Assembly (NCBI GenBank): GCA_037015955.1
Contig: CP143548.1
Span: 3,094,001 to 3,158,000, forward strand
Source: Lachnospiraceae bacterium JLR.KK008
GTDB taxonomy: Bacteria; Bacillota; Clostridia; Lachnospirales; Lachnospiraceae
DNA length: 64,000 bases
Direction of reading: 5' to 3'
Shown: positions 1 to 64,000 of the stretch, piece after piece
Numbering within the stretch: position 1 is the first letter of the stretch
Layout: each line of letters begins with the position of its first letter
Notes under the pieces: model-generated
Seen by the model: the letters and a program-made list of their open reading frames with translations, nothing else
Database searches by the model: none
Told to the model about the DNA's origin: nothing
Program-made: the position numbers and the translations under genes

Positions 1-447
1 AAGGAAGACATTGATAAAATCAGGGGACTGGGACTGGGCGCCGACGACTATATTACCAAGCCGTTCAGCCCCAGCGAGCTGGTGGCCAGAGTCAAAGCCC
101 ACATGTCGAGGTATCACCGGCTTGTCGGCTCTCAGGCACAGACTAACGACATCGTGGAGATCCGTGGTATCCGTATTGATAAAACCGCGCGCCGTGTGAT
201 GATAGACGGAGAGGAAAAAAATTTTACGACAAAAGAATTTGACTTGCTCACCTTTCTCGCCGAACATCCAAACCATGTATTCACGAAAGAAGAACTTTTC
301 CGTGAGATCTGGGATATGGACTCTATCGGAGACATCGCCACTGTTACCGTGCATATCAAAAAGATCCGTGAGAAAATAGAATTTGACACGTCAAAGCCTC
401 AGTATATCGAAACAATCTGGGGCGTAGGCTATCGGTTTAAGGTCTGA
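1..447 (+). CDS. Response regulator, OmpR/PhoB family (3' part)
   Basis: The reading frame is open from the first base, so the gene begins upstream. What remains is the end of the receiver domain, with the GADDYITKPF signature holding the conserved Lys-Pro pair, followed by a winged-helix DNA-binding domain of the PhoB type that closes with GVGYRFKV. This is the output half of a two-component system; its kinase is not in the window. The stop codon (445-447) touches the -35 box of the next gene's promoter, so the downstream genes form a separate transcription unit. The regulated genes cannot be told from this fragment. Confidence 0.93.
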   Translation, partial: KEDIDKIRGLGLGADDYITKPFSPSELVARVKAHMSRYHRLVGSQAQTNDIVEIRGIRIDKTARRVMIDGEEKNFTTKEFDLLTFLAEHPNHVFTKEELFREIWDMDSIGDIATVTVHIKKIREKIEFDTSKPQYIETIWGVGYRFKV

Positions 448-476
448 TTGACTTTTTCCGCCCTTTTTTGTATGAT
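448..476 (+). promoter_or_regulatory. Sigma-A promoter for the DUF5684-luxS-mtnN-iclR run
   Basis: TTGACT (448-453), a 17-base spacer and TATGAT (471-476). The -35 box begins on the base after the upstream stop codon. Transcription would start near 483, about 40 bases before the first gene. Confidence 0.72.
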
Positions 477-524
477 GATATTGTTTCATTAACATGACGC
501 TGCATACGAAAGAGGGGAATTAGA

Positions 525-950
525 ATGGCATTTGCTACCGCATTTATTGGTATCTTACTTGTTGTCTCCGTTCTAGGCCTGATCTCAACAGTACTCTCTG
601 TGATCGGTACCTGGAAAATATTGGAAAAAGCCGGAGAGGACGGATGGAAATCTCTGATACCATTTTACAGCGGATATATGTTGTACAAGATTTCCTGGGA
701 TGTCAGGCCTTACTGGATCATGCTCGGTTGCACGATTATTAATTTTGTCTTGACCAGGATCAATGATCTGTTCCTATTTCTCAATCCGCTTTTTTCCCTG
801 GTTATAACCGGTATTTTCGTTATCCAGCTTTATAAGCTGTCGAAGGCATTCGGACACGGGATCGGCTTTACGATCGGTCTGTTCCTGCTGAATCCGCTCT
901 TTGTCTTTATCCTTGGTCTTGACAGCTCCACATATCAGGGACCCCAATAA
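525..950 (+). CDS. DUF5684-type small integral membrane protein
   Basis: A 141-residue, very hydrophobic protein with about four membrane-spanning segments (roughly residues 5-27, 60-80, 84-102 and 112-132). The cytosolic-looking segment after the first helix, EKAGEDGWKSLIPFYSGYM, is typical of the DUF5684 family; its function is unknown. A clear AGAGGGG ribosome site precedes the ATG. It is first in a run with luxS (30-base gap) and mtnN and has its own promoter at 448-476. No signal peptide cleavage site or catalytic motif is evident. Confidence 0.8.
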   Translation: MAFATAFIGILLVVSVLGLISTVLSVIGTWKILEKAGEDGWKSLIPFYSGYMLYKISWDVRPYWIMLGCTIINFVLTRINDLFLFLNPLFSLVITGIFVIQLYKLSKAFGHGIGFTIGLFLLNPLFVFILGLDSSTYQGPQ

Positions 951-980
951 AAATAATAACAATAAACAGGAGAGCACAAA

Positions 981-1469
981 ATGGAAAAAATTGCAAGTTT
1001 TACGATTGACCACATTAAATTACAGCCCGGTATCTATGTATCCAGAAAGGATACTTATGAAAATGCCACGATCACCACATTTGATCTGCGTATGACATCC
1101 CCGAATGACGAACCCTGCATGAATACGGCAGAAATGCACACATTGGAACATCTCTGTGCCACATACGCCAGAAATGACGAAACCTGGAAAGATAAAATTG
1201 TCTATTTCGGACCTATGGGCTGCCGTACCGGCTGCTATCTGCTGATGGCCGGAGATCTGGATTCCAAAGACATTGTATCCTTTATTACCGGAATGTTTGA
1301 GTTCGTCCGAGATTTCGAAGGTGAGCTCCCTGGGGCGGAGCCGATGGACTGCGGGAATTATCTCGACCACAATGTTCCGATGGCCAAATATGTCGCAAAC
1401 CGCTATCTGGAAAATACATTGTATCACATTGACGAGGCACATTTGATCTATCCTGAAAAGGACGTATAG
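981..1469 (+). CDS. luxS: S-ribosylhomocysteine lyase LuxS
   Basis: Cleaves S-ribosylhomocysteine to homocysteine and 4,5-dihydroxy-2,3-pentanedione, the precursor of autoinducer-2; cytosolic. The 162-residue protein has the full active site: metal ligands in HTLEH (His53, His57) and in DCGNYLDH (Cys124), and the catalytic cysteine in GPMGCRTG (Cys81). An AGGAG site precedes the ATG. mtnN, which makes its substrate, follows 12 bases later, so the complete two-step recycling of S-adenosylhomocysteine is encoded here as one unit. Whether the organism uses AI-2 as a signal cannot be read from the sequence. Confidence 0.97.
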   Translation: MEKIASFTIDHIKLQPGIYVSRKDTYENATITTFDLRMTSPNDEPCMNTAEMHTLEHLCATYARNDETWKDKIVYFGPMGCRTGCYLLMAGDLDSKDIVSFITGMFEFVRDFEGELPGAEPMDCGNYLDHNVPMAKYVANRYLENTLYHIDEAHLIYPEKDV

Positions 1470-1481
1470 AAAGGACTTCCC

Positions 1482-2183
1482 ATGAACAAGATCGGTATCA
1501 TCGGCGCGATGGAGATCGAAGTAGAGACTTTAAAAAGTCATATGAAGATCACAGGTACGCTGGAAAAGGCTTCCATGAATTTTCTGGAAGGTACTTTAAA
1601 TGATGTTTCTGTCGTTATCGTCAGAAGCGGTATCGGAAAAGTCAACGCCGGCATCTGTGTCCAGATTCTGGCAGATGTTTTCCATGTCACACATATTATC
1701 AACACTGGCGTTGCCGGTTCCCTGAATGCTTCCATAGACATTGGGGACATTGTTGTCTCCACGGATACACTCTATCATGATGTAGATGCAACCGGTTTCG
1801 GTTATCCGGTCGGAGAAGTACCGCAGCTCGGCACACTCTCTTTCAAGGCTGACGAACAAATGGCATCTATTGCCAGATCCTCCTGCGAGATTGTCAATCC
1901 GGAGATTAAGGTGTTCGAGGGAAGAATCGTCAGCGGCGATCAGTTTGTCTCCAGCCCGGATGTAAAGAAAAGTATTCTCGGACATTTCCCGGACAGCCTT
2001 TGTACAGAAATGGAAGGTGCGGCAATTTCTCACGCCTCCTGGCTGAATCACATTCCCTTTGTCATCATTCGTGCGATTTCTGATAAGGCGGATGACAGCG
2101 CACACATGGATTACCCGACATTTGAGAAGCAGGCAGCCGAACATTCTGCAAAACTCGTGGAACATATGATCGCTCAGTTATAA
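1482..2183 (+). CDS. mtnN: 5'-methylthioadenosine/S-adenosylhomocysteine nucleosidase
   Basis: Hydrolyses methylthioadenosine and S-adenosylhomocysteine to adenine plus the thioribose compound; its SAH product is the LuxS substrate. The 233-residue length is normal. Residues matching the E. coli active site are present: the general acid in IGAMEIEVE (Glu13), the substrate-binding glutamate in TEMEGAAISH and the catalytic aspartate in RAISDKAD. AAAGGA lies 7 bases before the ATG. It sits directly downstream of luxS and 36 bases upstream of an IclR-family regulator. Confidence 0.96.
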   Translation: MNKIGIIGAMEIEVETLKSHMKITGTLEKASMNFLEGTLNDVSVVIVRSGIGKVNAGICVQILADVFHVTHIINTGVAGSLNASIDIGDIVVSTDTLYHDVDATGFGYPVGEVPQLGTLSFKADEQMASIARSSCEIVNPEIKVFEGRIVSGDQFVSSPDVKKSILGHFPDSLCTEMEGAAISHASWLNHIPFVIIRAISDKADDSAHMDYPTFEKQAAEHSAKLVEHMIAQL

Positions 2184-2219
2184 AATTACTGCGAGAAAAA
2201 GGAGTGGCTTTCATCATAT

Positions 2220-2996
2220 ATGGATAGCGAAAAGAATCCGGTTCAATCCGCAGGAAAAATATTCCAGGTCATGGAAACACTGTCTGAGGAAGGTCCCTGT
2301 GGCCTTTTGGAACTCAGCCATCTGCTGGATATGAACAAAAGTACCGTACACCGTCTGTTAAACTCTCTGATTTATATGGGGTATGTCAACCAGGATGAAA
2401 CGACATTAAAATATCATATGACTCTGAAGATCATCAATCTCTCAGGCAAGATATTGCAGAAGATCGACATTTTATCAATCTCACAGCCTTATCTGAGAAA
2501 TCTGATGGAGCAGACCTGTGAGACAGTACATCTTGTGAAACGAATCGGGACTGATATTTCCTATATCAATAAACTGGAACCAATCAACACAGGTCGCTCC
2601 ATTCAAATGGCCTCCTATGTGGGAATGGTCAGTCCTCTGTTCTGTACCGGTGTGGGAAAGGCCATCATGTCTACCCTGCCGGAAAAAGAAGTTCGTACAA
2701 TCTGGTCAAATTCCGATGTAGCGCCCAGAACACAATACACGATCCTCCACATAGATCAGCTTCTACATGAGTTGGAACTGATACGCAGACGCGGATATGC
2801 AACTGATAATGAAGAAAATGAAATCGGCGTTCGCTGTATTGCCGTACCAGTCAGAGATTATACCGGAAAAGCCGAGTATGCCGTCAGTATCTCCGCCCCC
2901 TCCGTCAGAATGTCGGAAGAACGGATTCTCCAATTATCAACTCTGATTCTTGTTGTCAGCCAACAGCTATCCGGTGAACTCGGTTTTCGTGAGTAA
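2220..2996 (+). CDS. IclR-family transcriptional regulator, KdgR-like
   Basis: A 258-residue cytosolic DNA-binding protein: N-terminal winged helix (about 10-75, with the typical MNKSTVHRLLNSL recognition helix) and the C-terminal IclR effector domain (about 90-250). It faces the kdgK-eda pair across a shared terminator. IclR proteins of the KdgR subgroup commonly repress 2-keto-3-deoxygluconate catabolism, so control of kdgK-eda is the natural inference, supported by palindromes in the eda leader (5160-5195). A role for the luxS-mtnN run is less likely. GGAG lies 15 bases before the ATG, longer than usual, but no better in-frame start is visible. Confidence 0.9.
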   Translation: MDSEKNPVQSAGKIFQVMETLSEEGPCGLLELSHLLDMNKSTVHRLLNSLIYMGYVNQDETTLKYHMTLKIINLSGKILQKIDILSISQPYLRNLMEQTCETVHLVKRIGTDISYINKLEPINTGRSIQMASYVGMVSPLFCTGVGKAIMSTLPEKEVRTIWSNSDVAPRTQYTILHIDQLLHELELIRRRGYATDNEENEIGVRCIAVPVRDYTGKAEYAVSISAPSVRMSEERILQLSTLILVVSQQLSGELGFRE

Positions 2997-3030
2997 TTGG
3001 AATAGAATTTCATAGAAATGCGATAAAACA

Positions 3031-3075
3031 AAAGAGTATCTTCTCAATATAAAATGAAAAGATACTCTTTTTATA
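3031..3075. terminator. Bidirectional intrinsic terminator
   Basis: A perfect 12-base-pair stem (3031-3042 with 3059-3070, arm AAAGAGTATCTT) and a 16-base loop, with a T-run on the plus strand and an A-run before the stem that serves the minus strand. It lies between the convergent iclR and kdgK genes. Confidence 0.88.
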
Positions 3076-3107
3076 CTAAAGTCAGGGCTTTCTTTTATCT
3101 TTGTTCC

Positions 3108-4133
3108 TTATCGCTGTACTCTTCCTGACCCGTCTCCTCCGGCAAGTGTCAATACTTCATCTATCGATACCATATTGTAATCGCCTTCGATCGTATGTTT
3201 CAGGCAGGAAGCCGCTGTAGCAAATTCAATGATCTGCTGGGAGTCGTAGCCATTCAAAACCGCACAAATCAGTCCGCCGCCAAAACTGTCGCCGCCGCCT
3301 ACCCGGTCTACGATGTGCATCTGATACTGTTTACTGAAGAAATAATCTCCTCTGTCATAGAGCATCGCCGACCAGTTATTATCATTTGCAGAAAGCGATT
3401 CACGCAGCGTAATCGCCACTTTTTCAAATCCGAAACGATCCGCAAGCTGTTTTGCCACGTCCTTGTATCCTTCTTTATTCACTTTTCCTGTCGTCACATC
3501 TGTGTTGGAAGCATGAATACCAAATACATCTGCCGCATCCTCTTCGTTCGCAATACAGACATCCACGTACTGACAAAGCTCAGCCATCACCTGACCGGCT
3601 TTCTCTTTTGTCCATAATTTTTTTCTGTAATTCAGATCACAGGAGATCCTGACGCCTGCTTCCTTTGCCGCCTGACATGCCTCCAGACAGATCGCTGCCA
3701 CTTCATCATTCAGTGCAGGCGTAATCCCTGTAAAATGAAACCAGTCTGCTCCCGCAAAGATTTCCTTCCAGTTAAAATCTTCTCTCGCTGCTTCCGCGAT
3801 AGCAGATCCGGCTCTGTCATAGATCACTTTAGAAGCTCTCTGTGATGCACCCTTTTCCAGAAAATAAATACCGACTCTCTTACCGCCTCTCGCAATATAG
3901 TCTGTGCAGACTCCAAACTTTCTCAAAGAATTCACTGCAGCCTGTCCGATCTCATGGACAGGAAGTTTTGTCACATAATAAGCGTCAAACCCATAATTTG
4001 CAAGAGATACTGCTACATTGGCTTCACCACCTCCGTAAGTTGCGCCGAGCGTTTCCGCCTGAACAAAACGATAATATCCCTCCGGTGCCAGACGAAGCAT
4101 AATTTCTCCAAATGTCACTACTTTTTTAGCCAT
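3108..4133 (-). CDS. kdgK: 2-keto-3-deoxygluconate kinase (PfkB family)
   Basis: Phosphorylates 2-keto-3-deoxygluconate to KDPG for the aldolase encoded just upstream; cytosolic ribokinase fold. The 341-residue protein carries the N-terminal PfkB signature (TFGEIMLRL, then GGGEANVAVSLA) and the C-terminal ATP/anion-hole motif GGGDSFGGGL with the catalytic aspartate. Assignment within PfkB rests mainly on linkage to the KDPG aldolase, so another sugar kinase is possible. It follows eda by 28 bases with a GGGAGG site and is the last gene of the unit. A degradation route for pectin, alginate or hexuronates is implied. Confidence 0.88.
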   Translation of the reverse strand: MAKKVVTFGEIMLRLAPEGYYRFVQAETLGATYGGGEANVAVSLANYGFDAYYVTKLPVHEIGQAAVNSLRKFGVCTDYIARGGKRVGIYFLEKGASQRASKVIYDRAGSAIAEAAREDFNWKEIFAGADWFHFTGITPALNDEVAAICLEACQAAKEAGVRISCDLNYRKKLWTKEKAGQVMAELCQYVDVCIANEEDAADVFGIHASNTDVTTGKVNKEGYKDVAKQLADRFGFEKVAITLRESLSANDNNWSAMLYDRGDYFFSKQYQMHIVDRVGGGDSFGGGLICAVLNGYDSQQIIEFATAASCLKHTIEGDYNMVSIDEVLTLAGGDGSGRVQR

Positions 4134-4161
4134 GATCGTTTATCCTCCCGTTCTCAAATTC

Positions 4162-5121
4162 TTATTTTTGCAGCAAGTGTAATGCAAAACCGGAAATTTC
4201 ATCTTTCAAATAAACGGCAATCATCTTACCGTCTTTGTATTTTGCCGTTTCCATATCTGTCGCAATGCCGACCGCGCTCAGATAATTGACTGCTCTCTCA
4301 ATGTTGTTCGTACCGATGGCGATATGTCCTTGGGCTCCGAGATATGGTGTTTTCATCGCTTCTACACAGGAACCGGCAAAGACAGAACTGCTTCCTGGTT
4401 TTTTTGCAAAACCAAATGCTCTGGCAAAAAAGTCTGCTGTCCCGTCCGCTTCTTCCTCGCTCTTACAGTTTATGCCGATATGCTTTAATTCAAAACCGAG
4501 TACCGTCATCACAGCCTTCCTTGTCAGTTCCGCTATTTTATCAAACTCTTTATTTTTTACAAGATCGCTGCTCACCATCCAGCTTCCACCACAGGCAATA
4601 ATCCTTGGAAACGCCAGATATTCATTGATATTGTCCTCATTGATCCCGCCTGTCGGCATAAATTTTAAATTCACATAGGGCGCCGCCATTGCCTTGATCG
4701 CTTTCAGGCCTCCGGAAGCCTCCGCCGGGAAAAACTTGACAACATCCAGTCCCAGTTCAAGCGCTGCTTCCATCACAGATGGATTGTTACAACCCGGTGT
4801 TATCGGCACGCCTTTTTCCAAACAGTATTTCACTACCACAGGATTGAACCCGGGACTGACGATAAATTCCGCCCCTGCATCTACCGCTCTCTGCGCCTGT
4901 TCCGTCGTCAAAACCGTTCCCGCGCCGACGAGCATTTGCGGAAATGTCTGTTTGATCACGCGAATGGATTCCTCCGCTGCATCAGTACGGAACGTAACTT
5001 CCGCTACCGGAAGTCCTCCTTCACAGAGCGCCTTCGCCACCGGCACTGCCTCATCTACATGATTCAACACAACGACCGGGACAATCCCTAATTTTTGGAT
5101 TTTTTCTAAAACTGTGTTCAT
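4162..5121 (-). CDS. eda: KDPG/KHG aldolase fused to a VOC (glyoxalase-like) domain
   Basis: Residues 1 to about 210 are a complete class I aldolase that splits 2-keto-3-deoxy-6-phosphogluconate into pyruvate and glyceraldehyde 3-phosphate: the Schiff-base lysine is in DVVKFFPAE and the catalytic glutamate in AEVTFRT. Stand-alone enzymes are about 210 residues long. Here a further 105 residues (about 213-319) resemble a VOC/glyoxalase module with its HIGINCKSEEEA and GHIAIGTNNIERAV strand-helix units. No frame break separates the two parts. The role of the extension is unknown; metal ligands are not obvious. First gene of the eda-kdgK operon, with a GAAAGGGG ribosome site. Confidence 0.9.
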   Translation of the reverse strand: MNTVLEKIQKLGIVPVVVLNHVDEAVPVAKALCEGGLPVAEVTFRTDAAEESIRVIKQTFPQMLVGAGTVLTTEQAQRAVDAGAEFIVSPGFNPVVVKYCLEKGVPITPGCNNPSVMEAALELGLDVVKFFPAEASGGLKAIKAMAAPYVNLKFMPTGGINEDNINEYLAFPRIIACGGSWMVSSDLVKNKEFDKIAELTRKAVMTVLGFELKHIGINCKSEEEADGTADFFARAFGFAKKPGSSSVFAGSCVEAMKTPYLGAQGHIAIGTNNIERAVNYLSAVGIATDMETAKYKDGKMIAVYLKDEISGFALHLLQK

Positions 5122-5159
5122 GCTTTTCCCCTTTCACTCATAATAACCTGTTGCTGGTA

Positions 5160-5195
5160 GTTTCATATTATGAAACTCATTTTCGTAATTTGAAA
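5160..5195. promoter_or_regulatory. Paired operator-like palindromes in the eda leader
   Basis: A perfect 8+8 palindrome GTTTCATA-T-TATGAAAC (5160-5176) is followed 20 bases further by a degenerate copy, TTTCGTAATTTGAAA (5181-5195), matching the core of the first at 12 of 15 positions. Both lie downstream of the eda promoter, where a bound repressor would block transcription. The facing iclR gene is the obvious candidate to bind here; this is inferred. Confidence 0.6.
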
Positions 5196-5206
5196 TTCAT
5201 AGTTTT

Positions 5207-5234
5207 ATTATATCGGGTTTCTGTTTCCAGTCAA
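5207..5234 (-). promoter_or_regulatory. Sigma-A promoter of eda-kdgK
   Basis: On the minus strand, TTGACT (5234-5229), a 16-base spacer and a consensus TATAAT (5212-5207). Transcription would start near 5200, just upstream of both palindromes. Confidence 0.8.
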
Positions 5235-5311
5235 GTTTATTTCCATCTGTCATCTGCAATTTCTGCAATTTTACCTAATTTTATCCTTATCATTTGTACA
5301 TATTGACAGAG

Positions 5312-5339
5312 CGAGCCATCGTCAACCGGCGATGGCTCG
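5312..5339. terminator. Hairpin after the hydroxyacid dehydrogenase gene
   Basis: A 10-base-pair GC-rich stem (5312-5321 with 5330-5339, arm CGAGCCATCG) and an 8-base loop, 27 bases past the dehydrogenase stop. Neither strand has a good T-run behind it, so termination or 3'-end protection is only a guess. Confidence 0.45.
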
Positions 5340-5365
5340 TTATTCATAAATTCTGTTTGTCAGGG

Positions 5366-6325
5366 TCAACAAGAAACAATATTTCTGTCTCTGCCCTGCA
5401 AATATGCTTCAATATTCTGATATACTTCTTCTACGATACGGACTCTGGCTTCTGTTGCTGCCCATGCCATATGTGGCGTGATCAATAATTTATTACTGTC
5501 CTGAATTCTTCCCAGTAAGTTGTCCGAAGTGATCGGCTCCTTTTCCAACACATCCAGCCCCGCCGCCGCTATCTCTCCATTTTGCAGCGCCCAATATAAA
5601 TCTGACTGCACAATAACCGACCCTCTCGCCACATTCAATAAGACTGCCGTCTTTTTCATCTTATGCAGCGCATCTTTGTCGATCAGCCCTCTCGTCCGCT
5701 CACTCAATGGACAATGAAGAGAAAGAAAATCCGCTGTTTTCAGCAAGGTATCCAGATCCACCTGTCTGTAATCAGTACACGTGCTTTTACCTGAAGCCGA
5801 ATAAAAGATAACTTCACACCCAAACGCTCTGGCAATGGCGGCAACTTTCTGACCGATATGTCCCATACCGACGATTCCCCATATTTTTTCACGGAGCTCT
5901 ACGAAAGGCAGATCAAAATTAGAAAACCGCTCCTGCGCGCCATAGGCACCCTCTTTTACATAATCATCATAATGACGCAAATGTTCCAGCAGGTAAAACA
6001 ACATGGCAAATGTATGCTGACTGACCGCATCGGTACAATAATCTACAACATTGGCAACTTTTATGCCTCTTTTTTTACAGTAATCTAAATCCACACAGTC
6101 ATATCCGGTAGAAAACAGACAGATCAGTTTAAGATTTGCCGCTTCCCGTAGCGTTTCTTCATTGAGAGGCGCCTTGTTGCCGATCACAATATCCGCATCC
6201 ATCACTCTCTCTGCCACCTGTTTTTCCACAGTATTGGCATATGCTGTCACCTCGCCAAATTTTTCGTAACAGCTCACATCCACGTCGCGTCCGACGCTGT
6301 CCCGTTCCAATATTACAATTTTCAT
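5366..6325 (-). CDS. D-2-hydroxyacid dehydrogenase (NAD-dependent, hydroxypyruvate-reductase-like)
   Basis: A 319-residue two-domain dehydrogenase that interconverts a 2-keto acid and a D-2-hydroxy acid. The Rossmann motif GIVGMGHIGQ is at about residue 150, and the catalytic triad is complete: Arg in NVARGS, Glu in LEKEP, His in ITPHMAW. It resembles glycerate dehydrogenase/hydroxypyruvate reductase more than D-lactate dehydrogenase, but the substrate cannot be fixed from sequence. An AAAGGAGA site precedes the ATG. It lies 44 bases downstream of pgi on the same strand and is probably cotranscribed. Confidence 0.9.
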   Translation of the reverse strand: MKIVILERDSVGRDVDVSCYEKFGEVTAYANTVEKQVAERVMDADIVIGNKAPLNEETLREAANLKLICLFSTGYDCVDLDYCKKRGIKVANVVDYCTDAVSQHTFAMLFYLLEHLRHYDDYVKEGAYGAQERFSNFDLPFVELREKIWGIVGMGHIGQKVAAIARAFGCEVIFYSASGKSTCTDYRQVDLDTLLKTADFLSLHCPLSERTRGLIDKDALHKMKKTAVLLNVARGSVIVQSDLYWALQNGEIAAAGLDVLEKEPITSDNLLGRIQDSNKLLITPHMAWAATEARVRIVEEVYQNIEAYLQGRDRNIVSC

Positions 6326-6369
6326 CCTATCTCCTTTGTCGGACAGACTTCTTTCGTAATGTATGATTC

Positions 6370-7719
6370 TTATAATCTCTTCAGTAATTCTTCTCGCTGC
6401 GCCTCATAACCCGGTTTTCCAAGAAGGGCGAACATATTTTTCTTGTAGCTTTCCACACCCGGCTGGTTGAACGGATTGACACCGAGCAGGTATCCGCTGA
6501 CGCCGCAGGCAAACTCAAAGAAATAGAAGAGCTGGCCAAGATAATATTCACTGACTTCCGGTACATGTACGATCAAGTTAGGAACCTGTCCGTCCGTATG
6601 TGCAAGAATTGTACCATTCATCGCACTCTTATTAACAAAATCCACACTCTTTCCTGCCAGATAATTCAGGCCGTCCAGATCAACCGGCTCTTCATGCAGC
6701 AAGATTTCTTCCCGGGAAGTCTCAACATCAATCACTGTCTCAAATATAATACGTGCGCCATCCTGTATAAACTGTCCCATAGAGTGAAGGTCTGTTGTCA
6801 GATCCACACTTGCAGGCAGAATACCTTTCTGATCCTTTCCTTCACTTTCTCCATAAAGCTGCTTCCACCATTCAGAAACAAAATGTACATTCGGTTCATA
6901 ATTGGCAAGAATCTCAACTGCTTTCCCTTTTCTCAATAAAATATTTCTCAGTGCAGCATACTTCAGTGCGTCATTCTCTGCAAAGTCAGCCTCGATCGCC
7001 TGTTTTCTTCCTGCCTGAGCCCCTTCCATCAATTTATCAATATCTGCCCCGCTGACTGCGATCGGTAACAGTCCTACTGCTGTCAATACGGAGAAACGTC
7101 CTCCCACATCATCGGGAACAACAAATGTCTCATAACCCTCCTCTGTGGATAGACTTTTCAGAGAACCCTTCGCTTTGTCTGTCGTCGCATAGATACGTTT
7201 CGCTGCCTCTTCTTTTCCGTATTTCTTTTCCATCAGCTCCTTCAGTACACGGAACGCAATGGCAGGTTCTGTCGTCGTACCGGATTTGGAGATCATATTG
7301 ATTGAGAAGTCTCTGTCCCCGATCACATCGATCAGATGCTTAATATACGTAGAGCTGATAGAATTACCAACGAAATAAATTTCCGGTGTCTTGCGAATAC
7401 TTTTATCTACCATATTATAAAAACTATGTCTTAAAAATTCGATAGCCGCCCTTGCGCCAAGATAAGAGCCGCCGATACCGATTACAAGCAGTATTTCCGA
7501 ATCGTTCTGAATTTTTTCTGCCGCCTTTTTAATTCTGGCAAACTCTTCCTTGTCATAATCTTCCGGAAGATCGATCCACCCCAAAAAATCATTGCCAGCG
7601 CCTTCTCTGGAAAGAAGAAGTTCTTTGGCATCTAAAACCAGTTTTTTCATCATTTCCACTTCATTTTCACTCACAAAAGGCGCTGCCTTTGCATAGTCAA
7701 ATGTTACTTTTTTCCCCAT
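6370..7719 (-). CDS. pgi: Glucose-6-phosphate isomerase
   Basis: Interconverts glucose 6-phosphate and fructose 6-phosphate in glycolysis; cytosolic. The 449-residue length matches the short Firmicutes type. Signatures seen are [16 protein letters not shown], the sugar-phosphate loop SKSGTTTEP and, near the end, [14 protein letters not shown] with the lysine that helps catalysis. AAAGGAG precedes the ATG. A strong promoter (7799-7827) and a leader of about 75 bases with two inverted repeats stand upstream, so expression may be controlled at the leader. Confidence 0.97.
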
Positions 7720-7748
7720 TTACCTCGCTCCTTTTCACGCATTATTTT

Positions 7749-7793
7749 ACGAAATTTCGTATACTGCCCGTACCTTCGTCTATCAAAGGTACG
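7749..7793. promoter_or_regulatory. Inverted repeats in the pgi leader
   Basis: Between the pgi promoter and start codon are an 8-base-pair hairpin (CGTACCTT 7769-7776 with 7786-7793) and a perfect 12-base palindrome ACGAAATTTCGT (7749-7760). They could be operators or an RNA structure; no known riboswitch fold is recognised. Confidence 0.45.
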
Positions 7794-7798
7794 TTTTC

Positions 7799-7827
7799 AG
7801 TATAGCAAAGGTATTCTTTTTTTTCAA
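7799..7827 (-). promoter_or_regulatory. Sigma-A promoter of pgi
   Basis: On the minus strand, TTGAAA (7827-7822), a 17-base spacer beginning with an A-run, and TATACT (7804-7799). Confidence 0.75.
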
Positions 7828-7843
7828 GGATGTCCCTTTCGGC

Positions 7844-8533
7844 TTATGCCAGAAATTCCCTTAAAAGCTCTTCCAATTCATCCTGCTCGTCCTGTTCTCC
7901 GTCTGCGATTGCCGTCTGCACCGTTGATTCACGCGGCAAGCTGTTCCCCGTTTCGTCCTCTTTAGCATCTTTCAAAATATATGGCTGCATTTCCTCTTCT
8001 TTCAACAGGAGAAGATGTTTGATCAGATGATTTTCCAGATAGTCTATTAAGTTTGTCCGCACCATATTTTTCTTCCCCTTTGCATCTACAAGAGAAGAAA
8101 TCGAAAAATACAGGTATAATCCAAAAAGACTGACAATATAATAAGGCACCAGCTCACCCAGAGTACTCCCGTCTATAATACCCTGACATACACCAACACC
8201 AGCCGCAAAAATAGAAAACAACATAAACTGGCCTGACAGATGTGTGATATTCGTCATGGAGACTCCGGCGAAATGGATTTGATTTAAAAATTTATCGACA
8301 AAAACCGGTATGTTGACACTTCCTTCATTCAGTTCAAAACAATTTGTAAATTTTAATTTGCACTGCTTTAACAATTTATGTTCTGTCACTGCCATATTGT
8401 CCGTTTCCCGTAACATTTTCTGATACAGCACACCGATCACGATCTGGAACAGAATGCTCATCCCTAGCAGCAGGAGAACAATTCCTATGTAATGTAGATT
8501 TTGCATTGCGTTTTTTAAATATTCCGAAAACAT
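7844..8533 (-). CDS. Membrane protein of unknown function
   Basis: About 229 residues when started at the ATG at 8533, which has GGGAGG 8 bases upstream; an ATG eight codons earlier has no ribosome site. Three hydrophobic segments are visible (about 12-36, 100-122 and 127-148), followed by a basic stretch and a long charged tail ending in an acidic cluster (DEQDELEELLREF). The amphipathic stretch between the first two helices may lie outside the membrane. No family is recognised. It stands alone between pgi and a divergent promoter for the TSCPD gene. Confidence 0.7.
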   Translation of the reverse strand: MFSEYLKNAMQNLHYIGIVLLLLGMSILFQIVIGVLYQKMLRETDNMAVTEHKLLKQCKLKFTNCFELNEGSVNIPVFVDKFLNQIHFAGVSMTNITHLSGQFMLFSIFAAGVGVCQGIIDGSTLGELVPYYIVSLFGLYLYFSISSLVDAKGKKNMVRTNLIDYLENHLIKHLLLLKEEEMQPYILKDAKEDETGNSLPRESTVQTAIADGEQDEQDELEELLREFLA

Positions 8534-8724
8534 ATGCGGTACCTCCCGAAGGTTCATTCAATGATCTGTACGAAAGTTGGGCAGTACGGATTGTGTCCGT
8601 TTTGCTGCTCCTTATTTTCGTGTCCATTATACCATTATCTCCCTGCTTACGGTTGATAAATCGTTTTACATATTTCGTCAAAATTCTTGTTGCCACACGA
8701 ACTTTTGAAATTTATTGGAAATAC

Positions 8725-8753
8725 TGGAAACTATTTGCATCTTTTGCTATAAT
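8725..8753 (+). promoter_or_regulatory. Promoter of the TSCPD gene and murG
   Basis: TGGAAA (8725-8730, weak -35), a 17-base spacer and a consensus TATAAT (8748-8753), about 40 bases before the start codon. The rest of the 260-base gap back to 8534 shows nothing else definite. Confidence 0.6.
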
Positions 8754-8794
8754 AATTGTTATCTTTATATTATCTGAATTCAGGAGGGATTATT

Positions 8795-9040
8795 ATGAGA
8801 TATGTGCCGAAAGGTGTCTGCTCTAAAGCGATAGATATTGATGTAAACAATGGTGTAATACAGTCCGTATCTTTTTCCGGAGGCTGCAACGGTAATCTTC
8901 AGGGGATTTCCAGTCTGGTACAGGGAATGAAGATCGAGGAAGCTATCTCCCGGTTAAAAGGAATCAAATGCGGCTATAAATCTACTTCCTGCCCCGACCA
9001 GCTTGCACAGGCGCTGGAATCCATACTACAGAGTAACTAG
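8795..9040 (+). CDS. TSCPD-domain protein (TIGR03905 family)
   Basis: An 81-residue protein whose C-terminal part has the STSCPDQLAQAL signature that names the TSCPD domain, a module also found at the end of vitamin B12-dependent ribonucleotide reductases. Three other cysteines (VCSKA, GGCNG, IKCGY) suggest metal binding. Stand-alone versions have no established function. The start at 8795 is chosen for its AGGAGG site; an earlier in-frame start has none. It precedes murG by 8 bases and is almost certainly cotranslated with it. Confidence 0.85.
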   Translation: MRYVPKGVCSKAIDIDVNNGVIQSVSFSGGCNGNLQGISSLVQGMKIEEAISRLKGIKCGYKSTSCPDQLAQALESILQSN

Positions 9041-9048
9041 GAGGAATT

Positions 9049-10113
9049 ATGAGAAAAATCGTCTTAACAGGCGGTGGAACTGCAGGTCATGTTACTCCAA
9101 ATATTGCTCTCCTGCCTGCCTTGAAAGAAGCGAATTACGAAGTTCACTATATAGGTTCCTATAATGGTATTGAGAAAAAACTGATCGAAGACTACGACAT
9201 TCCTTATTATGGTATTTCCACCGGAAAATTTCGCAGATATTTTGATCTTAAAAATTTTACGGATCCGATCCGAATCGTAAAAGGTTATGCCGAAGCAAGA
9301 AAGATCTTAAAAGAGATAAACCCGGATGTCATCTTTTCCAAAGGTGGTTTTGTATCTGTCCCCGTTGTGCGGGCAGCCTGTTCTCTTGATATTCCCTGTA
9401 TCATCCACGAATCAGATATGACACCCGGTCTTGCCAATAAACTCTGTATTCCAGTGGCCAAAAAAGTGTGCTGTAATTTCCCGGAAACATTGCAGATGCT
9501 CCCGGAAGATAAGGCGGTTCTCACCGGTTCCCCGATCCGCGCAGAACTCAGACAGGGAAACCGTATCGCTGCTCTTGATTTATGTGGATTTACAGCCAAT
9601 AAACCGGTAATCATGGTCATTGGCGGCAGTCTTGGCGCCGCTTCTGTCAATAAGGTTGTCCGGGAGGCCTTGCCAAAGCTCCTGGAAGATTTTCAGATTA
9701 TTCATATATGTGGAAAAGAAAAAGTGGATAATCTTCTTCTCAATATACCCGGTTACAAACAGTTTGAATATGTAAAATCTGAATTAAAAGATCTTTTTGC
9801 ACTCACAGATGTGGTCATTTCCCGTGCAGGAGCGAATGCGATCTGTGAACTTCTCGCGTTAAAAATACCAAATGTGTTGATTCCTCTTTCTGCAAAGAGC
9901 AGCCGGGGCGATCAGATCTTGAATGCCCGCTCGTTTGAGTCTCAGGGTTTCAGTCTCGTTATCGATGAAGATGACCTTGCCGACTCTGTTCTTGTCGAAA
10001 AAGTACGAGAAGTTTACTGTTCGCGGCAGATTTATATTGATGCGATGGGAAAAAGCGACCAACTCAGCTCAATCCAAAGTATTATGAAACTGATCAATGA
10101 AACAGTCTCATAA
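9049..10113 (+). CDS. murG: Undecaprenyl-PP-MurNAc-pentapeptide GlcNAc transferase
   Basis: Adds GlcNAc to lipid I to make lipid II at the inner face of the membrane, the last cytosolic step of peptidoglycan synthesis. The 354-residue GT-B protein shows the N-terminal glycine loop TGGGTAGHVTPN, the HESDMTPGLANKL acceptor region (commonly HEQN in the family), a second glycine loop IGGSLGAASVN, and the UDP-GlcNAc pocket SRAGANAICELLAL. AGGAGG precedes the ATG. It is away from the usual division/cell-wall cluster and pairs instead with a small TSCPD gene. Confidence 0.96.
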   Translation: MRKIVLTGGGTAGHVTPNIALLPALKEANYEVHYIGSYNGIEKKLIEDYDIPYYGISTGKFRRYFDLKNFTDPIRIVKGYAEARKILKEINPDVIFSKGGFVSVPVVRAACSLDIPCIIHESDMTPGLANKLCIPVAKKVCCNFPETLQMLPEDKAVLTGSPIRAELRQGNRIAALDLCGFTANKPVIMVIGGSLGAASVNKVVREALPKLLEDFQIIHICGKEKVDNLLLNIPGYKQFEYVKSELKDLFALTDVVISRAGANAICELLALKIPNVLIPLSAKSSRGDQILNARSFESQGFSLVIDEDDLADSVLVEKVREVYCSRQIYIDAMGKSDQLSSIQSIMKLINETVS

Positions 10114-10127
10114 TCCCAGGCAATTTC

Positions 10128-10153
10128 ATTTCTTATAATAAGTAATAAGAAAT
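10128..10153. repeat. AT-rich inverted repeat after murG
   Basis: Perfect 9-base arms ATTTCTTAT (10128-10136) and ATAAGAAAT (10145-10153) around an 8-base loop. It has no T-run and may only assist the terminator that follows. Confidence 0.5.
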
Positions 10154-10183
10154 TGTGCGCTGTAAATATTAATTTTATAAAAT

Positions 10184-10222
10184 AAACGGATTCCAGTCTG
10201 CACATGGAATCCGTTTTTATTA
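10184..10222. terminator. Bidirectional terminator between murG and the HIT gene
   Basis: A perfect 12-base-pair stem (10184-10195 with 10205-10216, arm AAACGGATTCCA) with a 9-base loop and T-rich tails on both strands, between convergent genes. Confidence 0.9.
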
Positions 10223-10639
10223 TTGTCCTGTAATCTGTTTCCGTATTTCTTCCAATTCTTCCTCACTAGGCTGACCCGGTGTCCAGCCAATCTTAATCCT
10301 CTGCCCGTCGCCTTTATATCTTGGAATCAAATGTACGTGAAAATGGAATACCGTCTGTCCGGCCACCTCTCCGTTGTTCTGTACTAAATTAAACCCATCA
10401 CAGGAAAGTCTATCTGTCATGATACCCGCCATTTTCTTAGCCAGCTTCATCACTTTTGCCGCTGTTTCATCAGACAGCGCATATAAATCTGCAAAATGAT
10501 CTTTTGGTAACATCAGCGCATGTCCTTTTGCCGCCGGTCCCAAATCGAGAATGACCCGAAAGTCTTCGTCTTCATACAATGTTTTGGATGGGATCTCCCC
10601 ATTTGCTATTTTACAGAAAATACAGCTTTCCTCTCTCAT
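10220..10639 (-). CDS. HIT-family nucleotide hydrolase/transferase
   Basis: A 139-residue histidine-triad protein; the motif HFHVHLIP near residue 100 holds the active-site histidines. N-terminal CIFCKIANGEIPS gives two of the zinc-type cysteines common in Hint-like members. Such proteins cleave nucleoside phosphoramidates or related nucleotides; the physiological substrate is unknown. An AAGGAG site precedes the ATG, and it follows the flavodoxin-SCP2 gene by 19 bases. Confidence 0.93.
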   Translation of the reverse strand: MREESCIFCKIANGEIPSKTLYEDEDFRVILDLGPAAKGHALMLPKDHFADLYALSDETAAKVMKLAKKMAGIMTDRLSCDGFNLVQNNGEVAGQTVFHFHVHLIPRYKGDGQRIKIGWTPGQPSEEELEEIRKQITGQ

Positions 10640-10658
10640 CTCTCTGCTCCTTCACTGA

Positions 10659-11651
10659 TTACTGAAATACGAACATTTGATCCAATGCACGAAGAAGTTT
10701 AAAATCTCCCTTCGTCTTCATGTTTCCACTCATAAATGCTTTCTGAAATGTCATTTTAGAGAAGACAATGTCATTCATCGTGTCGCTGCTTACTTTTATG
10801 TCAACATCCGCTTTGGCAACATTTCCATAATAACACTTAAAATGTGGTCCATCTACTTCGATAATAAAAATTTTCTCTCCGTCGTCAATCTGGAATCGAT
10901 AGACTGCCTTAATACCAGGTTCCGGCCTGAAACACCGCTCGAAATCTTCCACATAAGAAATGTCTTCGTCTTTCTCCTGGTTCTCCAGCAGCCCTTTGAA
11001 CAGATCCGTTAATTCCTGAATATCTTCCTTCTGCCTCTGCACGTAACTTTCATCCGACGCATACTGAGAAAGCTGCTCCAATTCCTGCGGCGCCAGATCG
11101 ATGTTTTTCGTCACAGATACCATCTGTTTGATTACCTGATTGCTGGCAGGAAATATTGCCGTCTTTTGATTGATCGTGCGATACATATTTTCGGCCTTTT
11201 TTTCGATGATCTTCATATAATTTTTATCCATCTCAAGACTGACCGTATCAGATATATATCCGCATATGCCACTACATGGCAATCCTCCCAAAATTTCCCA
11301 GGCAACAGAGAGATCAAGTTTTCCTTCCCGTTCTCCATACGTGGTAGACATTACTATCGGACACATATAAATCTGACTGATCTTCTCTTTATCCCCATAC
11401 AACCAGCAGGCATCCAAAAACTGGTGCATATATCCGCCGATACCATGCCACTCTACCGTTGACGCCAGAATAATGCCGTCCACATCTTTCAGCGTCTGTG
11501 GCAGGGTTGTAATACTGTTTTTCATCTCATATAAATTAAATCGCACAACTGTCACACGAAGCTCTTCTAAAACTTCCTGCATTTTATTGATTACATAAAG
11601 TGTCGGATCATCGATCAGACCACGTCCTCCGTAATATATATTGATCTTCAT
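10659..11651 (-). CDS. Flavodoxin/NAD(P)H-dependent FMN reductase-like protein with C-terminal SCP2 domain
   Basis: A 330-residue protein in two parts. Residues 1 to about 165 look like a flavodoxin fold (KINIYYGGRG opening; ILASTVEWHGIGGYMHQFLD matching the flavin loop of NADPH-dependent FMN reductases). Residues about 225-330 resemble an SCP2 sterol-carrier-type lipid-binding domain (AVYRFQIDD, then MTFQKAFMSGNMKTKGDF, the family's most recognisable segment). A flavin domain joined to a lipid-binding domain suggests a redox enzyme acting on a hydrophobic substrate. The reaction is not known. A TGNTATAAT promoter lies about 50 bases upstream. Confidence 0.8.
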   Translation of the reverse strand: MKINIYYGGRGLIDDPTLYVINKMQEVLEELRVTVVRFNLYEMKNSITTLPQTLKDVDGIILASTVEWHGIGGYMHQFLDACWLYGDKEKISQIYMCPIVMSTTYGEREGKLDLSVAWEILGGLPCSGICGYISDTVSLEMDKNYMKIIEKKAENMYRTINQKTAIFPASNQVIKQMVSVTKNIDLAPQELEQLSQYASDESYVQRQKEDIQELTDLFKGLLENQEKDEDISYVEDFERCFRPEPGIKAVYRFQIDDGEKIFIIEVDGPHFKCYYGNVAKADVDIKVSSDTMNDIVFSKMTFQKAFMSGNMKTKGDFKLLRALDQMFVFQ

Positions 11652-11701
11652 CCACTCATATCTCCTGAAAATAGCTGAATTATCCCTGTTTACTAACGCT
11701 C

Positions 11702-11710
11702 ATTATATCA
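11702..11710 (-). promoter_or_regulatory. Extended -10 promoter for the flavodoxin-SCP2 gene
   Basis: On the minus strand TGATATAAT, an extended -10 with consensus hexamer at 11707-11702; the -35 region (ATGACG, 17 bases upstream) is weak. Confidence 0.45.
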
Positions 11711-11733
11711 CACTTTTTTTACTCCGTCATCTT

Positions 11734-13116
11734 TTAACGAAAAACAAACTCTGCCTTTCCAAACTGAAGCAGATCTCCCCTTTTCAGTTTTATTCTCTCA
11801 TGGGGCTCCAAAGGGAGGTCATTAAGAAGTGTACCATTGGTGGAGTGTAAATCCTCGATATAGATGATTCCCTCTTCTTCTGTCAGTTTTGCGTGAATTC
11901 TACTGACAGTATGTTCCTTTACTGCAAGATTCACCCGTTCCTTTTCTTTTCCAATCAAAAAGGGATAAGATGGAATCGGATATTCTTTTTCTGCTCCTTT
12001 TTTCCTCTCGATCAGACTATATTCCCGGTTTAATAACGATTTTCCTACATAGATGGTTCTGCCATCTGCCTGTTCTGTAATATTCCCGGATGAATTTTCA
12101 TGAAATTTTTCTTCCGTGTATGGTGTCTTTTCCATTTCCCATTGCCACAACTCCGTTTCTTCTCGGAAAGAATCTCTCCTGTTATCATAATTTGCTCCAC
12201 CTTGGGCTCTGTCCTTTGTTTTCTCTCTCCGCTCTCTTGCGCATCCCCAAACAGAAATGATCATTCCTGAAACAAAAAACAATGACGATATTGCAATCCA
12301 CAAAATTTTTTCTCTGTTTGTAAAAATAAAATAATAATCTGCAAGTACAAGAAAAGCGACTGATAACAAAGCCATGATCACACTGACAAGACCGGCTTCT
12401 GTTTTTTTCCCGTTTTTACTATTCCAGAAATCTGTTTTTTTCATTCCCTCACAGAACTTTAATTCCTTTTCTATTTCCGTATCGATTGTTGTTCCTGTCA
12501 GCGTTTTCCTGCCAGCGTATGAATTTTCTTCTTTTTCCTCTTTTGTTTCTTGCATTTCTTGTCTGTCTTCTCTGTTTCTTTCCAGACGATCTTGCAGCTC
12601 GCGCACAGAAATCTGTTCTCTGCCTGCGCTATCATAAAAGAAATAGGCAAGTTCCGCTGTCTCTGTCTCTTCATGGTTGACCCTCTCCAGTACAAACTGT
12701 GCCAGTTTTATCATGCTGCTCTCTTCTCTCTCCTCTGTCAGATCAAAAAGAAACGCAGCCTTTCCAGTATCCATATTTATATACAGGTATTCCGGTTCAA
12801 AACAGAGTTGTCTTCCATCAAGCAAATATTTTTCCACTTCACTTATAACAGTTATTACTTGCAAAAGCAGAGTATGCAGATCACTGTAACTCATTTCCTT
12901 TACCGAATAGACCTGTTCCAATGTATGAAAAGAACTAATCTCATACCATACTTCCCGTTGACCTTCTGTCAGCCGCACCTCACATTTTGCCAGCCCTTTT
13001 ATATTACTTCTCAGTATCATTTGTCCGCAGTAACTATCGATTAAATTTTTATTACAATCCTCTGCGATCATATAACTTCTTTGCAACTCTTTTCGATACT
13101 TTATATTACCTTTCAT
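11734..13116 (-). CDS. FHA-domain protein with N-terminal DUF6382, end of the Tad operon
   Basis: A 460-residue protein started at 13116, where ATG overlaps the TadE stop codon (ATGA) behind an AGGAAG site. Residues 1 to about 190 match the DUF6382 type (YMIAEDCNKNLIDSYCGQMI). Two hydrophobic helices lie about 247-293, then a charged linker, and a C-terminal FHA domain (about 385-460) with the SRIHAKL and HSTNGTLLND motifs that bind phosphothreonine. No Ser/Thr kinase is in the window. Its place as the last gene of the Tad operon suggests a phosphorylation-dependent scaffold at the pilus base; this is inferred. Confidence 0.85.
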   Translation of the reverse strand: MKGNIKYRKELQRSYMIAEDCNKNLIDSYCGQMILRSNIKGLAKCEVRLTEGQREVWYEISSFHTLEQVYSVKEMSYSDLHTLLLQVITVISEVEKYLLDGRQLCFEPEYLYINMDTGKAAFLFDLTEEREESSMIKLAQFVLERVNHEETETAELAYFFYDSAGREQISVRELQDRLERNREDRQEMQETKEEKEENSYAGRKTLTGTTIDTEIEKELKFCEGMKKTDFWNSKNGKKTEAGLVSVIMALLSVAFLVLADYYFIFTNREKILWIAISSLFFVSGMIISVWGCARERREKTKDRAQGGANYDNRRDSFREETELWQWEMEKTPYTEEKFHENSSGNITEQADGRTIYVGKSLLNREYSLIERKKGAEKEYPIPSYPFLIGKEKERVNLAVKEHTVSRIHAKLTEEEGIIYIEDLHSTNGTLLNDLPLEPHERIKLKRGDLLQFGKAEFVFR

Positions 13117-13595
13117 CTCTTCCTTTCTTCCTGAAGCCAGTCCCATATTCCCTTTGTTTTTCTGCAGTTTCTAATAAAAGTGACCGGCTGCCACTTTTGT
13201 GCACTCTGTTTCTGTTTCCCTTTCCAAATGGACTGAAAAAATTGCCCGGCAGGCGCATACATATTAAGTTCTGTGCTGACAGTAACGGTTCCCCATGTCA
13301 CATTTTTCTCATTCTTTGCACTACCACATACAATTTTCTTTTCCACACTGTGTTCATATTTTTTCTCTGCCAGCTCTCTTTTTTCCTCTACTGTACCTGC
13401 CAGTCTCTCTGTACGGAGAGCCGTGCAGTAGCTTCCCTGTAACATAACACTTTGATCGTAAAGAAAAAAAGACAGGTAAAGCAAATTCCAGATCAGAAAC
13501 ACAATCAGTGGCAGCAGATACGCCGCCTCTATCGTATATCCCGCTTTCAGTTTTCGTTTTTGTCCACTTTGTAGTTTTTTCTCAATCCGGAACAT
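13113..13595 (-). CDS. TadE-like minor pseudopilin
   Basis: A 160-residue bitopic protein. A short basic N-terminus (RKLKAG) leads into YTIEAAYLLPLIVFLIW, the prepilin-like signature with a glutamate five residues after a glycine cleavage site, then one membrane helix and an extracytoplasmic domain. TadE/TadF proteins of this kind are minor components of Flp pili. It follows the second prepilin peptidase by 9 bases with a GAGGAGG site, and its stop overlaps the FHA gene's ATG. Confidence 0.78.
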   Translation of the reverse strand: MFRIEKKLQSGQKRKLKAGYTIEAAYLLPLIVFLIWNLLYLSFFLYDQSVMLQGSYCTALRTERLAGTVEEKRELAEKKYEHSVEKKIVCGSAKNEKNVTWGTVTVSTELNMYAPAGQFFQSIWKGKQKQSAQKWQPVTFIRNCRKTKGIWDWLQEERKR

Positions 13596-13604
13596 TTTTC
13601 CTCC

Positions 13605-14039
13605 TCATACTATTATCAGTGATAAGATCTGTATCAGAAACGCTGCCATCAAAAATGGTACGAATGGCAATGTCGTCTTTCTTTCAACCTTTCCTGTAAA
13701 AAACAACACAATCGTACATATGGCACATAAGAAAAGCCCCACAAGAAACAAACTTATATTTTCAATGCCCGTCAAGAATAATCCTGTCACAGTGATTATC
13801 AGCCCGTCTCCATAACCAATCTGTTCCCCGGAAAACTTTGCAAATAATAATATGACCAGACCTGGTATCATTCCCGTGATCCATATTTGCCAGGCAGCAT
13901 GAAATATGATATTTATCAATATTCCGATAGTACCAAAGAAAAAGAGCCATCCCACTTCTATTTTTCTGGTTTTTATATCCTGCCAGGTGCCAATCAATAA
14001 AAATACAACTGTCAGCCCATAGCGGAGCATCTGCTGCAT
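13605..14039 (-). CDS. A24 prepilin peptidase (second copy in the locus)
   Basis: A 144-residue membrane aspartyl protease with about five helices. Both catalytic aspartates are present: WQDIKTRKI near residue 20 and the GYGDG (GxGD) motif near residue 77. It lacks the N-terminal methyltransferase and zinc region of long PilD enzymes, like other TadV/CpaA-type peptidases. It would cleave the leaders of Flp and TadE-type prepilins. The start at 14039 has GGAGG 9 bases upstream and overlaps the previous gene by 28 bases. A sister gene opens the operon (20941-21369). Confidence 0.85.
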   Translation of the reverse strand: MQQMLRYGLTVVFLLIGTWQDIKTRKIEVGWLFFFGTIGILINIIFHAAWQIWITGMIPGLVILLFAKFSGEQIGYGDGLIITVTGLFLTGIENISLFLVGLFLCAICTIVLFFTGKVERKTTLPFVPFLMAAFLIQILSLIIV

Positions 14040-14980
14040 GGCCGTCTACCTCCAGTCTCTGAAATTGGAATTGTATATATCGTTCTCTTTAATCCATTGC
14101 ATTGTAAGTTTGTATGATAACGATTACCCTGATCTGTCAGATAAACACTGCCTGTAGGATGTTTCCCACAGTTTTCACAAGGATAATATTTCTCTCCACT
14201 GTCATTTCTGAGAACACCCAGACTGTCTGTATTTACGGACCGGATCGAAAGAACGAGATGGGTACAATTTCTATTTTTATGGTATACCGTACCTGTCTCT
14301 GTGACGAAGACCAGTTCCTCTTCCTCATTCTCCTGTCCGTCATATTCGAGTCGATATCCGGTCCATGCTTTCATCTGACAGCTGTTTGCCATTGTAAATT
14401 CTGAAAACCCCAACAGATCTATTAAAGGTCTTACCTTATAGGAGAGTATGAGATTCACCATGTCCTGAGCATCTTCCTGCCCTTCATAAACAAGGTGAAT
14501 GCCACTGCTGCCTCCTTCTATTACAGAATGGTCAAGATATTCTCTCCCCGCCCTCTCTATCACTTTTGATCGCAGATATGCCTGTTCCAGAAAAATAAAA
14601 ACCTCTGAATCCATTTCCGCACCGATAGTCTCATAGGCATAGGCCTCTAAAGATGCCTGTGTAATCTCCTGATGCAGCGCTGCTTCCAGTGCACTGTGAA
14701 GTTGTAGAATACTGATAATCGAAATGATCTGAATGCAGAAAAACAGGAATAGTGGAAGAACACAGGCAGCCTCCACCGCAATACTGCTCTGTAAAGGAGG
14801 AAAGAGAGACACGTTCCTTCCGGTACAAATGATATGTTTTAGAAAATAATTTTGCTTTTTATAATACTTGTTACAATCAGGATACTGTGAAATATTTGGA
14901 CATGATTGGGGGCCTGTCCAACTGAGATTGTTTGATAGAACTCCTTTCCGAGAAATTTTTGTGATCCGAAAGAAACGCAT
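14012..14980 (-). CDS. TadE-type pseudopilin with duplicated C-terminal Cys-rich (Ada-like) modules
   Basis: A 322-residue protein. About 55 polar residues precede a prepilin-like segment (QSSIAVEAACVLPLFLFFC, about 65-85) with a glutamate at the expected place and one membrane helix. A TadE-like extracytoplasmic part follows. The end holds two similar modules: VYHKNRNCTHL ... YYPCENC (about 232-273) and RYHTNLQCNGL ... PCSRC (about 285-318), each giving His, Cys and a CxxC pair as in Ada-type metal-binding domains. The long pre-helix region is unusual for TadE. A strong AGGAGGGAGGAG site precedes the ATG. Confidence 0.75.
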   Translation of the reverse strand: MRFFRITKISRKGVLSNNLSWTGPQSCPNISQYPDCNKYYKKQNYFLKHIICTGRNVSLFPPLQSSIAVEAACVLPLFLFFCIQIISIISILQLHSALEAALHQEITQASLEAYAYETIGAEMDSEVFIFLEQAYLRSKVIERAGREYLDHSVIEGGSSGIHLVYEGQEDAQDMVNLILSYKVRPLIDLLGFSEFTMANSCQMKAWTGYRLEYDGQENEEEELVFVTETGTVYHKNRNCTHLVLSIRSVNTDSLGVLRNDSGEKYYPCENCGKHPTGSVYLTDQGNRYHTNLQCNGLKRTIYTIPISETGGRRPCSRCSAMG

Positions 14981-15000
14981 CTCTCCTCCCTCCTTTCCTT

Positions 15001-16443
15001 TTATTTAAGATACCCTGCCGTCCTCTTGATCAGACAACTGTACCCTGTACCAGAACGAATCGTCATCTCCGCAGTAAAACTGTGAATACATTGATCCATA
15101 CGAAAGTTCTCATTCCCTGGTGTCTGTCTGATATTCATTTCAATAATATCCATAAAACGCAGGTTCCTCTGCTTTTTGTCCGAAACAGCCAAAAGTACAT
15201 GCAAATATTGTTCATAAGAAAGCCCTTCCCCGGTACTCTCATCTTCTACTTCCAGCTTTAAGGCATTTTTGAGGCTGAGCTTCCAACTATCCCCGTCTTT
15301 CCAGATCGGTACACTGCCGCCATTTAACAGAATTGTCACATCATTGACACTCTCCGCATAAGCCCAGCCAATTAACAGAGACAATTTGATCAAATCCTTT
15401 AACTCCGGAAAGAAGATCACAACTGCCAATGCGGAAGCTACCGCCTCTGCCTGCGCTTGTTTCCCGGAATCACTTAACAGATAAATAAAGTTTGCCGTTT
15501 CCCGTATGACAAGTAATTGATTTACGACATTCTGCAGATTTTCCCTGTCAGAACATTTTCCTGACAGTATATACTCCATCTCATAATCAAGACGAGACCC
15601 CTCTTTCAGATCCGTATACTTTCCACATGTTTCCATAATGTACTTTTGAAAGATCATATCTTCCGCTCCTGTTACGTCTTTCTCTCCTGACAGAAATCCG
15701 TCTCTTTCCTTATAATCTCTATGAGATATGTAATCCTCCAGACAAATTTCTTTATCTGATACCGCTTTCTCTTTTGTCACAGTTTTCAAAATACGAGAAC
15801 TTCCTCTTCTGCTGTTTATTTTATCAGCCGGATTATTGATTGGTATCTTTTTCTTTTTCCCTTCTTCATCTTCCACTGTCGTATCTACCGAACGAATTTT
15901 TTCTTCATTATCCTCCCTCATCCTCTCCATTTTGTCACTGATCAGTTCTTTCCTTTTTATTTCATCTGTATCTCTACTAATATGGGACAGTTTTTGAGAT
16001 AAATCGAGCAATTCATATCGATCCAACATATAATCGACAGCCTTTCTTTCCAAAACTTCCGCATTATCATCTAATGCGCCTGCTGCCTCCAGGATCAAAA
16101 TAGAGTCTGTGGATAATTGCAGTAAATCTCTGATTCCATCCGTGTAACTACTTTCTTCCAAATGAAAATTTTTATCCATGTAATGTAAAATATGTTGTTC
16201 CAGTAATTCATAGCCGGATTTTTCTGTTCCATAACCAATATCTATAAAAAAGAGCTCATATTGTTCCAGAAGTTCCCGGTTATATTCCGCTAATGCAGAT
16301 TGAAGCGCCATATCTGCCACACACTCTGCCTGGAATTGTACGGCATTTGTTCTAGCCGCTTCGATCACCGTAAACAATACGGAGATCATTATTACCAACA
16401 CCAGTGAAAGAAAAACTGTTATTTCTCCTTTCTGTTTTCTCAT
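15001..16443 (-). CDS. DUF5702 protein, large TadG-like pseudopilin
   Basis: A 480-residue protein with a short basic N-terminus (MRKQKGEITVFLSLVLVIMISV) that reads as a prepilin-type membrane anchor with Glu in place, followed by a long extracytoplasmic region (DUF5702). The start at 16443 is preferred to an adjacent TTG because the ATG overlaps the Flp stop (TGATG). Length and position recall TadG, the large minor component that anchors the Flp pilus to the envelope; that role is inferred. The middle (about residues 160-250) is highly charged and low in complexity. Confidence 0.75.
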   Translation of the reverse strand: MRKQKGEITVFLSLVLVIMISVLFTVIEAARTNAVQFQAECVADMALQSALAEYNRELLEQYELFFIDIGYGTEKSGYELLEQHILHYMDKNFHLEESSYTDGIRDLLQLSTDSILILEAAGALDDNAEVLERKAVDYMLDRYELLDLSQKLSHISRDTDEIKRKELISDKMERMREDNEEKIRSVDTTVEDEEGKKKKIPINNPADKINSRRGSSRILKTVTKEKAVSDKEICLEDYISHRDYKERDGFLSGEKDVTGAEDMIFQKYIMETCGKYTDLKEGSRLDYEMEYILSGKCSDRENLQNVVNQLLVIRETANFIYLLSDSGKQAQAEAVASALAVVIFFPELKDLIKLSLLIGWAYAESVNDVTILLNGGSVPIWKDGDSWKLSLKNALKLEVEDESTGEGLSYEQYLHVLLAVSDKKQRNLRFMDIIEMNIRQTPGNENFRMDQCIHSFTAEMTIRSGTGYSCLIKRTAGYLK

Positions 16444-16613
16444 CAATAGATACTACTGCTCTTTGTGGTTATTTGAGAGAAAATATCATTGACAAGTGCT
16501 GTAAGCTGATCTTTAAAAATAATGACAAGCGTAATCAGTACAACCAAAATCAATATCATTTCTACGGTTCCAATTCCTTCTTCTTCTTTTAAAAATCGAA
16601 TTAATGTACTCAT
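16443..16613 (-). CDS. Flp-type type IVb pilin
   Basis: A 56-residue pilin, the likely major subunit. The basic leader MSTLIRFLKEEEG is followed by IGTVEMILILVVLITLVI, placing glutamate at +5 of the mature protein if cleavage occurs after the glycine, as in Flp/TadV systems. Aromatic Tyr at +6 is replaced by Met, as in other clostridial Flp1 proteins. AGGAAA lies 7 bases before the ATG at 16613; longer in-frame readings lack a ribosome site. A 100-base gap separates it from tadC. Confidence 0.85.
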   Translation of the reverse strand: MSTLIRFLKEEEGIGTVEMILILVVLITLVIIFKDQLTALVNDIFSQITTKSSSIY

Positions 16614-16713
16614 ATTATTTTTCCTTTCCTGTTCAGCCTCTTTATTGTTATCTGCATCTTTTAATTCTTTTTGGTTTATTTTTTCCCTAATCTGTTTCTT
16701 TTCGCCTGCTCTT

Positions 16714-17985
16714 TTACACCCCAAACGACGAAAATGCCGGTATCACGATAATAATCATAATCAGTATCAACAGGAATGTCATAGGCAACAGGAGTTTTGT
16801 CCCGGCCTCCTCTCCGCAGCGTTTTGCACGCTCTTTTCTCTCCTGCAGCGCCTGATCCGTCTCATTTTTCAATGCTCTTTTCAATCCACCTGCACCACTT
16901 TGCATATACTGCACCAGCAATGCTGTAAATCGTACGATGCAGGGAAGTCCACACCTCAGACCCATATTTTGATATGCCGTTCTCTCCGGAATTCCGGCCT
17001 CCATTTCCCTGCATGTAATGAGCATTTCTTCATAAAGCATGATAGTTTTTTTGTTTTTTCTTTTTTGGTAGCCCGCTGCTATTTTATGAAATGCGCCTGA
17101 AATCGTCATACCGGTTCCAGCCAGCATTGTCATTCTCATTACCATCTTTGGGTACTCCCGCTCTATAGACGCGGCTCTCGCCTTTTTCTTTTTTTCTATT
17201 TCTTCCTGCTGTGCAAGCACCAATAATACTCCTGCCAATATTGACATCAGAAAAACTGTACCGCTGATTTTTTTCTTACGATTATAAAATCGAATCTCTT
17301 TCCCTTCAAATTGCTCAGGTAAAAAGTAACTGATCTGTTCCCGGCTTTCCGTTTCTAATTGTTTGAGCTTACGTTCCAACCTCTTCCAAAATTTTTCTCT
17401 GTCTTTAGATGGATACAGTTTTACATAAAAAATACGTTCCTGTTTGAATGTTCCTCGCTCCACAGATATGTCTGCCTGAATTTTTACAAGAGCCCCCTCC
17501 TGAGGAATCTCTTCTCCTACTTTCCCGTCTGATGACAATAAATCTTTTTCACTGCTCACCCATTTAATCACAAAAGGAAATGATTCCACTCTCTCTGGGA
17601 AAAACAAATCTTCTGTGACATAGTCAACAGTATTGTTTTGTCCGGGAATTTCTTTTTCCAGATTCTCCCACATAATTTCAGATAATTTTTCTAATTCTAT
17701 CTGACTGTACTCCTGCGGAAAAATCTCAACCTGTACTGTTCCTTTTTCTCCCTCCGCTTCAACCTCCAGTTCTACTGTCTTTTTCGTCCCTGATTTCTCT
17801 TCCCTTATCATTTCTGTCATTGTAGACTTATGATCTCCTGTCAAAAACATGATTTCGAGGAAGGCAGCTGCCAGACTTCCCGCTAATAAAATCACTGCAA
17901 CTTTCTGATCTGTCTTTTTCTTAACCAGTAAATACATCCCAATGAAAAACGTTGTAATATAAATTGCCATTGCGATCATATTCAT
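16714..17985 (-). CDS. tadC: Type II secretion F-domain protein, TadC
   Basis: Inner-membrane platform protein of the Flp pilus machine. About 423 residues: two N-terminal helices (about 5-20 and 33-48), a long soluble part (about 60-230) unusual for TadC, a further helix (about 240-258), then the GspF/TadC domain with helix-breaking TMLAGTGMTISGAFHKIA and a final hydrophobic helix. The start at 17985 gives an ATGA overlap with the tadB stop; an ATG two codons later has better ribosome spacing. Confidence 0.82.
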   Translation of the reverse strand: MNMIAMAIYITTFFIGMYLLVKKKTDQKVAVILLAGSLAAAFLEIMFLTGDHKSTMTEMIREEKSGTKKTVELEVEAEGEKGTVQVEIFPQEYSQIELEKLSEIMWENLEKEIPGQNNTVDYVTEDLFFPERVESFPFVIKWVSSEKDLLSSDGKVGEEIPQEGALVKIQADISVERGTFKQERIFYVKLYPSKDREKFWKRLERKLKQLETESREQISYFLPEQFEGKEIRFYNRKKKISGTVFLMSILAGVLLVLAQQEEIEKKKKARAASIEREYPKMVMRMTMLAGTGMTISGAFHKIAAGYQKRKNKKTIMLYEEMLITCREMEAGIPERTAYQNMGLRCGLPCIVRFTALLVQYMQSGAGGLKRALKNETDQALQERKERAKRCGEEAGTKLLLPMTFLLILIMIIIVIPAFSSFGV

Positions 17986-18764
17986 ACCTCGATTCTGATA
18001 ATATGGAGAGAAAGTCCTACTGAAAACAGGTATAGAAGAAGACATCCTGTCATAATACAGATTCCTGCAATATTATGGTAAAGGGGAGAAAAATATAGGG
18101 GAGAAGTAACCTGAATATAAGATATGATTGCGAAAGGCGCCAGACACATAATCTTCTGTTCCATTGATTTTCCATGTAAGAGCGTATGTATTTCCTGTTC
18201 CACCGCAGCTTTCATTGTAATGATCCCACAGCAGTTGTCTATCATCTCATTTAGATTTCCTCCCGTTCGTTTTCCAACTTCAAATACATCTGCAAAATTA
18301 CGAATATCTTCAACTCCGCTTCTCTGGGCAAAATCCCACAAGATATTTTCCAGGGTCACATTATTGAGAATCTGCTGCTTCATGTTTTGCACCTCAGTTT
18401 GAATATCTGTCTTATTACCATATAGCAGTTTTAACTCGTCCCCTGCTTTCAGAAAAGCATTTTCCACCGAATATCCCGAACGCAGACAAGATGCTGTCAC
18501 TTGAATCCAGTCTTTAAACTGCTGCTCCAATATATATTGTCTTCCTCTGCACAATTCTTTTTTCTGCCAACTGCAATAAAGTATCGAGCAGAAAATCCCC
18601 GGAATCAACACATATACTGTTTTGTAAAAGAAATATAAGATCAGACTGCCGACTATAAATCCTGTCATTCCATATTTTATCGTCTCTTTATGAGAGAGAC
18701 GGTAGATCCGGTAATCCTGCTGCCTTGAGCTTTTGCTTGAATGATAATTCTTTTTTAAATACAA
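17982..18764 (-). CDS. tadB: Type II secretion F-domain protein, TadB
   Basis: Partner platform protein of TadC: 260 residues, N-terminal helix pair (about 35-60), GspF-type core (SGYSVENAFLKAGDELKLLYG ...) and two C-terminal helices. The TTG start at 18764 is preceded by AAAGGAGGT with 12-base spacing, inside the end of cpaF, giving a 77-base overlap; an internal ATG at about residue 33 would remove it but has no ribosome site. The overlap implies tight coupling with the ATPase. Confidence 0.8.
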   Translation of the reverse strand: MYLKKNYHSSKSSRQQDYRIYRLSHKETIKYGMTGFIVGSLILYFFYKTVYVLIPGIFCSILYCSWQKKELCRGRQYILEQQFKDWIQVTASCLRSGYSVENAFLKAGDELKLLYGNKTDIQTEVQNMKQQILNNVTLENILWDFAQRSGVEDIRNFADVFEVGKRTGGNLNEMIDNCCGIITMKAAVEQEIHTLLHGKSMEQKIMCLAPFAIISYIQVTSPLYFSPLYHNIAGICIMTGCLLLYLFSVGLSLHIIRIEV

Positions 18765-19947
18765 GCTGCCCTGTTACCTCCTTTCTCTGATTCTCTGATG
18801 TCTCTTCAAAAATACAGAGCGTTTCCAATCTGATCTCCTCTCCGTCCATCCCTGCCACTTCCGCAATTTCTAAAACTTTTCTCGTCTTATCGCGAAGTCT
18901 CCCAAGATGAATAATAATATCGATTGCAGACGCGATCTGCCGACGTATTGCAGATACAGGCAGGTCCAACCCCATCAGCGCCATTGTCTCCAGTCTCGAC
19001 AGCATATCTCTCGCACTGTTGGCGTGTGCGGTAGACAATGAACCGTCATGACCGGTATTCAGGCATTGCAGCAAATCAACCGCCTCCCCTCCTCTGACTT
19101 CACCGATAATCAATCTCGTCGGCCTCATGCGCAGACTCGTACGGATCAGATCCCGGATTGTAATTTCCTCACATCCTTCCGCATTGGCATTTCTTGTCTC
19201 CAGTCTCACCAAATTCGGTGCATTCTGAATCTGCAGCTCCGCACTGTCTTCGATCGTAATGATCCTCTCCTCCCGCGGAATATAATCAGACAGCGCATTT
19301 AAAAATGTTGTCTTCCCGGAACCGGTTCCGCCGCTGATCAATATATTGTATCCTGCACGGACAAGCAATTCCAGCCACTTTGCTGTTTCTGCCGTAAGCG
19401 ATCCAATCTCGATCAGCTTTTTCATATTTACAGGTTCTTTCGGAAAACGACGAATTGTCATCACAGGTCCGTTTAAAGCGACCGGCCGCAACACGATATT
19501 GACACGCGAACCATCTTCCAGTCTGGCATCCACAATAGGAGAAGCCTCATTGACGACACGATTACATTTTGCTGTGATCTGCTGAATAATATCTTCCAGC
19601 TTTTCCCGTGATGAGAATGAATTTTCCCATAAATACAAAGTCCCACTTTTCTCAATAAATATATGGTCGGGTCCATTGATCATAATCTCCGTGATTTCTT
19701 CATCCTCAAGAATCTCCTGTAAAATGTCCAGTTTCCGAATGGCATAGAACAGTTCTTTTCCGAGTTTTTCTTTTTCCTTTAAACTCAGATAATCCTGATG
19801 TCCATATTCTGTCAGACTTTCACCGATCAGTTTCCTGATCTCCGTCTCTTCCATCTCTCTGGAATAATCGATTTTTTCATGGATATGCTGTAGTAGTTTT
19901 TCTTTTATTTTCTTGTCCTTTTTAAAACTTTTATTTTGATCATACAC
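18688..19947 (-). CDS. cpaF: CpaF/TadA family pilus assembly ATPase
   Basis: Hexameric secretion ATPase that powers Flp pilus assembly. The 419-residue protein shows the N-terminal helical domain (LSLKEKEKLGKELFYAIR), the Walker A ISGGTGSGKTTFLNAL at about residue 203, the Asp box, the Walker B IIGEVRGGEA and the histidine box TGHDGSLSTAHANS. All catalytic motifs are intact. Its ATG overlaps the tadZ stop. Confidence 0.95.
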   Translation of the reverse strand: MYDQNKSFKKDKKIKEKLLQHIHEKIDYSREMEETEIRKLIGESLTEYGHQDYLSLKEKEKLGKELFYAIRKLDILQEILEDEEITEIMINGPDHIFIEKSGTLYLWENSFSSREKLEDIIQQITAKCNRVVNEASPIVDARLEDGSRVNIVLRPVALNGPVMTIRRFPKEPVNMKKLIEIGSLTAETAKWLELLVRAGYNILISGGTGSGKTTFLNALSDYIPREERIITIEDSAELQIQNAPNLVRLETRNANAEGCEEITIRDLIRTSLRMRPTRLIIGEVRGGEAVDLLQCLNTGHDGSLSTAHANSARDMLSRLETMALMGLDLPVSAIRRQIASAIDIIIHLGRLRDKTRKVLEIAEVAGMDGEEIRLETLCIFEETSENQRKEVTGQLVFKKELSFKQKLKAAGLPDLPSLS

Positions 19948-20944
19948 GAAATTCTTCCTCCACCAACTTTCTCACATAGTCCGCCAGATCTCCATAGGTG
20001 TATTGTTCCATTTCCATTGGTATATTACGGATAAACGGGAGTTTATATTGCAGCGTCTTCTCCGCGACATCTTCATAGTCAGTACGTTCCAGCAATCTTT
20101 CATACTGACAGAGCTTAGCGGCAGCAGCGCTGTCTTCCCGGATCAGTGTAAATACTTTTTCACATCTGCGGAGTATTTCGAATAATCCCTGCAGATTGTC
20201 CGATAAATCGAGAATCAGAAATTCGTAATCCGTATGTTTCTCCAGTTCTTTAAACAACAGAAACCATTGCTCTAATGTAATGCGCGCCAGATCCATATAG
20301 GAGAAGGCCGGAGGAATATAATCAAGATTTTGAATTGTTTCTGTCATCCCTTTTAGTTTATAAAAAAGCGCATCTCTCGCATTGGTCACATAATAGATTA
20401 GATCTGACATATCTGTCATAAACTCTCTGTCCATGCGCTTGTCAAATCCGGAGAAACTCTCAAAATTCAAATACAATACTCTGTGATCTCTGGCAAGGAT
20501 CTCCCCGAGTGTGATTGCAAAGCTCGTCTGCATACTGCGGTGAACCGGTGTATACATTCCGATCATACGTATTTTGTTTTTTCTTGATTTCAAAACTGCA
20601 GGCTCTGATTCCGGCCTGGATCCGGCATAATATTGTATGGCCTCCTGTAATATTTTCCCGCAGGGCTGGTATTTATAAATCTGTTCTGTTTCCCCTTTTC
20701 TGTCCTTCTCTTCGCTTAAAATGATCACATCTCCTTTGATCCACTCTTTCAATGACAGATCATAGCTGTTTTCTGCAACCAATAAAATATCTACAATCTC
20801 TTCTCTGCAAAATGTTTTCAGCTTTTCTCTGGAAGTAAAAGCGGCAGCCTCAAATGGATACTCTGACTTATCGCTTACATAGTCACAAAAGCGTCTTACA
20901 TATTCCGCCTCTGTGTCAAATACAGCAAGAATCTGTTTCTTCAA
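19940..20944 (-). CDS. tadZ: TadZ/CpaE-like ParA-superfamily protein, degenerate P-loop
   Basis: About 334 residues: an N-terminal receiver-like region (about 5-110) and a ParA/MinD-like domain that localises Tad machinery in other bacteria. The nucleotide loop reads YTPVHRSMQTSFA and lacks the GKT of a normal deviant Walker A, so it is probably a poor ATPase or a non-hydrolysing scaffold. Start: an ATG at 20950 abuts the AAGGAGG site; the TTG two codons on (20944) has 8-base spacing and overlaps the upstream stop as TTGA, so it is preferred. Confidence 0.78.
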   Translation of the reverse strand: MKKQILAVFDTEAEYVRRFCDYVSDKSEYPFEAAAFTSREKLKTFCREEIVDILLVAENSYDLSLKEWIKGDVIILSEEKDRKGETEQIYKYQPCGKILQEAIQYYAGSRPESEPAVLKSRKNKIRMIGMYTPVHRSMQTSFAITLGEILARDHRVLYLNFESFSGFDKRMDREFMTDMSDLIYYVTNARDALFYKLKGMTETIQNLDYIPPAFSYMDLARITLEQWFLLFKELEKHTDYEFLILDLSDNLQGLFEILRRCEKVFTLIREDSAAAAKLCQYERLLERTDYEDVAEKTLQYKLPFIRNIPMEMEQYTYGDLADYVRKLVEEEFRV

Positions 20945-21369
20945 ATCCATCCCTCCTTACACAAAACAAATAAAATACCACCCACCAGGGGACCCGACAT
21001 GGGAATACGTTTTCCCAGACATAGTTTCTTTTTTAAAACTAACAGTAACACCGGAAACAGAGCGAAATAAACTCCGGCAAAGAATGCGCTCAATGCAAGC
21101 CTCCACGACAAATATACAGCTGTCACACCGAGCAGTTTTATATCACCTGCTCCTAAACTTCCAAGAAGATATAAGGGTAATAAAACGAGAATCATAACAC
21201 TTAGATGAAACAAAGAACATAAAATACTTTGGAAACCATTTTGTCTGATCTGATCAAGAATTGCACATGACAGTGCTGTGAAAATTAACAGATTAGAGAT
21301 CTTTTTCGAATGATAGTCTTCCCAGAGGGCAAAACTTAAAAATAAAAAAAGACTTACAATATGCTCCAC
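20941..21369 (-). CDS. A24 prepilin peptidase (first copy, heads the Tad operon)
   Basis: A 142-residue membrane aspartyl protease, with catalytic aspartates in LWEDYHSKKISN (about residue 17) and in the LGAGDIKLLG (GxGD) motif (about residue 75). It is the TadV/CpaA-type enzyme that cleaves Flp prepilin. The only upstream start in frame is GTG at 21369, which lies inside the GAGGAGG site; the true start may be slightly downstream at a rare codon. First gene of the Tad operon. Confidence 0.87.
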   Translation of the reverse strand: MEHIVSLFLFLSFALWEDYHSKKISNLLIFTALSCAILDQIRQNGFQSILCSLFHLSVMILVLLPLYLLGSLGAGDIKLLGVTAVYLSWRLALSAFFAGVYFALFPVLLLVLKKKLCLGKRIPMSGPLVGGILFVLCKEGWI

Positions 21370-21402
21370 CTCCTCTACAGGGCCGGTGTGATTGTAAGTC
21401 GA

Positions 21403-21431
21403 ATTATATGATACTTATTACAGAATGTCTA
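21403..21431 (-). promoter_or_regulatory. Sigma-A promoter of the Tad operon
   Basis: On the minus strand, TAGACA (21431-21426), a 17-base spacer and a consensus TATAAT (21408-21403), about 35 bases before the first prepilin peptidase gene. The operon below it has almost no intergenic space over 9.6 kb. Confidence 0.75.
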
Positions 21432-21442
21432 TTGGCAAATAG

Positions 21443-21715
21443 TTACAAAAATTTAAAAAGGTGAATACCGTAAAGCAATAAAACCCCCGGTAATCCAAGG
21501 ATTGCGGATGTCAAAGCCGTCCACGGATTAATCCCTACCATGATAGCAAAGTTTTGCGCTGCAAGCATCTCGTTGATGAAAAAAATGGAAATCATCCCAA
21601 TAATGCCCCGAAGCAGAAAATTGAGAAGAAATTCCGCTTTTTTTCGGAGTGAGATCACACACAATATCACAACACACATCACTATGATCGTTGTTGCTCC
21701 GGTAAAATAACTCAA
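21443..21715 (-). CDS. BofA-family protein (pro-sigma-K processing inhibitor type)
   Basis: A 90-residue membrane protein with two to three helices and the BofA signature LGLPGVLLLYGIHL at the end. In Bacillus, BofA holds the SpoIVFB protease inactive until late sporulation; homologues are widespread in Clostridia, including non-sporulating ones. The start is TTG at 21715, with GGGGAGG 8 bases upstream. It is divergent from the DUF2508 gene. In Bacillus bofA lies beside yaaL (DUF2508), so the neighbourhood is conserved though the orientation differs. The Tad promoter lies just downstream of its stop. Confidence 0.85.
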   Translation of the reverse strand: MSYFTGATTIIVMCVVILCVISLRKKAEFLLNFLLRGIIGMISIFFINEMLAAQNFAIMVGINPWTALTSAILGLPGVLLLYGIHLFKFL

Positions 21716-21859
21716 ATATTTATCCTCCCCGCTGCCTATCTATATCATTCTATTCAGGAAAGTTTTGAAATATTATATGAATAAATTACCAGTGTAAGTC
21801 CATACTTTAGTATTAAAGATGCTGTAAACAATGCCATATACAGGAAAGGCGGACCGGTT

Positions 21860-22168
21860 ATGAAATCCTATTTCAGCAAAAGCTCCTATGTCGATAAAGA
21901 GGACAACAGTATACTAAACGATATTGCAAAGACCCGTCGCGCTCTTGAAACCGCCTATGCCGGTTTTGAAAACGCCACGGACCCTGACTTGATCGACTGC
22001 TATATTTATGAAGTAAATGCTGTACAGAAACGCTATAAATATCTGCTTCAGGAAGCAGCCAAATTAAATCTGGCAGCAGAGACACCAAAGGCAGAAAATT
22101 TATGCGAGGAATCCCCGGCTCCCCTCGTGCGACAGACTTTCCGTGAGTTTCCCTTTTCCGTAGGTTAA
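21860..22168 (+). CDS. DUF2508 (YaaL-like) protein
   Basis: A 102-residue, mostly helical protein; residues about 12-75 (IAKTRRALETAYAGFENATDPDLIDCYIYEVNAVQKRYKYLL) match the DUF2508 family, of unknown function. The last 25 residues are extra and are read from the antisense of fliS, with which the gene converges and overlaps by 69 bases. GGAAAGGCGG precedes the ATG. Its position next to bofA follows the Bacillus yaaL-bofA linkage. Confidence 0.82.
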   Translation: MKSYFSKSSYVDKEDNSILNDIAKTRRALETAYAGFENATDPDLIDCYIYEVNAVQKRYKYLLQEAAKLNLAAETPKAENLCEESPAPLVRQTFREFPFSVG

Positions 22169-22567
22169 TCCGGCATATACTGTCTGCGTATTCCCCATAA
22201 CAGGACCCGAAGTATCCTCCTGACTCACTGTCCGATAAGCCTCCATCAATTCCGTCATCACTTTTCGACAACGACTGAGAGGTTCTATACTGCCACGGAC
22301 ATCTGCTCCTGCCATTTCTTTATTGATATAACTATATAGCCGGAGCAGATTATGTGCTACTTCGTATCTGTGGTCGAGAGAATTCATCAGCTCGGTGACA
22401 CATCCTCTTGCCTTGCGGATCGCTTCCCGGAATTTATCCCGGTCATTCTGATCCCTGACCGCATCTTCTACATACGCCAGATACATTTCATAAAGTATTA
22501 CGATCAGCTCGCTCTTATTCGCCTGCGTGATCCGCATCGTAAAATTTTTTCTTGCTTCGTCCGTCAT
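22100..22567 (-). CDS. fliS: Flagellin chaperone FliS
   Basis: A 155-residue, helical cytosolic protein that would cap the C-terminal helices of newly made flagellin until export. Features of the family are ITQANKSELIVILYEMYLAYVEDA at the N-terminus and the four-helix core to about residue 125. The C-terminal 30 residues are a poorly conserved tail overlapping the convergent DUF2508 gene. It is 27 bases downstream of the flagellin gene and completes the DUF6240-flagellin-fliS operon. Confidence 0.85.
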   Translation of the reverse strand: MTDEARKNFTMRITQANKSELIVILYEMYLAYVEDAVRDQNDRDKFREAIRKARGCVTELMNSLDHRYEVAHNLLRLYSYINKEMAGADVRGSIEPLSRCRKVMTELMEAYRTVSQEDTSGPVMGNTQTVYAGLTYGKGKLTESLSHEGSRGFLA

Positions 22568-22594
22568 TTTATTTCCCTCTGATCAAAATCCGGA

Positions 22595-23809
22595 TTACTG
22601 AAGAAGCTGCAAAATCTGTGACGGCCTCTGATTTGCCTGTGCCAACATCGAAGTACCAGCCTGACTGAGCACCTGATCTTTCGTATATTCTGTCATTTCT
22701 TCCGCCATGTTCACATCGATAATCCGTGAATAAGCGGCAGTCATACTTTCCTCCGTCGTATCCAGACTCGATACAATATGCTCCAGACGATTCTCATAGG
22801 CGCCGAGACGGGAACGAATATTGGAAATCTCATTGATCGCTTTGGAAATTCTGTCAATCGATTTTCTCGCCTCATCTTCGGTCGAGACGTCCAGATCTTC
22901 GATCGCCAGATTTTTACTGGATACTTTCGGAATCCGAATATCCAAAGTCTGTCCTTCATTAGCCCCTACCTGCATTGTCATAGCGCCAATACCGGTCAGA
23001 TCCAGAACTACAACTTTGTCACCAGGTATATCTCCGGATGCCACCAGGGCTTCCAGATCGATCTCCAATGTCAGAGAGAAACTTTTATCTGCAGTGATTG
23101 TCACAGTGCTCATCTTCTCATCATACGAATAGATCTGATTATCCACTGTCTGCTGAGGAACCGGTTTGCCATGTACATTCATTGTCGCAGTGCCGCCCGG
23201 TCCTGCTGCCGCTCCATTGATCGTCGCACCGGTAAAATAATACTCACCGGTGACTGCATCCTGATAAGAATGTATCTCCAACTCATAGAAACCGGCTCTT
23301 GCTTCATCCGAATATGACTGTATTTTAATCGCAGACGTATTCAGGACCGCATTGGCTTTGTCAGACTTCTCCACATATCCTTTCAGATCAAAGGTGCCAT
23401 CTAATAATATACTTCCGTTATATTCTGTGGAATCGGCGATACGGTCAATCTCTTCCAACAAAGAATCAACTTCCTCCTGAACAATCTGTCTGTCACCGTC
23501 AGACAAAGGACCGTTGGACGCTTTGATGCTCAATTCATTCAGCCTTTGTAACATATCATGCACTTCTGAGAGCGTACCTTCCGCTACACCGATTACGGAA
23601 ATTCCGTCGTTGGCATTTTGCTCGGCTCTTGTCATACTTCTGATCTGTGCATTCATCCTTTTGGCAATGGCAATACCGGAAGGGCTGTCTTTCGCATGGT
23701 TGATCTTATAACCGGAAGACAACTTTTCAATGGAATTGGACAATGCGTTTTCTGATTTTGTGAGGCAGTCATTGGTTATGATTGCCGACATATTAAAGTT
23801 TATTTTCAT
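22595..23809 (-). CDS. Flagellin (divergent)
   Basis: A 404-residue flagellin: conserved N-terminal D0/D1 helices (LSNSIEKLSSGYKINHAKDS and IRSMTRAEQNANDGISVIG), a variable centre (about 140-310) and a conserved C-terminal D1/D0 (GTSMLAQANQRPSQILQLLQ). It is unusual in having SPSGIAIAKRM where most have DDAAGLAIS, and a cysteine at residue 14. The ATG at 23809 lies inside the end of the DUF6240 gene (17-base overlap), with AAAGGGG as ribosome site. It may be a minor or specialised filament protein; no other flagellin gene is in view. Confidence 0.92.
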   Translation of the reverse strand: MKINFNMSAIITNDCLTKSENALSNSIEKLSSGYKINHAKDSPSGIAIAKRMNAQIRSMTRAEQNANDGISVIGVAEGTLSEVHDMLQRLNELSIKASNGPLSDGDRQIVQEEVDSLLEEIDRIADSTEYNGSILLDGTFDLKGYVEKSDKANAVLNTSAIKIQSYSDEARAGFYELEIHSYQDAVTGEYYFTGATINGAAAGPGGTATMNVHGKPVPQQTVDNQIYSYDEKMSTVTITADKSFSLTLEIDLEALVASGDIPGDKVVVLDLTGIGAMTMQVGANEGQTLDIRIPKVSSKNLAIEDLDVSTEDEARKSIDRISKAINEISNIRSRLGAYENRLEHIVSSLDTTEESMTAAYSRIIDVNMAEEMTEYTKDQVLSQAGTSMLAQANQRPSQILQLLQ

Positions 23810-26800
23810 TATAGGAACCCCTTTCTGACTGTTTACGTACGACACTTATCACTGTTTTTGCAATGTTGTAAAGCCTTTTTGTGGAAGTCTGACTCTGCTG
23901 ACCCTGATTCGTCTCTTCAGAAAAGCCGGTGTGCAGATTTTTACGGAAGCCAATATCCATACTCTCTGTCCGCAGACCTGTCTGCTCCAGGCGTTCTCTG
24001 ATCTGCTCCTGCATCTCCTGTAATGCTTCATCGCTTCCCTTCTGGGAACCGATCAAAAATCCTTTTACCTGATCGTCTTCGAGCTGAAGTTTGATGACAA
24101 TCTTTCCATAAGCCTCCATATCCATGGATGCTTCCACCATTCCTTTATTTATATCGGAATGAATCACCTGAAGATGAAGTGCCATCACCGAATCTTCCAT
24201 CATAACCGGAATTTCATATCTCTCGGTGTCCGCCAGTTTTGCTGTAAACGAAACCTGTTTATAGATCAGACCAAGCTGTCTCATATCCAGAGAAGTCACA
24301 TTGTCTGTCTCATACATGGCCTCATCCAATATCTCTTTTTGCGTATCTGCCAGTTTATGATAAGCCTCGGCTGCCTCTTCCCTGCTCTCAAAATTTTCTT
24401 CCAGCTGCGCAATTTTTTCTTCCAGCTGGTTTTTATTATCGACAGAATGCGCATCCGCTTCCTGTCTGATCTTTTTCCAAGCTCCGGACATATCCTGTTC
24501 GCAGGCCGCCATTGCTCTGACATTTTCCAGCGTGACCGGTTCTTCCAACATTTCCAGCATATTCACAGCATTTTTTTCCACTTGCTGCGCCTGTCTGTAC
24601 TGTGCGATCTGCTCTCTCCGGTAAGCGCTGTCTGCCGATCTGTCGCTCTCTGTCTGACGCATTTTCTCGGCAAACGCCTCCAGACCCATAGCTTCATCCA
24701 CTGCCGCCCCAATCAGCTTGTCGGCATCCAGATTGTTATAAATTTCACGACTGAGCCGTCTGTAATAGTCGATTTCCTTTTCCTGTTTCGTTCCCGTAAA
24801 GGCCGCATCAATCTGACTGTCTATCGAAACACCTTTTTCTTTTACTTCGTGCAACACGCCCGTATCGTCATCCACTGCCGTATCCATCCGCTTTGCATGT
24901 GCGGTCCGCACTGCCGTGAGCAAATTTTTAAAGGAAAGCTCACCACCTTGATGGATCAGGCTTCCAATCACTGCCCCGTCGGACTTTTCCACCTGGCGGA
25001 GAAGCCGGTAAATTCCAATGTAAGACTGCTTTTCTTCTTCTGTAATTTCTTTCTTCTGTTCCAGTTTATATAAAAATCTGCTGAACTTCTCCTGTTCCTT
25101 CTGCGGATCGTCCTGCTGCTGTCTGCTCAGATAATCATCCAGCTCTTCCACTGTCATTGCCAGCGGATTTTTACCGTCCCGGATCATTTGCAGAGTGGCT
25201 GCAGGCGTCATCTTCTGAACGACATTGCGCAATGCCTGATCAGCCGCTTTTACTGTCGCTATATTTTCTTCCGTGATCTCCAGTTGATTATAACCAAGTA
25301 TTCTCACGGCTCTCTTATTGGCATCGGTCGTCTCCAGTCCTAATTCTTCCAGCAGACTTTCCGTACTGTCAAACGCTTTTCGGATAGAATCTCCCATATC
25401 ACTGCGCGGAGCGGTCTGGAATGTTTCATAACTCTCATTGGCCTTTTTGTAAGCTAAGGCCAGTGCTTCCCCTTCCTCCCTTACCTGATGCAATGTAAAT
25501 TCAGACTGTGAAACACTTACCCGGCCCACAACTGCTGCCGGCATCTGCGGGATACTTTGAACCGCAGCCGTTGCCTCTTCGTACAGTGCGGCTCTCTCCG
25601 CAGTCTCCTGCGTCCCTTCCCCTCCAAATAAAATCCTGTTTTGCGCATCTTCGACATCTTTCAGAGCCTCTATCACTTTTTCCAGCTCTTGTGTCTCAAT
25701 CGAATAACCGCTCTTCAACAGTTCTCTGTTGGCAGCGATTGTCATCTGTAGTCTGATTTCTTCCAACTGCCTTCTGGCCGCAGCGTTCTCTTCCGTAACA
25801 TGATAATAACCACTTTCCAGTAACCTTTGCGCCGCATCCAGATTGCGCAGTGTCAGGCTCTTTCCCTGACCGGCAGTCAGATCTGCCGCCTGATCTGAAA
25901 GCTCCTGCGTCCGCTTCCAGATCTTTGCCGCCTGTTCCCAGAGAGAAAGAGCTCCTGTCAGATTCGCCCTGGAAGGTTTTTTTCCGTCTGCTACTGCTGC
26001 CGCCATCGCCTGCATTAATGCTTTCTGCCCGATCGGCAGAGAGATATTTTTCATTTCCATATAAGAAGTCAGAGTCTCTTTCGTCAGCGGGATACCGGAG
26101 CTGATCAGCCACTTTGCCCCTTCTTCGGCCTCCGCCACTCCTTCCAGTCCGGCATCTTCAATGATATGATCTATTTGAGATTTTAGTCCGTCCCAGTTAA
26201 AATCTTCCGCTTTTTTTGTCAAATATCCGAGATCGTCCCGATAATAGCCCTTTCCCTGTCTGCCCATCTGCTCCGTACTACTGTACTGTGCCACATAAAG
26301 ATCTTCTATAACCGGTTCTTTTCCGTTCGTAATCATGTATTTGGCAGCATCATCACTTGGCTCTGACAATTTCCCTGCCTCTTCCAATGCCTGAAACGCC
26401 ATTTTTGCAGTCTCTTCCGTGAGTGGCACACCCATCTCAGAAAATGTCCGTGACATTTCTTCTGCCAGTGCCGCATCTCCTGTTATTTCCGTCAGCGTTT
26501 CCATATCGATCGTGTCCGTATATCCTGCTATCGATACCCCAGCCTGCATCAGAGACGCCTTAATCCTGTCTACGATCGTCACGGCAGTCTCCACTTCCGT
26601 ATCTCCCGGTTCATAACCGTTCTCCTGAAGATTTGCAAAGTCTTCATCGGACATTGTATTCGACATAACTGCCATATAGTCGCGCGTCAGAGCAACATTT
26701 TGCCTGCCCGCTTCCTGCATAATCTCTTCTGTCGTTTTTGCATGTCCCTTTTCTATCTCATGGCCGGAAGCTGTTTTCCCAATATCAATCGTATAACCGG

Positions 26801-26897
26801 TTTCTGTGCCGATCCTGCGGACCGCGGATTCTCTCTGTGCTGTCTGGTATCTTTCTATTTTCTGATCCCTGTCTGTCGGCTGGAATGTGATTTTCAT
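23793..26897 (-). CDS. DUF6240 protein with FliK-like C-terminal segment
   Basis: A 1034-residue, largely helical, glutamine- and glutamate-rich protein without signal peptide or membrane segment, assigned to DUF6240. The first 300 residues hold several 35-40-residue repeats of the form xLTxExxxxMxxxGxPLT. Residues about 905-987 (ASMDMEAYGKIVIKLQLEDD, later RERLEQTGLRTESMDIGF) resemble the C-terminal domain of FliK, the flagellar hook-length protein. GGAGA lies 4 bases before the ATG at 26897; earlier starts lack a site. First gene of a flagellar operon with a sigma-D-type promoter. Confidence 0.75.
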   Translation of the reverse strand: MKITFQPTDRDQKIERYQTAQRESAVRRIGTETGYTIDIGKTASGHEIEKGHAKTTEEIMQEAGRQNVALTRDYMAVMSNTMSDEDFANLQENGYEPGDTEVETAVTIVDRIKASLMQAGVSIAGYTDTIDMETLTEITGDAALAEEMSRTFSEMGVPLTEETAKMAFQALEEAGKLSEPSDDAAKYMITNGKEPVIEDLYVAQYSSTEQMGRQGKGYYRDDLGYLTKKAEDFNWDGLKSQIDHIIEDAGLEGVAEAEEGAKWLISSGIPLTKETLTSYMEMKNISLPIGQKALMQAMAAAVADGKKPSRANLTGALSLWEQAAKIWKRTQELSDQAADLTAGQGKSLTLRNLDAAQRLLESGYYHVTEENAAARRQLEEIRLQMTIAANRELLKSGYSIETQELEKVIEALKDVEDAQNRILFGGEGTQETAERAALYEEATAAVQSIPQMPAAVVGRVSVSQSEFTLHQVREEGEALALAYKKANESYETFQTAPRSDMGDSIRKAFDSTESLLEELGLETTDANKRAVRILGYNQLEITEENIATVKAADQALRNVVQKMTPAATLQMIRDGKNPLAMTVEELDDYLSRQQQDDPQKEQEKFSRFLYKLEQKKEITEEEKQSYIGIYRLLRQVEKSDGAVIGSLIHQGGELSFKNLLTAVRTAHAKRMDTAVDDDTGVLHEVKEKGVSIDSQIDAAFTGTKQEKEIDYYRRLSREIYNNLDADKLIGAAVDEAMGLEAFAEKMRQTESDRSADSAYRREQIAQYRQAQQVEKNAVNMLEMLEEPVTLENVRAMAACEQDMSGAWKKIRQEADAHSVDNKNQLEEKIAQLEENFESREEAAEAYHKLADTQKEILDEAMYETDNVTSLDMRQLGLIYKQVSFTAKLADTERYEIPVMMEDSVMALHLQVIHSDINKGMVEASMDMEAYGKIVIKLQLEDDQVKGFLIGSQKGSDEALQEMQEQIRERLEQTGLRTESMDIGFRKNLHTGFSEETNQGQQSQTSTKRLYNIAKTVISVVRKQSERGSYNENKL

Positions 26898-26961
26898 ACA
26901 ATCTCCTTGTTGTCTAAAAAGTAATAGAATAAAAGGCAAGCGCACAATGCACTCACCTTTT

Positions 26962-26988
26962 ATTTCGGCTTGCTCTATAATTTTCTTA
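26962..26988 (-). promoter_or_regulatory. Sigma-D (FliA)-type flagellar promoter
   Basis: On the minus strand, TAAG (26988-26985), 15 bases, then GCCGAAAT (26969-26962). This fits the late-flagellar consensus TAAA-N15-GCCGATAT at 10 of 12 positions. It sits about 65 bases before the DUF6240 start codon and just beyond the glgB stop. Confidence 0.75.
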
Positions 26989-26990
26989 AC

Positions 26991-28895
26991 CTAAAAAACA
27001 AATATGGCAGATGTGTACGGCGGAAGATCAAAACAGATTGAATAATCCCGGTAGTCGCACGGCGTTTTTTCCGCTGCGATCGACAGAGGAATCTCATTGC
27101 CATCTCCTCCGAATTTCGTATCATCACTGTTGAGCAGCAATTTATATTTCTTTTTATCAGGGACACCGACACGATATTCCTTTCTCTCCATCGGCGTCAT
27201 ATTCATGACAAACAACAATTTTTGTTTACCGGACGGACATTTGCGGATAAAGGCATAGGTACTCTGTTCTGCGTCGTCAGCTTTAACCCATTCGAATCCT
27301 TCCCAGCTGTTATCAATTTCATGCAGACAGGAATACTTCCGGTAGATTTTCAACAGTTCCGCTACATAGTCCTGCATACCACGATTTAATTCCTCGCCGA
27401 GCAGAAACCAGTCAAGCTCTCTCTCTTCACTCCACTCTCTCTCCTGACCGAATTCCTGGCCCATAAACAACAGTTTCTTTCCCTCGTGACCGAACATGTA
27501 TGTATATCCGGTCCTTAAGTTTGCATACTTGTCTTTCTGGTATCCTGGCATTTTGTTGACCATCGAACATTTGAGATGAACGACTTCATCGTGAGACAGC
27601 GGCATAATATAGTTTTCGCTGTCATTATAGCTCATGGCAAACGTCATCGCATAATGATTTCCCTTCCGATAAATCGGGTCCAGTTTCATATATTCGCAGA
27701 AATCATGCATCCAGCCCATATTCCATTTAAAGCTGAAATACAGACCGCCTTCCTCGATCGACCCTGTTACTTTTGGCCAGGCAGTCGATTCCTCAGCGAT
27801 TGTCATCACACCCGGGAATGTCCCGCGGATGACAGAATTCATATGTTTGAAAAATTCGATCGCTTCCAGATTTTTATTATCGCCATATTTATTGGCCACC
27901 CATTGACCATCCTGCTTTCCATAATCCAGATAAAGCATGGAAGCGACAGCGTCAACCCGCAGACCATCGATATGAAATTCTTTGATCCAGAAAAGAGCGT
28001 TGGCAATCAGAAAATTGACAACTTCATTTTTACTGTAATTAAATATTTTCGTTCCCCAGTCCGGATGTTCCCCGAGTCGCGAATCCGGATGTTCAAACAC
28101 GGCAGAGCCATCAAATTCCGCCAGGCCATGTGCATCTTTTGGAAAATGAGCGGGTACCCAGTCCAGAATTACGCCGATCTTATTCTTATGAAGTTTATTG
28201 ACAAGATATGCAAACTCTTTCGGCGTCCCATATCTGGAAGTAGGCGCATAATAACCAGTCACCTGATAACCCCAGGAACCATCAAACGGATGTTCTGCAA
28301 TTCCCATCAGCTCCACATGTGTATAGCGCATTTTTTTCAGATATTTGACAAGCGCGTCTGCAAATTCCTTATAACTGTAAAACCCTTCACTTTCTTCATC
28401 AGGATGGCGCATCCAGGAACCGATATGACATTCATAAATTGCGATCGGCTCCGCATTCAGATCTTTTTTTTCTCTCGCTTCCATCCATTCGCTGTCTGAC
28501 CATTTGATATGACCGAGATCGGTGATGACAGACGCCGTATCAGGCCGTTTTTGTGCATAATTGGCAAAAGGGTCCGCCTTGTACAATTTTCTTCCATCCT
28601 GCGCTGTGACCAGAAATTTATATAATTCTCCCTCTTTGATACCAGGTATAAACAGAGTATAGATACCGATGGGACCGATTTTTTCCATCTCATGAATTTC
28701 CTCATCCCAGTCGTTAAAACTGCCTATAACATTGACTTTTGCCGCATTTGGCGCCCAAACCGCAAAAAATACCCCTTTTTTCCCCTTTTCTTCGGATAGA
28801 TGCGCACCCAGTTTTTTATAAATATCATAATGCGTACCCTTCGCAAACAAATACTGATCTGCTTCCGAAATAAATACAGTCTCCCGCTCTGCCAT
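26991..28895 (-). CDS. glgB: 1,4-alpha-glucan branching enzyme
   Basis: Makes alpha-1,6 branches in glycogen. The 634-residue protein has an N-terminal CBM48 (about 25-110, FAVWAPNAAKVNVIGSFNDW) and a GH13 barrel with the catalytic nucleophile in GLRVDAVASM, the acid/base in IAEEST and the transition-state aspartate in LSHDEVVH, followed by the C-terminal beta domain. AGGAGG precedes the ATG. The 971-residue protein gene ends 22 bases upstream on the same strand. A glycogen-debranching gene at the end of the window completes the branching/debranching pair, though 34 kb away. Confidence 0.96.
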   Translation of the reverse strand: MAERETVFISEADQYLFAKGTHYDIYKKLGAHLSEEKGKKGVFFAVWAPNAAKVNVIGSFNDWDEEIHEMEKIGPIGIYTLFIPGIKEGELYKFLVTAQDGRKLYKADPFANYAQKRPDTASVITDLGHIKWSDSEWMEAREKKDLNAEPIAIYECHIGSWMRHPDEESEGFYSYKEFADALVKYLKKMRYTHVELMGIAEHPFDGSWGYQVTGYYAPTSRYGTPKEFAYLVNKLHKNKIGVILDWVPAHFPKDAHGLAEFDGSAVFEHPDSRLGEHPDWGTKIFNYSKNEVVNFLIANALFWIKEFHIDGLRVDAVASMLYLDYGKQDGQWVANKYGDNKNLEAIEFFKHMNSVIRGTFPGVMTIAEESTAWPKVTGSIEEGGLYFSFKWNMGWMHDFCEYMKLDPIYRKGNHYAMTFAMSYNDSENYIMPLSHDEVVHLKCSMVNKMPGYQKDKYANLRTGYTYMFGHEGKKLLFMGQEFGQEREWSEERELDWFLLGEELNRGMQDYVAELLKIYRKYSCLHEIDNSWEGFEWVKADDAEQSTYAFIRKCPSGKQKLLFVMNMTPMERKEYRVGVPDKKKYKLLLNSDDTKFGGDGNEIPLSIAAEKTPCDYRDYSICFDLPPYTSAIFVF

Positions 28896-28917
28896 GTCCG
28901 GCTCCCTCCTTTTTACT

Positions 28918-31833
28918 TTATACGAAATCCTTCTCCCGTAAAATAATCATATCGTCGCTGTCATAACGTTTTCCCAATAAAATATCCATAAAATGACCCA
29001 TATTTTTTTTGCCGGCATGAAAGATCGCCTCATCCACAATCTCCTTGACTTCTTTCATCGTCACCGAATGTTCGCTCGTCTGCATTTCCGCTATTCTTGT
29101 ATATAAGGCAAGCACACCGAGCTCATCGATCACATATTCCTGCTCGAACGCATACCGCTTTCCAAACAATACAAGAGAATCATTGTCCAATGCCTCCACG
29201 TCAATCCTTAAATTAAAATTTTGATGGAGAATCTGATGAGTGTCAAGCAGTTTGTTCATATTGATCTTTGTATCTTCCAGAATAACGATGATTCCCTGAT
29301 TTTCCTGCTCCAGCAGTTTCGTCATAGATTTGATCGCTGTTTCTTTCAGTTCCCCTGCTCCCTCTACAATCAAAGCGCCATTGTCTAGCTTATCGAACGT
29401 CTTCTGCATATCCTTATGATTCAGCGCCTGTCCGGTGATCTTTGCCATCTTTCCGGAGAAATTATTGTCCGTCATCTGAATCTCTTTGATAATATTTTTC
29501 GCCAGCTTGATCGTACCCATCCCCGGTTCTCCGGTCAAAATCACATTACCTGTGTACGAAGCGAGACTGATCTGATCAAGTGTGCTTATGATCTGATTTT
29601 TGGTAGATTTTGTCTGGATAAAAGAGCCAAAAAGTTTTTTCTCTTCTGCGGTCATTGCACGCTGTGGTTTTTCCAGTCTCTCCTCTTTTATCTCGCCGGC
29701 TGTTCTCTTTTTCTGTTCCCGTCCTGCTTCCTCCGCAGCCTCTTTGTCTTCACCTGTTTCTTTTATCTCAGATTTTTCTGCTTTCTCTTTTTGTATTTCT
29801 TCAGCTTCTGCCTGTTCTTGAGTATTTAGAGGATTCTCCACATTTTCCGCTTCTATTGCATGAGCAACATCATCTGCTGCATGGACGGGCTCTTCTGAAT
29901 CTTCCGTATGTACTGTTTCTTCCGCAGCTTCTGTATCCTTTGTCTCTGCGGTTATCTCCTGCTCCGCCCCCGACTTCTCTCCTTCTGCCACAGCTTTGCC
30001 TACGGCTTCCATTTCTTCCTCGGTAAAATTCTGAGTCGCACTCTTTTCCTCGATTTCTTCCAGTTCTTCTACTTCCGGAAGATCTTCCTCTGAATCCTCT
30101 GCTTTTTCCGGTTTTGCTGCCTCCTTCAAAGCCCCTTGCTTTTCCTTCTCAATGGATTCTTCTGCCATAGCATCCAATTCTGCGAGAATTCCCTGCCTTG
30201 TTGAGACGTCAAATTGAGAAAAGATCTCTCCGGTCTGTTCTTTCACCCTCTGTCTGACAGCTGCTGCCCGTTTTTCTTCATTCTCCTTTTTCATCTTTTC
30301 CCATTCAAGAAGAATATCATTGATACTGATCTGGCCTGTGATCTGTTTTTCAATGCTGTCCTTTGCAGGCATTACAAATCTGATCTGGCCGTTGTACTCC
30401 TGAGACAGTATATCGTCAAAATCCCCGGTTGTTTCTCTGGCCATACTTTCCGCAGATGGCATCAGAGACTGTGAAATAGCCATTTCTGTCTGTGGACTGA
30501 CCATTTCCGGCTGAGGACTGACCGGTTCCCGAACAACTGCCGGTTCCTGCAAAATCTCCTGAGGAAAGGTGACAACCTTTTCCCCGACAGAAGGAATTTC
30601 CATCGTATCCGTATCTTCAAAATATACTTCTTCTGCCTCAGGTACTTCTTCTTTTATCTCTTCGTATGCTTCCGGTTCTTCCTCCTCCGGCTGTTCCAGA
30701 AGATTGGTCAGGATTTCTCTCGTAAAATCTCCTGCCCCATCCATATATAATTCTTCCGTCTGTGACTGATGAGTCTGCGGCTGCTGCTCATATATTGTCG
30801 GTTGTGGTTCATAAACCTGGGCTTCCGGCTCATAAAGCTGTGTCTGAGTCTCGTAAAGTTGTGTCTGAGGTTCATAAAACTGTGTTTGAGGTTCATAAAT
30901 CGTAGTTTGTTGTTCATACATGCCGGGATCCTGCTCGTACATTCCCGGTTCTTCTTCATAAACATCTATCTCATCCGTATCGGCTCCGGTCATATAATTT
31001 CTGATTTCATCCGTACCAAGGTCAGAACCGATGGCCGTATACTCTATCGTAGGCTGTGCTTCCCCGGAAGACTGTTCTTCTCCGAGTACTTTTCTCATAC
31101 TCTCTGCCAGCTCTTTTTGCAGATTGATCGTCGCATATTCCCCTACATTAACCGGTTTTACTTCAATATTCAGTTCATCATCCTCAATTTTTTGCGGGAT
31201 CGGTGCGGACGGCGCCGGAACACCTTTCAACTTTTTATATTTCTTCTGTTGATCCGTGTTCAAAGGGGCATGAAGCATCTTCAGCTCCAGTGCTTTCAAT
31301 ACATATTTCCCTTCCCCAAACCAGAGTACGAGCTCATCGCACTCTTCCACACATTTCGTGCCGAGTCCGATTCTGTGATACAGATAAGCAAGCTCATAAG
31401 CCCATTTTTCTCTGTATTCCCTTCTTTTTAATTCTTCCAGGACAGCAATCCTCTCTTCCAGCGTCACTTCCTGGGCTTCGTATAATTTATATTGGAGTAC
31501 GTATCTTCCGTTATCTCTCGGTGCTGTCTGGACAAATTCTTTATAATATTCCACTGCGTGTACGACATCATCCAATTTGATTGAAAGTTCACAGAGAGAG
31601 TAAATAATCATCCTTCCACCCGGATGACGTTCATAAGCAAGCAATAAAATTTCTCTGCTCTCCTCGTATCTTCTGTTGATTTTATACAGATCACTAACCG
31701 TACAGAGCATATTGACACTTCTCACTTTACGCCAGTCGATACTATCCGCAATCTCCATTGCCTCTGTATATTTCTTTCTTCCGATTAACGTTTTGATTTC
31801 CTCTGAACGAATCTTATATTCATATTTATCCAA
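28918..31833 (-). CDS. 971-residue protein: TPR-like N-terminus, YEPQTQ repeats, charged linker, P-loop-like C-terminus
   Basis: Not assigned to a named family. Residues 1 to about 215 are TPR-like helices (KKYTEAMEIADSIDWRKV, RYEESREILLLAYERHPG). Residues about 293-351 are eight repeats of seven residues around YEPQTQx. Residues about 420-690 are an acidic, Glu-rich linker. The last 270 residues look like an AAA+/SpoVK-type domain, but Walker A reads GEPGMGTIKLAK without the expected lysine and the Walker B position reads ALIVEGAGEL. No signal peptide. Start TTG at 31833 with AGAGGTGA 8 bases upstream; in-frame upstream starts lack a site. It follows rsmA by 95 bases. Confidence 0.72.
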   Translation of the reverse strand: MDKYEYKIRSEEIKTLIGRKKYTEAMEIADSIDWRKVRSVNMLCTVSDLYKINRRYEESREILLLAYERHPGGRMIIYSLCELSIKLDDVVHAVEYYKEFVQTAPRDNGRYVLQYKLYEAQEVTLEERIAVLEELKRREYREKWAYELAYLYHRIGLGTKCVEECDELVLWFGEGKYVLKALELKMLHAPLNTDQQKKYKKLKGVPAPSAPIPQKIEDDELNIEVKPVNVGEYATINLQKELAESMRKVLGEEQSSGEAQPTIEYTAIGSDLGTDEIRNYMTGADTDEIDVYEEEPGMYEQDPGMYEQQTTIYEPQTQFYEPQTQLYETQTQLYEPEAQVYEPQPTIYEQQPQTHQSQTEELYMDGAGDFTREILTNLLEQPEEEEPEAYEEIKEEVPEAEEVYFEDTDTMEIPSVGEKVVTFPQEILQEPAVVREPVSPQPEMVSPQTEMAISQSLMPSAESMARETTGDFDDILSQEYNGQIRFVMPAKDSIEKQITGQISINDILLEWEKMKKENEEKRAAAVRQRVKEQTGEIFSQFDVSTRQGILAELDAMAEESIEKEKQGALKEAAKPEKAEDSEEDLPEVEELEEIEEKSATQNFTEEEMEAVGKAVAEGEKSGAEQEITAETKDTEAAEETVHTEDSEEPVHAADDVAHAIEAENVENPLNTQEQAEAEEIQKEKAEKSEIKETGEDKEAAEEAGREQKKRTAGEIKEERLEKPQRAMTAEEKKLFGSFIQTKSTKNQIISTLDQISLASYTGNVILTGEPGMGTIKLAKNIIKEIQMTDNNFSGKMAKITGQALNHKDMQKTFDKLDNGALIVEGAGELKETAIKSMTKLLEQENQGIIVILEDTKINMNKLLDTHQILHQNFNLRIDVEALDNDSLVLFGKRYAFEQEYVIDELGVLALYTRIAEMQTSEHSVTMKEVKEIVDEAIFHAGKKNMGHFMDILLGKRYDSDDMIILREKDFV
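30789..30956. repeat. Tandem 21-base repeat, eight units, inside the 971-residue gene
   Basis: Eight degenerate units of 21 bases, each starting CATA or CGTA on the plus strand and encoding a heptad YExxxxx (most often YEPQTQx) on the minus strand. Units 3-5 are most alike, consistent with recent slippage duplication in frame. Confidence 0.85.
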
Positions 31834-31928
31834 CGTACTCACCTCTATGGAATCGTATACACAATTCACACAATAACCCATTGTCAATGTTTTAAGTTTA
31901 CCATAGGCCCTTTCATAAGTCAAAAGAA

Positions 31929-32798
31929 TCAAGACGATTTGCCCTTCAGAATATCACTCAGACATGCAAACTGAGATAAGGTCAGAGCTTCCCCTCTGAC
32001 AGTGGCAGAAAGTTCCATTTGTTTCAACGCGTCCTGTATCTGTTCTTTTGTCACCTCCAGACTTCCTGCATTACCAAGACTGTTCGCCAAAGTTTTTCTT
32101 CTCTGTCCGAACGCTGCCCGGATCAGTGAAAACAGATATGTTTCATCTGCTACCTGAACTGGATTTTCTTTATATTTGTTCAGCCGTACTACGGCGCTTC
32201 CAACATTTGGTCTGGGAATGAAACAATTAGGAGAGACGTCCATCATTACTTCCGGTCTGGCATAATACTGTACCGCCAATGAAAGTGCGCCATAATCTTT
32301 CGTGCCCGGCCCGGCCTGCATTCTCTCAGCCACTTCTTTCTGTACCATAACTGTGATGCTTTCAAGTGGTACACAGCTCTCAAATAATCCCATAATGATC
32401 GGCGTTGTAATATAATACGGCAGATTGGCAACTACTTTGATCGGTCTGCCTCCGTTTTTCTCCTCCGCGAGCGCTTTCAGATTGACCTTTAATATGTCTT
32501 CATTGATAATTGAGACATTATTATAGTCCGCTAACGTCTCTTTCAGAATTGGAATCAGAAATCTGTCGATCTCCACCGCAATCACTTCTCTGGCAGACTC
32601 TGCCAGATATTGGGTCATCGTTCCGATGCCAGGTCCAATCTCCAACACACAGTCATCTTCTGTCACTTCCGCAGCTTGTACGATATTATCCAGAATATGA
32701 GAATCGACCAGAAAATTTTGCCCGTATCGTTTCTGAAAATTGAAGTGATATTTATTTAAAATCTCAACAGTACTGGAAATCTTTCCTAAATGTGCCAT
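31929..32798 (-). CDS. rsmA: 16S rRNA (adenine1518/1519-N6)-dimethyltransferase
   Basis: Dimethylates two adenines near the 3' end of 16S rRNA during 30S maturation. The 289-residue protein has the KsgA family order: FQKRYGQNFLVD, the SAM-binding VLEIGPGIGTMTQYL, and the catalytic NLPYYITTPI (NLPY motif), then the C-terminal helical domain. It overlaps the tatD stop by 13 bases, a common tatD-(rnmV)-rsmA arrangement here without rnmV. Confidence 0.96.
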   Translation of the reverse strand: MAHLGKISSTVEILNKYHFNFQKRYGQNFLVDSHILDNIVQAAEVTEDDCVLEIGPGIGTMTQYLAESAREVIAVEIDRFLIPILKETLADYNNVSIINEDILKVNLKALAEEKNGGRPIKVVANLPYYITTPIIMGLFESCVPLESITVMVQKEVAERMQAGPGTKDYGALSLAVQYYARPEVMMDVSPNCFIPRPNVGSAVVRLNKYKENPVQVADETYLFSLIRAAFGQRRKTLANSLGNAGSLEVTKEQIQDALKQMELSATVRGEALTLSQFACLSDILKGKSS

Positions 32799-33550
32799 AA
32801 TTTCTCTCCGTTCTCTCTTGTTATCTCCACTACCTTATCATAAGAAATTCCCTTTATATTGGCAATCTCTTTTGCAATAAAAGGAAGATTCAGAGAACTG
32901 TTCCTTTTACCGCGGTTTGGAACCGGCGCCAGATAAGGGCTGTCTGTCTCAAGGACGATCTTTTCAATCGGAATATATGCCACCGCCTCTTTTAATTTTT
33001 TGGCATTATGAAAGGTGACAACACCTCCGATACCAAAATAATAGTCCATATTTAAAAATTCTCTGGCTGTTTCCTTTGTATAAGAAAAACAATGGATCAC
33101 ACCGCCTGACCGTTCCGCGTGAAGTTGCTTCATCATATCCAGAGTATCTTTGGCCGCCTCTCTGGAATGAATGATAACCGGCAGGTTTATTTCCTGTGCC
33201 AGATGAAGTTGCCTCTCAAACCATTTTTTCTGTATTTCAGGGGAAGGTTCTTTCCAATAATAATCCAGCCCGATCTCTCCGACAGAAATCACTTTTTCAT
33301 GATCACACTGTGCTCTCAACCACTGGAAACTCTCTTCTGTCAACTCTCCGGTTTCACTCGGATGAATGCCTGCGGCGGCATAGACAAACGGATATTTTTC
33401 GGAGAGAGCAATCGTTTTGCTGACACTTTGCAGGCTGGAACTGACATTAATGACATTTTTAATGTCATTTTCCGGCAGACTGCACAACAACTCGTCTCTG
33501 TCTTGTTCAAATGCGGCATCATCATAGTGGGCATGTGTTTCAAATATCAT
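32786..33550 (-). CDS. TatD-family metal-dependent hydrolase/DNase
   Basis: A 254-residue TIM-barrel protein of the TatD family, with metal ligands in FETHAHYDD, GEIGLDYYW, VIIHSREA, HCFSY and LETDSPYLAP all present. Family members act as Mg-dependent 3'-5' exonucleases. The ATG at 33550 is chosen for its AAAGGGA site; an upstream ATG nine codons earlier lacks one. It is cotranscribed with rsmA. A tRNA-Lys gene lies on the opposite strand beyond its promoter region. Confidence 0.93.
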   Translation of the reverse strand: MIFETHAHYDDAAFEQDRDELLCSLPENDIKNVINVSSSLQSVSKTIALSEKYPFVYAAAGIHPSETGELTEESFQWLRAQCDHEKVISVGEIGLDYYWKEPSPEIQKKWFERQLHLAQEINLPVIIHSREAAKDTLDMMKQLHAERSGGVIHCFSYTKETAREFLNMDYYFGIGGVVTFHNAKKLKEAVAYIPIEKIVLETDSPYLAPVPNRGKRNSSLNLPFIAKEIANIKGISYDKVVEITRENGEKLWHI

Positions 33551-33630
33551 AAAGGTTCCCTTTCTTTGCTTCTGCAAATTTTATAATTTTCACAAATTTT
33601 ATATTTTTTATATTTTTTTTAATAAATAGC

Positions 33631-33659
33631 TTGCAAATCAAAAAATATTATACTATAAT
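33631..33659 (+). promoter_or_regulatory. Promoter of tRNA-Lys
   Basis: TTGCAA (33631-33636), a 17-base AT-rich spacer and a consensus TATAAT (33654-33659), about 36 bases before the tRNA. The upstream 80 bases are almost pure A/T and may act as an UP element. Confidence 0.8.
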
Positions 33660-33694
33660 CATTAATACATTGTAAATAATTTATGAATGGACAA

Positions 33695-33767
33695 GCGCCT
33701 TTAGCTCAGTTGGTAGAGCACCTGACTCTTAATCAGGGTGTCCAGGGTTCGAGCCCCTGAAGGCGCA
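33695..33767 (+). tRNA. tRNA-Lys (anticodon CUU)
   Basis: A 73-base cloverleaf. Acceptor GCGCCTT (33695-33701) pairs perfectly with AAGGCGC (33760-33766); the anticodon stem CCTGA/TCAGG encloses the loop CTCTTAA with anticodon CTT; T-arm CAGGG-TTCGAGC-CCCTG. CCA is not encoded. It reads AAG codons. It has its own promoter and terminator. Confidence 0.97.
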
Positions 33768-33772
33768 CTTAT

Positions 33773-33820
33773 AAGTACCATCTTTGGGGACGATAAGAGC
33801 CTTGGGGATGGTACTTTCTT
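33773..33820 (+). terminator. Terminator of tRNA-Lys
   Basis: A perfect 10-base-pair stem AAGTACCATC (33773-33782) with 33807-33816, a 24-base loop, then a T-rich tail. Confidence 0.75.
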
Positions 33821-33870
33821 CTTTGTATCTCTGTTCTCTCTTAATCTTTTCTTTAATTTCCAAAACTTTA

Positions 33871-33899
33871 TTGTAAAATACGGACCCATTTAATATAAT
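33871..33899 (+). promoter_or_regulatory. Promoter of the SIMPL-domain gene
   Basis: TTGTAA (33871-33876), a 17-base spacer and a consensus TATAAT (33894-33899), 46 bases before the start codon. Confidence 0.75.
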
Positions 33900-33945
33900 T
33901 AACTTTATAACATATAAGGGTTTTATCAAAGGAGGAGGATAAAAT

Positions 33946-34773
33946 ATGTACGGAAACATGTATGGAAAAGAAAATGGAAATCAAAATGAAAAAGAAGACT
34001 ACATCGAACTGCAGATCCCAAAAACAAAATCATTTCCCACAGCTGTCATTATTTCTCTGATCGCCGGTATTTCCGCGATTGTCTGTGTCAGCATATTTTC
34101 CGCTTGTCTGTTAAAATACAAGACACATACAAGTGGAAGCGGCATCTCCGTCACAGGATCTGCCAGTTGTGATTTTGAATCTGATCTGATCGTATGGCGT
34201 GGCAGCTTTTCTTCCTATGGGCCTACGCCAAAGATTGCTTATCAGTCAATTAAAAACGATGCGGACGTGATCAAACAATATTTGCTTGACAATGGAATTT
34301 CAGAAGATGAACTTGCTTTCAGCTCTGTCTCAATTTCCCAGAGATGGGTGGCAGAGTATAATGAAGAGGGAGACCGTATTGGAGAATACCTTGATGGATA
34401 TGATCTCTATCAGTCGATCACTGTAACATCAGGCGATTTGGACAAAGTAGATGCCGTTTCCCGTGATATTACAAAATTGATCGAAGCCAATATCGAATTT
34501 GAATCGGACTCTCCGGAATACTATTATACAAAACTCGATGAATTGAAACTATCTCTGATTGAACAGGCTACAGAAAATGCAAAAATGAGAGCAGATCTGA
34601 TCGCCGGTGGTACGAACTCCAAAACAACCAGACTGTTGAGTGCAAATCTTGGTGTTTTCCAGATCACAGCACAGAACTCCGATACAGAGTATAGCTATGG
34701 CGGTGCGTTTGATACCAGCTCCAGAAACAAAACCGCGACAATCACGGTAAAGCTCAACTACGAGACAAAATAA
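33946..34773 (+). CDS. SIMPL-domain (DUF541) protein, membrane-anchored
   Basis: A 275-residue protein with a charged cytosolic N-terminus (about 1-28), one membrane helix (about 30-52) and an outside domain of the SIMPL/DUF541 family opening with the typical GISVTGSASCDFESDLIVWRG-like stretch. The family is poorly understood; the founder interacts with the IRAK kinase pathway in mammals, and bacterial members have been linked to stress resistance. AGGAGGA precedes the ATG. It is a single-gene unit between a terminator and a promoter of its own. Confidence 0.87.
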   Translation: MYGNMYGKENGNQNEKEDYIELQIPKTKSFPTAVIISLIAGISAIVCVSIFSACLLKYKTHTSGSGISVTGSASCDFESDLIVWRGSFSSYGPTPKIAYQSIKNDADVIKQYLLDNGISEDELAFSSVSISQRWVAEYNEEGDRIGEYLDGYDLYQSITVTSGDLDKVDAVSRDITKLIEANIEFESDSPEYYYTKLDELKLSLIEQATENAKMRADLIAGGTNSKTTRLLSANLGVFQITAQNSDTEYSYGGAFDTSSRNKTATITVKLNYETK

Positions 34774-34841
34774 GAAAAATAAGTGTATAGAAATTAATTT
34801 TTAATTTAATAAATTCTATTTTTTTCGACACCTTAAAAATT

Positions 34842-34890
34842 AAATCGACATAGTTCTCAGGATATAATCCGGAACTATGTCGATTTTTTA
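34842..34890. terminator. Bidirectional terminator after the SIMPL gene
   Basis: A perfect 15-base-pair stem AAATCGACATAGTTC (34842-34856) with 34872-34886, a 15-base loop and a T6 tail that reaches the stop codon of the convergent HAD gene. Confidence 0.9.
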
Positions 34891-35544
34891 TAACTCTTCT
34901 GCTTTCAGTGCATCTCTAAACTTGAGAAGAGAATCATATTTCTTATAGACCAACGATAAGATTTCCTCATCCGGCTGTATCTGATCAGGTATCATAACCG
35001 GTGTCATACCTGCGGCGTAAGCCGCCCGGATCCCATTGGGAGAATCTTCAACGGCGATCGCATCCTCGGGCTTTACACCGATTGCTTCACAGGCTTTCAG
35101 GTAAATATCAGGCTTCGGCTTACTTAAATGCACCTGATCTCCGCCAATAATCGCCTGAAAGTAATCTGTCAGTCCGGAATCCTTCAGATGGCTCAAAACG
35201 GAAGCCGTACTCGACGAAGATGCCAGAGCTATCGTATATTCGTTTTCTTTCAGATACATTAAAATTTCTTCTGTACCTTTCATAAGCGGAAGTCCGTCTT
35301 CTCTGATCCATTTCTGCATCAGAGCTTTTCCGGCATTCAGAAATTCTTCAGCATCAAATTCGTCTCCAAACACTTTCTTAAATCTGGATATAATATCTGT
35401 CCTATTTCTGCCGATACAGCCATTCGTAAACTGCCTGATGTCTCCCAGCTTTCTTTCCTCTGCCAGTTGATACCATGCTTTGTTCGACAACATTTGGGTA
35501 TCAAAGAGAACACCATCCATGTCAAATACGACCGCCTTTTTCAT
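34888..35544 (-). CDS. HAD-superfamily phosphatase, beta-phosphoglucomutase-like
   Basis: A 218-residue HAD hydrolase of subfamily IA. Motif I is [11 protein letters not shown] with the nucleophile and acid/base aspartates, motif II is LASSSS, the lysine is in LSKPKPD and motif IV in [12 protein letters not shown]. The substrate is a sugar phosphate or similar; which one cannot be told. Its ATG overlaps the tyrS stop (ATGA), making it the last gene of the dnaA-side cluster. Confidence 0.9.
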
Positions 35545-36761
35545 TTCGTAATTACCTTTCTGAAATTTTTCTTGCCTCGCTTGACAATCATACCGTCAGC
35601 AAAGGCTGATTTTTCATATTCCTGTTTAATGTCCGTCACTTTTTCTCCATCCACAGAGACACCGCCCTGCTCGATGGCCCTCCGTCCTTCCGATCTGGTA
35701 GCGACCAATCCTGATTTTACAAGAACACTGATCAGATCGATCTTCTCTTCCACAAAATCTTCCGCTGTCAGTTCCGCCATAGGCATATCCTGCGCATTTC
35801 CGGTGGAAAACAGTGCGCGCGCACCTTCCTGTGCCTTTCTGGCTTCCTCGTCTCCATGGACAAGTTTCGTCAGCTCATAAGCCAATATTTCCTTGGCCTC
35901 ATTCAACTGGCTCCCCTCCCAGGAATCCATTGTATCAATTTCTTCCAGAGGAAGAAAAGTCAACATACGGATACATTTCAATACATCTGCATCAGCCACA
36001 TTTCTCCAATACTGATAAAATTCAAACGGAGAAGTTTTATTCGGATCAAGCCAGACGGCGCCCTTCTGCGTTTTCCCCATCTTCTTACCTTCCGAGTTCA
36101 GAAGCAGTGTGATCGTCATCGCATACGCGTCTTTTCCCAGTTTGCGCCGGATCAGTTCCGTGCCGCCGAGCATGTTACTCCACTGATCATCTCCGCCAAA
36201 CTGCATATTACAGCCATATTTTTGATACAACTCATAAAAATCATAACTTTGCATAATCATATAATTAAATTCCAGGAAAGAAAGACCTTTTTCCATTCTC
36301 TGTTTATAACACTCTGCCGTTAACATACGATTGACAGAAAAATGAGCACCCACTTCCCGGAGAAGCTCAACATAATTCAGATCCATCAGCCAGTCAGCAT
36401 TGTTTACCATCAGCGCTTTTCCTTCCGAAAAATCAATAAACCGACTCATCTGTTTTTTAAAGCAGTCACAGTTATGCTGAATCTGCTCTTTTGTCATCAT
36501 TGTGCGCATATCGCTTCTGCCGGAAGGATCACCGATCATACCGGTGCCCCCTCCAATCAGCGCAATCGGCTTATTTCCTGCCATCTGCAACCGTTTCATC
36601 AGACAGAGGGCCATAAAATGCCCGACATGAAGACTGTCTGCAGTCGGATCGAAACCAATATAAAACGTTGCTTTTCCATGATTGATCAGTTCTTTGATCT
36701 CTTCTTCATCTGTCAGCTGTGCAAGAAGTCCTCTCGCCTTTAGTTCCTCAAATATTGTCAT
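35541..36761 (-). CDS. tyrS: Tyrosyl-tRNA synthetase
   Basis: Charges tRNA-Tyr. The 406-residue class I enzyme has the HIGH-type motif [11 protein letters not shown], the KMSKS equivalent KKMGKTQKG and a C-terminal S4 RNA-binding domain (about 340-406, [17 protein letters not shown]). AGGGAG precedes the ATG, which lies 14 bases inside the end of gyrA. No T-box leader is possible here, so unlike many Firmicutes tyrS genes it is not controlled by uncharged tRNA at its own 5' end. Confidence 0.97.
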
Positions 36762-39210
36762 TTTCTTCTCCCTTTTCTCTCACCTTTGCAATCTTGGCAA
36801 CCTTTACCTTTTCGTCAAGATTGATCATTTTCACGCCGGAAGTAATCCTGCCGAGTGTGGAAATGTCATCCATACGCAACTGTATGATAATGCCCGCTGT
36901 TGTAATCATCATGATTTCATGACTGTCATCCACAGCTTTCACACCAACAACATATCCTGTCTTTTCTGTGATCTTGTAACATTTTATCCCTTTGCCGCCT
37001 CGTTTTTGTACGGTAAACTCGTCGAGATACGTACGTTTTCCCATACCATTCTCAGATACGATGAGCAGAGAATCACCCTGATGATCGAGCTGCATACCAA
37101 TGATTTCATCTCCGTCAGACAGATTCATACCGATTACACCCATAGATGCCCTTCCGGTTGCCCTCACATCGGTTTCCTTAAAGCGGATACACATTCCTTG
37201 TTTCGTCACAAGGAAAATTTCCGTATCAGCGTTTGTAATCTTTACTTCGATCAGCTCGTCGTCTTCCCGAAGACTGATTGCCATCAATCCATTTTTCCTG
37301 ACATTGCTGTACTCTGTGATTGATGTTTTCTTTACGACGCCGTTTTTTGTCACCATAAAGAAATTTTGCATTTCTTCATACTTTTTCACTGACATAATGG
37401 CAGTGATCTTTTCTCCCGGAGTCATCTGCAGCAGATTTACAATCGCCGTTCCTCTCGCTGTGCGGCTTGCCTCCGGAATTTCATAAACTTTCAGCCTGTA
37501 TACTCTTCCATAATTGGTAAAAAACATCACATAATGGTGTGTCGTCGTCATCAGAAGATCTTCAATATAGTCTTCTTCGATCGTCTGCATCCCTTTGATT
37601 CCTTTACCGCCTCTGTTCTGACTCTTGAAGTTATCGACCGTCATCCGCTTGATATAGCCAAGACTTGTCATGGCAATGACGGTATTCTCTTTTGGAATCA
37701 GGTCTTCCATGGAAATATCATAGGCGTCAAATCCGATGACACTCTTTCTGTCATCTCCATATTTTTCAGCGATCGCCACCATCTCGGTTTTAATAACACC
37801 AAGGAGAAGTTTTTCATCCGCAAGAATTGCCTTCAATTCCGCAATTTTCAAAAGCAATTCCTGATGTTCATTTTCCAGTCGTTCCCGCTCCAGACCTGTG
37901 AGAGCACGAAGACGCATATCCACAATCGCCTGTGCCTGCACATCAGACAGTCCAAACCGCTCCATCAGACTTACTTTGGCGATCTGTGTCGTCTGACTTC
38001 TGCGGATAATCCGGATTACTTCATCAATATGATCAAGCGCAATCAGTAAACCCTGTAAAATATGATCTCTCTCTTCGGCTTTATTCAGATCATACTTTGT
38101 CCGCCTTGTGACAACTTCTTCCTGATGAAGCAGATAATACTTCAACATATCGAGAAGATTCATTACTTTTGGCTCATTGTTGACAAGCGCCAGCATAATA
38201 ATGCCAAATGTATCCTGCAGTTGTGTATGTTTGTACAACTGATTCAATATCACATTGGCATTGGCGTCTTTTCGCAGTTCGATCACGATGCGCATTCCTT
38301 CTCTGTCGGACTCATCCCGCAGATCAGTGATGCCGTCGATTCTTTTTTCTTTATGTAATTCGGCAATTTTCTCTATTAAACGTGCCTTATTGACCAGATA
38401 AGGAAGTTCTGTGACAATGATCTGTTTTTTTCCATTTGGCAAAGTCTCAATGTCCGTTACCGCTCTTACTTTTACTTTTCCTCTGCCGGTACGATAAGCC
38501 TCCTCGCTTCCCCTCGTACCGAGAATGACGCCGCCTGTAGGAAAATCAGGCGCTTTGATAATTTCAAGGATTTCCTCAATCTCTGTCTCTCTGTCCTCTT
38601 CAATACGGTTGTCTATGATTTTCGTCACAGCACCCACTACTTCTCTCAGATTATGAGGAGGAATATTGGTAGCCATACCGACTGCAATTCCCGTCGTACC
38701 GTTTACAAGAAGATTTGGAAAACGACTCGGCAGTACGGACGGTTCTTTTTCCGTCTCGTCAAAGTTAGGAACGAAGTCGACCGTATTTTTTCCTATATCG
38801 GCAAGTAATTCCATGGAAATTTTAGAAAGTCTTGCTTCCGTATAACGCATGGCGGCTGCACCATCTCCATCCACGGAGCCAAAATTTCCATGACCATCAA
38901 TCAGGACATGACGCATTGACCAAGGCTGAGCCATATTGACAAGCGCTCCATAGATGGAACTGTCGCCATGGGGATGATATTTACCCATCGTATCACCGAC
39001 GATACGGGCACTCTTTCTGTGAGGCTTGTCAGGACCGTTATTCAGCTCTATCATCGAATACAGAACACGTCGCTGCACCGGTTTCAATCCATCTCTGACA
39101 TCAGGAAGGGCTCTCGAGGCAATAACGCTCATCGCATAGTCGATGTAGGAGGTTTCCATCGTTTTTTTCAAGTCAACATCATGGACTTTGTCAAAAATAT
39201 TATCTTCCAA
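36748..39210 (-). CDS. gyrA: DNA gyrase subunit A
   Basis: Breakage-reunion subunit of gyrase. The 820-residue protein has the winged-helix region with [16 protein letters not shown] and the catalytic tyrosine in [11 protein letters not shown], followed by the C-terminal pinwheel of beta repeats including the GyrA-box QNRGGKGI. The start is a TTG at 39210, with AGGAGG 8 bases upstream. At the quinolone position equal to E. coli Asp87 there is Gly. It follows gyrB by 16 bases and overlaps tyrS by 14. Confidence 0.97.
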
Positions 39211-39226
39211 ATTATCATCCTCCTGA

Positions 39227-41179
<1,953 letters not shown>

Positions 41180-41199
41180 CTATAATCTGGCGTTACCCG

Positions 41200-42285
41200 T
41201 CAGTTTTCACTCACCACCGTTCCATTTGTCACTTTAAATATTTTATTGATTTCGAAACGATGATTGATAAAATCATCCAGACCTGTGCAAGTGATGATTG
41301 TCTGAATGTTTCCTATGCTATTCAGCAGATAATTCTGCCGATTGTTGTCCAGCTCTGACAAAACATCATCCAACAATAATAGAGGTGTATCTTTTGAAAT
41401 CCTTTTTACAAGTTCGATTTCAGATAATTTCAGAGAAAGTGCAGCAGTCCTCTGCTGACCTTGAGAACCAAATTTACGAATATCTACATTGTCAATGATA
41501 AAAGAAAAATCATCTCTGTGGGGTCCTGTCGTAGTCTGTTTTAATTTTATGTCTCTTTCTTGATTTTTCTTACATTTTTGTTCAAATTCTTCTTTCGTCA
41601 CATCAGGTTCATAAACGACCTTCAGTTGTTCTTTCTCTCCGGACAGCTTTTTATGTATGCCATATACGATCTCATTCAGTTGGTCTGCAAACATATTTCT
41701 TCTCTCTATGATTTTAATACCATAGGAAACCAACTGCTCATCCCATATGCTGAGTGTATCTTTCAGTTCCGGCCGGATTGAAATATCTTTTAACAGCCTG
41801 TTCCTCTGATTGACAATTTTATTGTAATGATTGAGATGATATAAATAAAAACTGTCCAGCTGACAAAGCTCCATGTCTACAAATCTGCGTCGCTCAGAAG
41901 GACCATTTTTAATGATACTCAGGTCTTCGGGAGAAAAAAATACGACATTCAATAATCCAAGCAGCTCCGCTGCCTTTTTGATTCTCTGTCCATTGATAGC
42001 GATTCCTTTTGACCTGTTGCTGCGCAGGTGCATATCAACCTTAGCTTCCAGACAGTTTTTCTCCAGATAAGTGCGGATATGTGCTTCTTCTCTGTCAAAT
42101 TGAATCATCTCTCTGTCCTTACTGCCCTTATGAGATTTCGTAGTGGCGGATACAAAAACTGATTCTAAAATATTTGTTTTTCCCTGAGCATTGTCTCCGT
42201 ATAAGATATTGGTACCTTTGTCAAATGTCAGATCGAGGAAATCATAATTTCTGAAATTGGAAAGTTCCAGTGACTTGATTACCAT
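41200..42285 (-). CDS. recF: DNA replication/repair protein RecF
   Basis: SMC-like ATPase that loads RecA at gaps. The 361-residue protein has Walker A LYGDNAQGKTNILES, the ABC-type signature region KFGSQGQQRTAALSLKLSE and Walker B LLLLDDVLSELD. It is 5 bases downstream of the S4 gene, as in Bacillus. Confidence 0.96.
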   Translation of the reverse strand: MVIKSLELSNFRNYDFLDLTFDKGTNILYGDNAQGKTNILESVFVSATTKSHKGSKDREMIQFDREEAHIRTYLEKNCLEAKVDMHLRSNRSKGIAINGQRIKKAAELLGLLNVVFFSPEDLSIIKNGPSERRRFVDMELCQLDSFYLYHLNHYNKIVNQRNRLLKDISIRPELKDTLSIWDEQLVSYGIKIIERRNMFADQLNEIVYGIHKKLSGEKEQLKVVYEPDVTKEEFEQKCKKNQERDIKLKQTTTGPHRDDFSFIIDNVDIRKFGSQGQQRTAALSLKLSEIELVKRISKDTPLLLLDDVLSELDNNRQNYLLNSIGNIQTIITCTGLDDFINHRFEINKIFKVTNGTVVSEN

Positions 42286-42290
42286 ATCGT

Positions 42291-42500
42291 CTATGCCTCG
42301 ATTTTGATCTGATTTCCTCTGTATTCCACAACATCTCCACTGTGGAGTTTTTTTCCTCTCTGTGTTTCCACAATGCCATTCACCTTGACAAGCCCGTCCT
42401 GTATGACGAATTTTGCGTCCACGCCACTTCCGACAGCGCCTGCTGCCTTCAATGCCTGTCCTAATTTGATAAATTCATCTTTTAATTTAATAATTTCCAT
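42291..42500 (-). CDS. S4-domain RNA-binding protein (YaaA type)
   Basis: A 69-residue protein made of one S4 RNA-binding domain (IKLDEFIKLGQALKA-like opening, then VKVNGIVETQRGKKLHSGDVVEY). It always sits between dnaN and recF in Firmicutes and probably acts on ribosomal RNA or ribosome assembly; its exact role is not established. Confidence 0.93.
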   Translation of the reverse strand: MEIIKLKDEFIKLGQALKAAGAVGSGVDAKFVIQDGLVKVNGIVETQRGKKLHSGDVVEYRGNQIKIEA

Positions 42501-42531
42501 TTTTATCCATTCTAATCATACGATCTTCAAT

Positions 42532-43641
42532 TTATGAGACAGTGGTAAAATTGACCGGCAAAATCAAATAAATATAGTTTTCTCCGGAATCCCTGATAAA
42601 ACAAGGCGCCTTGGGATTTACCATATAGACGTCGATCTCTTCGTCGTCAATCACTTTCAGAGCGTCAATCAGGAATTTTGGATTAAAACCGATCATAATA
42701 TCTTTGCCGCTTTTTTTGATGTCGATTTCCTCATTCATGCTTCCGACAGTAGAATTGATCTTTAATTCCATGCCATTGTCAGTGATCGTGATGATAACCG
42801 GTTTTTTATCACCCTCTTTTACGAGTAGTGTCGCTCTGTCTATACAATTTAAAAATTCTTTTTTATTAATCTTAATCTTTGTCTCATAGTCTTTGGAAAG
42901 CATCTGATCGATCTTGAAATATTCTCCTTCGATCAGACGGGAGACAACGACCGTATTATCAAACTCAAATACGATATGTTTATTCGTAAAGAAGATAGAG
43001 ACGTCTTTATCAGTGTCTCCACTGAGGATTTTACTGATTTCACTCAGCGTTTTGCCTGGGACGACAACTTTTCTGTTCGGATAAAAATTCTTTAACTTAA
43101 TATTTCTGATAGAAATTCTATGACCGTCAAGCGAGACAACTTTCAGATTATCTTCCCTGATCTCAAACAATTCCCCTGTCATCAGTTTGTTATTATCATT
43201 GTCAGCGATGGAAAAGATGGTCTGTCTGACTACTTCTTTTAATGTAAACTGAGAAACGATAATGGAATCGTTTCTTTCGATTACAGGAAGATAAGAAAAA
43301 TCGTCACCTGACTTTCCGATGATATTAAATTTTGCTTTTTCACAGATGATTGTTGTCTTAAAGGAATCATCCGTCTCGATTATTATGTCATTATCAGGAA
43401 GTTTTCGGACAATCTCCAGAAAAATCTTAGCATCCAGTGCAATCATTCCTTTTTCCAGAATATCGCCTTTTATCTTTGTCTCTATGCCGAGTTCCATATT
43501 ATTTGCAGTCAATGTAATACTGCTTCTTCTGGCATCTATGAGAATACATTCCAAAATAGACATTGTCGTCTTACTGGGTACTGCCTTTGATACGATCTGT
43601 ACACCGTTTAATAAGTTGGCTTTCGAACATTTTAACTTCAT
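42532..43641 (-). CDS. dnaN: DNA polymerase III beta subunit (sliding clamp)
   Basis: Ring clamp that tethers the replicative polymerase. 369 residues from the ATG at 43641 (MKLKCSKANLLNGVQIVSK); an upstream start 12 codons earlier lacks a ribosome site. The three clamp domains and the C-terminal ILPVNF (peptide-binding groove) are present. AGGAAG lies 10 bases before the ATG, and the intervening bases read TTATCCACT, a near-perfect DnaA box. It follows dnaA by 212 bases, with its own promoter. Confidence 0.97.
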   Translation of the reverse strand: MKLKCSKANLLNGVQIVSKAVPSKTTMSILECILIDARRSSITLTANNMELGIETKIKGDILEKGMIALDAKIFLEIVRKLPDNDIIIETDDSFKTTIICEKAKFNIIGKSGDDFSYLPVIERNDSIIVSQFTLKEVVRQTIFSIADNDNNKLMTGELFEIREDNLKVVSLDGHRISIRNIKLKNFYPNRKVVVPGKTLSEISKILSGDTDKDVSIFFTNKHIVFEFDNTVVVSRLIEGEYFKIDQMLSKDYETKIKINKKEFLNCIDRATLLVKEGDKKPVIITITDNGMELKINSTVGSMNEEIDIKKSGKDIMIGFNPKFLIDALKVIDDEEIDVYMVNPKAPCFIRDSGENYIYLILPVNFTTVS

Positions 43642-43642
43642 C

Positions 43643-43853
43643 AGTGGATAACTTCCTTTCTTCAATTTGAATAACACGTCAACGTGAAATTAACAATATA
43701 TATAATATGAATTCAGTAATCGTATTAATAGAGGCTGTGAATTTGTTTATATCCCCCATATTATACTATTTTCAAGGGAAATTGAAAATATTTTACAAGT
43801 GAAAAACTTGGAACAGCCAGTGAATAAAAGCGGACAAGTGTTAATAACTTTTG
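43643..43853. promoter_or_regulatory. dnaA-dnaN intergenic region: dnaN promoter and degenerate DnaA boxes
   Basis: On the minus strand a consensus TATAAT (43765-43760) stands 17 bases from a weak -35, TTTTCA (43788-43783). The -35 overlaps an inverted repeat TTTTCAA/TTGAAAA (43769-43775 and 43782-43788). Three DnaA-box-like nonamers all read on the minus strand: TTATCCACT (43651-43643), TTATTCACT (43827-43819) and TTATTAACA (43847-43839). This recalls the bipartite origins of Firmicutes, or DnaA control of dnaN. Confidence 0.55.
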
Positions 43854-45209
43854 TCAGGGGTTCAATTTTTTGATGATAATATCGACTTTGTTTTTTAGTT
43901 CTTCATCTTTTTTCATCTCTTCTGTGATTTTATTCACACCATGAATCACAGTCGTATGGTCTTTTTTGTTCAAAAGTTTTGCAATGTTGGCAAAAGGAAT
44001 ATCAACTAGATTCCGGCAGAGATACATGACGACATGTCTTGGTTGAATCAGTTCGCCATTTCTTTTTTTGGAAGTAATATCGTCAGGATTGATATGATAA
44101 TGTTCCGCCACAGTTTCCAGTATCAGGTTTGGCGTTATCGTTTTTGGTTTATCAGGATAAATAATGTCTTTCAGGGCATCCTCAGCCATTGCCATCGTCA
44201 TTTCTTCTACTTTATTTAACCTGATAAAGGCTATGATCTTGTTGAATGCGCCTTCCAGTTCCCGGATATTGGATTTGATGTTGGTGGCAATGTAATCCAA
44301 TATGTCATCACTGATGTCTTTGTCGAAGTTTTCCGCATTTTTGCGAAGGATTGCCATTCTTGTCTCATAATCCGGTATTTGAATATCTGCAATTAGTCCC
44401 CACTCGAAACGGGAACGGAATCTTTCTTCCAGCGTTTCCATATCTTTCGGTGGTTTATCTGAGGACAGTATGATCTGTTTTCTGGCAGAATGCAGTACAT
44501 TAAATGTGTGGAAAAATTCTTCCTGCGTACTTTCTTTACCAATGATAAATTGGATGTCGTCGATCAAAAGGACATCGACCGTTCTGTATTTCTCCCGAAG
44601 ATTTGTCATGGCGGCGGCATTACCGCTGCGGATTGATTCAATTACTTCGTTGGTAAACTGTTCACTTGTCACATAGAGTACTTTCATATTAGGGTTTTGT
44701 TCTAATATAAAGTGTCCGATGGAATGCATCAGATGGGTCTTCCCAAGACCCGCTCCGCCGTACAGATAGAGAGGGTTATAGGTGACGCCTGGGGATTCTG
44801 CCACTGCCAGTGATGCGGAATGTGCGAATTTGTTGTTGCTGCCGACGACAAAAGTGGAAAATTTATATTTGGGATTCAGGTTTGCACTTTCATAATTGGC
44901 CAGATAACTGGGGTCTGTGATCTTGGACTCCTTGATTTCTTTTTCCTGATCTTTTTCCAATATAAATGTAACTTTATATTCGTGTTCCATCAGCTCGGTA
45001 ATCGTTACCTGAAAGTAACTTTTATATTTGCTGGAAATATATTTCAGGGCATAAGACTGATCAGAAGGTATGGAAATAATCACAGTGTCATCTTCGATTT
45101 TGTAAAATTGAAGAGGGGCGACCCATGTATTATAAGAAATGTCTGACAGGTCATATTCTTTTTTTACAGTTTCTTTAATGGTCTCCCATTTGTTTTTCAG
45201 TTCTTCCAT
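43854..45209 (-). CDS. dnaA: Chromosomal replication initiator DnaA
   Basis: Binds DnaA boxes and melts the origin. 451 residues: domain I (1 to about 80), short linker, AAA+ domain III with LYGGAGLGKTHLMH and LLIDDIQFI, and domain IV with the DnaA signature KKDHTTVIHGVNKI. AGGAGAA precedes the ATG. It opens the dnaA-dnaN-S4-recF-gyrB-gyrA-tyrS-HAD gene series, all leading strand. Confidence 0.99.
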   Translation of the reverse strand: MEELKNKWETIKETVKKEYDLSDISYNTWVAPLQFYKIEDDTVIISIPSDQSYALKYISSKYKSYFQVTITELMEHEYKVTFILEKDQEKEIKESKITDPSYLANYESANLNPKYKFSTFVVGSNNKFAHSASLAVAESPGVTYNPLYLYGGAGLGKTHLMHSIGHFILEQNPNMKVLYVTSEQFTNEVIESIRSGNAAAMTNLREKYRTVDVLLIDDIQFIIGKESTQEEFFHTFNVLHSARKQIILSSDKPPKDMETLEERFRSRFEWGLIADIQIPDYETRMAILRKNAENFDKDISDDILDYIATNIKSNIRELEGAFNKIIAFIRLNKVEEMTMAMAEDALKDIIYPDKPKTITPNLILETVAEHYHINPDDITSKKRNGELIQPRHVVMYLCRNLVDIPFANIAKLLNKKDHTTVIHGVNKITEEMKKDEELKNKVDIIIKKLNP

Positions 45210-45245
45210 CTTCTGATTCTCCTGATCATAAAATATCTCTACTAT

Positions 45246-45274
45246 ATATTACCTTATATAAATAAAAATTTCAA
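45246..45274 (-). promoter_or_regulatory. Promoter of dnaA
   Basis: On the minus strand, TTGAAA (45274-45269), a 17-base spacer and TAATAT (45251-45246). The DnaA boxes lie 20-50 bases upstream, so DnaA may control its own synthesis. Confidence 0.7.
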
Positions 45275-45293
45275 ATCTATATTTTTACACATG

Positions 45294-45325
45294 TTATCCA
45301 CACTTTATACACATTCTGTGGATAA
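45294..45325. promoter_or_regulatory. Origin of replication (oriC) core: DnaA-box cluster
   Basis: TTATCCACA (45294-45302, plus strand), TTATACACA (45305-45313, plus) and TGTGGATAA (45317-45325, the perfect box on the minus strand) within 32 bases. To the left, 45215-45292 is almost all A/T and a candidate unwinding element. The cluster lies between the divergent dnaA and rpmH genes, and gene direction and base skew reverse here. Confidence 0.88.
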
Positions 45326-45350
45326 TAAACACAGAATTGAAAAGATTGTC

Positions 45351-45379
45351 TTGACTTAAAACCTTTCTTCTTATATAAT
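45351..45379 (+). promoter_or_regulatory. Promoter of rpmH-rnpA
   Basis: TTGACT (45351-45356), a 17-base spacer and a consensus TATAAT (45374-45379); the ribosome site of rpmH follows 27 bases later. Confidence 0.87.
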
Positions 45380-45420
45380 TGTAACGATATTTTCCATAAG
45401 ATTAAAGGAGGTGTATCAAT

Positions 45421-45555
45421 ATGAAAATGACATTTCAGCCTAAGAAGAGACAGAGAGCAAAAGTTCATGGTTTTCGTTCCAGAATGAGCAGTCCGGGCGG
45501 AAGAAAAGTAATCGCTGCAAGAAGAGCAAAGGGAAGAAAGAGATTATCAGCATAG
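45421..45555 (+). CDS. rpmH: 50S ribosomal protein L34
   Basis: A 44-residue, strongly basic protein: [18 protein letters not shown], then the conserved [23 protein letters not shown]-type end. It is too short for most gene callers but its place between oriC and rnpA, the AAGGAGG site and the conservation leave no doubt. It is a structural protein of the large ribosomal subunit. Confidence 0.98.
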
Positions 45556-45579
45556 GCCGCAATTATGTGGCCTTTTTTT
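45555..45579 (+). terminator. Intrinsic terminator or attenuator between rpmH and rnpA
   Basis: Stem GGCCGC (45555-45560) with GTGGCC (45567-45572, one G-U pair), loop AATTAT, then T7. It begins in the last base of the rpmH stop codon. Read-through would be needed for rnpA, which has no promoter of its own in the 28 bases that follow, so it probably sets the L34 to RnpA ratio. Confidence 0.72.
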
Positions 45580-45607
45580 CTCTTTTCCTGGAAAAAGGCT
45601 TTTGTTT

Positions 45608-45946
45608 ATGGTATTTTCGGAATCTTTAAAGAAGAATAAGGATTTTCAGTCTGTATATAAAAATGGCAGATGTTTTGCCAATAAATATTTGGTAATGTAT
45701 ATTATGGAGAATGATCAAAGCAGAAACAGATTGGGAATATCAGTGAGCAAAAAGGTAGGAAACAGTGTTGTAAGACATCGTATTACAAGATTGATCCGTG
45801 AAAGTTACAGACTACACGAAAGCATATTTAATAGTGGTTTAGATATGGTAGTCATTGCAAGAGTCAGTGCAGCGGAAGTATCTTATCAGAAAATAGAAAG
45901 TGCTCTGCTGCATTTAGGCAGGCTTCATAAGATTTTACATGATTAA
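45608..45946 (+). CDS. rnpA: Ribonuclease P protein component
   Basis: Protein subunit of RNase P, which matures tRNA 5' ends. 112 residues from the ATG at 45608 (AAGG 9 bases upstream; a TTG two codons earlier is less likely). The family core [30 protein letters not shown] is present, with RHR where most have RNR. The end overlaps the yidD frame. Confidence 0.94.
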
Positions 45947-45962
45947 TATTCAAAGGGAACTT

Positions 45963-46193
45963 ATGAGGCGTTTGGAATTTATTATGAAAAAAATATTTAT
46001 TTTTATAATAAAATTTTATCAAAAGTACATTTCTCCGATGAAAAGAACGAGATGTCCTTATACTCCTTCCTGTTCTCAGTACGGTCTGGAAGCGATTGAA
46101 AAATATGGTGTGATTAAGGGCGGTTGGCTTGCTGTCTGGAGAATACTCAGATGTAATCCCTTTTCAAAAGGAGGATATGATCCTGTTCCTTAA
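45963..46193 (+). CDS. yidD: Membrane protein insertion efficiency factor YidD
   Basis: A small membrane-associated protein that assists YidC. Core [32 protein letters not shown] is the family signature. Three starts are possible; 45963 (76 residues) has AAAGGGA 5 bases before it, while 45984 gives the usual [15 protein letters not shown] opening. It is 33 bases upstream of yidC. Confidence 0.92.
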
Positions 46194-46226
46194 GATGATA
46201 AGGAGATGTTTAAGGAGGACAAAAAA

Positions 46227-47513
46227 TTGTCAGGTGGTATTTTATTGACCCAGCAGTCGGGCATTTTAAGGCCAGTTGCCATTCTTTTGGGATATTTAAT
46301 GGATGGTATTTTTATTTTACTGGATAAAATGAGTATTCCCAATGTTGGTTTGGCTATTATTTTATTTACGATCGTGATTTATGCGTGTATGACACCACTT
46401 ACGATCAAGCAGCAGAAGTTTTCGAAACTTTCCGCAAAGATGAATCCTGAACTCCAGGCTATTCAAAAGAAATATAAGAACAAAAAAGATAATGAGTCAA
46501 TGATGGCGATGAATGAGGAGACGAAAGCTATCTATGATAAATACGGCGTTTCTCCTACAGGGAGTTGCCTTCAGCTTTTGATTCAGATGCCGATTCTTTT
46601 TGCTCTTTATCGTGTTATCTATTCGATGCCGGCTTATGTACAGCAGATCAAGGCAGCCTTTTTTCCTCTTGTGGACAAGCTGATTGCACAGGATGGCAGT
46701 ATGGAACTGATCCAGGGTTTTAAAAATGCCAATATGTATGCAAAGCAGTTTACCAATGAGGCTTTTTTGAATGGTACGACTTCTTATGTACAGAATACTT
46801 ATATTGATTGTCTGAATAAGGCTTCCACAGCCGAATGGCAGAGTATTGTGGATAAGTTCCCAAGTCTGTCAGCAGATGTGTCGAGTACGGTTGAAAAATT
46901 AAGCGAGTACAATAATTTTTTGGGAATGAATATTTCGGATTCTCCTTCTTTTATCGTGATGAATGCTTTTAAGTCCGGTGCTTATCTGATGATTATTGCG
47001 GCGCTTATGGTTCCTCTTCTGGCTGCGCTTACGCAGTGGGTTAATTTTAAGCTGATGCCCCAGCCGCAGACGGGAAGCAATAATGGTCAGGACAGTGTGG
47101 CTGCTTCGATGAAGACAATGAATATGATGATGCCTGTTATGTCAGCAGTTTTCTGCTTTACACTTCCGGCCGGTATGGGTATCTACTGGATTGCCGGCGC
47201 GATCGTCAGAAGTATTCAGCAGGTATTGATCAATAAGCATATTGATAAGATCGATATGGATGAAGTGATCAGAAAAAATGTGGAAAAACGTGAGAAAAAG
47301 ATGGAAAAGATGGGCGTTTCCGGGCAGCAGTTAAATGATTATGCCGGTATGAGTACGAGAAAGATGAACAGTTCGAAGTCGAAGTATACCGAAGCAGAGA
47401 AAGAAGAAATGCTCAGAAAAGCCAATGAATATTATTCCGGAAGTTTGAAACCAGGAAGTATTGCAGCAAAGGCAAATATGGTAAAAGAGTATAACGAGAA
47501 AAATAATAAGTAG
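46227..47513 (+). CDS. yidC: Membrane protein insertase YidC/SpoIIIJ
   Basis: Inserts proteins into the membrane. About 428 residues if started at TTG 46227, which has AAGGAGG 8 bases upstream; the ATG at 46206 abuts its AGGAG. The conserved helices are seen (NVGLAIILFTIVIYACMTPL; GSCLQLLIQMPILFALYRVIY; MMMPVMSAVFCFTLPAGMGIYW). No lipobox cysteine opens the protein. Between helices there is a long extracytoplasmic insert (about residues 140-245), larger than in Bacillus. The C-terminal 100 residues are basic and may touch the ribosome. Confidence 0.95.
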   Translation: MSGGILLTQQSGILRPVAILLGYLMDGIFILLDKMSIPNVGLAIILFTIVIYACMTPLTIKQQKFSKLSAKMNPELQAIQKKYKNKKDNESMMAMNEETKAIYDKYGVSPTGSCLQLLIQMPILFALYRVIYSMPAYVQQIKAAFFPLVDKLIAQDGSMELIQGFKNANMYAKQFTNEAFLNGTTSYVQNTYIDCLNKASTAEWQSIVDKFPSLSADVSSTVEKLSEYNNFLGMNISDSPSFIVMNAFKSGAYLMIIAALMVPLLAALTQWVNFKLMPQPQTGSNNGQDSVAASMKTMNMMMPVMSAVFCFTLPAGMGIYWIAGAIVRSIQQVLINKHIDKIDMDEVIRKNVEKREKKMEKMGVSGQQLNDYAGMSTRKMNSSKSKYTEAEKEEMLRKANEYYSGSLKPGSIAAKANMVKEYNEKNNK

Positions 47514-47525
47514 GAGGAAGCCATC

Positions 47526-48149
47526 ATGGATTTTATAGAAATAAGCGCTAAAACAGTGGATGATGCAATTACGGAAGCATGTCAGAAATTATCTGTTACA
47601 AGTAATAAGCTGGAATATGAAGTGATCGAAGAAGGTTCTGCCGGATTTTTGGGAATCGGCGCAAAACCGGCTGTGATTAAGGCAAAAGTGAAATCTTCCG
47701 TGCAGGATGTTGCAAAGACATTCTTGAATGACGTGTTTGAAGCTATGAATCTCACAGTTGTCATTACAATTAAATATGATGAACTTGACAATTTGATGGA
47801 TATTGATCTGAGCGGCGATGAAATGGGAGTTCTGATCGGAAAAAGAGGACAGACATTGGATTCGCTTCAGTATTTGACTTCTCTTGTTGTGAATAAAGAT
47901 GTGGAAAACTATATTCGTGTGAAGGTGGATACGGAGAATTACAGGAAGAGAAGAAAAGATACGCTGGAAAATCTTGCTAAAAATATTGCATTTAAAGTAA
48001 AGAGAACAAAACGTCCTGTATCTTTGGAGCCAATGAATCCATACGAGAGAAGGATCATTCATTCTGCGCTCCAGAATGACAGGTATGTAACGACACATAG
48101 TGAAGGGGATGAGCCTTTCCGCAGGGTAGTAGTTACATTGAAAAAGTAA
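47526..48149 (+). CDS. jag: RNA-binding protein Jag/KhpB
   Basis: A 207-residue protein: Jag_N domain (EISAKTVDDAITEACQKL), a type II KH domain with GKRGQTLDSLQYL and a C-terminal R3H domain (RRIIHSALQNDRYVTTHSEG). It binds small RNAs and affects cell division/elongation in other Firmicutes. It follows yidC by 12 bases. Confidence 0.95.
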   Translation: MDFIEISAKTVDDAITEACQKLSVTSNKLEYEVIEEGSAGFLGIGAKPAVIKAKVKSSVQDVAKTFLNDVFEAMNLTVVITIKYDELDNLMDIDLSGDEMGVLIGKRGQTLDSLQYLTSLVVNKDVENYIRVKVDTENYRKRRKDTLENLAKNIAFKVKRTKRPVSLEPMNPYERRIIHSALQNDRYVTTHSEGDEPFRRVVVTLKK

Positions 48150-48155
48150 TTGGGA

Positions 48156-48188
48156 AGGTGTATATCTTTTTTGATATACACCTTTTTG
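48156..48188 (+). terminator. Terminator after jag
   Basis: Perfect 12-base-pair stem AAGGTGTATATC (48156-48167) with 48174-48185, 6-base loop, then a T5 run. Confidence 0.88.
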
Positions 48189-48225
48189 TTTTTATGTCTG
48201 GGCCAGGATGAAGTTTGGAGGAATT

Positions 48226-49608
48226 ATGAGGACAGAGACGATCACTGCAGTTGCAACTGCCATGTCGCAGTCAGGTATCAGTATTATCAGAATCAGTGGA
48301 GAGGAAGCGGTTTCGGTTGCAGATCATATATTTCGGACAAAGAGTAAAAAATCTATTCTGAAGGAAGCGGATAGTCATACGATTCATTATGGTTTTATTT
48401 ATGACGGCGATGAGATTGTCGATGAGGTGATGGTTTCTCTGATGAGGGCGCCCCGAAGTTATACGATGGAAGATACGGTTGAGATCAACTGTCATGGCGG
48501 TGTTTTTATTACGGAGCGTATTTTGGAGCTTGTATTAAAACATGGGGCAAGACTTGCCGAACCAGGAGAGTTTACGAAGCGTGCTTTTCTGAATGGAAGA
48601 ATTGATCTCTCAAAGGCGGAGGCAGTCATGGATGTGATTCATTCTTCGAATGATTTTGCATTGAAGTCTTCTATCAGTCAGCTTCGGGGATCTGTCTCTG
48701 CAGTTATCAGACAATTAAGGGAAACAATTATTTTTGAGATTGCATTGATTGAATCTGCACTTGATGATCCGGAACATATCAGTTTGGATGGATATGAAGA
48801 ACGATTGTCAGTAATATTGCAAAAATTAATTTTAAAATTAAAAAATTTGCTGGATTGTGCGGATAATGGTAGAATAATAAAAGAAGGCATTAAAACAGTA
48901 ATACTTGGAAAACCAAATGTCGGAAAATCTTCTCTGTTGAATCTGCTTGCAGGGGAGGAGAAGGCGATTGTCACGCATATTGCGGGTACGACGAGAGATA
49001 CACTGGAGGAATCAATAAAAATAAAAGGAATTGGACTGCGTATTATGGATACGGCAGGGATTCGTTCTACGAATGATCTTGTAGAGAAGATTGGTGTGGA
49101 ACGGGCAATTCAATTTGCATTAAATGCTGATTTAATTTTATATATTATTGATTCTTCGGTTCCATTTGATGAAAATGATGTCTCTATTTTTTCGTTTGTA
49201 AAAGATAAAAATACGATTATACTTTTGAACAAAACAGATCTTCCTGCCGTTGTGACAGAAGATATAATAAGAGAGAAGTTAGGAGAAGATTTTCCGATTA
49301 TAAAAATATCTGCGGTTGAAAACACAGGGATTGATGAATTGGAAGAGATGATATGGAAGCTGTTTTTCAGGGGAAAGATTTCATTTGAGAATGAGATTTA
49401 TATTACAAATACGAGACATAAAGAGGCGATCAGGGAAGCCTACGAAAGTCTCCTGATGGTGGAGAGAAGTATCTCTCTTCATATGCCGGAAGATTTTTAT
49501 TCGATTGATCTGATGAATGCCTATGCTTCTCTTGGACGAGTGATTGGAGAAGAAGTGGAAGAAGATCTTGTAAATGAGATTTTTTCAAAATTTTGTATGG
49601 GGAAATAA
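48226..49608 (+). CDS. mnmE: tRNA modification GTPase MnmE
   Basis: With MnmG installs carboxymethylaminomethyl groups on wobble U34 of tRNA. 460 residues from the ATG at 48226 (GGAGG 5 bases upstream): N-terminal tetrahydrofolate-binding domain, G domain with LGKPNVGKSSLLN, DTAG and NKTD, and the C-terminal CMGK motif with the catalytic cysteine. No promoter is evident between the jag terminator and this gene. Confidence 0.97.
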   Translation: MRTETITAVATAMSQSGISIIRISGEEAVSVADHIFRTKSKKSILKEADSHTIHYGFIYDGDEIVDEVMVSLMRAPRSYTMEDTVEINCHGGVFITERILELVLKHGARLAEPGEFTKRAFLNGRIDLSKAEAVMDVIHSSNDFALKSSISQLRGSVSAVIRQLRETIIFEIALIESALDDPEHISLDGYEERLSVILQKLILKLKNLLDCADNGRIIKEGIKTVILGKPNVGKSSLLNLLAGEEKAIVTHIAGTTRDTLEESIKIKGIGLRIMDTAGIRSTNDLVEKIGVERAIQFALNADLILYIIDSSVPFDENDVSIFSFVKDKNTIILLNKTDLPAVVTEDIIREKLGEDFPIIKISAVENTGIDELEEMIWKLFFRGKISFENEIYITNTRHKEAIREAYESLLMVERSISLHMPEDFYSIDLMNAYASLGRVIGEEVEEDLVNEIFSKFCMGK

Positions 49609-49623
49609 AGGAGTTTACGGTAG

Positions 49624-51540
49624 ATGCCTGAAGTGAGAATAAAAACAGATGTGTGTGTAGTTGGCGCAGGCCATGCAGGTTGTGAAGCGGCGCTTGCCTG
49701 TGCGCGGCTTGGTATGGATACGGTTATTTTTACGGTCAGCGTAGATAGTATTGCACTTATGCCCTGTAATCCCAATGTGGGAGGTTCATCGAAAGGGCAT
49801 CTCGTGAGAGAATTGGATGCGCTCGGCGGAGAGATGGGAAAGAATATTGACAAGACGTTTATTCAGTCAAAGATGCTCAATATTTCAAAAGGACCCGCGG
49901 TTCATTCTCTTCGTGCGCAGGCAGATAAGGCAGATTATACCCGGGAGATGCGCAGAGTAATCGAAAACCAGGAACATCTGATTGTAAAGCAGGCTGAAGT
50001 ATGTGAAATTTTATCGGAGGATTGCGATGATCCTGCCGGTATTGTCGTAAAGAGAGTGACAGGTGTGAAAACAAGTACCGGTATTGTTTATGAAAGTAAG
50101 GCTGTCATTCTCTGTACGGGTACTTATCTGAATGCCAGATGTCTCTGTGGGGAATCAATCACTTATACCGGACCGAATGGTCTGCAGCCGGCCAATTTTC
50201 TGACAGATTCCATGGAAAAACTTGGGATTGAGATGCGACGTTTTAAGACAGGAACACCGGCGAGAATGGATAGAAGATCTCTTGACTTTACTAAAATGGA
50301 AGAACAGTTTGGAGATGAAAGAGTCGTCCCTTTTTCTTTTTCTACAAAGGAAGAAGATGTTCAGATTGATCAGGTTTCCTGTTATCTTACTTATACGAAT
50401 GCAAAGACACATGAGATTATTCGGGCGAATCTGGATCGTTCACCGATTTATGCCGGAATTATTGAGGGGGTAGGACCGAGATATTGTCCTTCTATAGAAG
50501 ATAAAGTTGTTAAATTTTCCGATAAAGAAAGACATCAGGTGTTTATAGAACCGGAAGGGATACATACGAATGAAATGTACGTAGGAGGAATGTCTTCCTC
50601 TCTTCCGGAAGATGTGCAGCTTGCCATGTATCAGACTGTGCCTGGTCTGGAGCATTGTCGGATTGTCAGAAATGCTTATGCGATCGAATATGATTGTATC
50701 AATGCAGTGCAGTTAAAGTCTTCGTTGGAATTTAAGAAGATAAAGGGACTTTTTGGAGCTGGACAGTTGAATGGAAGCAGCGGATATGAGGAAGCAGCCG
50801 CTCAGGGATTGATTGCGGGAATTAATGCTGTGATGGGGATCAAGGGTAGAGAACCTTTGATTTTAGACAGATCGGAAGCATATATTGGTGTATTGATTGA
50901 TGATCTTGTTACGAAGGAGACACCAGAGCCATATCGGATGATGACTTCAAGAGCCGAATATCGTCTTTTGCTCCGTCAGGATAATGCCGATTTGCGGCTG
51001 AGAAAAAAGGGATATGAAGTAGGTTTGATTACGGAAGAACAGTATCAGAACATATGTTTGAAAGAATCTATGATTTCAAATGAGATCGAGAGATTGAAAA
51101 CTACTTCTGTCGGTGCGTCTTCTGACATACAGAAATTTCTACGAGATCATGGAAGCGCTGAGCTCAGGACTGGTACCTGTTTGTCGGAATTGATGTGCAG
51201 GCCGGAATTATCTTATGATTTGTTACAGGAGATTGATCATAAACGGAAACCTTTGCCGAAGAGCGTAATTGAGCAGGTGGAGATTGAAATCAAATATGAA
51301 GGATATATTTCCAGGCAGCTTCGTCAGGTAGAGCAGTTCAAAAAAATGGAGAAGAAGAGGATTCCCGAGGTTTTGGATTACGATGATGTTCCCAGTCTCC
51401 GGATTGAGGCGAGACAGAAGTTGATTGCTTACCGTCCATCTTCCGTTGGACAGGCTTCGAGAATATCTGGAGTATCTCCTGCAGATATATCCGTGTTATT
51501 GATATATTTGGAGCATTATAATAAATACAGAGGAGTTTAG
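49624..51540 (+). CDS. mnmG: tRNA uridine-5-carboxymethylaminomethyl synthesis enzyme MnmG
   Basis: FAD/NADH partner of MnmE. 638 residues with the dinucleotide loop [19 protein letters not shown] at the N-terminus, [22 protein letters not shown], and the conserved [21 protein letters not shown]. It follows mnmE by 15 bases. Confidence 0.97.
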
Positions 51541-51549
51541 AAATAGCAG

Positions 51550-52299
51550 ATGGTGACAGAGGATACAATTTTATTGGAGAAGTATGAGACGAGTTATTTT
51601 GTCGAAGATTTGCAGGAATTGTCGCTTACCTTAGATAAACGACAAATATGTCAGTTTTTAAAGTATTATAATCTTCTTGTTGAATGGAATTCGTTTATGA
51701 ATTTAACAGGGATTACGGAATATCCGGAAGTCATTAAGAAACATTTTATTGACAGTCTTTCCGTTGTCAAATGTATTGATCTTTTAAAAATAAATTCGGT
51801 CATTGATATTGGTACAGGAGCGGGTTTTCCAGGAATTCCTTTGAAGATTGTATTTCCTCATTTGAAAATTACACTGTTGGATTCTTTACAGAAGAGAATT
51901 CGTTTTCTTGATGAAGTGATCGGAGAATTGGAACTTTCCGGGATTGAGACGATACACGGAAGAGCGGAAGAGTTTGCAAAGCCGGATAAATTACGGGCAA
52001 AGTATGATTTGTCTGTTTCAAGGGCAGTAGCAAATTTATCTACACTCTCAGAATACTGTATTCCTTTTGTTAAAAAAGATGGTTTCTTTCTGTCTTATAA
52101 ATCCGAGAAAATTTCGGAGGAGTTATCAATGGCAGAGCGGGCGATCCATGTATTAGGAGGTGAATTGATGGACAGAGTAGATTTTACGCTTCCTCGTACA
52201 GATATGAAACGAACGATTCTTCTTATAAAAAAAGTAAAGGAAACTCCGCTTAAGTTTCCACGTAAGTCGGGGCTTCCTTCAAAAGAACCGATTCATTAA
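51550..52299 (+). CDS. rsmG: 16S rRNA (guanine527-N7)-methyltransferase
   Basis: Methylates G527 in 16S rRNA; its loss gives low-level streptomycin resistance in other bacteria. 249 residues with SAM loop VIDIGTGAGFPGIPLKI and the FLSYKSEKISEE region. Ends 4 bases inside the convergent hydrolase gene. Confidence 0.95.
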   Translation: MVTEDTILLEKYETSYFVEDLQELSLTLDKRQICQFLKYYNLLVEWNSFMNLTGITEYPEVIKKHFIDSLSVVKCIDLLKINSVIDIGTGAGFPGIPLKIVFPHLKITLLDSLQKRIRFLDEVIGELELSGIETIHGRAEEFAKPDKLRAKYDLSVSRAVANLSTLSEYCIPFVKKDGFFLSYKSEKISEELSMAERAIHVLGGELMDRVDFTLPRTDMKRTILLIKKVKETPLKFPRKSGLPSKEPIH

Positions 52300-53243
52300 T
52301 TTAAAAATATATCAAGTTGATTTATTACTTTTTGTGGTGCTTCCAAATGGGGATACTGTTTTGTGTCAGAGATATAAATGGTTTCAATGGAATTATTATA
52401 GGATAAATAACTTTTTACTATTGATTCGCTCTCCTTTTTTTCTTTGCCCGCAATAATAAATATACTGTGATTGATTTCTTTTAATGAGTGTAAAATATTG
52501 AGATTCATATATCTTCCAATATAACTGGAAAATGAATATTTTGAATTATAATCATTGATATGACTGGATTCTATATAGGCCATAATTTCTTCTTTTTCAA
52601 TTCGGTCAGCATTGGCATAATAGTATTTACGGAATAATTTTTTGTAAGAATATTTGGAAGTAATTATATTGTAAATGAAAGTTCCCAGTATTGGGGTGTC
52701 TATGATTATTTTAAGTGCCTTTGTTTTTTTGGAAGGTATTAAGTGAAACTGATACAGGCTTTGAGGATTAATGAAGAACAGTTTATTAAATACTTCCGGG
52801 TTGTTGTGGCATGTCATGACTACAAGTGAAGAGGAGTCTCCTGTTGCTATGACATTTGTTTTTCTTCCAATGACAGTCTTTATAAAATCCGTAATTAATT
52901 GCACATATAGAAAACTGGTGTAAGTGATATTTGGTTTATCAGAGAGTCCATAGCCAAGCATATCGATACAGTAGACTTCATATTGTTTAGAAAGTTGGTC
53001 GATTATTTTATGAAATTCATAACCAGAGCTTCCAACCGTAAGGTCATGGATCAAAAGAAGTGGTGTACCGTTTCCTCTTTTGGTATAACGAATTTTCCCA
53101 AATCGCCATTCATAGTATTGATTGTATGTGCTGCTTAATATTTCTCTGGCAGTGGATGCAGAATATTGTATTTTGTTTATAATATGGATTGCCGTAGTGA
53201 TAGTACTGGCAATTATGGCGATTTTATTACTATTTTTATTCAT
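52296..53243 (-). CDS. Alpha/beta-hydrolase, membrane-anchored
   Basis: A 315-residue protein with an N-terminal hydrophobic segment (about 7-25, probable anchor), then an alpha/beta-hydrolase fold: oxyanion strand PLLLIHDLTVGSSG, nucleophile elbow ATGDSSSLVV (GDSSS rather than the common GxSxG) and a C-terminal histidine in YPHLEAP. The acid residue is not clear (IIAGKEKKESE region). Substrate unknown. It is the only minus-strand gene in the origin-right cluster before 62 kb, set between rsmG and the two-component genes; rich in Ile, Asn, Lys and Tyr. Confidence 0.75.
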   Translation of the reverse strand: MNKNSNKIAIIASTITTAIHIINKIQYSASTAREILSSTYNQYYEWRFGKIRYTKRGNGTPLLLIHDLTVGSSGYEFHKIIDQLSKQYEVYCIDMLGYGLSDKPNITYTSFLYVQLITDFIKTVIGRKTNVIATGDSSSLVVMTCHNNPEVFNKLFFINPQSLYQFHLIPSKKTKALKIIIDTPILGTFIYNIITSKYSYKKLFRKYYYANADRIEKEEIMAYIESSHINDYNSKYSFSSYIGRYMNLNILHSLKEINHSIFIIAGKEKKESESIVKSYLSYNNSIETIYISDTKQYPHLEAPQKVINQLDIFLN

Positions 53244-53339
53244 GGCAAACCTCTTTTTTTATTTTATTATATAAGAAAAGCGGAGAGGTTACAAGAAAGA
53301 AATTTTTTATAAAATTAATAATATTTAAAGGGAGATATT

Positions 53340-53987
53340 ATGACAGACAGAGAGAAAAAATTGGCTTTTGATATTCAAGAGCTGGACAGAAAAAGGATAG
53401 CGAGAGAAATTCATGATGTACCGCTTCAAAATTTGACACATGTTGTGCACAATCTTGAGTTGGCGTCTCTTTATATGGATAAAGATATTGTGCAGGCAAA
53501 ACTGGAAATTGCTTCAATCACAAAAAATATAAATGATACGATCCAGGAGATCAGGGATATTATCTATGACCTTCGACCGATGATCTTTGATGATCTTGGT
53601 TTGCGGGAAGCAATCGAAAGACATCTTGCCAGAATTAAAGAAATATCGGATATGGTTATTTTATCGGAAATTGATGAGATAGATCTGAATAAGTCTGATA
53701 GTCTTACTATTTTTCGAATTATCCAGGAGTCAGTAAACAATGCCTGTAAACATTCTCAAGGAAGAAATTTAAAAGTATTATTAAAGAATAATCCGGAATA
53801 CATAGAAATTTATGTAGAGGATGATGGTGTCGGTTTTGATCTGGAGCAATATAAAATAAGTAATAGAAATTTCGGGCTGATCGTATTAAAGGACAGGGTA
53901 GAATCTATATCAGGAAAAATGAGGATTACATCACTTCCTGGAATAGGGACGAAAGTTCATGTCATTATATTAAAAAAGAAAGGATGA
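53340..53987 (+). CDS. Soluble sensor histidine kinase, DegS/NarL type (HisKA_3)
   Basis: A 215-residue cytosolic kinase with almost no sensor domain. The H-box REIHDVPLQNLTHVVH carries the phosphoaccepting His25, followed by the dimerisation helices with EIRDIIYDLRPMIFDDLGL, and a HATPase with N-box QESVNNACKH and G-box VEDDGVGFD. It has no membrane segment, so the signal must be cytosolic or come from a partner. GGGAGA precedes the ATG. The response regulator follows 4 bases later. Confidence 0.92.
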   Translation: MTDREKKLAFDIQELDRKRIAREIHDVPLQNLTHVVHNLELASLYMDKDIVQAKLEIASITKNINDTIQEIRDIIYDLRPMIFDDLGLREAIERHLARIKEISDMVILSEIDEIDLNKSDSLTIFRIIQESVNNACKHSQGRNLKVLLKNNPEYIEIYVEDDGVGFDLEQYKISNRNFGLIVLKDRVESISGKMRITSLPGIGTKVHVIILKKKG

Positions 53988-53991
53988 AGAA

Positions 53992-54636
53992 ATGGCAAGT
54001 ATAAAAGTTATGATTGCAGACGATCATGTATTGGTAAGAGAAGGAATCAGACGTTTATTAGAATTTGATGGGGATATAGAAATAATAGCGGAAGCAGATA
54101 ATGGTGTGAAATGTCTTGATATATTAAACTCTGTTTTACCTGAAGTTTTGTTGTTGGATATTAATATGCCACAGATGGATGGAATTGAAACATTACGGGA
54201 AATTAGAAGTAGAAAGATACCGGTTAAAGTTTTAATTTTGACAGTACACAATGAAAGTAATTATCTTGTTAAGGCAGTAGATATTGGTATTGATGGTTAT
54301 CTATTGAAAAATTCCAGTTCTGAGGAACTGAAAAAGGCAATTAGATCTGTATTAAATGGTGAGTCGTATATTCAGCCGGAATTGATACCGGAGCTGAATT
54401 CACAGTTGATCCGCAAAAATGATCACAAAGAGAAAATAGATTCTTTAACTAAAAGAGAATTGGAAGTGCTTATTTTACTTGCACATGGGGTTTTTAATAA
54501 AGAAATTGCAGAAAAAATGGGGATTAGTGAGAGAACGGTTAAGAATCATATATCCAGTATATTTCGAAAAATAGATGTGTCAGATCGAACACAGGCTGCG
54601 GTTTTTGCTATTAAGAATGATTTGATTGTTATTTAA
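53992..54636 (+). CDS. Response regulator, NarL/FixJ family (DegU-like)
   Basis: A 214-residue DNA-binding regulator. Receiver acidic pair Asp10-Asp11, phosphoacceptor Asp56 in LLLDINMPQMDG, Thr in ILTVH and Lys in GYLLKNSS. The C-terminal LuxR-type helix-turn-helix (about 147-210) reads LTKRELEVLILLAHGVFNKEIAEKMG. Pairs with the preceding kinase. The stop codon overlaps the first parS palindrome. Confidence 0.94.
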   Translation: MASIKVMIADDHVLVREGIRRLLEFDGDIEIIAEADNGVKCLDILNSVLPEVLLLDINMPQMDGIETLREIRSRKIPVKVLILTVHNESNYLVKAVDIGIDGYLLKNSSSEELKKAIRSVLNGESYIQPELIPELNSQLIRKNDHKEKIDSLTKRELEVLILLAHGVFNKEIAEKMGISERTVKNHISSIFRKIDVSDRTQAAVFAIKNDLIVI

Positions 54637-54658
54637 AATGTTTCACGTGAAACATTTT
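54635..54658. promoter_or_regulatory. parS site 1, inside a 24-base palindrome
   Basis: Perfect parS consensus TGTTTCACGTGAAACA (54639-54654) within a 24-base palindrome (54635-54658) that begins in the stop codon of the response regulator and ends in T6. ParB would load here; as RNA the same sequence can fold into a stem with a T-run. Confidence 0.96.
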
Positions 54659-54767
54659 TTAGATTTTCATTTTCTGCTATTGTCATTGTGTTGATAATCA
54701 ATATACAAAGAAAAGAGGACAATATATAAATAATACAATTATTGAAATCATTGTTACTAGATATAGA

Positions 54768-54783
54768 TGTTTCACGTGAAACA
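54768..54783. promoter_or_regulatory. parS site 2
   Basis: A second perfect TGTTTCACGTGAAACA, 129 bases from the first and 94 bases before parA. Between the two sites the DNA is AT-rich with no other clear feature. Confidence 0.96.
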
Positions 54784-54821
54784 TTCATCAAGATATTGTT
54801 ATAGATTCTATGATAATAAAG

Positions 54822-54830
54822 TGATATAAT
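54822..54830 (+). promoter_or_regulatory. Extended -10 promoter of parA-parB
   Basis: TGATATAAT (54822-54830), an extended -10 with consensus hexamer, 46 bases before parA. The -35 is poor. It lies 39 bases past parS site 2, so ParB spreading could repress it. Confidence 0.55.
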
Positions 54831-54876
54831 CATAACAATACATATAAATAAAAGTAAAAGAACGAAAGGTGAAATA

Positions 54877-55644
54877 ATGGGAAGAATAATAGCAATCGCT
54901 AACCAAAAAGGTGGCGTGGGAAAGACAACGACATCAATTAATTTATCGGCATCTCTTGCTGCAAAAGGGAAGAAAGTATTAATGATCGATACAGATCCGC
55001 AGGGAAATGCAACAAGTGGATATGGTATTGATAAAAACGATTTGGAAAATACAATATATGAATTAATATTGGGAGAGTGTTCTATTCAAGATTGTATTAT
55101 CAGCAATGTAATAGAGAATGTATCTATATTGCCCTCTAATGTAAATCTTGCAGCGGCAGAGATAGAATTAATTGGTGTAGAAAAGAAAGAGTTTATCTTA
55201 AAAAACGAGATGGATTGGATCAAGGACTCTTATGATTTTATTATTATAGATTGTCCACCTTCATTAAGTATGTTGACTGTCAATGCAATGACAACAGCAG
55301 ACAGTGTGCTTGTACCAATTCAGTGTGAGTATTATGCTCTGGAAGGATTGAGTCAGCTAATACATACTGTGAATTTAGTAAAGGAAAGATTGAATCCTAA
55401 ACTGGATATGGAAGGTGTAGTATTTACGATGTTTGATTCCAGAACTAATTTGTCTAATCAGGTCGTAAAGAATGTAAAGAAAAATTTACAACAAAATGTA
55501 TATAAGACAATTATTCCTCGTAACATCAGATTAGCAGAAGCACCCAGCCATGGTATGCCAATCAATCTCTATGATCCCAAATCTGCGGGAACAAGCAGTT
55601 ATATGTCGTTGGCGGATGAAGTAATAAACAGAAAGGATATTTGA
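54877..55644 (+). CDS. parA: Chromosome-partitioning ATPase ParA/Soj
   Basis: 255 residues with the deviant Walker A ANQKGGVGKTTTSINL, IDTDPQGNATSGYG and IIIDCPPSLS. It moves origin regions apart and, in Bacillus, also acts on DnaA. The short (Soj) type lacks an N-terminal DNA-binding domain. Its parB follows 1 base later. Confidence 0.97.
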   Translation: MGRIIAIANQKGGVGKTTTSINLSASLAAKGKKVLMIDTDPQGNATSGYGIDKNDLENTIYELILGECSIQDCIISNVIENVSILPSNVNLAAAEIELIGVEKKEFILKNEMDWIKDSYDFIIIDCPPSLSMLTVNAMTTADSVLVPIQCEYYALEGLSQLIHTVNLVKERLNPKLDMEGVVFTMFDSRTNLSNQVVKNVKKNLQQNVYKTIIPRNIRLAEAPSHGMPINLYDPKSAGTSSYMSLADEVINRKDI

Positions 55645-55645
55645 C

Positions 55646-56539
55646 ATGGCAAGAGGATTAGGTAAAGGTCTGGATTCTTTGATTCCCAACGCAATCGGGG
55701 AAGGCAAAAAAAACAGTGATGACGTAAATAGCAATGGACAGGGTGAAAAAGGTTCTGAAACAGTTGTTAAAATTACATCGGTGGAACCAAACAGAGAACA
55801 ACCACGTAAAAATTTTGATGAAGATGCTTTACAGGAGCTGGCAGATTCTATCAAGCAGTTTGGATTATTGCAGCCTATTCTTGTACAGGATCGGAAAGAT
55901 CATTACGAGATCATTGCCGGAGAGAGAAGATGGAGAGCTGCAAAAATAGCAGGGTTGAAAGAAGTCCCTGTTATTATTAAGAATTTAGAGGAAAGAGAGA
56001 TTGTAGAAATCTCTTTGATTGAAAATATTCAGAGAGAAAATTTAAATCCGATTGAAGAGGCACAGGCATATAAGAGACTGTTGACGGAATTCAATTTAAA
56101 ACAGGATGAAGTAGCAGAAAGAGTTTCCAAGAGCAGGACAGCTGTTACCAACTCAATGAGACTGTTAAAACTGTGTGACGAAGTACAACAGATGGTAATT
56201 GACGATATGATTTCCACCGGCCATGCAAGGGCGATTCTTTCGATTGAAGATCCGGAACAACAATATATGATAGCACAGAAGATTTTTGATGAAAAGATGA
56301 GTGTCAGAGACGTAGAAAAGTTTATCAAGAATCTTAATAAACCAAATAGTAAAAAGATACAAAACAATGATAAAAATAAAAGTTTAGAATATATTTACCA
56401 GGATACTGCAGAAAAAATGAAGGAATCTCTGGGAACAAAAGTAAATATTTCTGCAAAAGATAACGGTAGTGGAAAGATAGAAATCGAATTCTTTTCACAT
56501 GAGGACTTCGATCGGTTAGCTGGTATGATCATAAGATAA
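55646..56539 (+). CDS. parB: Chromosome-partitioning CTPase ParB/Spo0J
   Basis: 297 residues: CTP-binding N-domain with EPNREQPRKNFDEDAL and GERRWRAAKIAGL, central helix-turn-helix (KQDEVAERVSKSRTAVTNSMRLLKL) that reads parS, and a C-terminal dimerisation domain. The parS sites lie just upstream of parA. A close tandem with parA and no Noc paralogue in view. Confidence 0.97.
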   Translation: MARGLGKGLDSLIPNAIGEGKKNSDDVNSNGQGEKGSETVVKITSVEPNREQPRKNFDEDALQELADSIKQFGLLQPILVQDRKDHYEIIAGERRWRAAKIAGLKEVPVIIKNLEEREIVEISLIENIQRENLNPIEEAQAYKRLLTEFNLKQDEVAERVSKSRTAVTNSMRLLKLCDEVQQMVIDDMISTGHARAILSIEDPEQQYMIAQKIFDEKMSVRDVEKFIKNLNKPNSKKIQNNDKNKSLEYIYQDTAEKMKESLGTKVNISAKDNGSGKIEIEFFSHEDFDRLAGMIIR

Positions 56540-56566
56540 ACAGAAAGAAGTATACGGAGGAGAATT

Positions 56567-57079
56567 ATGTCTAGTGCACTATTAGAAAGTATGGGTCTTG
56601 GTTTTCTTGATATTGCTTATATTTTTATTGGGATGATCGGCATTATTTTGGTGATGTTTATATTGATCATTGTACAGATGGTAAAGTTATCTAAGTTAAA
56701 AAAGAAATATGAAAAATTTATGGGAGGAAAAGATGCCAAGAGTCTGGAGGAAAAAATAGCAAGTATTTTTGAGATAAACAATGCTCTAAAAGCAGCGGCA
56801 GACAAAAATAAAAAAGAAATTCGCAAATTATCCCATAATATGGAAGACACATATCAAAAATCGGGAATTGTAAAATACGATGCATTTCAGCAAATGGGAG
56901 GGAAGATGAGCTTTAGTCTGGCGTTGTTGAATAAAAGAGATGATGGTTTTATTATCAATACAGTACACAGCAGCGACGGGTGCTATTCTTATACAAAAGA
57001 AATCCATGGTGGAAAATGTGATATATCACTTGGAGAAGAAGAAGAAAGAGCATTGAGGATCGCAATCGGAGAAGAATAG
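56567..57079 (+). CDS. DUF4446 membrane-anchored coiled-coil protein
   Basis: A 170-residue protein with one N-terminal membrane helix (about 15-40), a coiled-coil (about 45-85) and the DUF4446 core GIVKYDAFQQMGGKMSFSLALLNKRDDGFIIN. Function unknown; commonly found just after parB in Clostridia. Preceded by GGAGGA. Confidence 0.85.
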   Translation: MSSALLESMGLGFLDIAYIFIGMIGIILVMFILIIVQMVKLSKLKKKYEKFMGGKDAKSLEEKIASIFEINNALKAAADKNKKEIRKLSHNMEDTYQKSGIVKYDAFQQMGGKMSFSLALLNKRDDGFIINTVHSSDGCYSYTKEIHGGKCDISLGEEEERALRIAIGEE

Positions 57080-57089
57080 GAAAGTAAGT

Positions 57090-58148
57090 ATGAAAAAATA
57101 CAGTATCTATGATATTAGGGGTGGTGAAATACTAGCCAATCCTATTATGACATCTTCTTATCAGATTTTGTTATCAGAGGGAACAGTATTACAAAAAGAG
57201 TATATAGAAAATTTTGAACAGCTTAATATTTCCTATGTTTATATTTATGAAGAAAAAGATATACTGAACAGAGACATTGAAAAGGCGAGAAAGGAAGCCG
57301 CAGATTACTTTAAGACGCAGGTAAAGAGTGTGCTGGAGAAACATATCTACTCAAAAAATAATAACCTGCAAAAATTGAGTGGGACAGCACATGGTATTAT
57401 GGACAACATATTGAAAGAGAGGAAAATTGTTGAAGAGTTAATAGAAATGAAACAAAAGAGTGAAGATTTATACGAACATTCGCTTAATTGTTGTACACTT
57501 TCTATGATATTAAGTTTGCGTCTGAATTATAATAACGAAATCGTTCATGCAATCGGTGTGGGTTGTCTTTTGCATGATATAGGGCTCAGATTTATGTCTA
57601 TCAAGTATCACAATATAAGTTTGTCCAATATGCCGGAGAATCAGAGGGCTGAATATAAAAAACATTCTATTTATGGATATTCTTCAGTTGAAAATGAGAA
57701 CTGGCTGCATATGGTCAGTAAGGATATTATTTTATATCATCATGAGCGTATGGATGGGACAGGCTATCCGTTTCGTAAAAAGAAAGTTTCTGAACCGATT
57801 GCAATCGCAATCGTCTGTGATGTGTTTGATGAGATGGTTAGTGGAATTGGTTTTGAATATTCTAAAGTCCATAAAGCTATTGAATACTTAAAATGCTTTA
57901 GAAATGTTAAATTTGATGCTAAAATAGTAAATGAATTTTTAAAGGTTGTTGCAGCATATCCGGTTGGCAGTCATGTATTGACAAATAAAGGTGAAATAGG
58001 TATAGTTATCAGGCAGAACAAAGGATTTCCGGAGAGACCGGTGCTACGTATTGTGATTGACAGATACGGCAGAGACATCTGCAAAGATAATACAGTTGAT
58101 CTGCTGAAGGAAAATTCTGTTTTTATTGAAGAAGTAATTAACGATTAA
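57090..58148 (+). CDS. HD-GYP-domain phosphodiesterase-like protein
   Basis: A 352-residue protein. The first 90 residues resemble the N-terminal domain that precedes many HD-GYP proteins; the rest is an HD-GYP domain with CLLHDIGLRF, the conserved His and Glu further on, HHERMDGTGYP and CDVFDEM. HD-GYP enzymes degrade cyclic di-GMP. Here the usual HDIGK reads HDIGL, a deviation that may lower activity or change function. No sensor or membrane segment is present. Confidence 0.87.
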   Translation: MKKYSIYDIRGGEILANPIMTSSYQILLSEGTVLQKEYIENFEQLNISYVYIYEEKDILNRDIEKARKEAADYFKTQVKSVLEKHIYSKNNNLQKLSGTAHGIMDNILKERKIVEELIEMKQKSEDLYEHSLNCCTLSMILSLRLNYNNEIVHAIGVGCLLHDIGLRFMSIKYHNISLSNMPENQRAEYKKHSIYGYSSVENENWLHMVSKDIILYHHERMDGTGYPFRKKKVSEPIAIAIVCDVFDEMVSGIGFEYSKVHKAIEYLKCFRNVKFDAKIVNEFLKVVAAYPVGSHVLTNKGEIGIVIRQNKGFPERPVLRIVIDRYGRDICKDNTVDLLKENSVFIEEVIND

Positions 58149-58177
58149 ACGATAAGAGACGAAAGGGGTCAAATCAG

Positions 58178-59455
58178 ATGATAGACATTAAATTTTTAAG
58201 AGAAAATCCGCAGATTGTAAAAGATAACATAAAAAAGAAATTTCAGGATGAAAAGCTGGCGTTAGTTGATGAAGTGATCGCCCTGGATGAAGAGAGTAGA
58301 AGGACTCAGAAAGATGCGGATGATTTGCGTGCTAATCGTAATAAGATTTCCAAACAGATCGGTGGTCTGATGGCACAGGGCAAAAAAGAGGAGGCAGAGG
58401 CCAAAAAAGCGGAAGTTGCTGCCGGCGCAAAACGTCTTTCAGAATTGGAAGAAAAAGAAAAAGAGTTACAGGACAAGATTACAAAAATAATGATGACAAT
58501 TCCCAATATCATTGATCCCAGTGTTCCGATTGGTAAAAATGATACGGAAAATGTGGAAGTAACAAAATATGGGGAACCGGTGATTCCTGATTTTGAGATT
58601 CCCTACCATACGGATATTATGGAGGGGCTGCGTGGAATTGATCTTGACAGTGCAAGAAAAGTAGCCGGTAATGGTTTTTATTATCTGATGGGAGATATTG
58701 CGAGACTTCATTCCGCAGTGATCGCTTATGCAAGAGATTTTATGATCGGCAGAGGATTTACGTATTGTGTTCCCCCTTTTATGATTCGCAGCAATGTAGT
58801 GACCGGTGTCATGAGCTTTGCTGAAATGGATGCCATGATGTATAAAATAGAAGGAGAAGATTTATACTTAATTGGTACGAGTGAGCATTCCATGATCGGA
58901 AAATTTATCGATACGATTATCGCAGAAGAAAATCTCCCACAGACACTTACAAGTTATTCTCCTTGTTTCAGAAAAGAAAAGGGAGCTCATGGACTGGAGG
59001 AGAGAGGTGTCTATCGCATCCACCAGTTTGAAAAACAGGAGATGATTGTTGTCTGTAAACCAGAAGAATCTTCGATGTGGTTCGAAAAATTGTGGCAGAA
59101 TACGGTCGATCTGTTCCGCTCTCTCGATATTCCTGTGAGAACACTGGAATGCTGTTCCGGCGATCTGGCTGATTTGAAAGTGAAGTCTTATGATGTGGAA
59201 GCATGGTCTCCCCGACAGCAAAAGTATTTTGAAGTAGGAAGTTGCTCCAATTTGGGAGATGCTCAGGCGAGAAGATTAAAAATTCGTGTCAATGGAGAAA
59301 AAGGAAAATATTTTGCTCATACATTAAATAATACGGTAGTCGCACCTCCGAGAATGTTAATTGCATTTTTGGAAAATAATCTTCAGGAAGATGGTTCGGT
59401 CAAAATCCCTGCTGTTTTACAGCCCTACATGGGAGGACAGACAGAGATCAGGTAA
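58178..59455 (+). CDS. serS: Seryl-tRNA synthetase
   Basis: Charges tRNA-Ser. 425 residues: N-terminal coiled-coil arm (about 30-100), class II core with motif 2 SPCFRKEKGAHGLEERGVYRIHQFEK and motif 3 NNTVVAPPRMLIAFLENN. The motif 2 loop differs from the common GRDTRGLIRVHQF form and resembles a variant typical of related Clostridia. No T-box is visible: the 29-base gap from the HD-GYP gene is too short. Confidence 0.95.
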   Translation: MIDIKFLRENPQIVKDNIKKKFQDEKLALVDEVIALDEESRRTQKDADDLRANRNKISKQIGGLMAQGKKEEAEAKKAEVAAGAKRLSELEEKEKELQDKITKIMMTIPNIIDPSVPIGKNDTENVEVTKYGEPVIPDFEIPYHTDIMEGLRGIDLDSARKVAGNGFYYLMGDIARLHSAVIAYARDFMIGRGFTYCVPPFMIRSNVVTGVMSFAEMDAMMYKIEGEDLYLIGTSEHSMIGKFIDTIIAEENLPQTLTSYSPCFRKEKGAHGLEERGVYRIHQFEKQEMIVVCKPEESSMWFEKLWQNTVDLFRSLDIPVRTLECCSGDLADLKVKSYDVEAWSPRQQKYFEVGSCSNLGDAQARRLKIRVNGEKGKYFAHTLNNTVVAPPRMLIAFLENNLQEDGSVKIPAVLQPYMGGQTEIR

Positions 59456-59508
59456 TTTGTCAAGATGACCGATATATAAAAAAAGAAAGTTGAAATGAGG
59501 TGAATTCC

Positions 59509-60399
59509 TTGCATAAATATTTACGTGCTATCGGATTTAGCCAGATAAAAAACAGAAAGCAGTTGCAAATTTTGATCACAGAATGTATCCGCAGTGCAAA
59601 GCAGAGAGATTATATCTCTCTGCCTGATCATGAGGACTTTGTTTTTATGGAATGCTGCAAAGAATTTGCCGAAGGGATTGGTATTGCTGTTCGTGGAGAA
59701 TTTGATGAAAATAATAATTATATCTACAATTATTATTATCCCTTTCTCCGTGGCAATTATATCAGCTCGGAAGAAGATATATCGATTGAGCGTCATGCGG
59801 AAAAAGAGTCCTATGCCGGTATCTGTGATGATTTGAGAGTTGGGGTTTCCCTGATCTTCTATTTTCAAAATATTATCTCTTATTTGAAATACAAGGAGAA
59901 GAGAAAATTACCGGCAAAAGGAACTACTTTGACGTTGTCTGCACTTTCCTGCCATGGCACAATTATTATGTCAATCATCAAAAATGAGAATGAGAAAAAA
60001 AAGGTAAGAAAAGTTTCCAGGCAGAGAAGTCATTTGATTGAGGCTGCCCGAAAAGGCGATGAAGAAGCGATTGAAAACCTCACTCTGGAAGATATGGATA
60101 CTTACACAGTCATCTCCAAAAAGATTCGTAAGGAAGATGTGTTCAGTATTGTAGATACTTATTTTATGCCTTATGGGGTAGAGTGCGACCAGTACTCAAT
60201 CCTCGGAGAGATCATGAATTGCAATAAAATACAGAATTATATAACAAATGAGAACATTTATCATATGACGATCAACTGTAACGAACTTATATTCGATCTC
60301 TGTATCAATGAGGCTGATCTTTTGGGAGAGCCGGAAGCAGGTCGGAGATTTAAAGGAGTGATCTGGATGCAGGGTTATATTAATTTTCCGGAAGGATAA
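59509..60399 (+). CDS. DUF3881 protein
   Basis: A 296-residue protein of the DUF3881 family, typical of Lachnospiraceae, function unknown. The family opening MHKYLRAIGFSQI supports the TTG at 59509, with GAGGTGA 5-6 bases upstream; a GTG three codons earlier lies within that site. No signal peptide or membrane segment is seen; the middle holds a basic stretch (about 160-180). Confidence 0.85.
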   Translation: MHKYLRAIGFSQIKNRKQLQILITECIRSAKQRDYISLPDHEDFVFMECCKEFAEGIGIAVRGEFDENNNYIYNYYYPFLRGNYISSEEDISIERHAEKESYAGICDDLRVGVSLIFYFQNIISYLKYKEKRKLPAKGTTLTLSALSCHGTIIMSIIKNENEKKKVRKVSRQRSHLIEAARKGDEEAIENLTLEDMDTYTVISKKIRKEDVFSIVDTYFMPYGVECDQYSILGEIMNCNKIQNYITNENIYHMTINCNELIFDLCINEADLLGEPEAGRRFKGVIWMQGYINFPEG

Positions 60400-60413
60400 A
60401 TTTGGTGAATCGC

Positions 60414-60456
60414 TTGCCAATATTTTGTATTTATGCTAAACTAATCTAGCATAAAT
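60414..60456 (+). promoter_or_regulatory. tRNA-Arg promoter with overlapping inverted repeat
   Basis: TTGCCA (60414-60419), a 17-base spacer and TAAACT (60437-60442). A 10-base inverted repeat ATTTATGCTA/TAGCATAAAT (60429-60438 and 60447-60456) straddles the -10. Confidence 0.6.
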
Positions 60457-60460
60457 AATT

Positions 60461-60534
60461 GTTTCCGTAGCTCAGCAGGATAGAGCGTCCGCCTCCTAAG
60501 CGGAAGGCCAGCGGTTCGAATCCGCTCGGGAACG
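60461..60534 (+). tRNA. tRNA-Arg (anticodon CCU)
   Basis: A 74-base cloverleaf. Acceptor GTTTCCG pairs with CGGGAAC (one G-U); anticodon stem TCCGC/GCGGA with loop CTCCTAA, anticodon CCT, reading AGG. T-arm AGCGG-TTCGAAT-CCGCT. CCA is not encoded. Confidence 0.96.
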
Positions 60535-60540
60535 CTGTAG

Positions 60541-60572
60541 TGCCGTAACTTTCAGAGGTTGCGGCATTTAGT
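60541..60572 (+). terminator. Terminator of tRNA-Arg
   Basis: Stem TGCCGTAAC (60541-60549) with GTTGCGGCA (60558-60566, one G-U), 8-base loop, then a short T-rich tail. Confidence 0.65.
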
Positions 60573-60632
60573 TTCATACACAGAGAAAATTTCTCTTCTC
60601 AATGACAGACAGGAGCATATTGGGAGTTTTAT

Positions 60633-62117
60633 ATGAAAAAATGTAAAAAACGAGTTTTTTGTTTGGGAATGGGTATTTTGCTTGCTGCGCATGTAAGCAT
60701 ATCCAGCAGTTTTGTTTCCAATGCCACAGACTATGCGGCAGAGGAGGAGGCGAGAAAAGCGCTTCCGATCGCTTCTAACAGTTATGAAGAATGGCCCGAT
60801 GGACCAGCAGTGGGAGCTCAGGGTGCTATTTTGATGGAAGCAGAGACAGGAACCATTCTTTATGAGAAAAATATTTATGAACATCTGTATCCTGCGAGTG
60901 TGACTAAAATATTGACTTGTCTGATCGGTGTGGAAAACTGTCAGATGGATGAAACAATTACCATGTCAAAAGAGGCGGTATTCAGTATACCGAGAGACAG
61001 TTCCAATGTCGGTCTGGATGTCGGAGAACAGATTACAGTCGAACAGTGTCTGTATGGGATTCTGGTCGGTTCGGCAAATGAAGCGGCGAATGCACTTGCG
61101 GAGCATGTGAGCGGCACGATGGAAGATTTTGCATCTTTGATGAATGAACGGGCAAAAGAGCTGGGATGCGAAAATTCTAATTTTGTGACTACGAACGGAC
61201 TGCATGATGAGAATCATTATACTTGTCCATATGATCTGGCGTTGATCGCGCAGAAATTTTTTGACAATGAACTGTTGTGTAAGATGTCATCAACTCCAAC
61301 CTATCAGATTCCGCAGTCACCGACACAGCCGGATGATGATCTGATTATCAACACCCATAATAAATTGTTGTTTCCTGGAGGAAAATATAATTACGATTAT
61401 ATTGTTGGCAGTAAGACAGGTTACACGAATGATTCCAGACAGACACTTGTCAGTTGTGCGGAAAAAGATGGCATGAAATTGATCTGTGTCGTGATGAGAG
61501 AAGAGTCTCCTCATCAGTTTGACGATACGATCAGTTTGTTTGAGTATGGATTTTCGAATTTTCAGAAGTTAAATATTGCGGCAAATGAAACAGAGTATAC
61601 GGTAGATAACAACGATTTTTTCCAGACAGAAAATGATGTATTTGGCGCTTCCAATCCGATCTTATCGATCAGCCCGACTGACAGTGTTGTTATTCCGATT
61701 ACAGCCGTGTTTGATGATATGGATTCCGAATTGATCTATGATACGGTTTCAGCAAACTCGGTGGCGTCGATTCAATATACGTATCATGGCATCCCGGTTG
61801 GTTCTGCTACGGTGGAACTGGCTGAAGAACAGATAGAAAATACGTTCGATTTTGAAAATCAAAATGTTTTGGAAAATGAAGAAAACGCATCTGAACCGGA
61901 AACGGAAGAGGATGCGTCAAAACCCAAAGAAAAGATCGTATTTGTCAATGTAAGAACAGTCATAGCCTGGATCATTGGTATCGCAGGATTCTTTATTCTC
62001 CTCTGTGTGATCAAAGCAATTATCGACAATTATCAATTTGCAAAAAGAAGAAAAGAAAGAGTCAGACATAAAAAAAGAAAAAGAATTCGTTCTGAATTTG
62101 ATGACTTTAACTTTTAA
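60633..62117 (+). CDS. D-alanyl-D-alanine carboxypeptidase (DacF/PBP5 type)
   Basis: Trims the terminal D-Ala from peptidoglycan stem peptides. The 494-residue protein has an N-terminal signal/anchor (1 to about 30), the penicillin-binding SxxK in PASVTKI (Ser89-Lys92), the SxN in GSANEAAN and the KTG in GSKTGYT. A C-terminal domain, an acidic linker, a membrane helix (about 445-470) and a basic tail follow. The C-terminal helix, rather than an amphipathic anchor, is unusual for this class. Confidence 0.94.
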   Translation: MKKCKKRVFCLGMGILLAAHVSISSSFVSNATDYAAEEEARKALPIASNSYEEWPDGPAVGAQGAILMEAETGTILYEKNIYEHLYPASVTKILTCLIGVENCQMDETITMSKEAVFSIPRDSSNVGLDVGEQITVEQCLYGILVGSANEAANALAEHVSGTMEDFASLMNERAKELGCENSNFVTTNGLHDENHYTCPYDLALIAQKFFDNELLCKMSSTPTYQIPQSPTQPDDDLIINTHNKLLFPGGKYNYDYIVGSKTGYTNDSRQTLVSCAEKDGMKLICVVMREESPHQFDDTISLFEYGFSNFQKLNIAANETEYTVDNNDFFQTENDVFGASNPILSISPTDSVVIPITAVFDDMDSELIYDTVSANSVASIQYTYHGIPVGSATVELAEEQIENTFDFENQNVLENEENASEPETEEDASKPKEKIVFVNVRTVIAWIIGIAGFFILLCVIKAIIDNYQFAKRRKERVRHKKRKRIRSEFDDFNF

Positions 62118-62133
62118 TTACAAAATAGAGATG

Positions 62134-63090
62134 TCAGGAAGATTTGGCACGAATCCGCTTCTGTTTCCGAAGCTCTCTTGCCTTATCCTGGCGTTCTCTT
62201 ATTTTTTTTACATCATCCTCAGAAATAAATTTTAAAGTTTTTACAACATAGATTCCTTCTTCATCCGCATCTTTTCGTATGCGGATTTTTCCTTTCATAT
62301 AGCCATGTTTATCACAAAGAGAAATACTATAGTAGTGCTTCCCGTTGGGCGTGAACCAACGTACTTTCCGCTTAATGTTTTTATGACAATAATAACATTT
62401 TGTGCTGCATACTTCACGGTCTCGCAAGGCTTCCTGCTTATCTGCAAACTTCCGCGAAATATATTTGAAATAATCGTCGAAAACAATATGGATTTCTTCT
62501 TTTCGGTTTCGTGGTTTGTGAAAAAGATCAAATGATATTTTTTTTTCAGCTTCTGTATCCAGTTTTGCCAGTATCTTAGCCGTATAGTAGGCGTCACTGA
62601 ACGCTCTGTGAAAAGGAATATCTTTTTCTACCTGTAAATAATCAATCGCATATTCGAGAGCACGACGTGATTTTCCATCTTCATAGACAATGCTGAAAAG
62701 TTTCTGGACATCCAGAAAGCGAAGAGGACCATTGGCAATCGGTTCCATGTGATAATAAGCCATATTGCGTTGAAGCTGCGTAAGATCCAGAGGTCCCCAG
62801 GTACAAAACATTATATCATCGCCGCACCATTGGAGGAAACGATTCGATACATGGACAAAATCATCTGCATTTTTCAACTCATCTATCTGCAGATGAATGA
62901 GTTTACTGGTAATTTTGTGCATCTTTTTGTATACATGAGGACGTATCAGTTCACTGAAGCGGTCTGTCATGCGTTTCTGATGATCGAGCTTTACAGCGCC
63001 GATTTCGATAATCTCAAAGGGGAGTTCTTTGATCTCCCCCTCGGGATAACTGCTCTGGTTCCATTCCAGATCAAAAACGATATAATTCAT
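62134..63090 (-). CDS. 3'-5' exonuclease, DEDDh family, with C-terminal Cys-rich segment
   Basis: A 318-residue protein: DEDDh fold (about 1-180) with FDLEWN, a central Asp in WGPLDLTQLQRN and HRAFSDAYYTAKI giving the metal ligands. It resembles KapD-like exonucleases of Firmicutes. The last 130 residues carry CSTKCYYCHKN and, 30 residues on, SLCDKH, a possible zinc site, and a basic tail. The ATG overlaps the stop of the debranching gene (ATGA), so the two are cotranscribed. Confidence 0.87.
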   Translation of the reverse strand: MNYIVFDLEWNQSSYPEGEIKELPFEIIEIGAVKLDHQKRMTDRFSELIRPHVYKKMHKITSKLIHLQIDELKNADDFVHVSNRFLQWCGDDIMFCTWGPLDLTQLQRNMAYYHMEPIANGPLRFLDVQKLFSIVYEDGKSRRALEYAIDYLQVEKDIPFHRAFSDAYYTAKILAKLDTEAEKKISFDLFHKPRNRKEEIHIVFDDYFKYISRKFADKQEALRDREVCSTKCYYCHKNIKRKVRWFTPNGKHYYSISLCDKHGYMKGKIRIRKDADEEGIYVVKTLKFISEDDVKKIRERQDKARELRKQKRIRAKSS

Positions 63091-64000
63091 CGTTTGCTCC
63101 TTCCTGTAAAAATAGCTACACTTCGATCTTTCATTAAAAATTCATTTTCAACTCCCGGGCAGTCACTGACGTCAAAAAAGAGTTCTTTTTCATTGGAAAT
63201 GCCTGTATCTACCATTAAATTCCAGGAATAGCCTTCCGGAAGTATCGGAAGATAGATCGTGCAAGGCTCCCAGTAAGCGTTAATGCAAAAGTAAACAATA
63301 TCTTCTTCTCGTTTTTCTCTGTTATATCCGGTATAGAGGATTCCCAGAGTTCTTGTGTTTTCATTTGTCTCCGAGAAATCAGGAGCGCCATTGTGGATGC
63401 TGATAAAGTCGTAGCCGGTACCGGACGGTTCCAGATCATTACGGATGATCGGATGATCCTTACGGAAAGCAATCATATATTTGAAAAAGCGATAGATGTC
63501 ATGATTCTTCTCAAGCAGACTCCAGTCCAGCCAGGAAATAATATTATCCTGGCAATAAGCATTATTATTGCCAAACTGTGTATTGCCAAATTCATCTCCC
63601 GCCAGAAACATTGGGGTGCCACGGCTGCACAGCAGTACCGCACAGGCGTTTTTTATCATCTTCTTGCGCAGTCCAATAATCTGTGGATCGTCAGTCTCAC
63701 CTTCGACACCACAGTTCCAGCTTCTGTTGTCGTCGCTGCCATCTGTATTGTTCCAGCCGTTCTCTTCATTATGCTTTTGATTATAAGCATATAAATCATA
63801 GAGCGGAAAACCGTCATGGCAGGTGATAAAGTTGACAGATGAATTGTGTTCTTCTCCATAAGTTCCGTAGAGATCAGGAGAACCGATGATTCGCAGTACG
63901 GCTTCCGGGGCTGCCCAAATATCACCCTTCAGATAATTTCGCAGACAATCTCTGTATTTTCCGTTCCATTCTGCCCAGCGGTTCCAGGAAGGAAAACTGC
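63087..64000 (-). CDS. Glycogen-debranching enzyme, GlgX/isoamylase type (3' part)
   Basis: The minus-strand frame is open to the window edge, so only the C-terminal 303 residues are seen. It shows the GH13 region of debranching enzymes: NRWAEWNGKYRD, NFITCHDGFPLYDLYAYNQKHN with the transition-state aspartate, then RGTPMFLAGDEFGNTQ and the C-terminal beta domain. It removes alpha-1,6 branches from glycogen and complements glgB at 27-28.9 kb. Gene symbol withheld as the N-terminus is missing. Confidence 0.92.
   Translation of the reverse strand, partial: SFPSWNRWAEWNGKYRDCLRNYLKGDIWAAPEAVLRIIGSPDLYGTYGEEHNSSVNFITCHDGFPLYDLYAYNQKHNEENGWNNTDGSDDNRSWNCGVEGETDDPQIIGLRKKMIKNACAVLLCSRGTPMFLAGDEFGNTQFGNNNAYCQDNIISWLDWSLLEKNHDIYRFFKYMIAFRKDHPIIRNDLEPSGTGYDFISIHNGAPDFSETNENTRTLGILYTGYNREKREEDIVYFCINAYWEPCTIYLPILPEGYSWNLMVDTGISNEKELFFDVSDCPGVENEFLMKDRSVAIFTGRSKR

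Follow-up and report, generated by a model that had tools for sequence, protein, structure and literature searches.

A TadE-type minor pilin of Lachnospiraceae with an interchangeable C-terminal head and a tandem pair of modules remotely related to Ada

The question raised by this locus is what two cysteine-rich modules, reminiscent of the metal-binding domain of Ada, are doing at the end of a pilin-type protein that is predicted to leave the cytoplasm. The window, i.e., the whole stretch of 64,000 nucleotides of Lachnospiraceae bacterium JLR.KK008 that was analysed, holds a tad cluster, whose genes follow one another on the minus strand in this order:

20941..21369, minus strand: second A24-type prepilin peptidase (sequence and position only; relatives in 25/44 loci)
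19940..20950, minus strand: TadZ-like protein (weak TadZ-ARD match; position and conservation)
18688..19947, minus strand: TadA ATPase (T2SSE, 194.4 bits; TIGR03819, 295 bits, under that model's cut-off)
17982..18764, minus strand: TadB platform protein (T2SSF)
16714..18045, minus strand: TadC platform protein (T2SSF)
16443..16724, minus strand: Flp major pilin (PF16982, 81.8 bits)
15001..16446, minus strand: DUF5702 protein, TadG-like large minor pilin (PF18960, 297.5 bits), without Glu+5 as judged by eye; immediate upstream partner of the next gene
14012..14980, minus strand: TadE-type minor pilin of 322 aa bearing HCCC modules in tandem (open reading frame and conserved family)
13605..14039, minus strand: prepilin peptidase (A24; PF01478, 28.2 bits)
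13113..13595, minus strand: small TadE-type pilin in the TadF position (TadE, 15.5 bits, under the cut-off)
11734..13146, minus strand: DUF6382-FHA protein, last gene of the cluster (profile match; 44/44 loci)

The gene at 14012-14980 starts 20 bp downstream of the DUF5702 gene, with a strong ribosome-binding site (GGAGGGAGGAG) immediately 5' of its ATG, and its 3' end overlaps the A24 prepilin peptidase gene by 28 bp. Locus content was counted in the 44 loci longer than 16 kb among the 80 loci of relatives that were fetched: TadA, TadB, TadC, Flp, DUF5702, A24, and FHA were each present in 44/44, TadZ in 42/44, and small TadE in 38/44. The 14012-14980 unit is real, conserved, and anchored in its locus.

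Two different A24-type prepilin peptidases (20941-21369 and 13605-14039) are encoded in this one tad locus; perhaps there is a division of labour between them, one serving Flp and the other the minor pilins. Directly upstream of the tad cluster, at 22100-23845, there are genes for a flagellin and for a small protein resembling a flagellar chaperone, both named by eye.

The protein encoded at 14012-14980 is composed of the following parts:

14786..14980, minus strand: leader (residues 1-65; net charge +9), which would lie in the cytoplasm until it is cleaved off
14771..14788, minus strand: prepilin cleavage motif S/SIAVE (cut at the slash) with Glu+5, Glu70 being +5 of the mature protein
14681..14785, minus strand: hydrophobic N-terminal pilin helix (from the sequence; helix 2-55 in the 258-residue AlphaFold model)
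14357..14680, minus strand: pilin stem (helices, three-stranded sheet) ending in the conserved W-x-G (residues 206-208), the point past which grafts are added
14162..14317, minus strand: module 1, with the motif H234-x4-C239 ... C268-x2-C271 and all four ligands invariant
14024..14155, minus strand: module 2, with the motif H289-x4-C294 ... C315-x2-C318, all four ligands invariant, and a conserved LKR

A sequence-only reading of this DNA had described a prepilin-type helix followed by two consecutive His-Cys...Cys-x-x-Cys modules, and the open reading frame, the motifs, and the invariance of the ligands bear this out; the occurrence of tandem HCCC motifs behind such a helix is far beyond chance. 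The accompanying assignment to the TadE-type minor pilins also holds, given the prepilin motif, Glu+5, the positive leader, and the full tad locus. The TadE score of the protein is 17.2 bits (Pfam PF07811), which is under the curated cut-off of 22.9. Its module-bearing relatives L170 and L175 (loci L190 and L191) exceed this cut-off with 33.1 and 28.0 bits, and they are also matched by a stem HMM that was built from residues 65-214 alone. An NCBIfam scan gave no match for the protein.

According to a search with the whole protein, matches are present in 39/61 related genomes at E <= 0.001, and 35/37 genomes of the window's own family were matched at the same threshold, with alignments extending to query residue 319 or further. 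A contig scan of named genomes yielded 342 relatives, of which the best 80 were kept. Both modules were present in 80/80 of the fetched loci (best 80 of 342), a count that is biased because the peptide search patterns lay inside the modules; the whole-protein search is free of this bias, since its query was the entire protein. Judging by their titles, 76 of these 80 relatives are Lachnospiraceae or genera that we take to be placed there, the exceptions being L033, L059, L096, and L107. When 27 sequences are aligned, full invariance is confined to the columns Glu+5, H, C, C, C, G, H, C, C, and C. In a 69-sequence alignment, the eight H/C ligands are all invariant, and four non-ligand residues (R258, N259, K298, and R299) are conserved to at least 90%.

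The two modules are homologous to each other (hhalign 98.2%). PF02805 (Ada_Zn_binding, cut-off 23 bits) had no match to the full protein at E up to 1 and none to the modules alone at E up to 10. In direct profile comparisons, the modules reached a probability of 2-23% with three genuine Ada domains taken from related genomes and 11-46% with exported PF02805-type domains, the latter links being equalled by 1/60 and 4/60 permutations. With module 1 as query, 147 genomes of the class yielded a bridge family, VYITKTGKKYH..C..KSKIPISL..AK..GYTPC..C, which is hosted by secreted metallo-beta-lactamase proteins and by lipoproteins, some of them of the SNase type. The bridge profile, tested with three TadE rows removed (one of the own family and two of other TadE proteins), is linked to module 1 (98.6%), module 2 (98.5%), the exported PF02805-type domains (98.4%), and Ada (93.6%), and for each of these four links 0/60 permutations of all non-ligand columns were as good. 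PDB searches with the exported domains hit Ada chains at E ~1e-5. On the strength of the bridge links, the modules are remote relatives of the Ada metal-binding domain and not PF02805 members; their place in a wider Ada-like superfamily is supported by way of intermediates, and homology to Ada is claimed only through the bridge family because the direct profile comparison is weak. The earlier label "Ada-like" survives in this wider sense, through exported relatives, but not as PF02805 membership or direct resemblance to Ada.

Like the Ada N-terminal domain (PF02805; 1adn, 1u8b, 1zgw, and 1wpk), to which remote homology runs via the bridges, each module has two ligands, an interval of about 20-30 residues, and then CxxC. 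Unlike that domain, the modules have His first, with H-x4-C in place of C-x3-C, occur in tandem, are predicted to be exported, and lack a PF02805 match. Ada_Zn_binding domains use four cysteine ligands, of which the first Cys of C-x3-C is the alkyl acceptor. A ligand His stands in its place and is invariant in the 69 sequences, and Ada-type methyl-transfer chemistry appears unlikely because of this substitution. One structural zinc ion per module is very likely, judging from the invariance of the ligands. A heme-c reading of the CxxC motifs was rejected, as His follows neither of them, and a simple disulfide reading is disfavoured, each module having three Cys together with an invariant His. 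The matches to eukaryotic zinc fingers and PHD domains in the PDB were composition matches, and those to "Pizza" repeats were due to a short VYVT stretch.

The modules share the VYITxxGxxYH..C..CxxC core and export with the exported Ada-like C-terminal domains of secreted metallo-beta-lactamase and SNase proteins; those domains, however, sit on enzymes or lipoproteins and are usually single, whereas modules 1 and 2 form separate sub-lineages. In a tree of 36 modules, module 1 and module 2 are separate and module 2 forms one group (100/100), while the number of graft events is left unresolved by this tree. The genome of the window also encodes an exported metallo-beta-lactamase protein with a terminal Ada-type domain (L111:484-1665, G000:C1 about 976687), whose PF02805 score was 24.5 bits when the genome was searched (cut-off 23) and 20.7 bits when the protein was scanned. 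L139, L181, L183, and L187 are membrane proteins in which an M78-like peptidase part is joined through a transmembrane segment to an Ada-like module; among these four, PF06114 was confirmed for L181 only.

AlphaFold with the 69-sequence alignment gave a mean pLDDT of 88.2, with block means of 82-96 over most of both modules and about 87-96 for most of module 1; the modules modelled alone reached a mean of 88.7. Each is modelled with two strands, a loop, a third strand, and a short helix ahead of CxxC, and we take this succession of elements to be compatible with the Ada fold. Foldseek and VIA-align, run with the full model and the modules, gave no informative match; Ada chains were absent among the matches listed, an absence that is itself uninformative.

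As for the side of the membrane on which the modules lie, the 20 residues before the predicted cleavage site carry a mean charge of +3.9 in 76 relatives, and residues 31-60 after it carry -1.8; the upstream side is more positive than the downstream side in 73/76. Residue -1 of the cleavage site is G or A in 75/76 (35 G, 40 A) and S in the remaining one. The window protein itself has +9 in its 65-residue leader and -6 past the helix. Given this charge asymmetry around the helix, the C-terminal part is predicted to lie outside, and the extracellular position of the HCCC modules is well supported as a prediction. It had been proposed from the sequence before, and the prepilin motif, Glu+5, the positive leader, the tad locus, and the exported relatives all agree with it. 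The domains of the bridge family, inspected by eye, follow a signal or membrane segment where the protein start is visible. The same reading had called an exterior position odd, since Ada domains are known from DNA repair and nucleases; that background stands, but the oddness does so only in part, as the Ada-related branch in question is commonly exported, and an Ada-related domain outside the cell is less surprising than claimed because the branch of the modules usually lies there.

A more interesting result than Ada outside the cell is an interchangeable head on a Tad stem. DUF5702 is present in 58/196 genomes of the class, and the stretch downstream of it was examined in 58/58, with a per-genome tally made by hand. 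A TadE protein with one or two putative zinc modules stands beside DUF5702 in 17/58 genomes (own family 8/8, f26 3/3, f35 2/2, f37 1/1, f68 1/1, f42 2/3). The fusion also occurs in further tad loci of Clostridia, where a check had been proposed; the single-module TadE proteins adjoin DUF5702-like genes in tad loci or fragments, some of them recognised by eye. A TadE-like frame without modules was found in 39/58, and no TadE-like frame was found downstream of DUF5702 in 2/58, namely G156 and G123, the latter ending at a contig end. The stem HMM also matches most of the module-free TadE-like proteins. Several of these continue past the stem into another domain, which contains a "VIPEN" strand, and in L255, L259, and L264 the protein stops at or just past W-x-G. 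Because the same stem carries modules, another domain, or nothing, the stem is shared and the head is interchangeable. The 14012-14980 protein is a modular pilin with a grafted domain, as its stem occurs with this C-terminal domain, without it, and with a different one. An alternative C-terminal domain with a "LIVVIPEN"-like strand, borne on the same TadE stem, was seen in L245, L246, L227, L258, and others, in many other Clostridia.

The family, the locus, the homology of the modules, and the interchangeable C-termini of the stem are direct observations, and the reading that we consider probable is that the protein belongs to the Tad tip as a modular minor pilin whose grafted zinc head sets binding specificity. 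We infer the following course for such a minor pilin of a Tad (type IVc) pilus. The leader would be cut by a prepilin peptidase encoded in the locus. The helix and stem would then join the DUF5702 protein and the small TadE in a tip complex that initiates pilus assembly, as suggested by the KilLMN/TadEFG precedent. The two Ada-related HCCC modules, grafted after the W-x-G of the stem, would each hold one structural zinc, as ligand invariance suggests, and together they may form an exposed pilus head that confers binding specificity.

According to the part of PMC12075869 used here, the tips of Myxococcus Tad pili bear complexes of minor pilins whose domains vary, and the same arrangement is proposed for TadEFG generally. 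The present system resembles these KilL/KilM/KilN and TadE/F/G complexes in its minor pilins, pilin-like stems, variable C-terminal domains, and TadG-like neighbour. It differs in that the complexes covered by that part of PMC12075869 come from diderms, with zinc modules unmentioned there, whereas the graft described here is on a monoderm TadE-type subunit. Modular pilins with grafted domains are also described in the portion of PMC10191384 drawn on here, where Streptococcus sanguinis PilB and PilC, like the present protein, combine a pilin with a domain not specific to pilus biology; unlike this Tad pilin, they belong to the T4aP class and carry other grafted domains. Among the open-licence PMC papers that searches listed, no title or abstract beginning speaks of a Tad pilin with a zinc or Ada module. 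Of the three roles suggested beforehand (zinc-stabilised tip, metal sensor, and DNA contact), the tip head seems to fit the modular-pilin precedent best. Against the tip-pilin reading we count the TadE score under the Pfam cut-off, the long leader of 65 residues, and fold searches that returned no known fold.

It is possible, though we hold this only tentatively, that the zinc modules are a folding scaffold that stabilises the pilin head or the DUF5702 contact and has no outside ligand. This explanation starts from the premise that the host is presumably an anaerobe without extracellular disulfides, and it would account for the invariance of the ligands amid a module surface that is variable in large part, as well as for three Cys and one His per module, which fit a metal better than disulfide pairing. 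However, headless stems exist in related tad loci (L255, L259, and L264), which argues that the stem has no need for the modules, and the four conserved non-ligand residues also speak against a mere scaffold.

That the head is a DNA receptor, i.e., an Ada-related domain on the Tad pilus catching DNA for uptake by ComEA/ComEC, seems unlikely to us. Relatives of the modules are carried by exported proteins, namely nucleases of the SNase type and ComEC-like metallo-beta-lactamase proteins, the genome of the window encodes ComEC, DprA, an orphan PilT, and a ComEA-like protein, and TadA is the only T2SSE-family ATPase found in it besides PilT (26/43 first-look candidates were scored in the survey of this ATPase family). 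Tad-dependent DNA uptake has been reported in Liberibacter, according to the part of PMC8513845 used here. The net charge of module 2 averages +3.0, but the means are -0.3 for module 1 and -3.4 for the stem. ComEC is present in 59/61 genomes, so its co-occurrence is uninformative; by our reading, a PilB-type ATPase is also present in 12/37 family genomes (matches below 1e-113); and the module also occurs on proteins without an evident DNA link, such as a Cu_amine_oxidN1 protein. It is the near-universal ComEC, the PilB in part of the family, and the restriction of basic charge to module 2 that keep our estimate for DNA binding low. The orphan PilT-family ATPase of the same genome (L209:2703-3674, G000:C1 about 1212202-1213173; TIGR01420, 341 bits against a cut-off of 319) is encoded next to a YifB/ComM-like gene and dprA, and it might retract the Tad pilus. 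A broader proposal, which we regard as quite unlikely, is that clostridial Tad tips bear swappable heads on a common TadE stem, that the head of the own family, in nearly all sampled genomes, is an Ada-derived zinc pair capturing extracellular DNA, and that Tad would serve as a DNA-uptake pilus where ComEA, ComEC, DprA, and PilT but no other extension ATPase are found.

It is very unlikely that the modules act as a metal or redox sensor, which would alter pilus behaviour upon zinc loss or thiol oxidation: the predicted exposed, thiol-rich sites, two in tandem, would suit such a role, but HCCC sites are usually tight structural zinc sites, and no signalling partner was identified. Finally, a regulatory tail kept in the cytosol by a reverse topology, for which the unusually long leader of 65 residues and the cytosolic nature of classical Ada domains could be cited, is highly improbable in view of the positive leader, the Glu+5 prepilin motif, and the family of exported relatives.

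With the modular tip pilin as the preferred reading, the finding bears on Lachnospiraceae, which are major gut anaerobes, and in which a putative zinc head is conserved at a defined graft point. The "adaptable tip" idea of Tad pili would thereby reach monoderm Clostridia, in which one shared stem has three or more kinds of ending. DNA binding by the head, if it occurs, would indicate a route for natural transformation in Lachnospiraceae.

Follow-up and report, generated by a model that had tools for sequence, protein, structure and literature searches.

A clostridial flagellin cassette with a giant YlqG-type relative of FliK suggests a second control step in flagellar secretion

Results

A giant FliK-like gene in a flagellin operon

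The window, the stretch of DNA analysed here, comprises 64,000 nucleotides of the closed 3.19 Mb genome of Lachnospiraceae bacterium JLR.KK008. A sigma-D-like promoter, a gene for a DUF6240 protein of 1034 residues, a flagellin gene and fliS follow one another on its minus strand, all located as the original prediction had described them:

26962..26988, minus strand: sigma-D(28)-like promoter, TAAG-N15-GCCGAAAT, recognized by its motif; the same class lies upstream in relatives
23793..26897, minus strand: giant FliK-like DUF6240 gene, 1034 aa (open reading frame and Pfam)
26688..26897, minus strand: DUF6240 residues 1-70, predicted disordered (AlphaFold), without the YlqG-like N-domain of some orthologues
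24228..26732, minus strand: DUF6240 residues 56-890, repeated alpha-helical array, including Pfam DUF6240 at 378-660
23946..24221, minus strand: DUF6240 residues 893-984, FliK-type switch domain (Pfam, hhalign, Foldseek)
23799..23882, minus strand: DUF6240 residues 1006-1033, C-terminal helix bearing LYxxAK, a motif specific to Lachnospiraceae
22595..23809, minus strand: partner flagellin, 404 aa, of the clade found with DUF6240
22100..22567, minus strand: cassette fliS, 155 aa, the second FliS of the genome

The flagellin coding sequence overlaps that of DUF6240 by 17 bases, and Shine-Dalgarno-like purines precede each of the three genes. Directly upstream of DUF6240, on the same strand and with its end abutting the promoter, lies glgB (glycogen-branching-enzyme-like, 26991-28895); this family is present in 43 of 81 DUF6240 loci, on the same strand in 42. 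Downstream of the flagellin cassette there are Tad/Flp-type pilus genes at 16714-21369 (CpaE-like, CpaF/TadA-like ATPase, prepilin peptidase-like), a neighbourhood that recurs in up to 41 of the 81 loci. A small conserved open reading frame of 102 aa (21860-22168, plus strand) overlaps the 3' end of fliS by 69 bases on the opposite strand and is kept in 18 loci.

Domains and fold of DUF6240

The window protein matches the DUF6240 profile (PF19753) in two stretches, with 408.9 bits against a gathering score of 26.6. Its match to Flg_hook (PF02120) at residues 921-984 is borderline, 28.7 bits in hmmscan and 32.5 bits in a six-frame search at a cut-off of 29.8 bits, and 9 of 24 DUF6240 relatives match this family. 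A profile sequence search of the PDB gave nothing significant (2RRL, E 0.12); it took a fold search to place the domain. In the AlphaFold model of the window protein, residues 1-70 are disordered, 56-890 form a helical array, 893-984 a beta-rich domain and, after a linker, 1006-1033 a long final helix. For the last 173 residues predicted in isolation (pLDDT 86.6), Foldseek returned from the PDB first 2RRL, the Salmonella FliK C-domain (probability 1.00, E 2.7e-3), the counterpart expected by the original prediction, and second 5CUK, the PscP switch domain (probability 1.00, E 7.6e-3). These are the sole matches of probability 1.00 among the matches listed, and they are likewise the top two for the full-length model. 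The E-values are modest, none reaching 0.001, and the PDB matches of the model include no structural similarity to hook-associated proteins.

Foldseek, Pfam, hhalign and the presence of the same domain in relatives firmly identify the C-domain as FliK-type. It had been predicted to occupy the C-terminal 80 residues; the fold is as proposed, but the position is about 893-984. The remainder is indeed a repeated helical region, as seen in the model and in a profile self-alignment (columns 97-697 against 400-825, E 1e-15). DUF6240 does not have the largely disordered N-terminal ruler of FliK, since in the model residues 1-70 alone are disordered, followed by the array. Two giants are much enlarged (L333 and L069, 1801 and 1730 aa), and their sizes suggest that the repeat number can expand.

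Linkage and promoters in Lachnospiraceae

Among 299 genomes of the family, many of them metagenome-assembled, DUF6240 was matched in 128, of which two (G120 and G151) have weak matches and no flagellin match, leaving 126. These 126 are all among the 156 genomes that have a flagellin (lists compared by eye); the 143 genomes without flagellin have no strong DUF6240 match. DUF6240, flagellin and fliS lie in this order on one strand in 75 of 81 loci (80 loci and the window), and in 75 of 78 in a second collection, where the exceptions are contig ends; the two sets may share species. DUF6240 has a mean pairwise identity of 27%, so the conserved gene order does not merely reflect recent relatedness. 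DUF6240 is no longer directly beside flagellin at L062/L311 (genome G166), L116, L075, L079 and L095.

A sigma-D-like motif lies upstream of DUF6240 in 53 of the 81 loci; shuffled sequence gives an expectation of 1.3, and 32 of 478 other open reading frames have it, which rules out a chance promoter. The motif also precedes 28 of 78 partner flagellins and 2 of 77 fliS genes. From these counts DUF6240 looks late, and some partner flagellins appear to have a promoter of their own. The late sigma-D-like control that had been predicted is supported for Lachnospiraceae; upstream of the giants outside this family (see below), the motif is rare (4/45), and late timing may not be general. The 17-base overlap was considered as a signal of translational coupling and rejected, since it is not conserved (the spacing between DUF6240 and flagellin varies in relatives from -107 to about +210 bases) and many relatives have the motif before the flagellin.

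One flagellin clade

DUF6240 has been inherited together with one flagellin subfamily and FliS. The flagellins beside it form one clade (support 100/100), in agreement with the predicted pairing with one particular flagellin. Only two further rows fall within it: that of G166, which has DUF6240 with adjacency lost, and that of G208, in which the flagellin begins at contig base 141. The remaining flagellins of the DUF6240 genomes lie outside the clade, as do those of 30 flagellates without DUF6240, save G208 (contig edge). According to Table 1 of Neville et al. 2013 (PMC3720852), Roseburia and Eubacterium have a "clade a" flagellin that is present in single copy and starts with MRINYNVSA or MKINRNMSA, and its sigma-28 promoter is predicted there. 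Judged from ten N-terminal residues, this flagellin probably corresponds to the DUF6240 partner; the accessible part of the paper reports no linkage to DUF6240 or FliK.

Ancestry of DUF6240

Flagellin_N is matched four times in the window genome, and FliS is encoded twice. Its three Flg_hook proteins are canonical FliK, DUF6240 and K2, a further FliK-like protein with a length of about 590-605 aa. Canonical fliK (490 aa, Flg_hook E 2.2e-20) adjoins a flgD-like gene and stands apart from DUF6240, whose neighbours are flagellin and fliS and not the early hook genes (flgD) typical of FliK. The original prediction had counted against itself a separate canonical fliK combined with DUF6240 genes away from flagellar genes; the former exists, but DUF6240 remains with flagellar genes. 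K2 lies in the order rplS-lepB-rbgA-lepB-rnhB-K2-FlhX-yraN, with FlhX adjacent in 14 of 18 cases, which we take to be the ylqG-ylqH arrangement of Bacillus subtilis. This rplS-rbgA-rnhB-ylqG-flhX-yraN locus is separate from DUF6240 and has its own protein, and no FlhX lies beside DUF6240 in the window.

By profile comparison, DUF6240 is an enlarged paralogue of the YlqG-type protein, whether by descent or through a shared ancestor, because it matches K2 better than canonical FliK and over a greater length. In hhalign, the C-terminal part aligns with K2 over 145 columns (E 1.2e-8), and with canonical FliK over 81 columns (E 9.3e-6). The helical repeats also match K2, co-linearly (E 2e-5); the N-domain kept in 11 DUF6240 orthologues, absent in the window protein, matches that of K2 (E 4e-10); and YlqG-type proteins of other Clostridia match DUF6240 models too. 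The proposal of a variation on FliK is therefore right as to the fold, but the nearest relative is a YlqG-type protein beside a free-standing FlhB C-domain, not canonical FliK. A literature search found no paper naming DUF6240, none on FliK with YlqG and none relevant on FlhX/YlqH; the FliK-like and FlhB-like papers it returned concern, in their accessible parts, other systems.

A four-gene cassette outside the family

In a class-wide search, other families of Clostridia also yielded giants that carry DUF6240 repeats. The order there is giant FliK, FlhX, flagellin, FliS: among 45 such loci, flagellin lies downstream in 36, fliS in 34 and FlhX between giant and flagellin in 30, the other 15 cassette loci being without FlhX. 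FlhX matches only positions 262-335 of PF01312, the last 74 of the FlhB family, and has no PTH in 30 of 30 cases; on this sequence evidence it is the cleaved C-domain of FlhB in free-standing form. A second tree unites 31 flagellins of the outside cassettes with the Lachnospiraceae partners in a single clade (100/96); the former are sister to that of the window, and the flagellins that their genomes encode outside the cassette lie apart. Very long flagellins of 851, 820 and 1157 aa (L333, L341, L348), as well as a 1377-aa open frame for a flagellin (G761:C1:3177587), lie beside or near giant FliK-like genes.

The window has a giant with DUF6240 repeats upstream of a cassette-clade flagellin and fliS, with no FlhX between giant and flagellin; FlhX has been lost in the Lachnospiraceae form. 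Our preferred reading is that the locus represents, in its Lachnospiraceae version, an ancient clostridial cassette of a giant FliK-like protein, in some cases FlhX, flagellin and FliS. In two genomes (G712 and G690), the sole other Flagellin_N match is weaker and looks like FlgL, and if it is FlgL, these genomes may have no flagellin besides that of the cassette; therefore, the system would not be only a selector among flagellins. Another genome (G319) resembles these two, with a FlgL-like other match, and its flagellin is absent from the tree.

The FlhB-contact residue and a new C-terminal helix

In Salmonella FliK, Val302 and Ile304 adjoin or bind FlhB-C (PMC6972891). At the equivalent positions, assigned by alignment, the window protein has Ile and Ile. 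Among 80 Lachnospiraceae DUF6240 proteins, the Val302 equivalent is aliphatic in 70 and the Ile304 equivalent in 14, the latter being Ala, Gly or Ser in 63; the Ile304 equivalent is aliphatic in 17 of 18 K2 proteins, 30 of 30 giants with FlhX and 15 of 15 giants without it. This replacement makes FlhB binding by Lachnospiraceae DUF6240 appear doubtful, and the loss of FlhX alone does not explain it, since giants without FlhX keep the residue. The C-terminal LYxxAK helix is present in 71 of the 80 Lachnospiraceae proteins, compared with 1 of 63 others.

Discussion

The cleaved C-domain of FlhB is the target of FliK, and in the current view the two act a single time, when the hook is complete. 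We propose that DUF6240 may belong to a module that acts late at the gate, in the manner of FliK and FlhB, on behalf of one flagellin-FliS pair, a mechanism with about an even chance of being correct, built on an ancestry and a linkage that are plain from the data. The giant would be made late, after the hook-to-filament switch, and its FliK-type C-domain would work on the export gate of the flagellum, at the position of the FlhB C-domain (FlhX or FlhB). It would set the gate there for the FliS-bound partner flagellin, in a second step of FliK/FlhB type reserved for that flagellin. In Lachnospiraceae, which have lost FlhX from the locus and have an altered contact surface, the C-domain and the new helix probably dock elsewhere, possibly on FlhA-C, FliS or flagellin, and the role at the gate would be kept.

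A further gate step fits the model that secreted FliK causes FlhB-CCD to be ejected at the switch, as given in the accessible part of PMC13344023, since the cassette pairs a FliK relative with a spare CCD. More tentatively, and at less than even probability, we suggest a second specificity switch after the hook-to-filament switch, in which giant and FlhX replace or exchange the ejected FlhB-CCD and admit only the FliS-bound cassette flagellin, the contact having been re-engineered in Lachnospiraceae after FlhX loss. Several observations count against the gate module: the giant is modelled mostly as folded helices and not as a disordered tape, its export is putative, and the loss of the Ile304 equivalent in most Lachnospiraceae proteins, the scarcity of the motif outside the family, the outside loci without FlhX and the modest Foldseek E-values weigh in the same direction.

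Because the docking partner has probably changed in Lachnospiraceae, the gate module is placed no higher than even, and an appreciable share goes to a reading that we consider unlikely, in which DUF6240 is an unsecreted scaffold in the cytoplasm. Its helical array and C-terminal helix would hold the FliS-bound partner flagellin and pass it on to FlhA/FlhB, with the FliK-type domain as a docking module only. The gene order, the mostly folded repeats, and the frequent loss of the Ile304 equivalent along with the gain of a conserved C-terminal helix would suit this arrangement; however, FliS already chaperones flagellin, and the outside cassettes, with FlhX and the retained contact residue, point to FlhB-type switching. 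An exported accessory acting outside the cell, as a length gauge, sheath or joint for a filament segment of the partner flagellin, is distinctly improbable: the promoter, the predicted disorder of the first 70 residues and the co-inheritance with one flagellin clade could be read as marks of a late substrate, but similarity to hook-associated proteins is missing among the PDB matches, FlhX in the cassette suggests a function at the gate, and to our knowledge a filament ruler has no precedent.

Adjacency alone is no proof of interaction, and the operon may be an old one kept for co-regulation, with DUF6240 having some late function in the flagellum that has no bearing on how this flagellin is secreted. 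We regard this as slightly less probable still, as the three genes stay together despite the deep divergence of DUF6240 and across several Clostridia families, and DUF6240 accompanies this flagellin clade also in G166, where the two genes are no longer adjacent. That DUF6240 serves as the canonical hook-length ruler, the fliK of its host, is the least probable of all, with almost nothing to recommend it: the FliK-type C-domain is the one feature in its favour, while the separate fliK with its flgD-like neighbour is the reason to reject it, and the company of flagellin, the late-type promoter and the better profile match to the YlqG type speak against it as well.

Many gut and anaerobic bacteria have such a giant, and the data suggest a second, hitherto undescribed control step of flagellar secretion after hook building. 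If this is true, type III secretion in the flagellum is controlled once more after hook completion, and specifically for one flagellin, PF19753 gains a role, the distinct single-copy flagellin that many motile gut Lachnospiraceae have in addition to their usual ones is explained, and a natural replacement of FlhB-CCD is on offer for the recent CCD-ejection model.

Comparison with known systems

FliK (PF02120) and DUF6240 have in common the fold of the C-terminal switch domain and the flagellar context. DUF6240 differs in its giant repeated helical N-terminal part, in its place beside flagellin and fliS behind a promoter of late type, in coexisting with a separate canonical fliK, and in the contact Ile that is mostly lost in Lachnospiraceae. 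The YlqG-type protein is co-linear with DUF6240 in the N-domain (of some orthologues), the helical repeats and the extended C-domain, and its FlhX neighbour is kept in the outside cassettes; it has about 600 aa and lies away from flagellin, whereas the giants mostly have 700-1176 aa and the window form is without N-domain and FlhX. FlhX corresponds only to the CCD part of FlhB, from which it differs as a gene of its own, without PTH, beside flagellin. The SctP/PscP rulers of injectisomes share the switch-domain fold, as 5CUK indicates, but belong to a different system without a flagellin partner. The "clade a" flagellins, as far as the accessible part of their description goes, share their start with the partner flagellin and occur once per genome.
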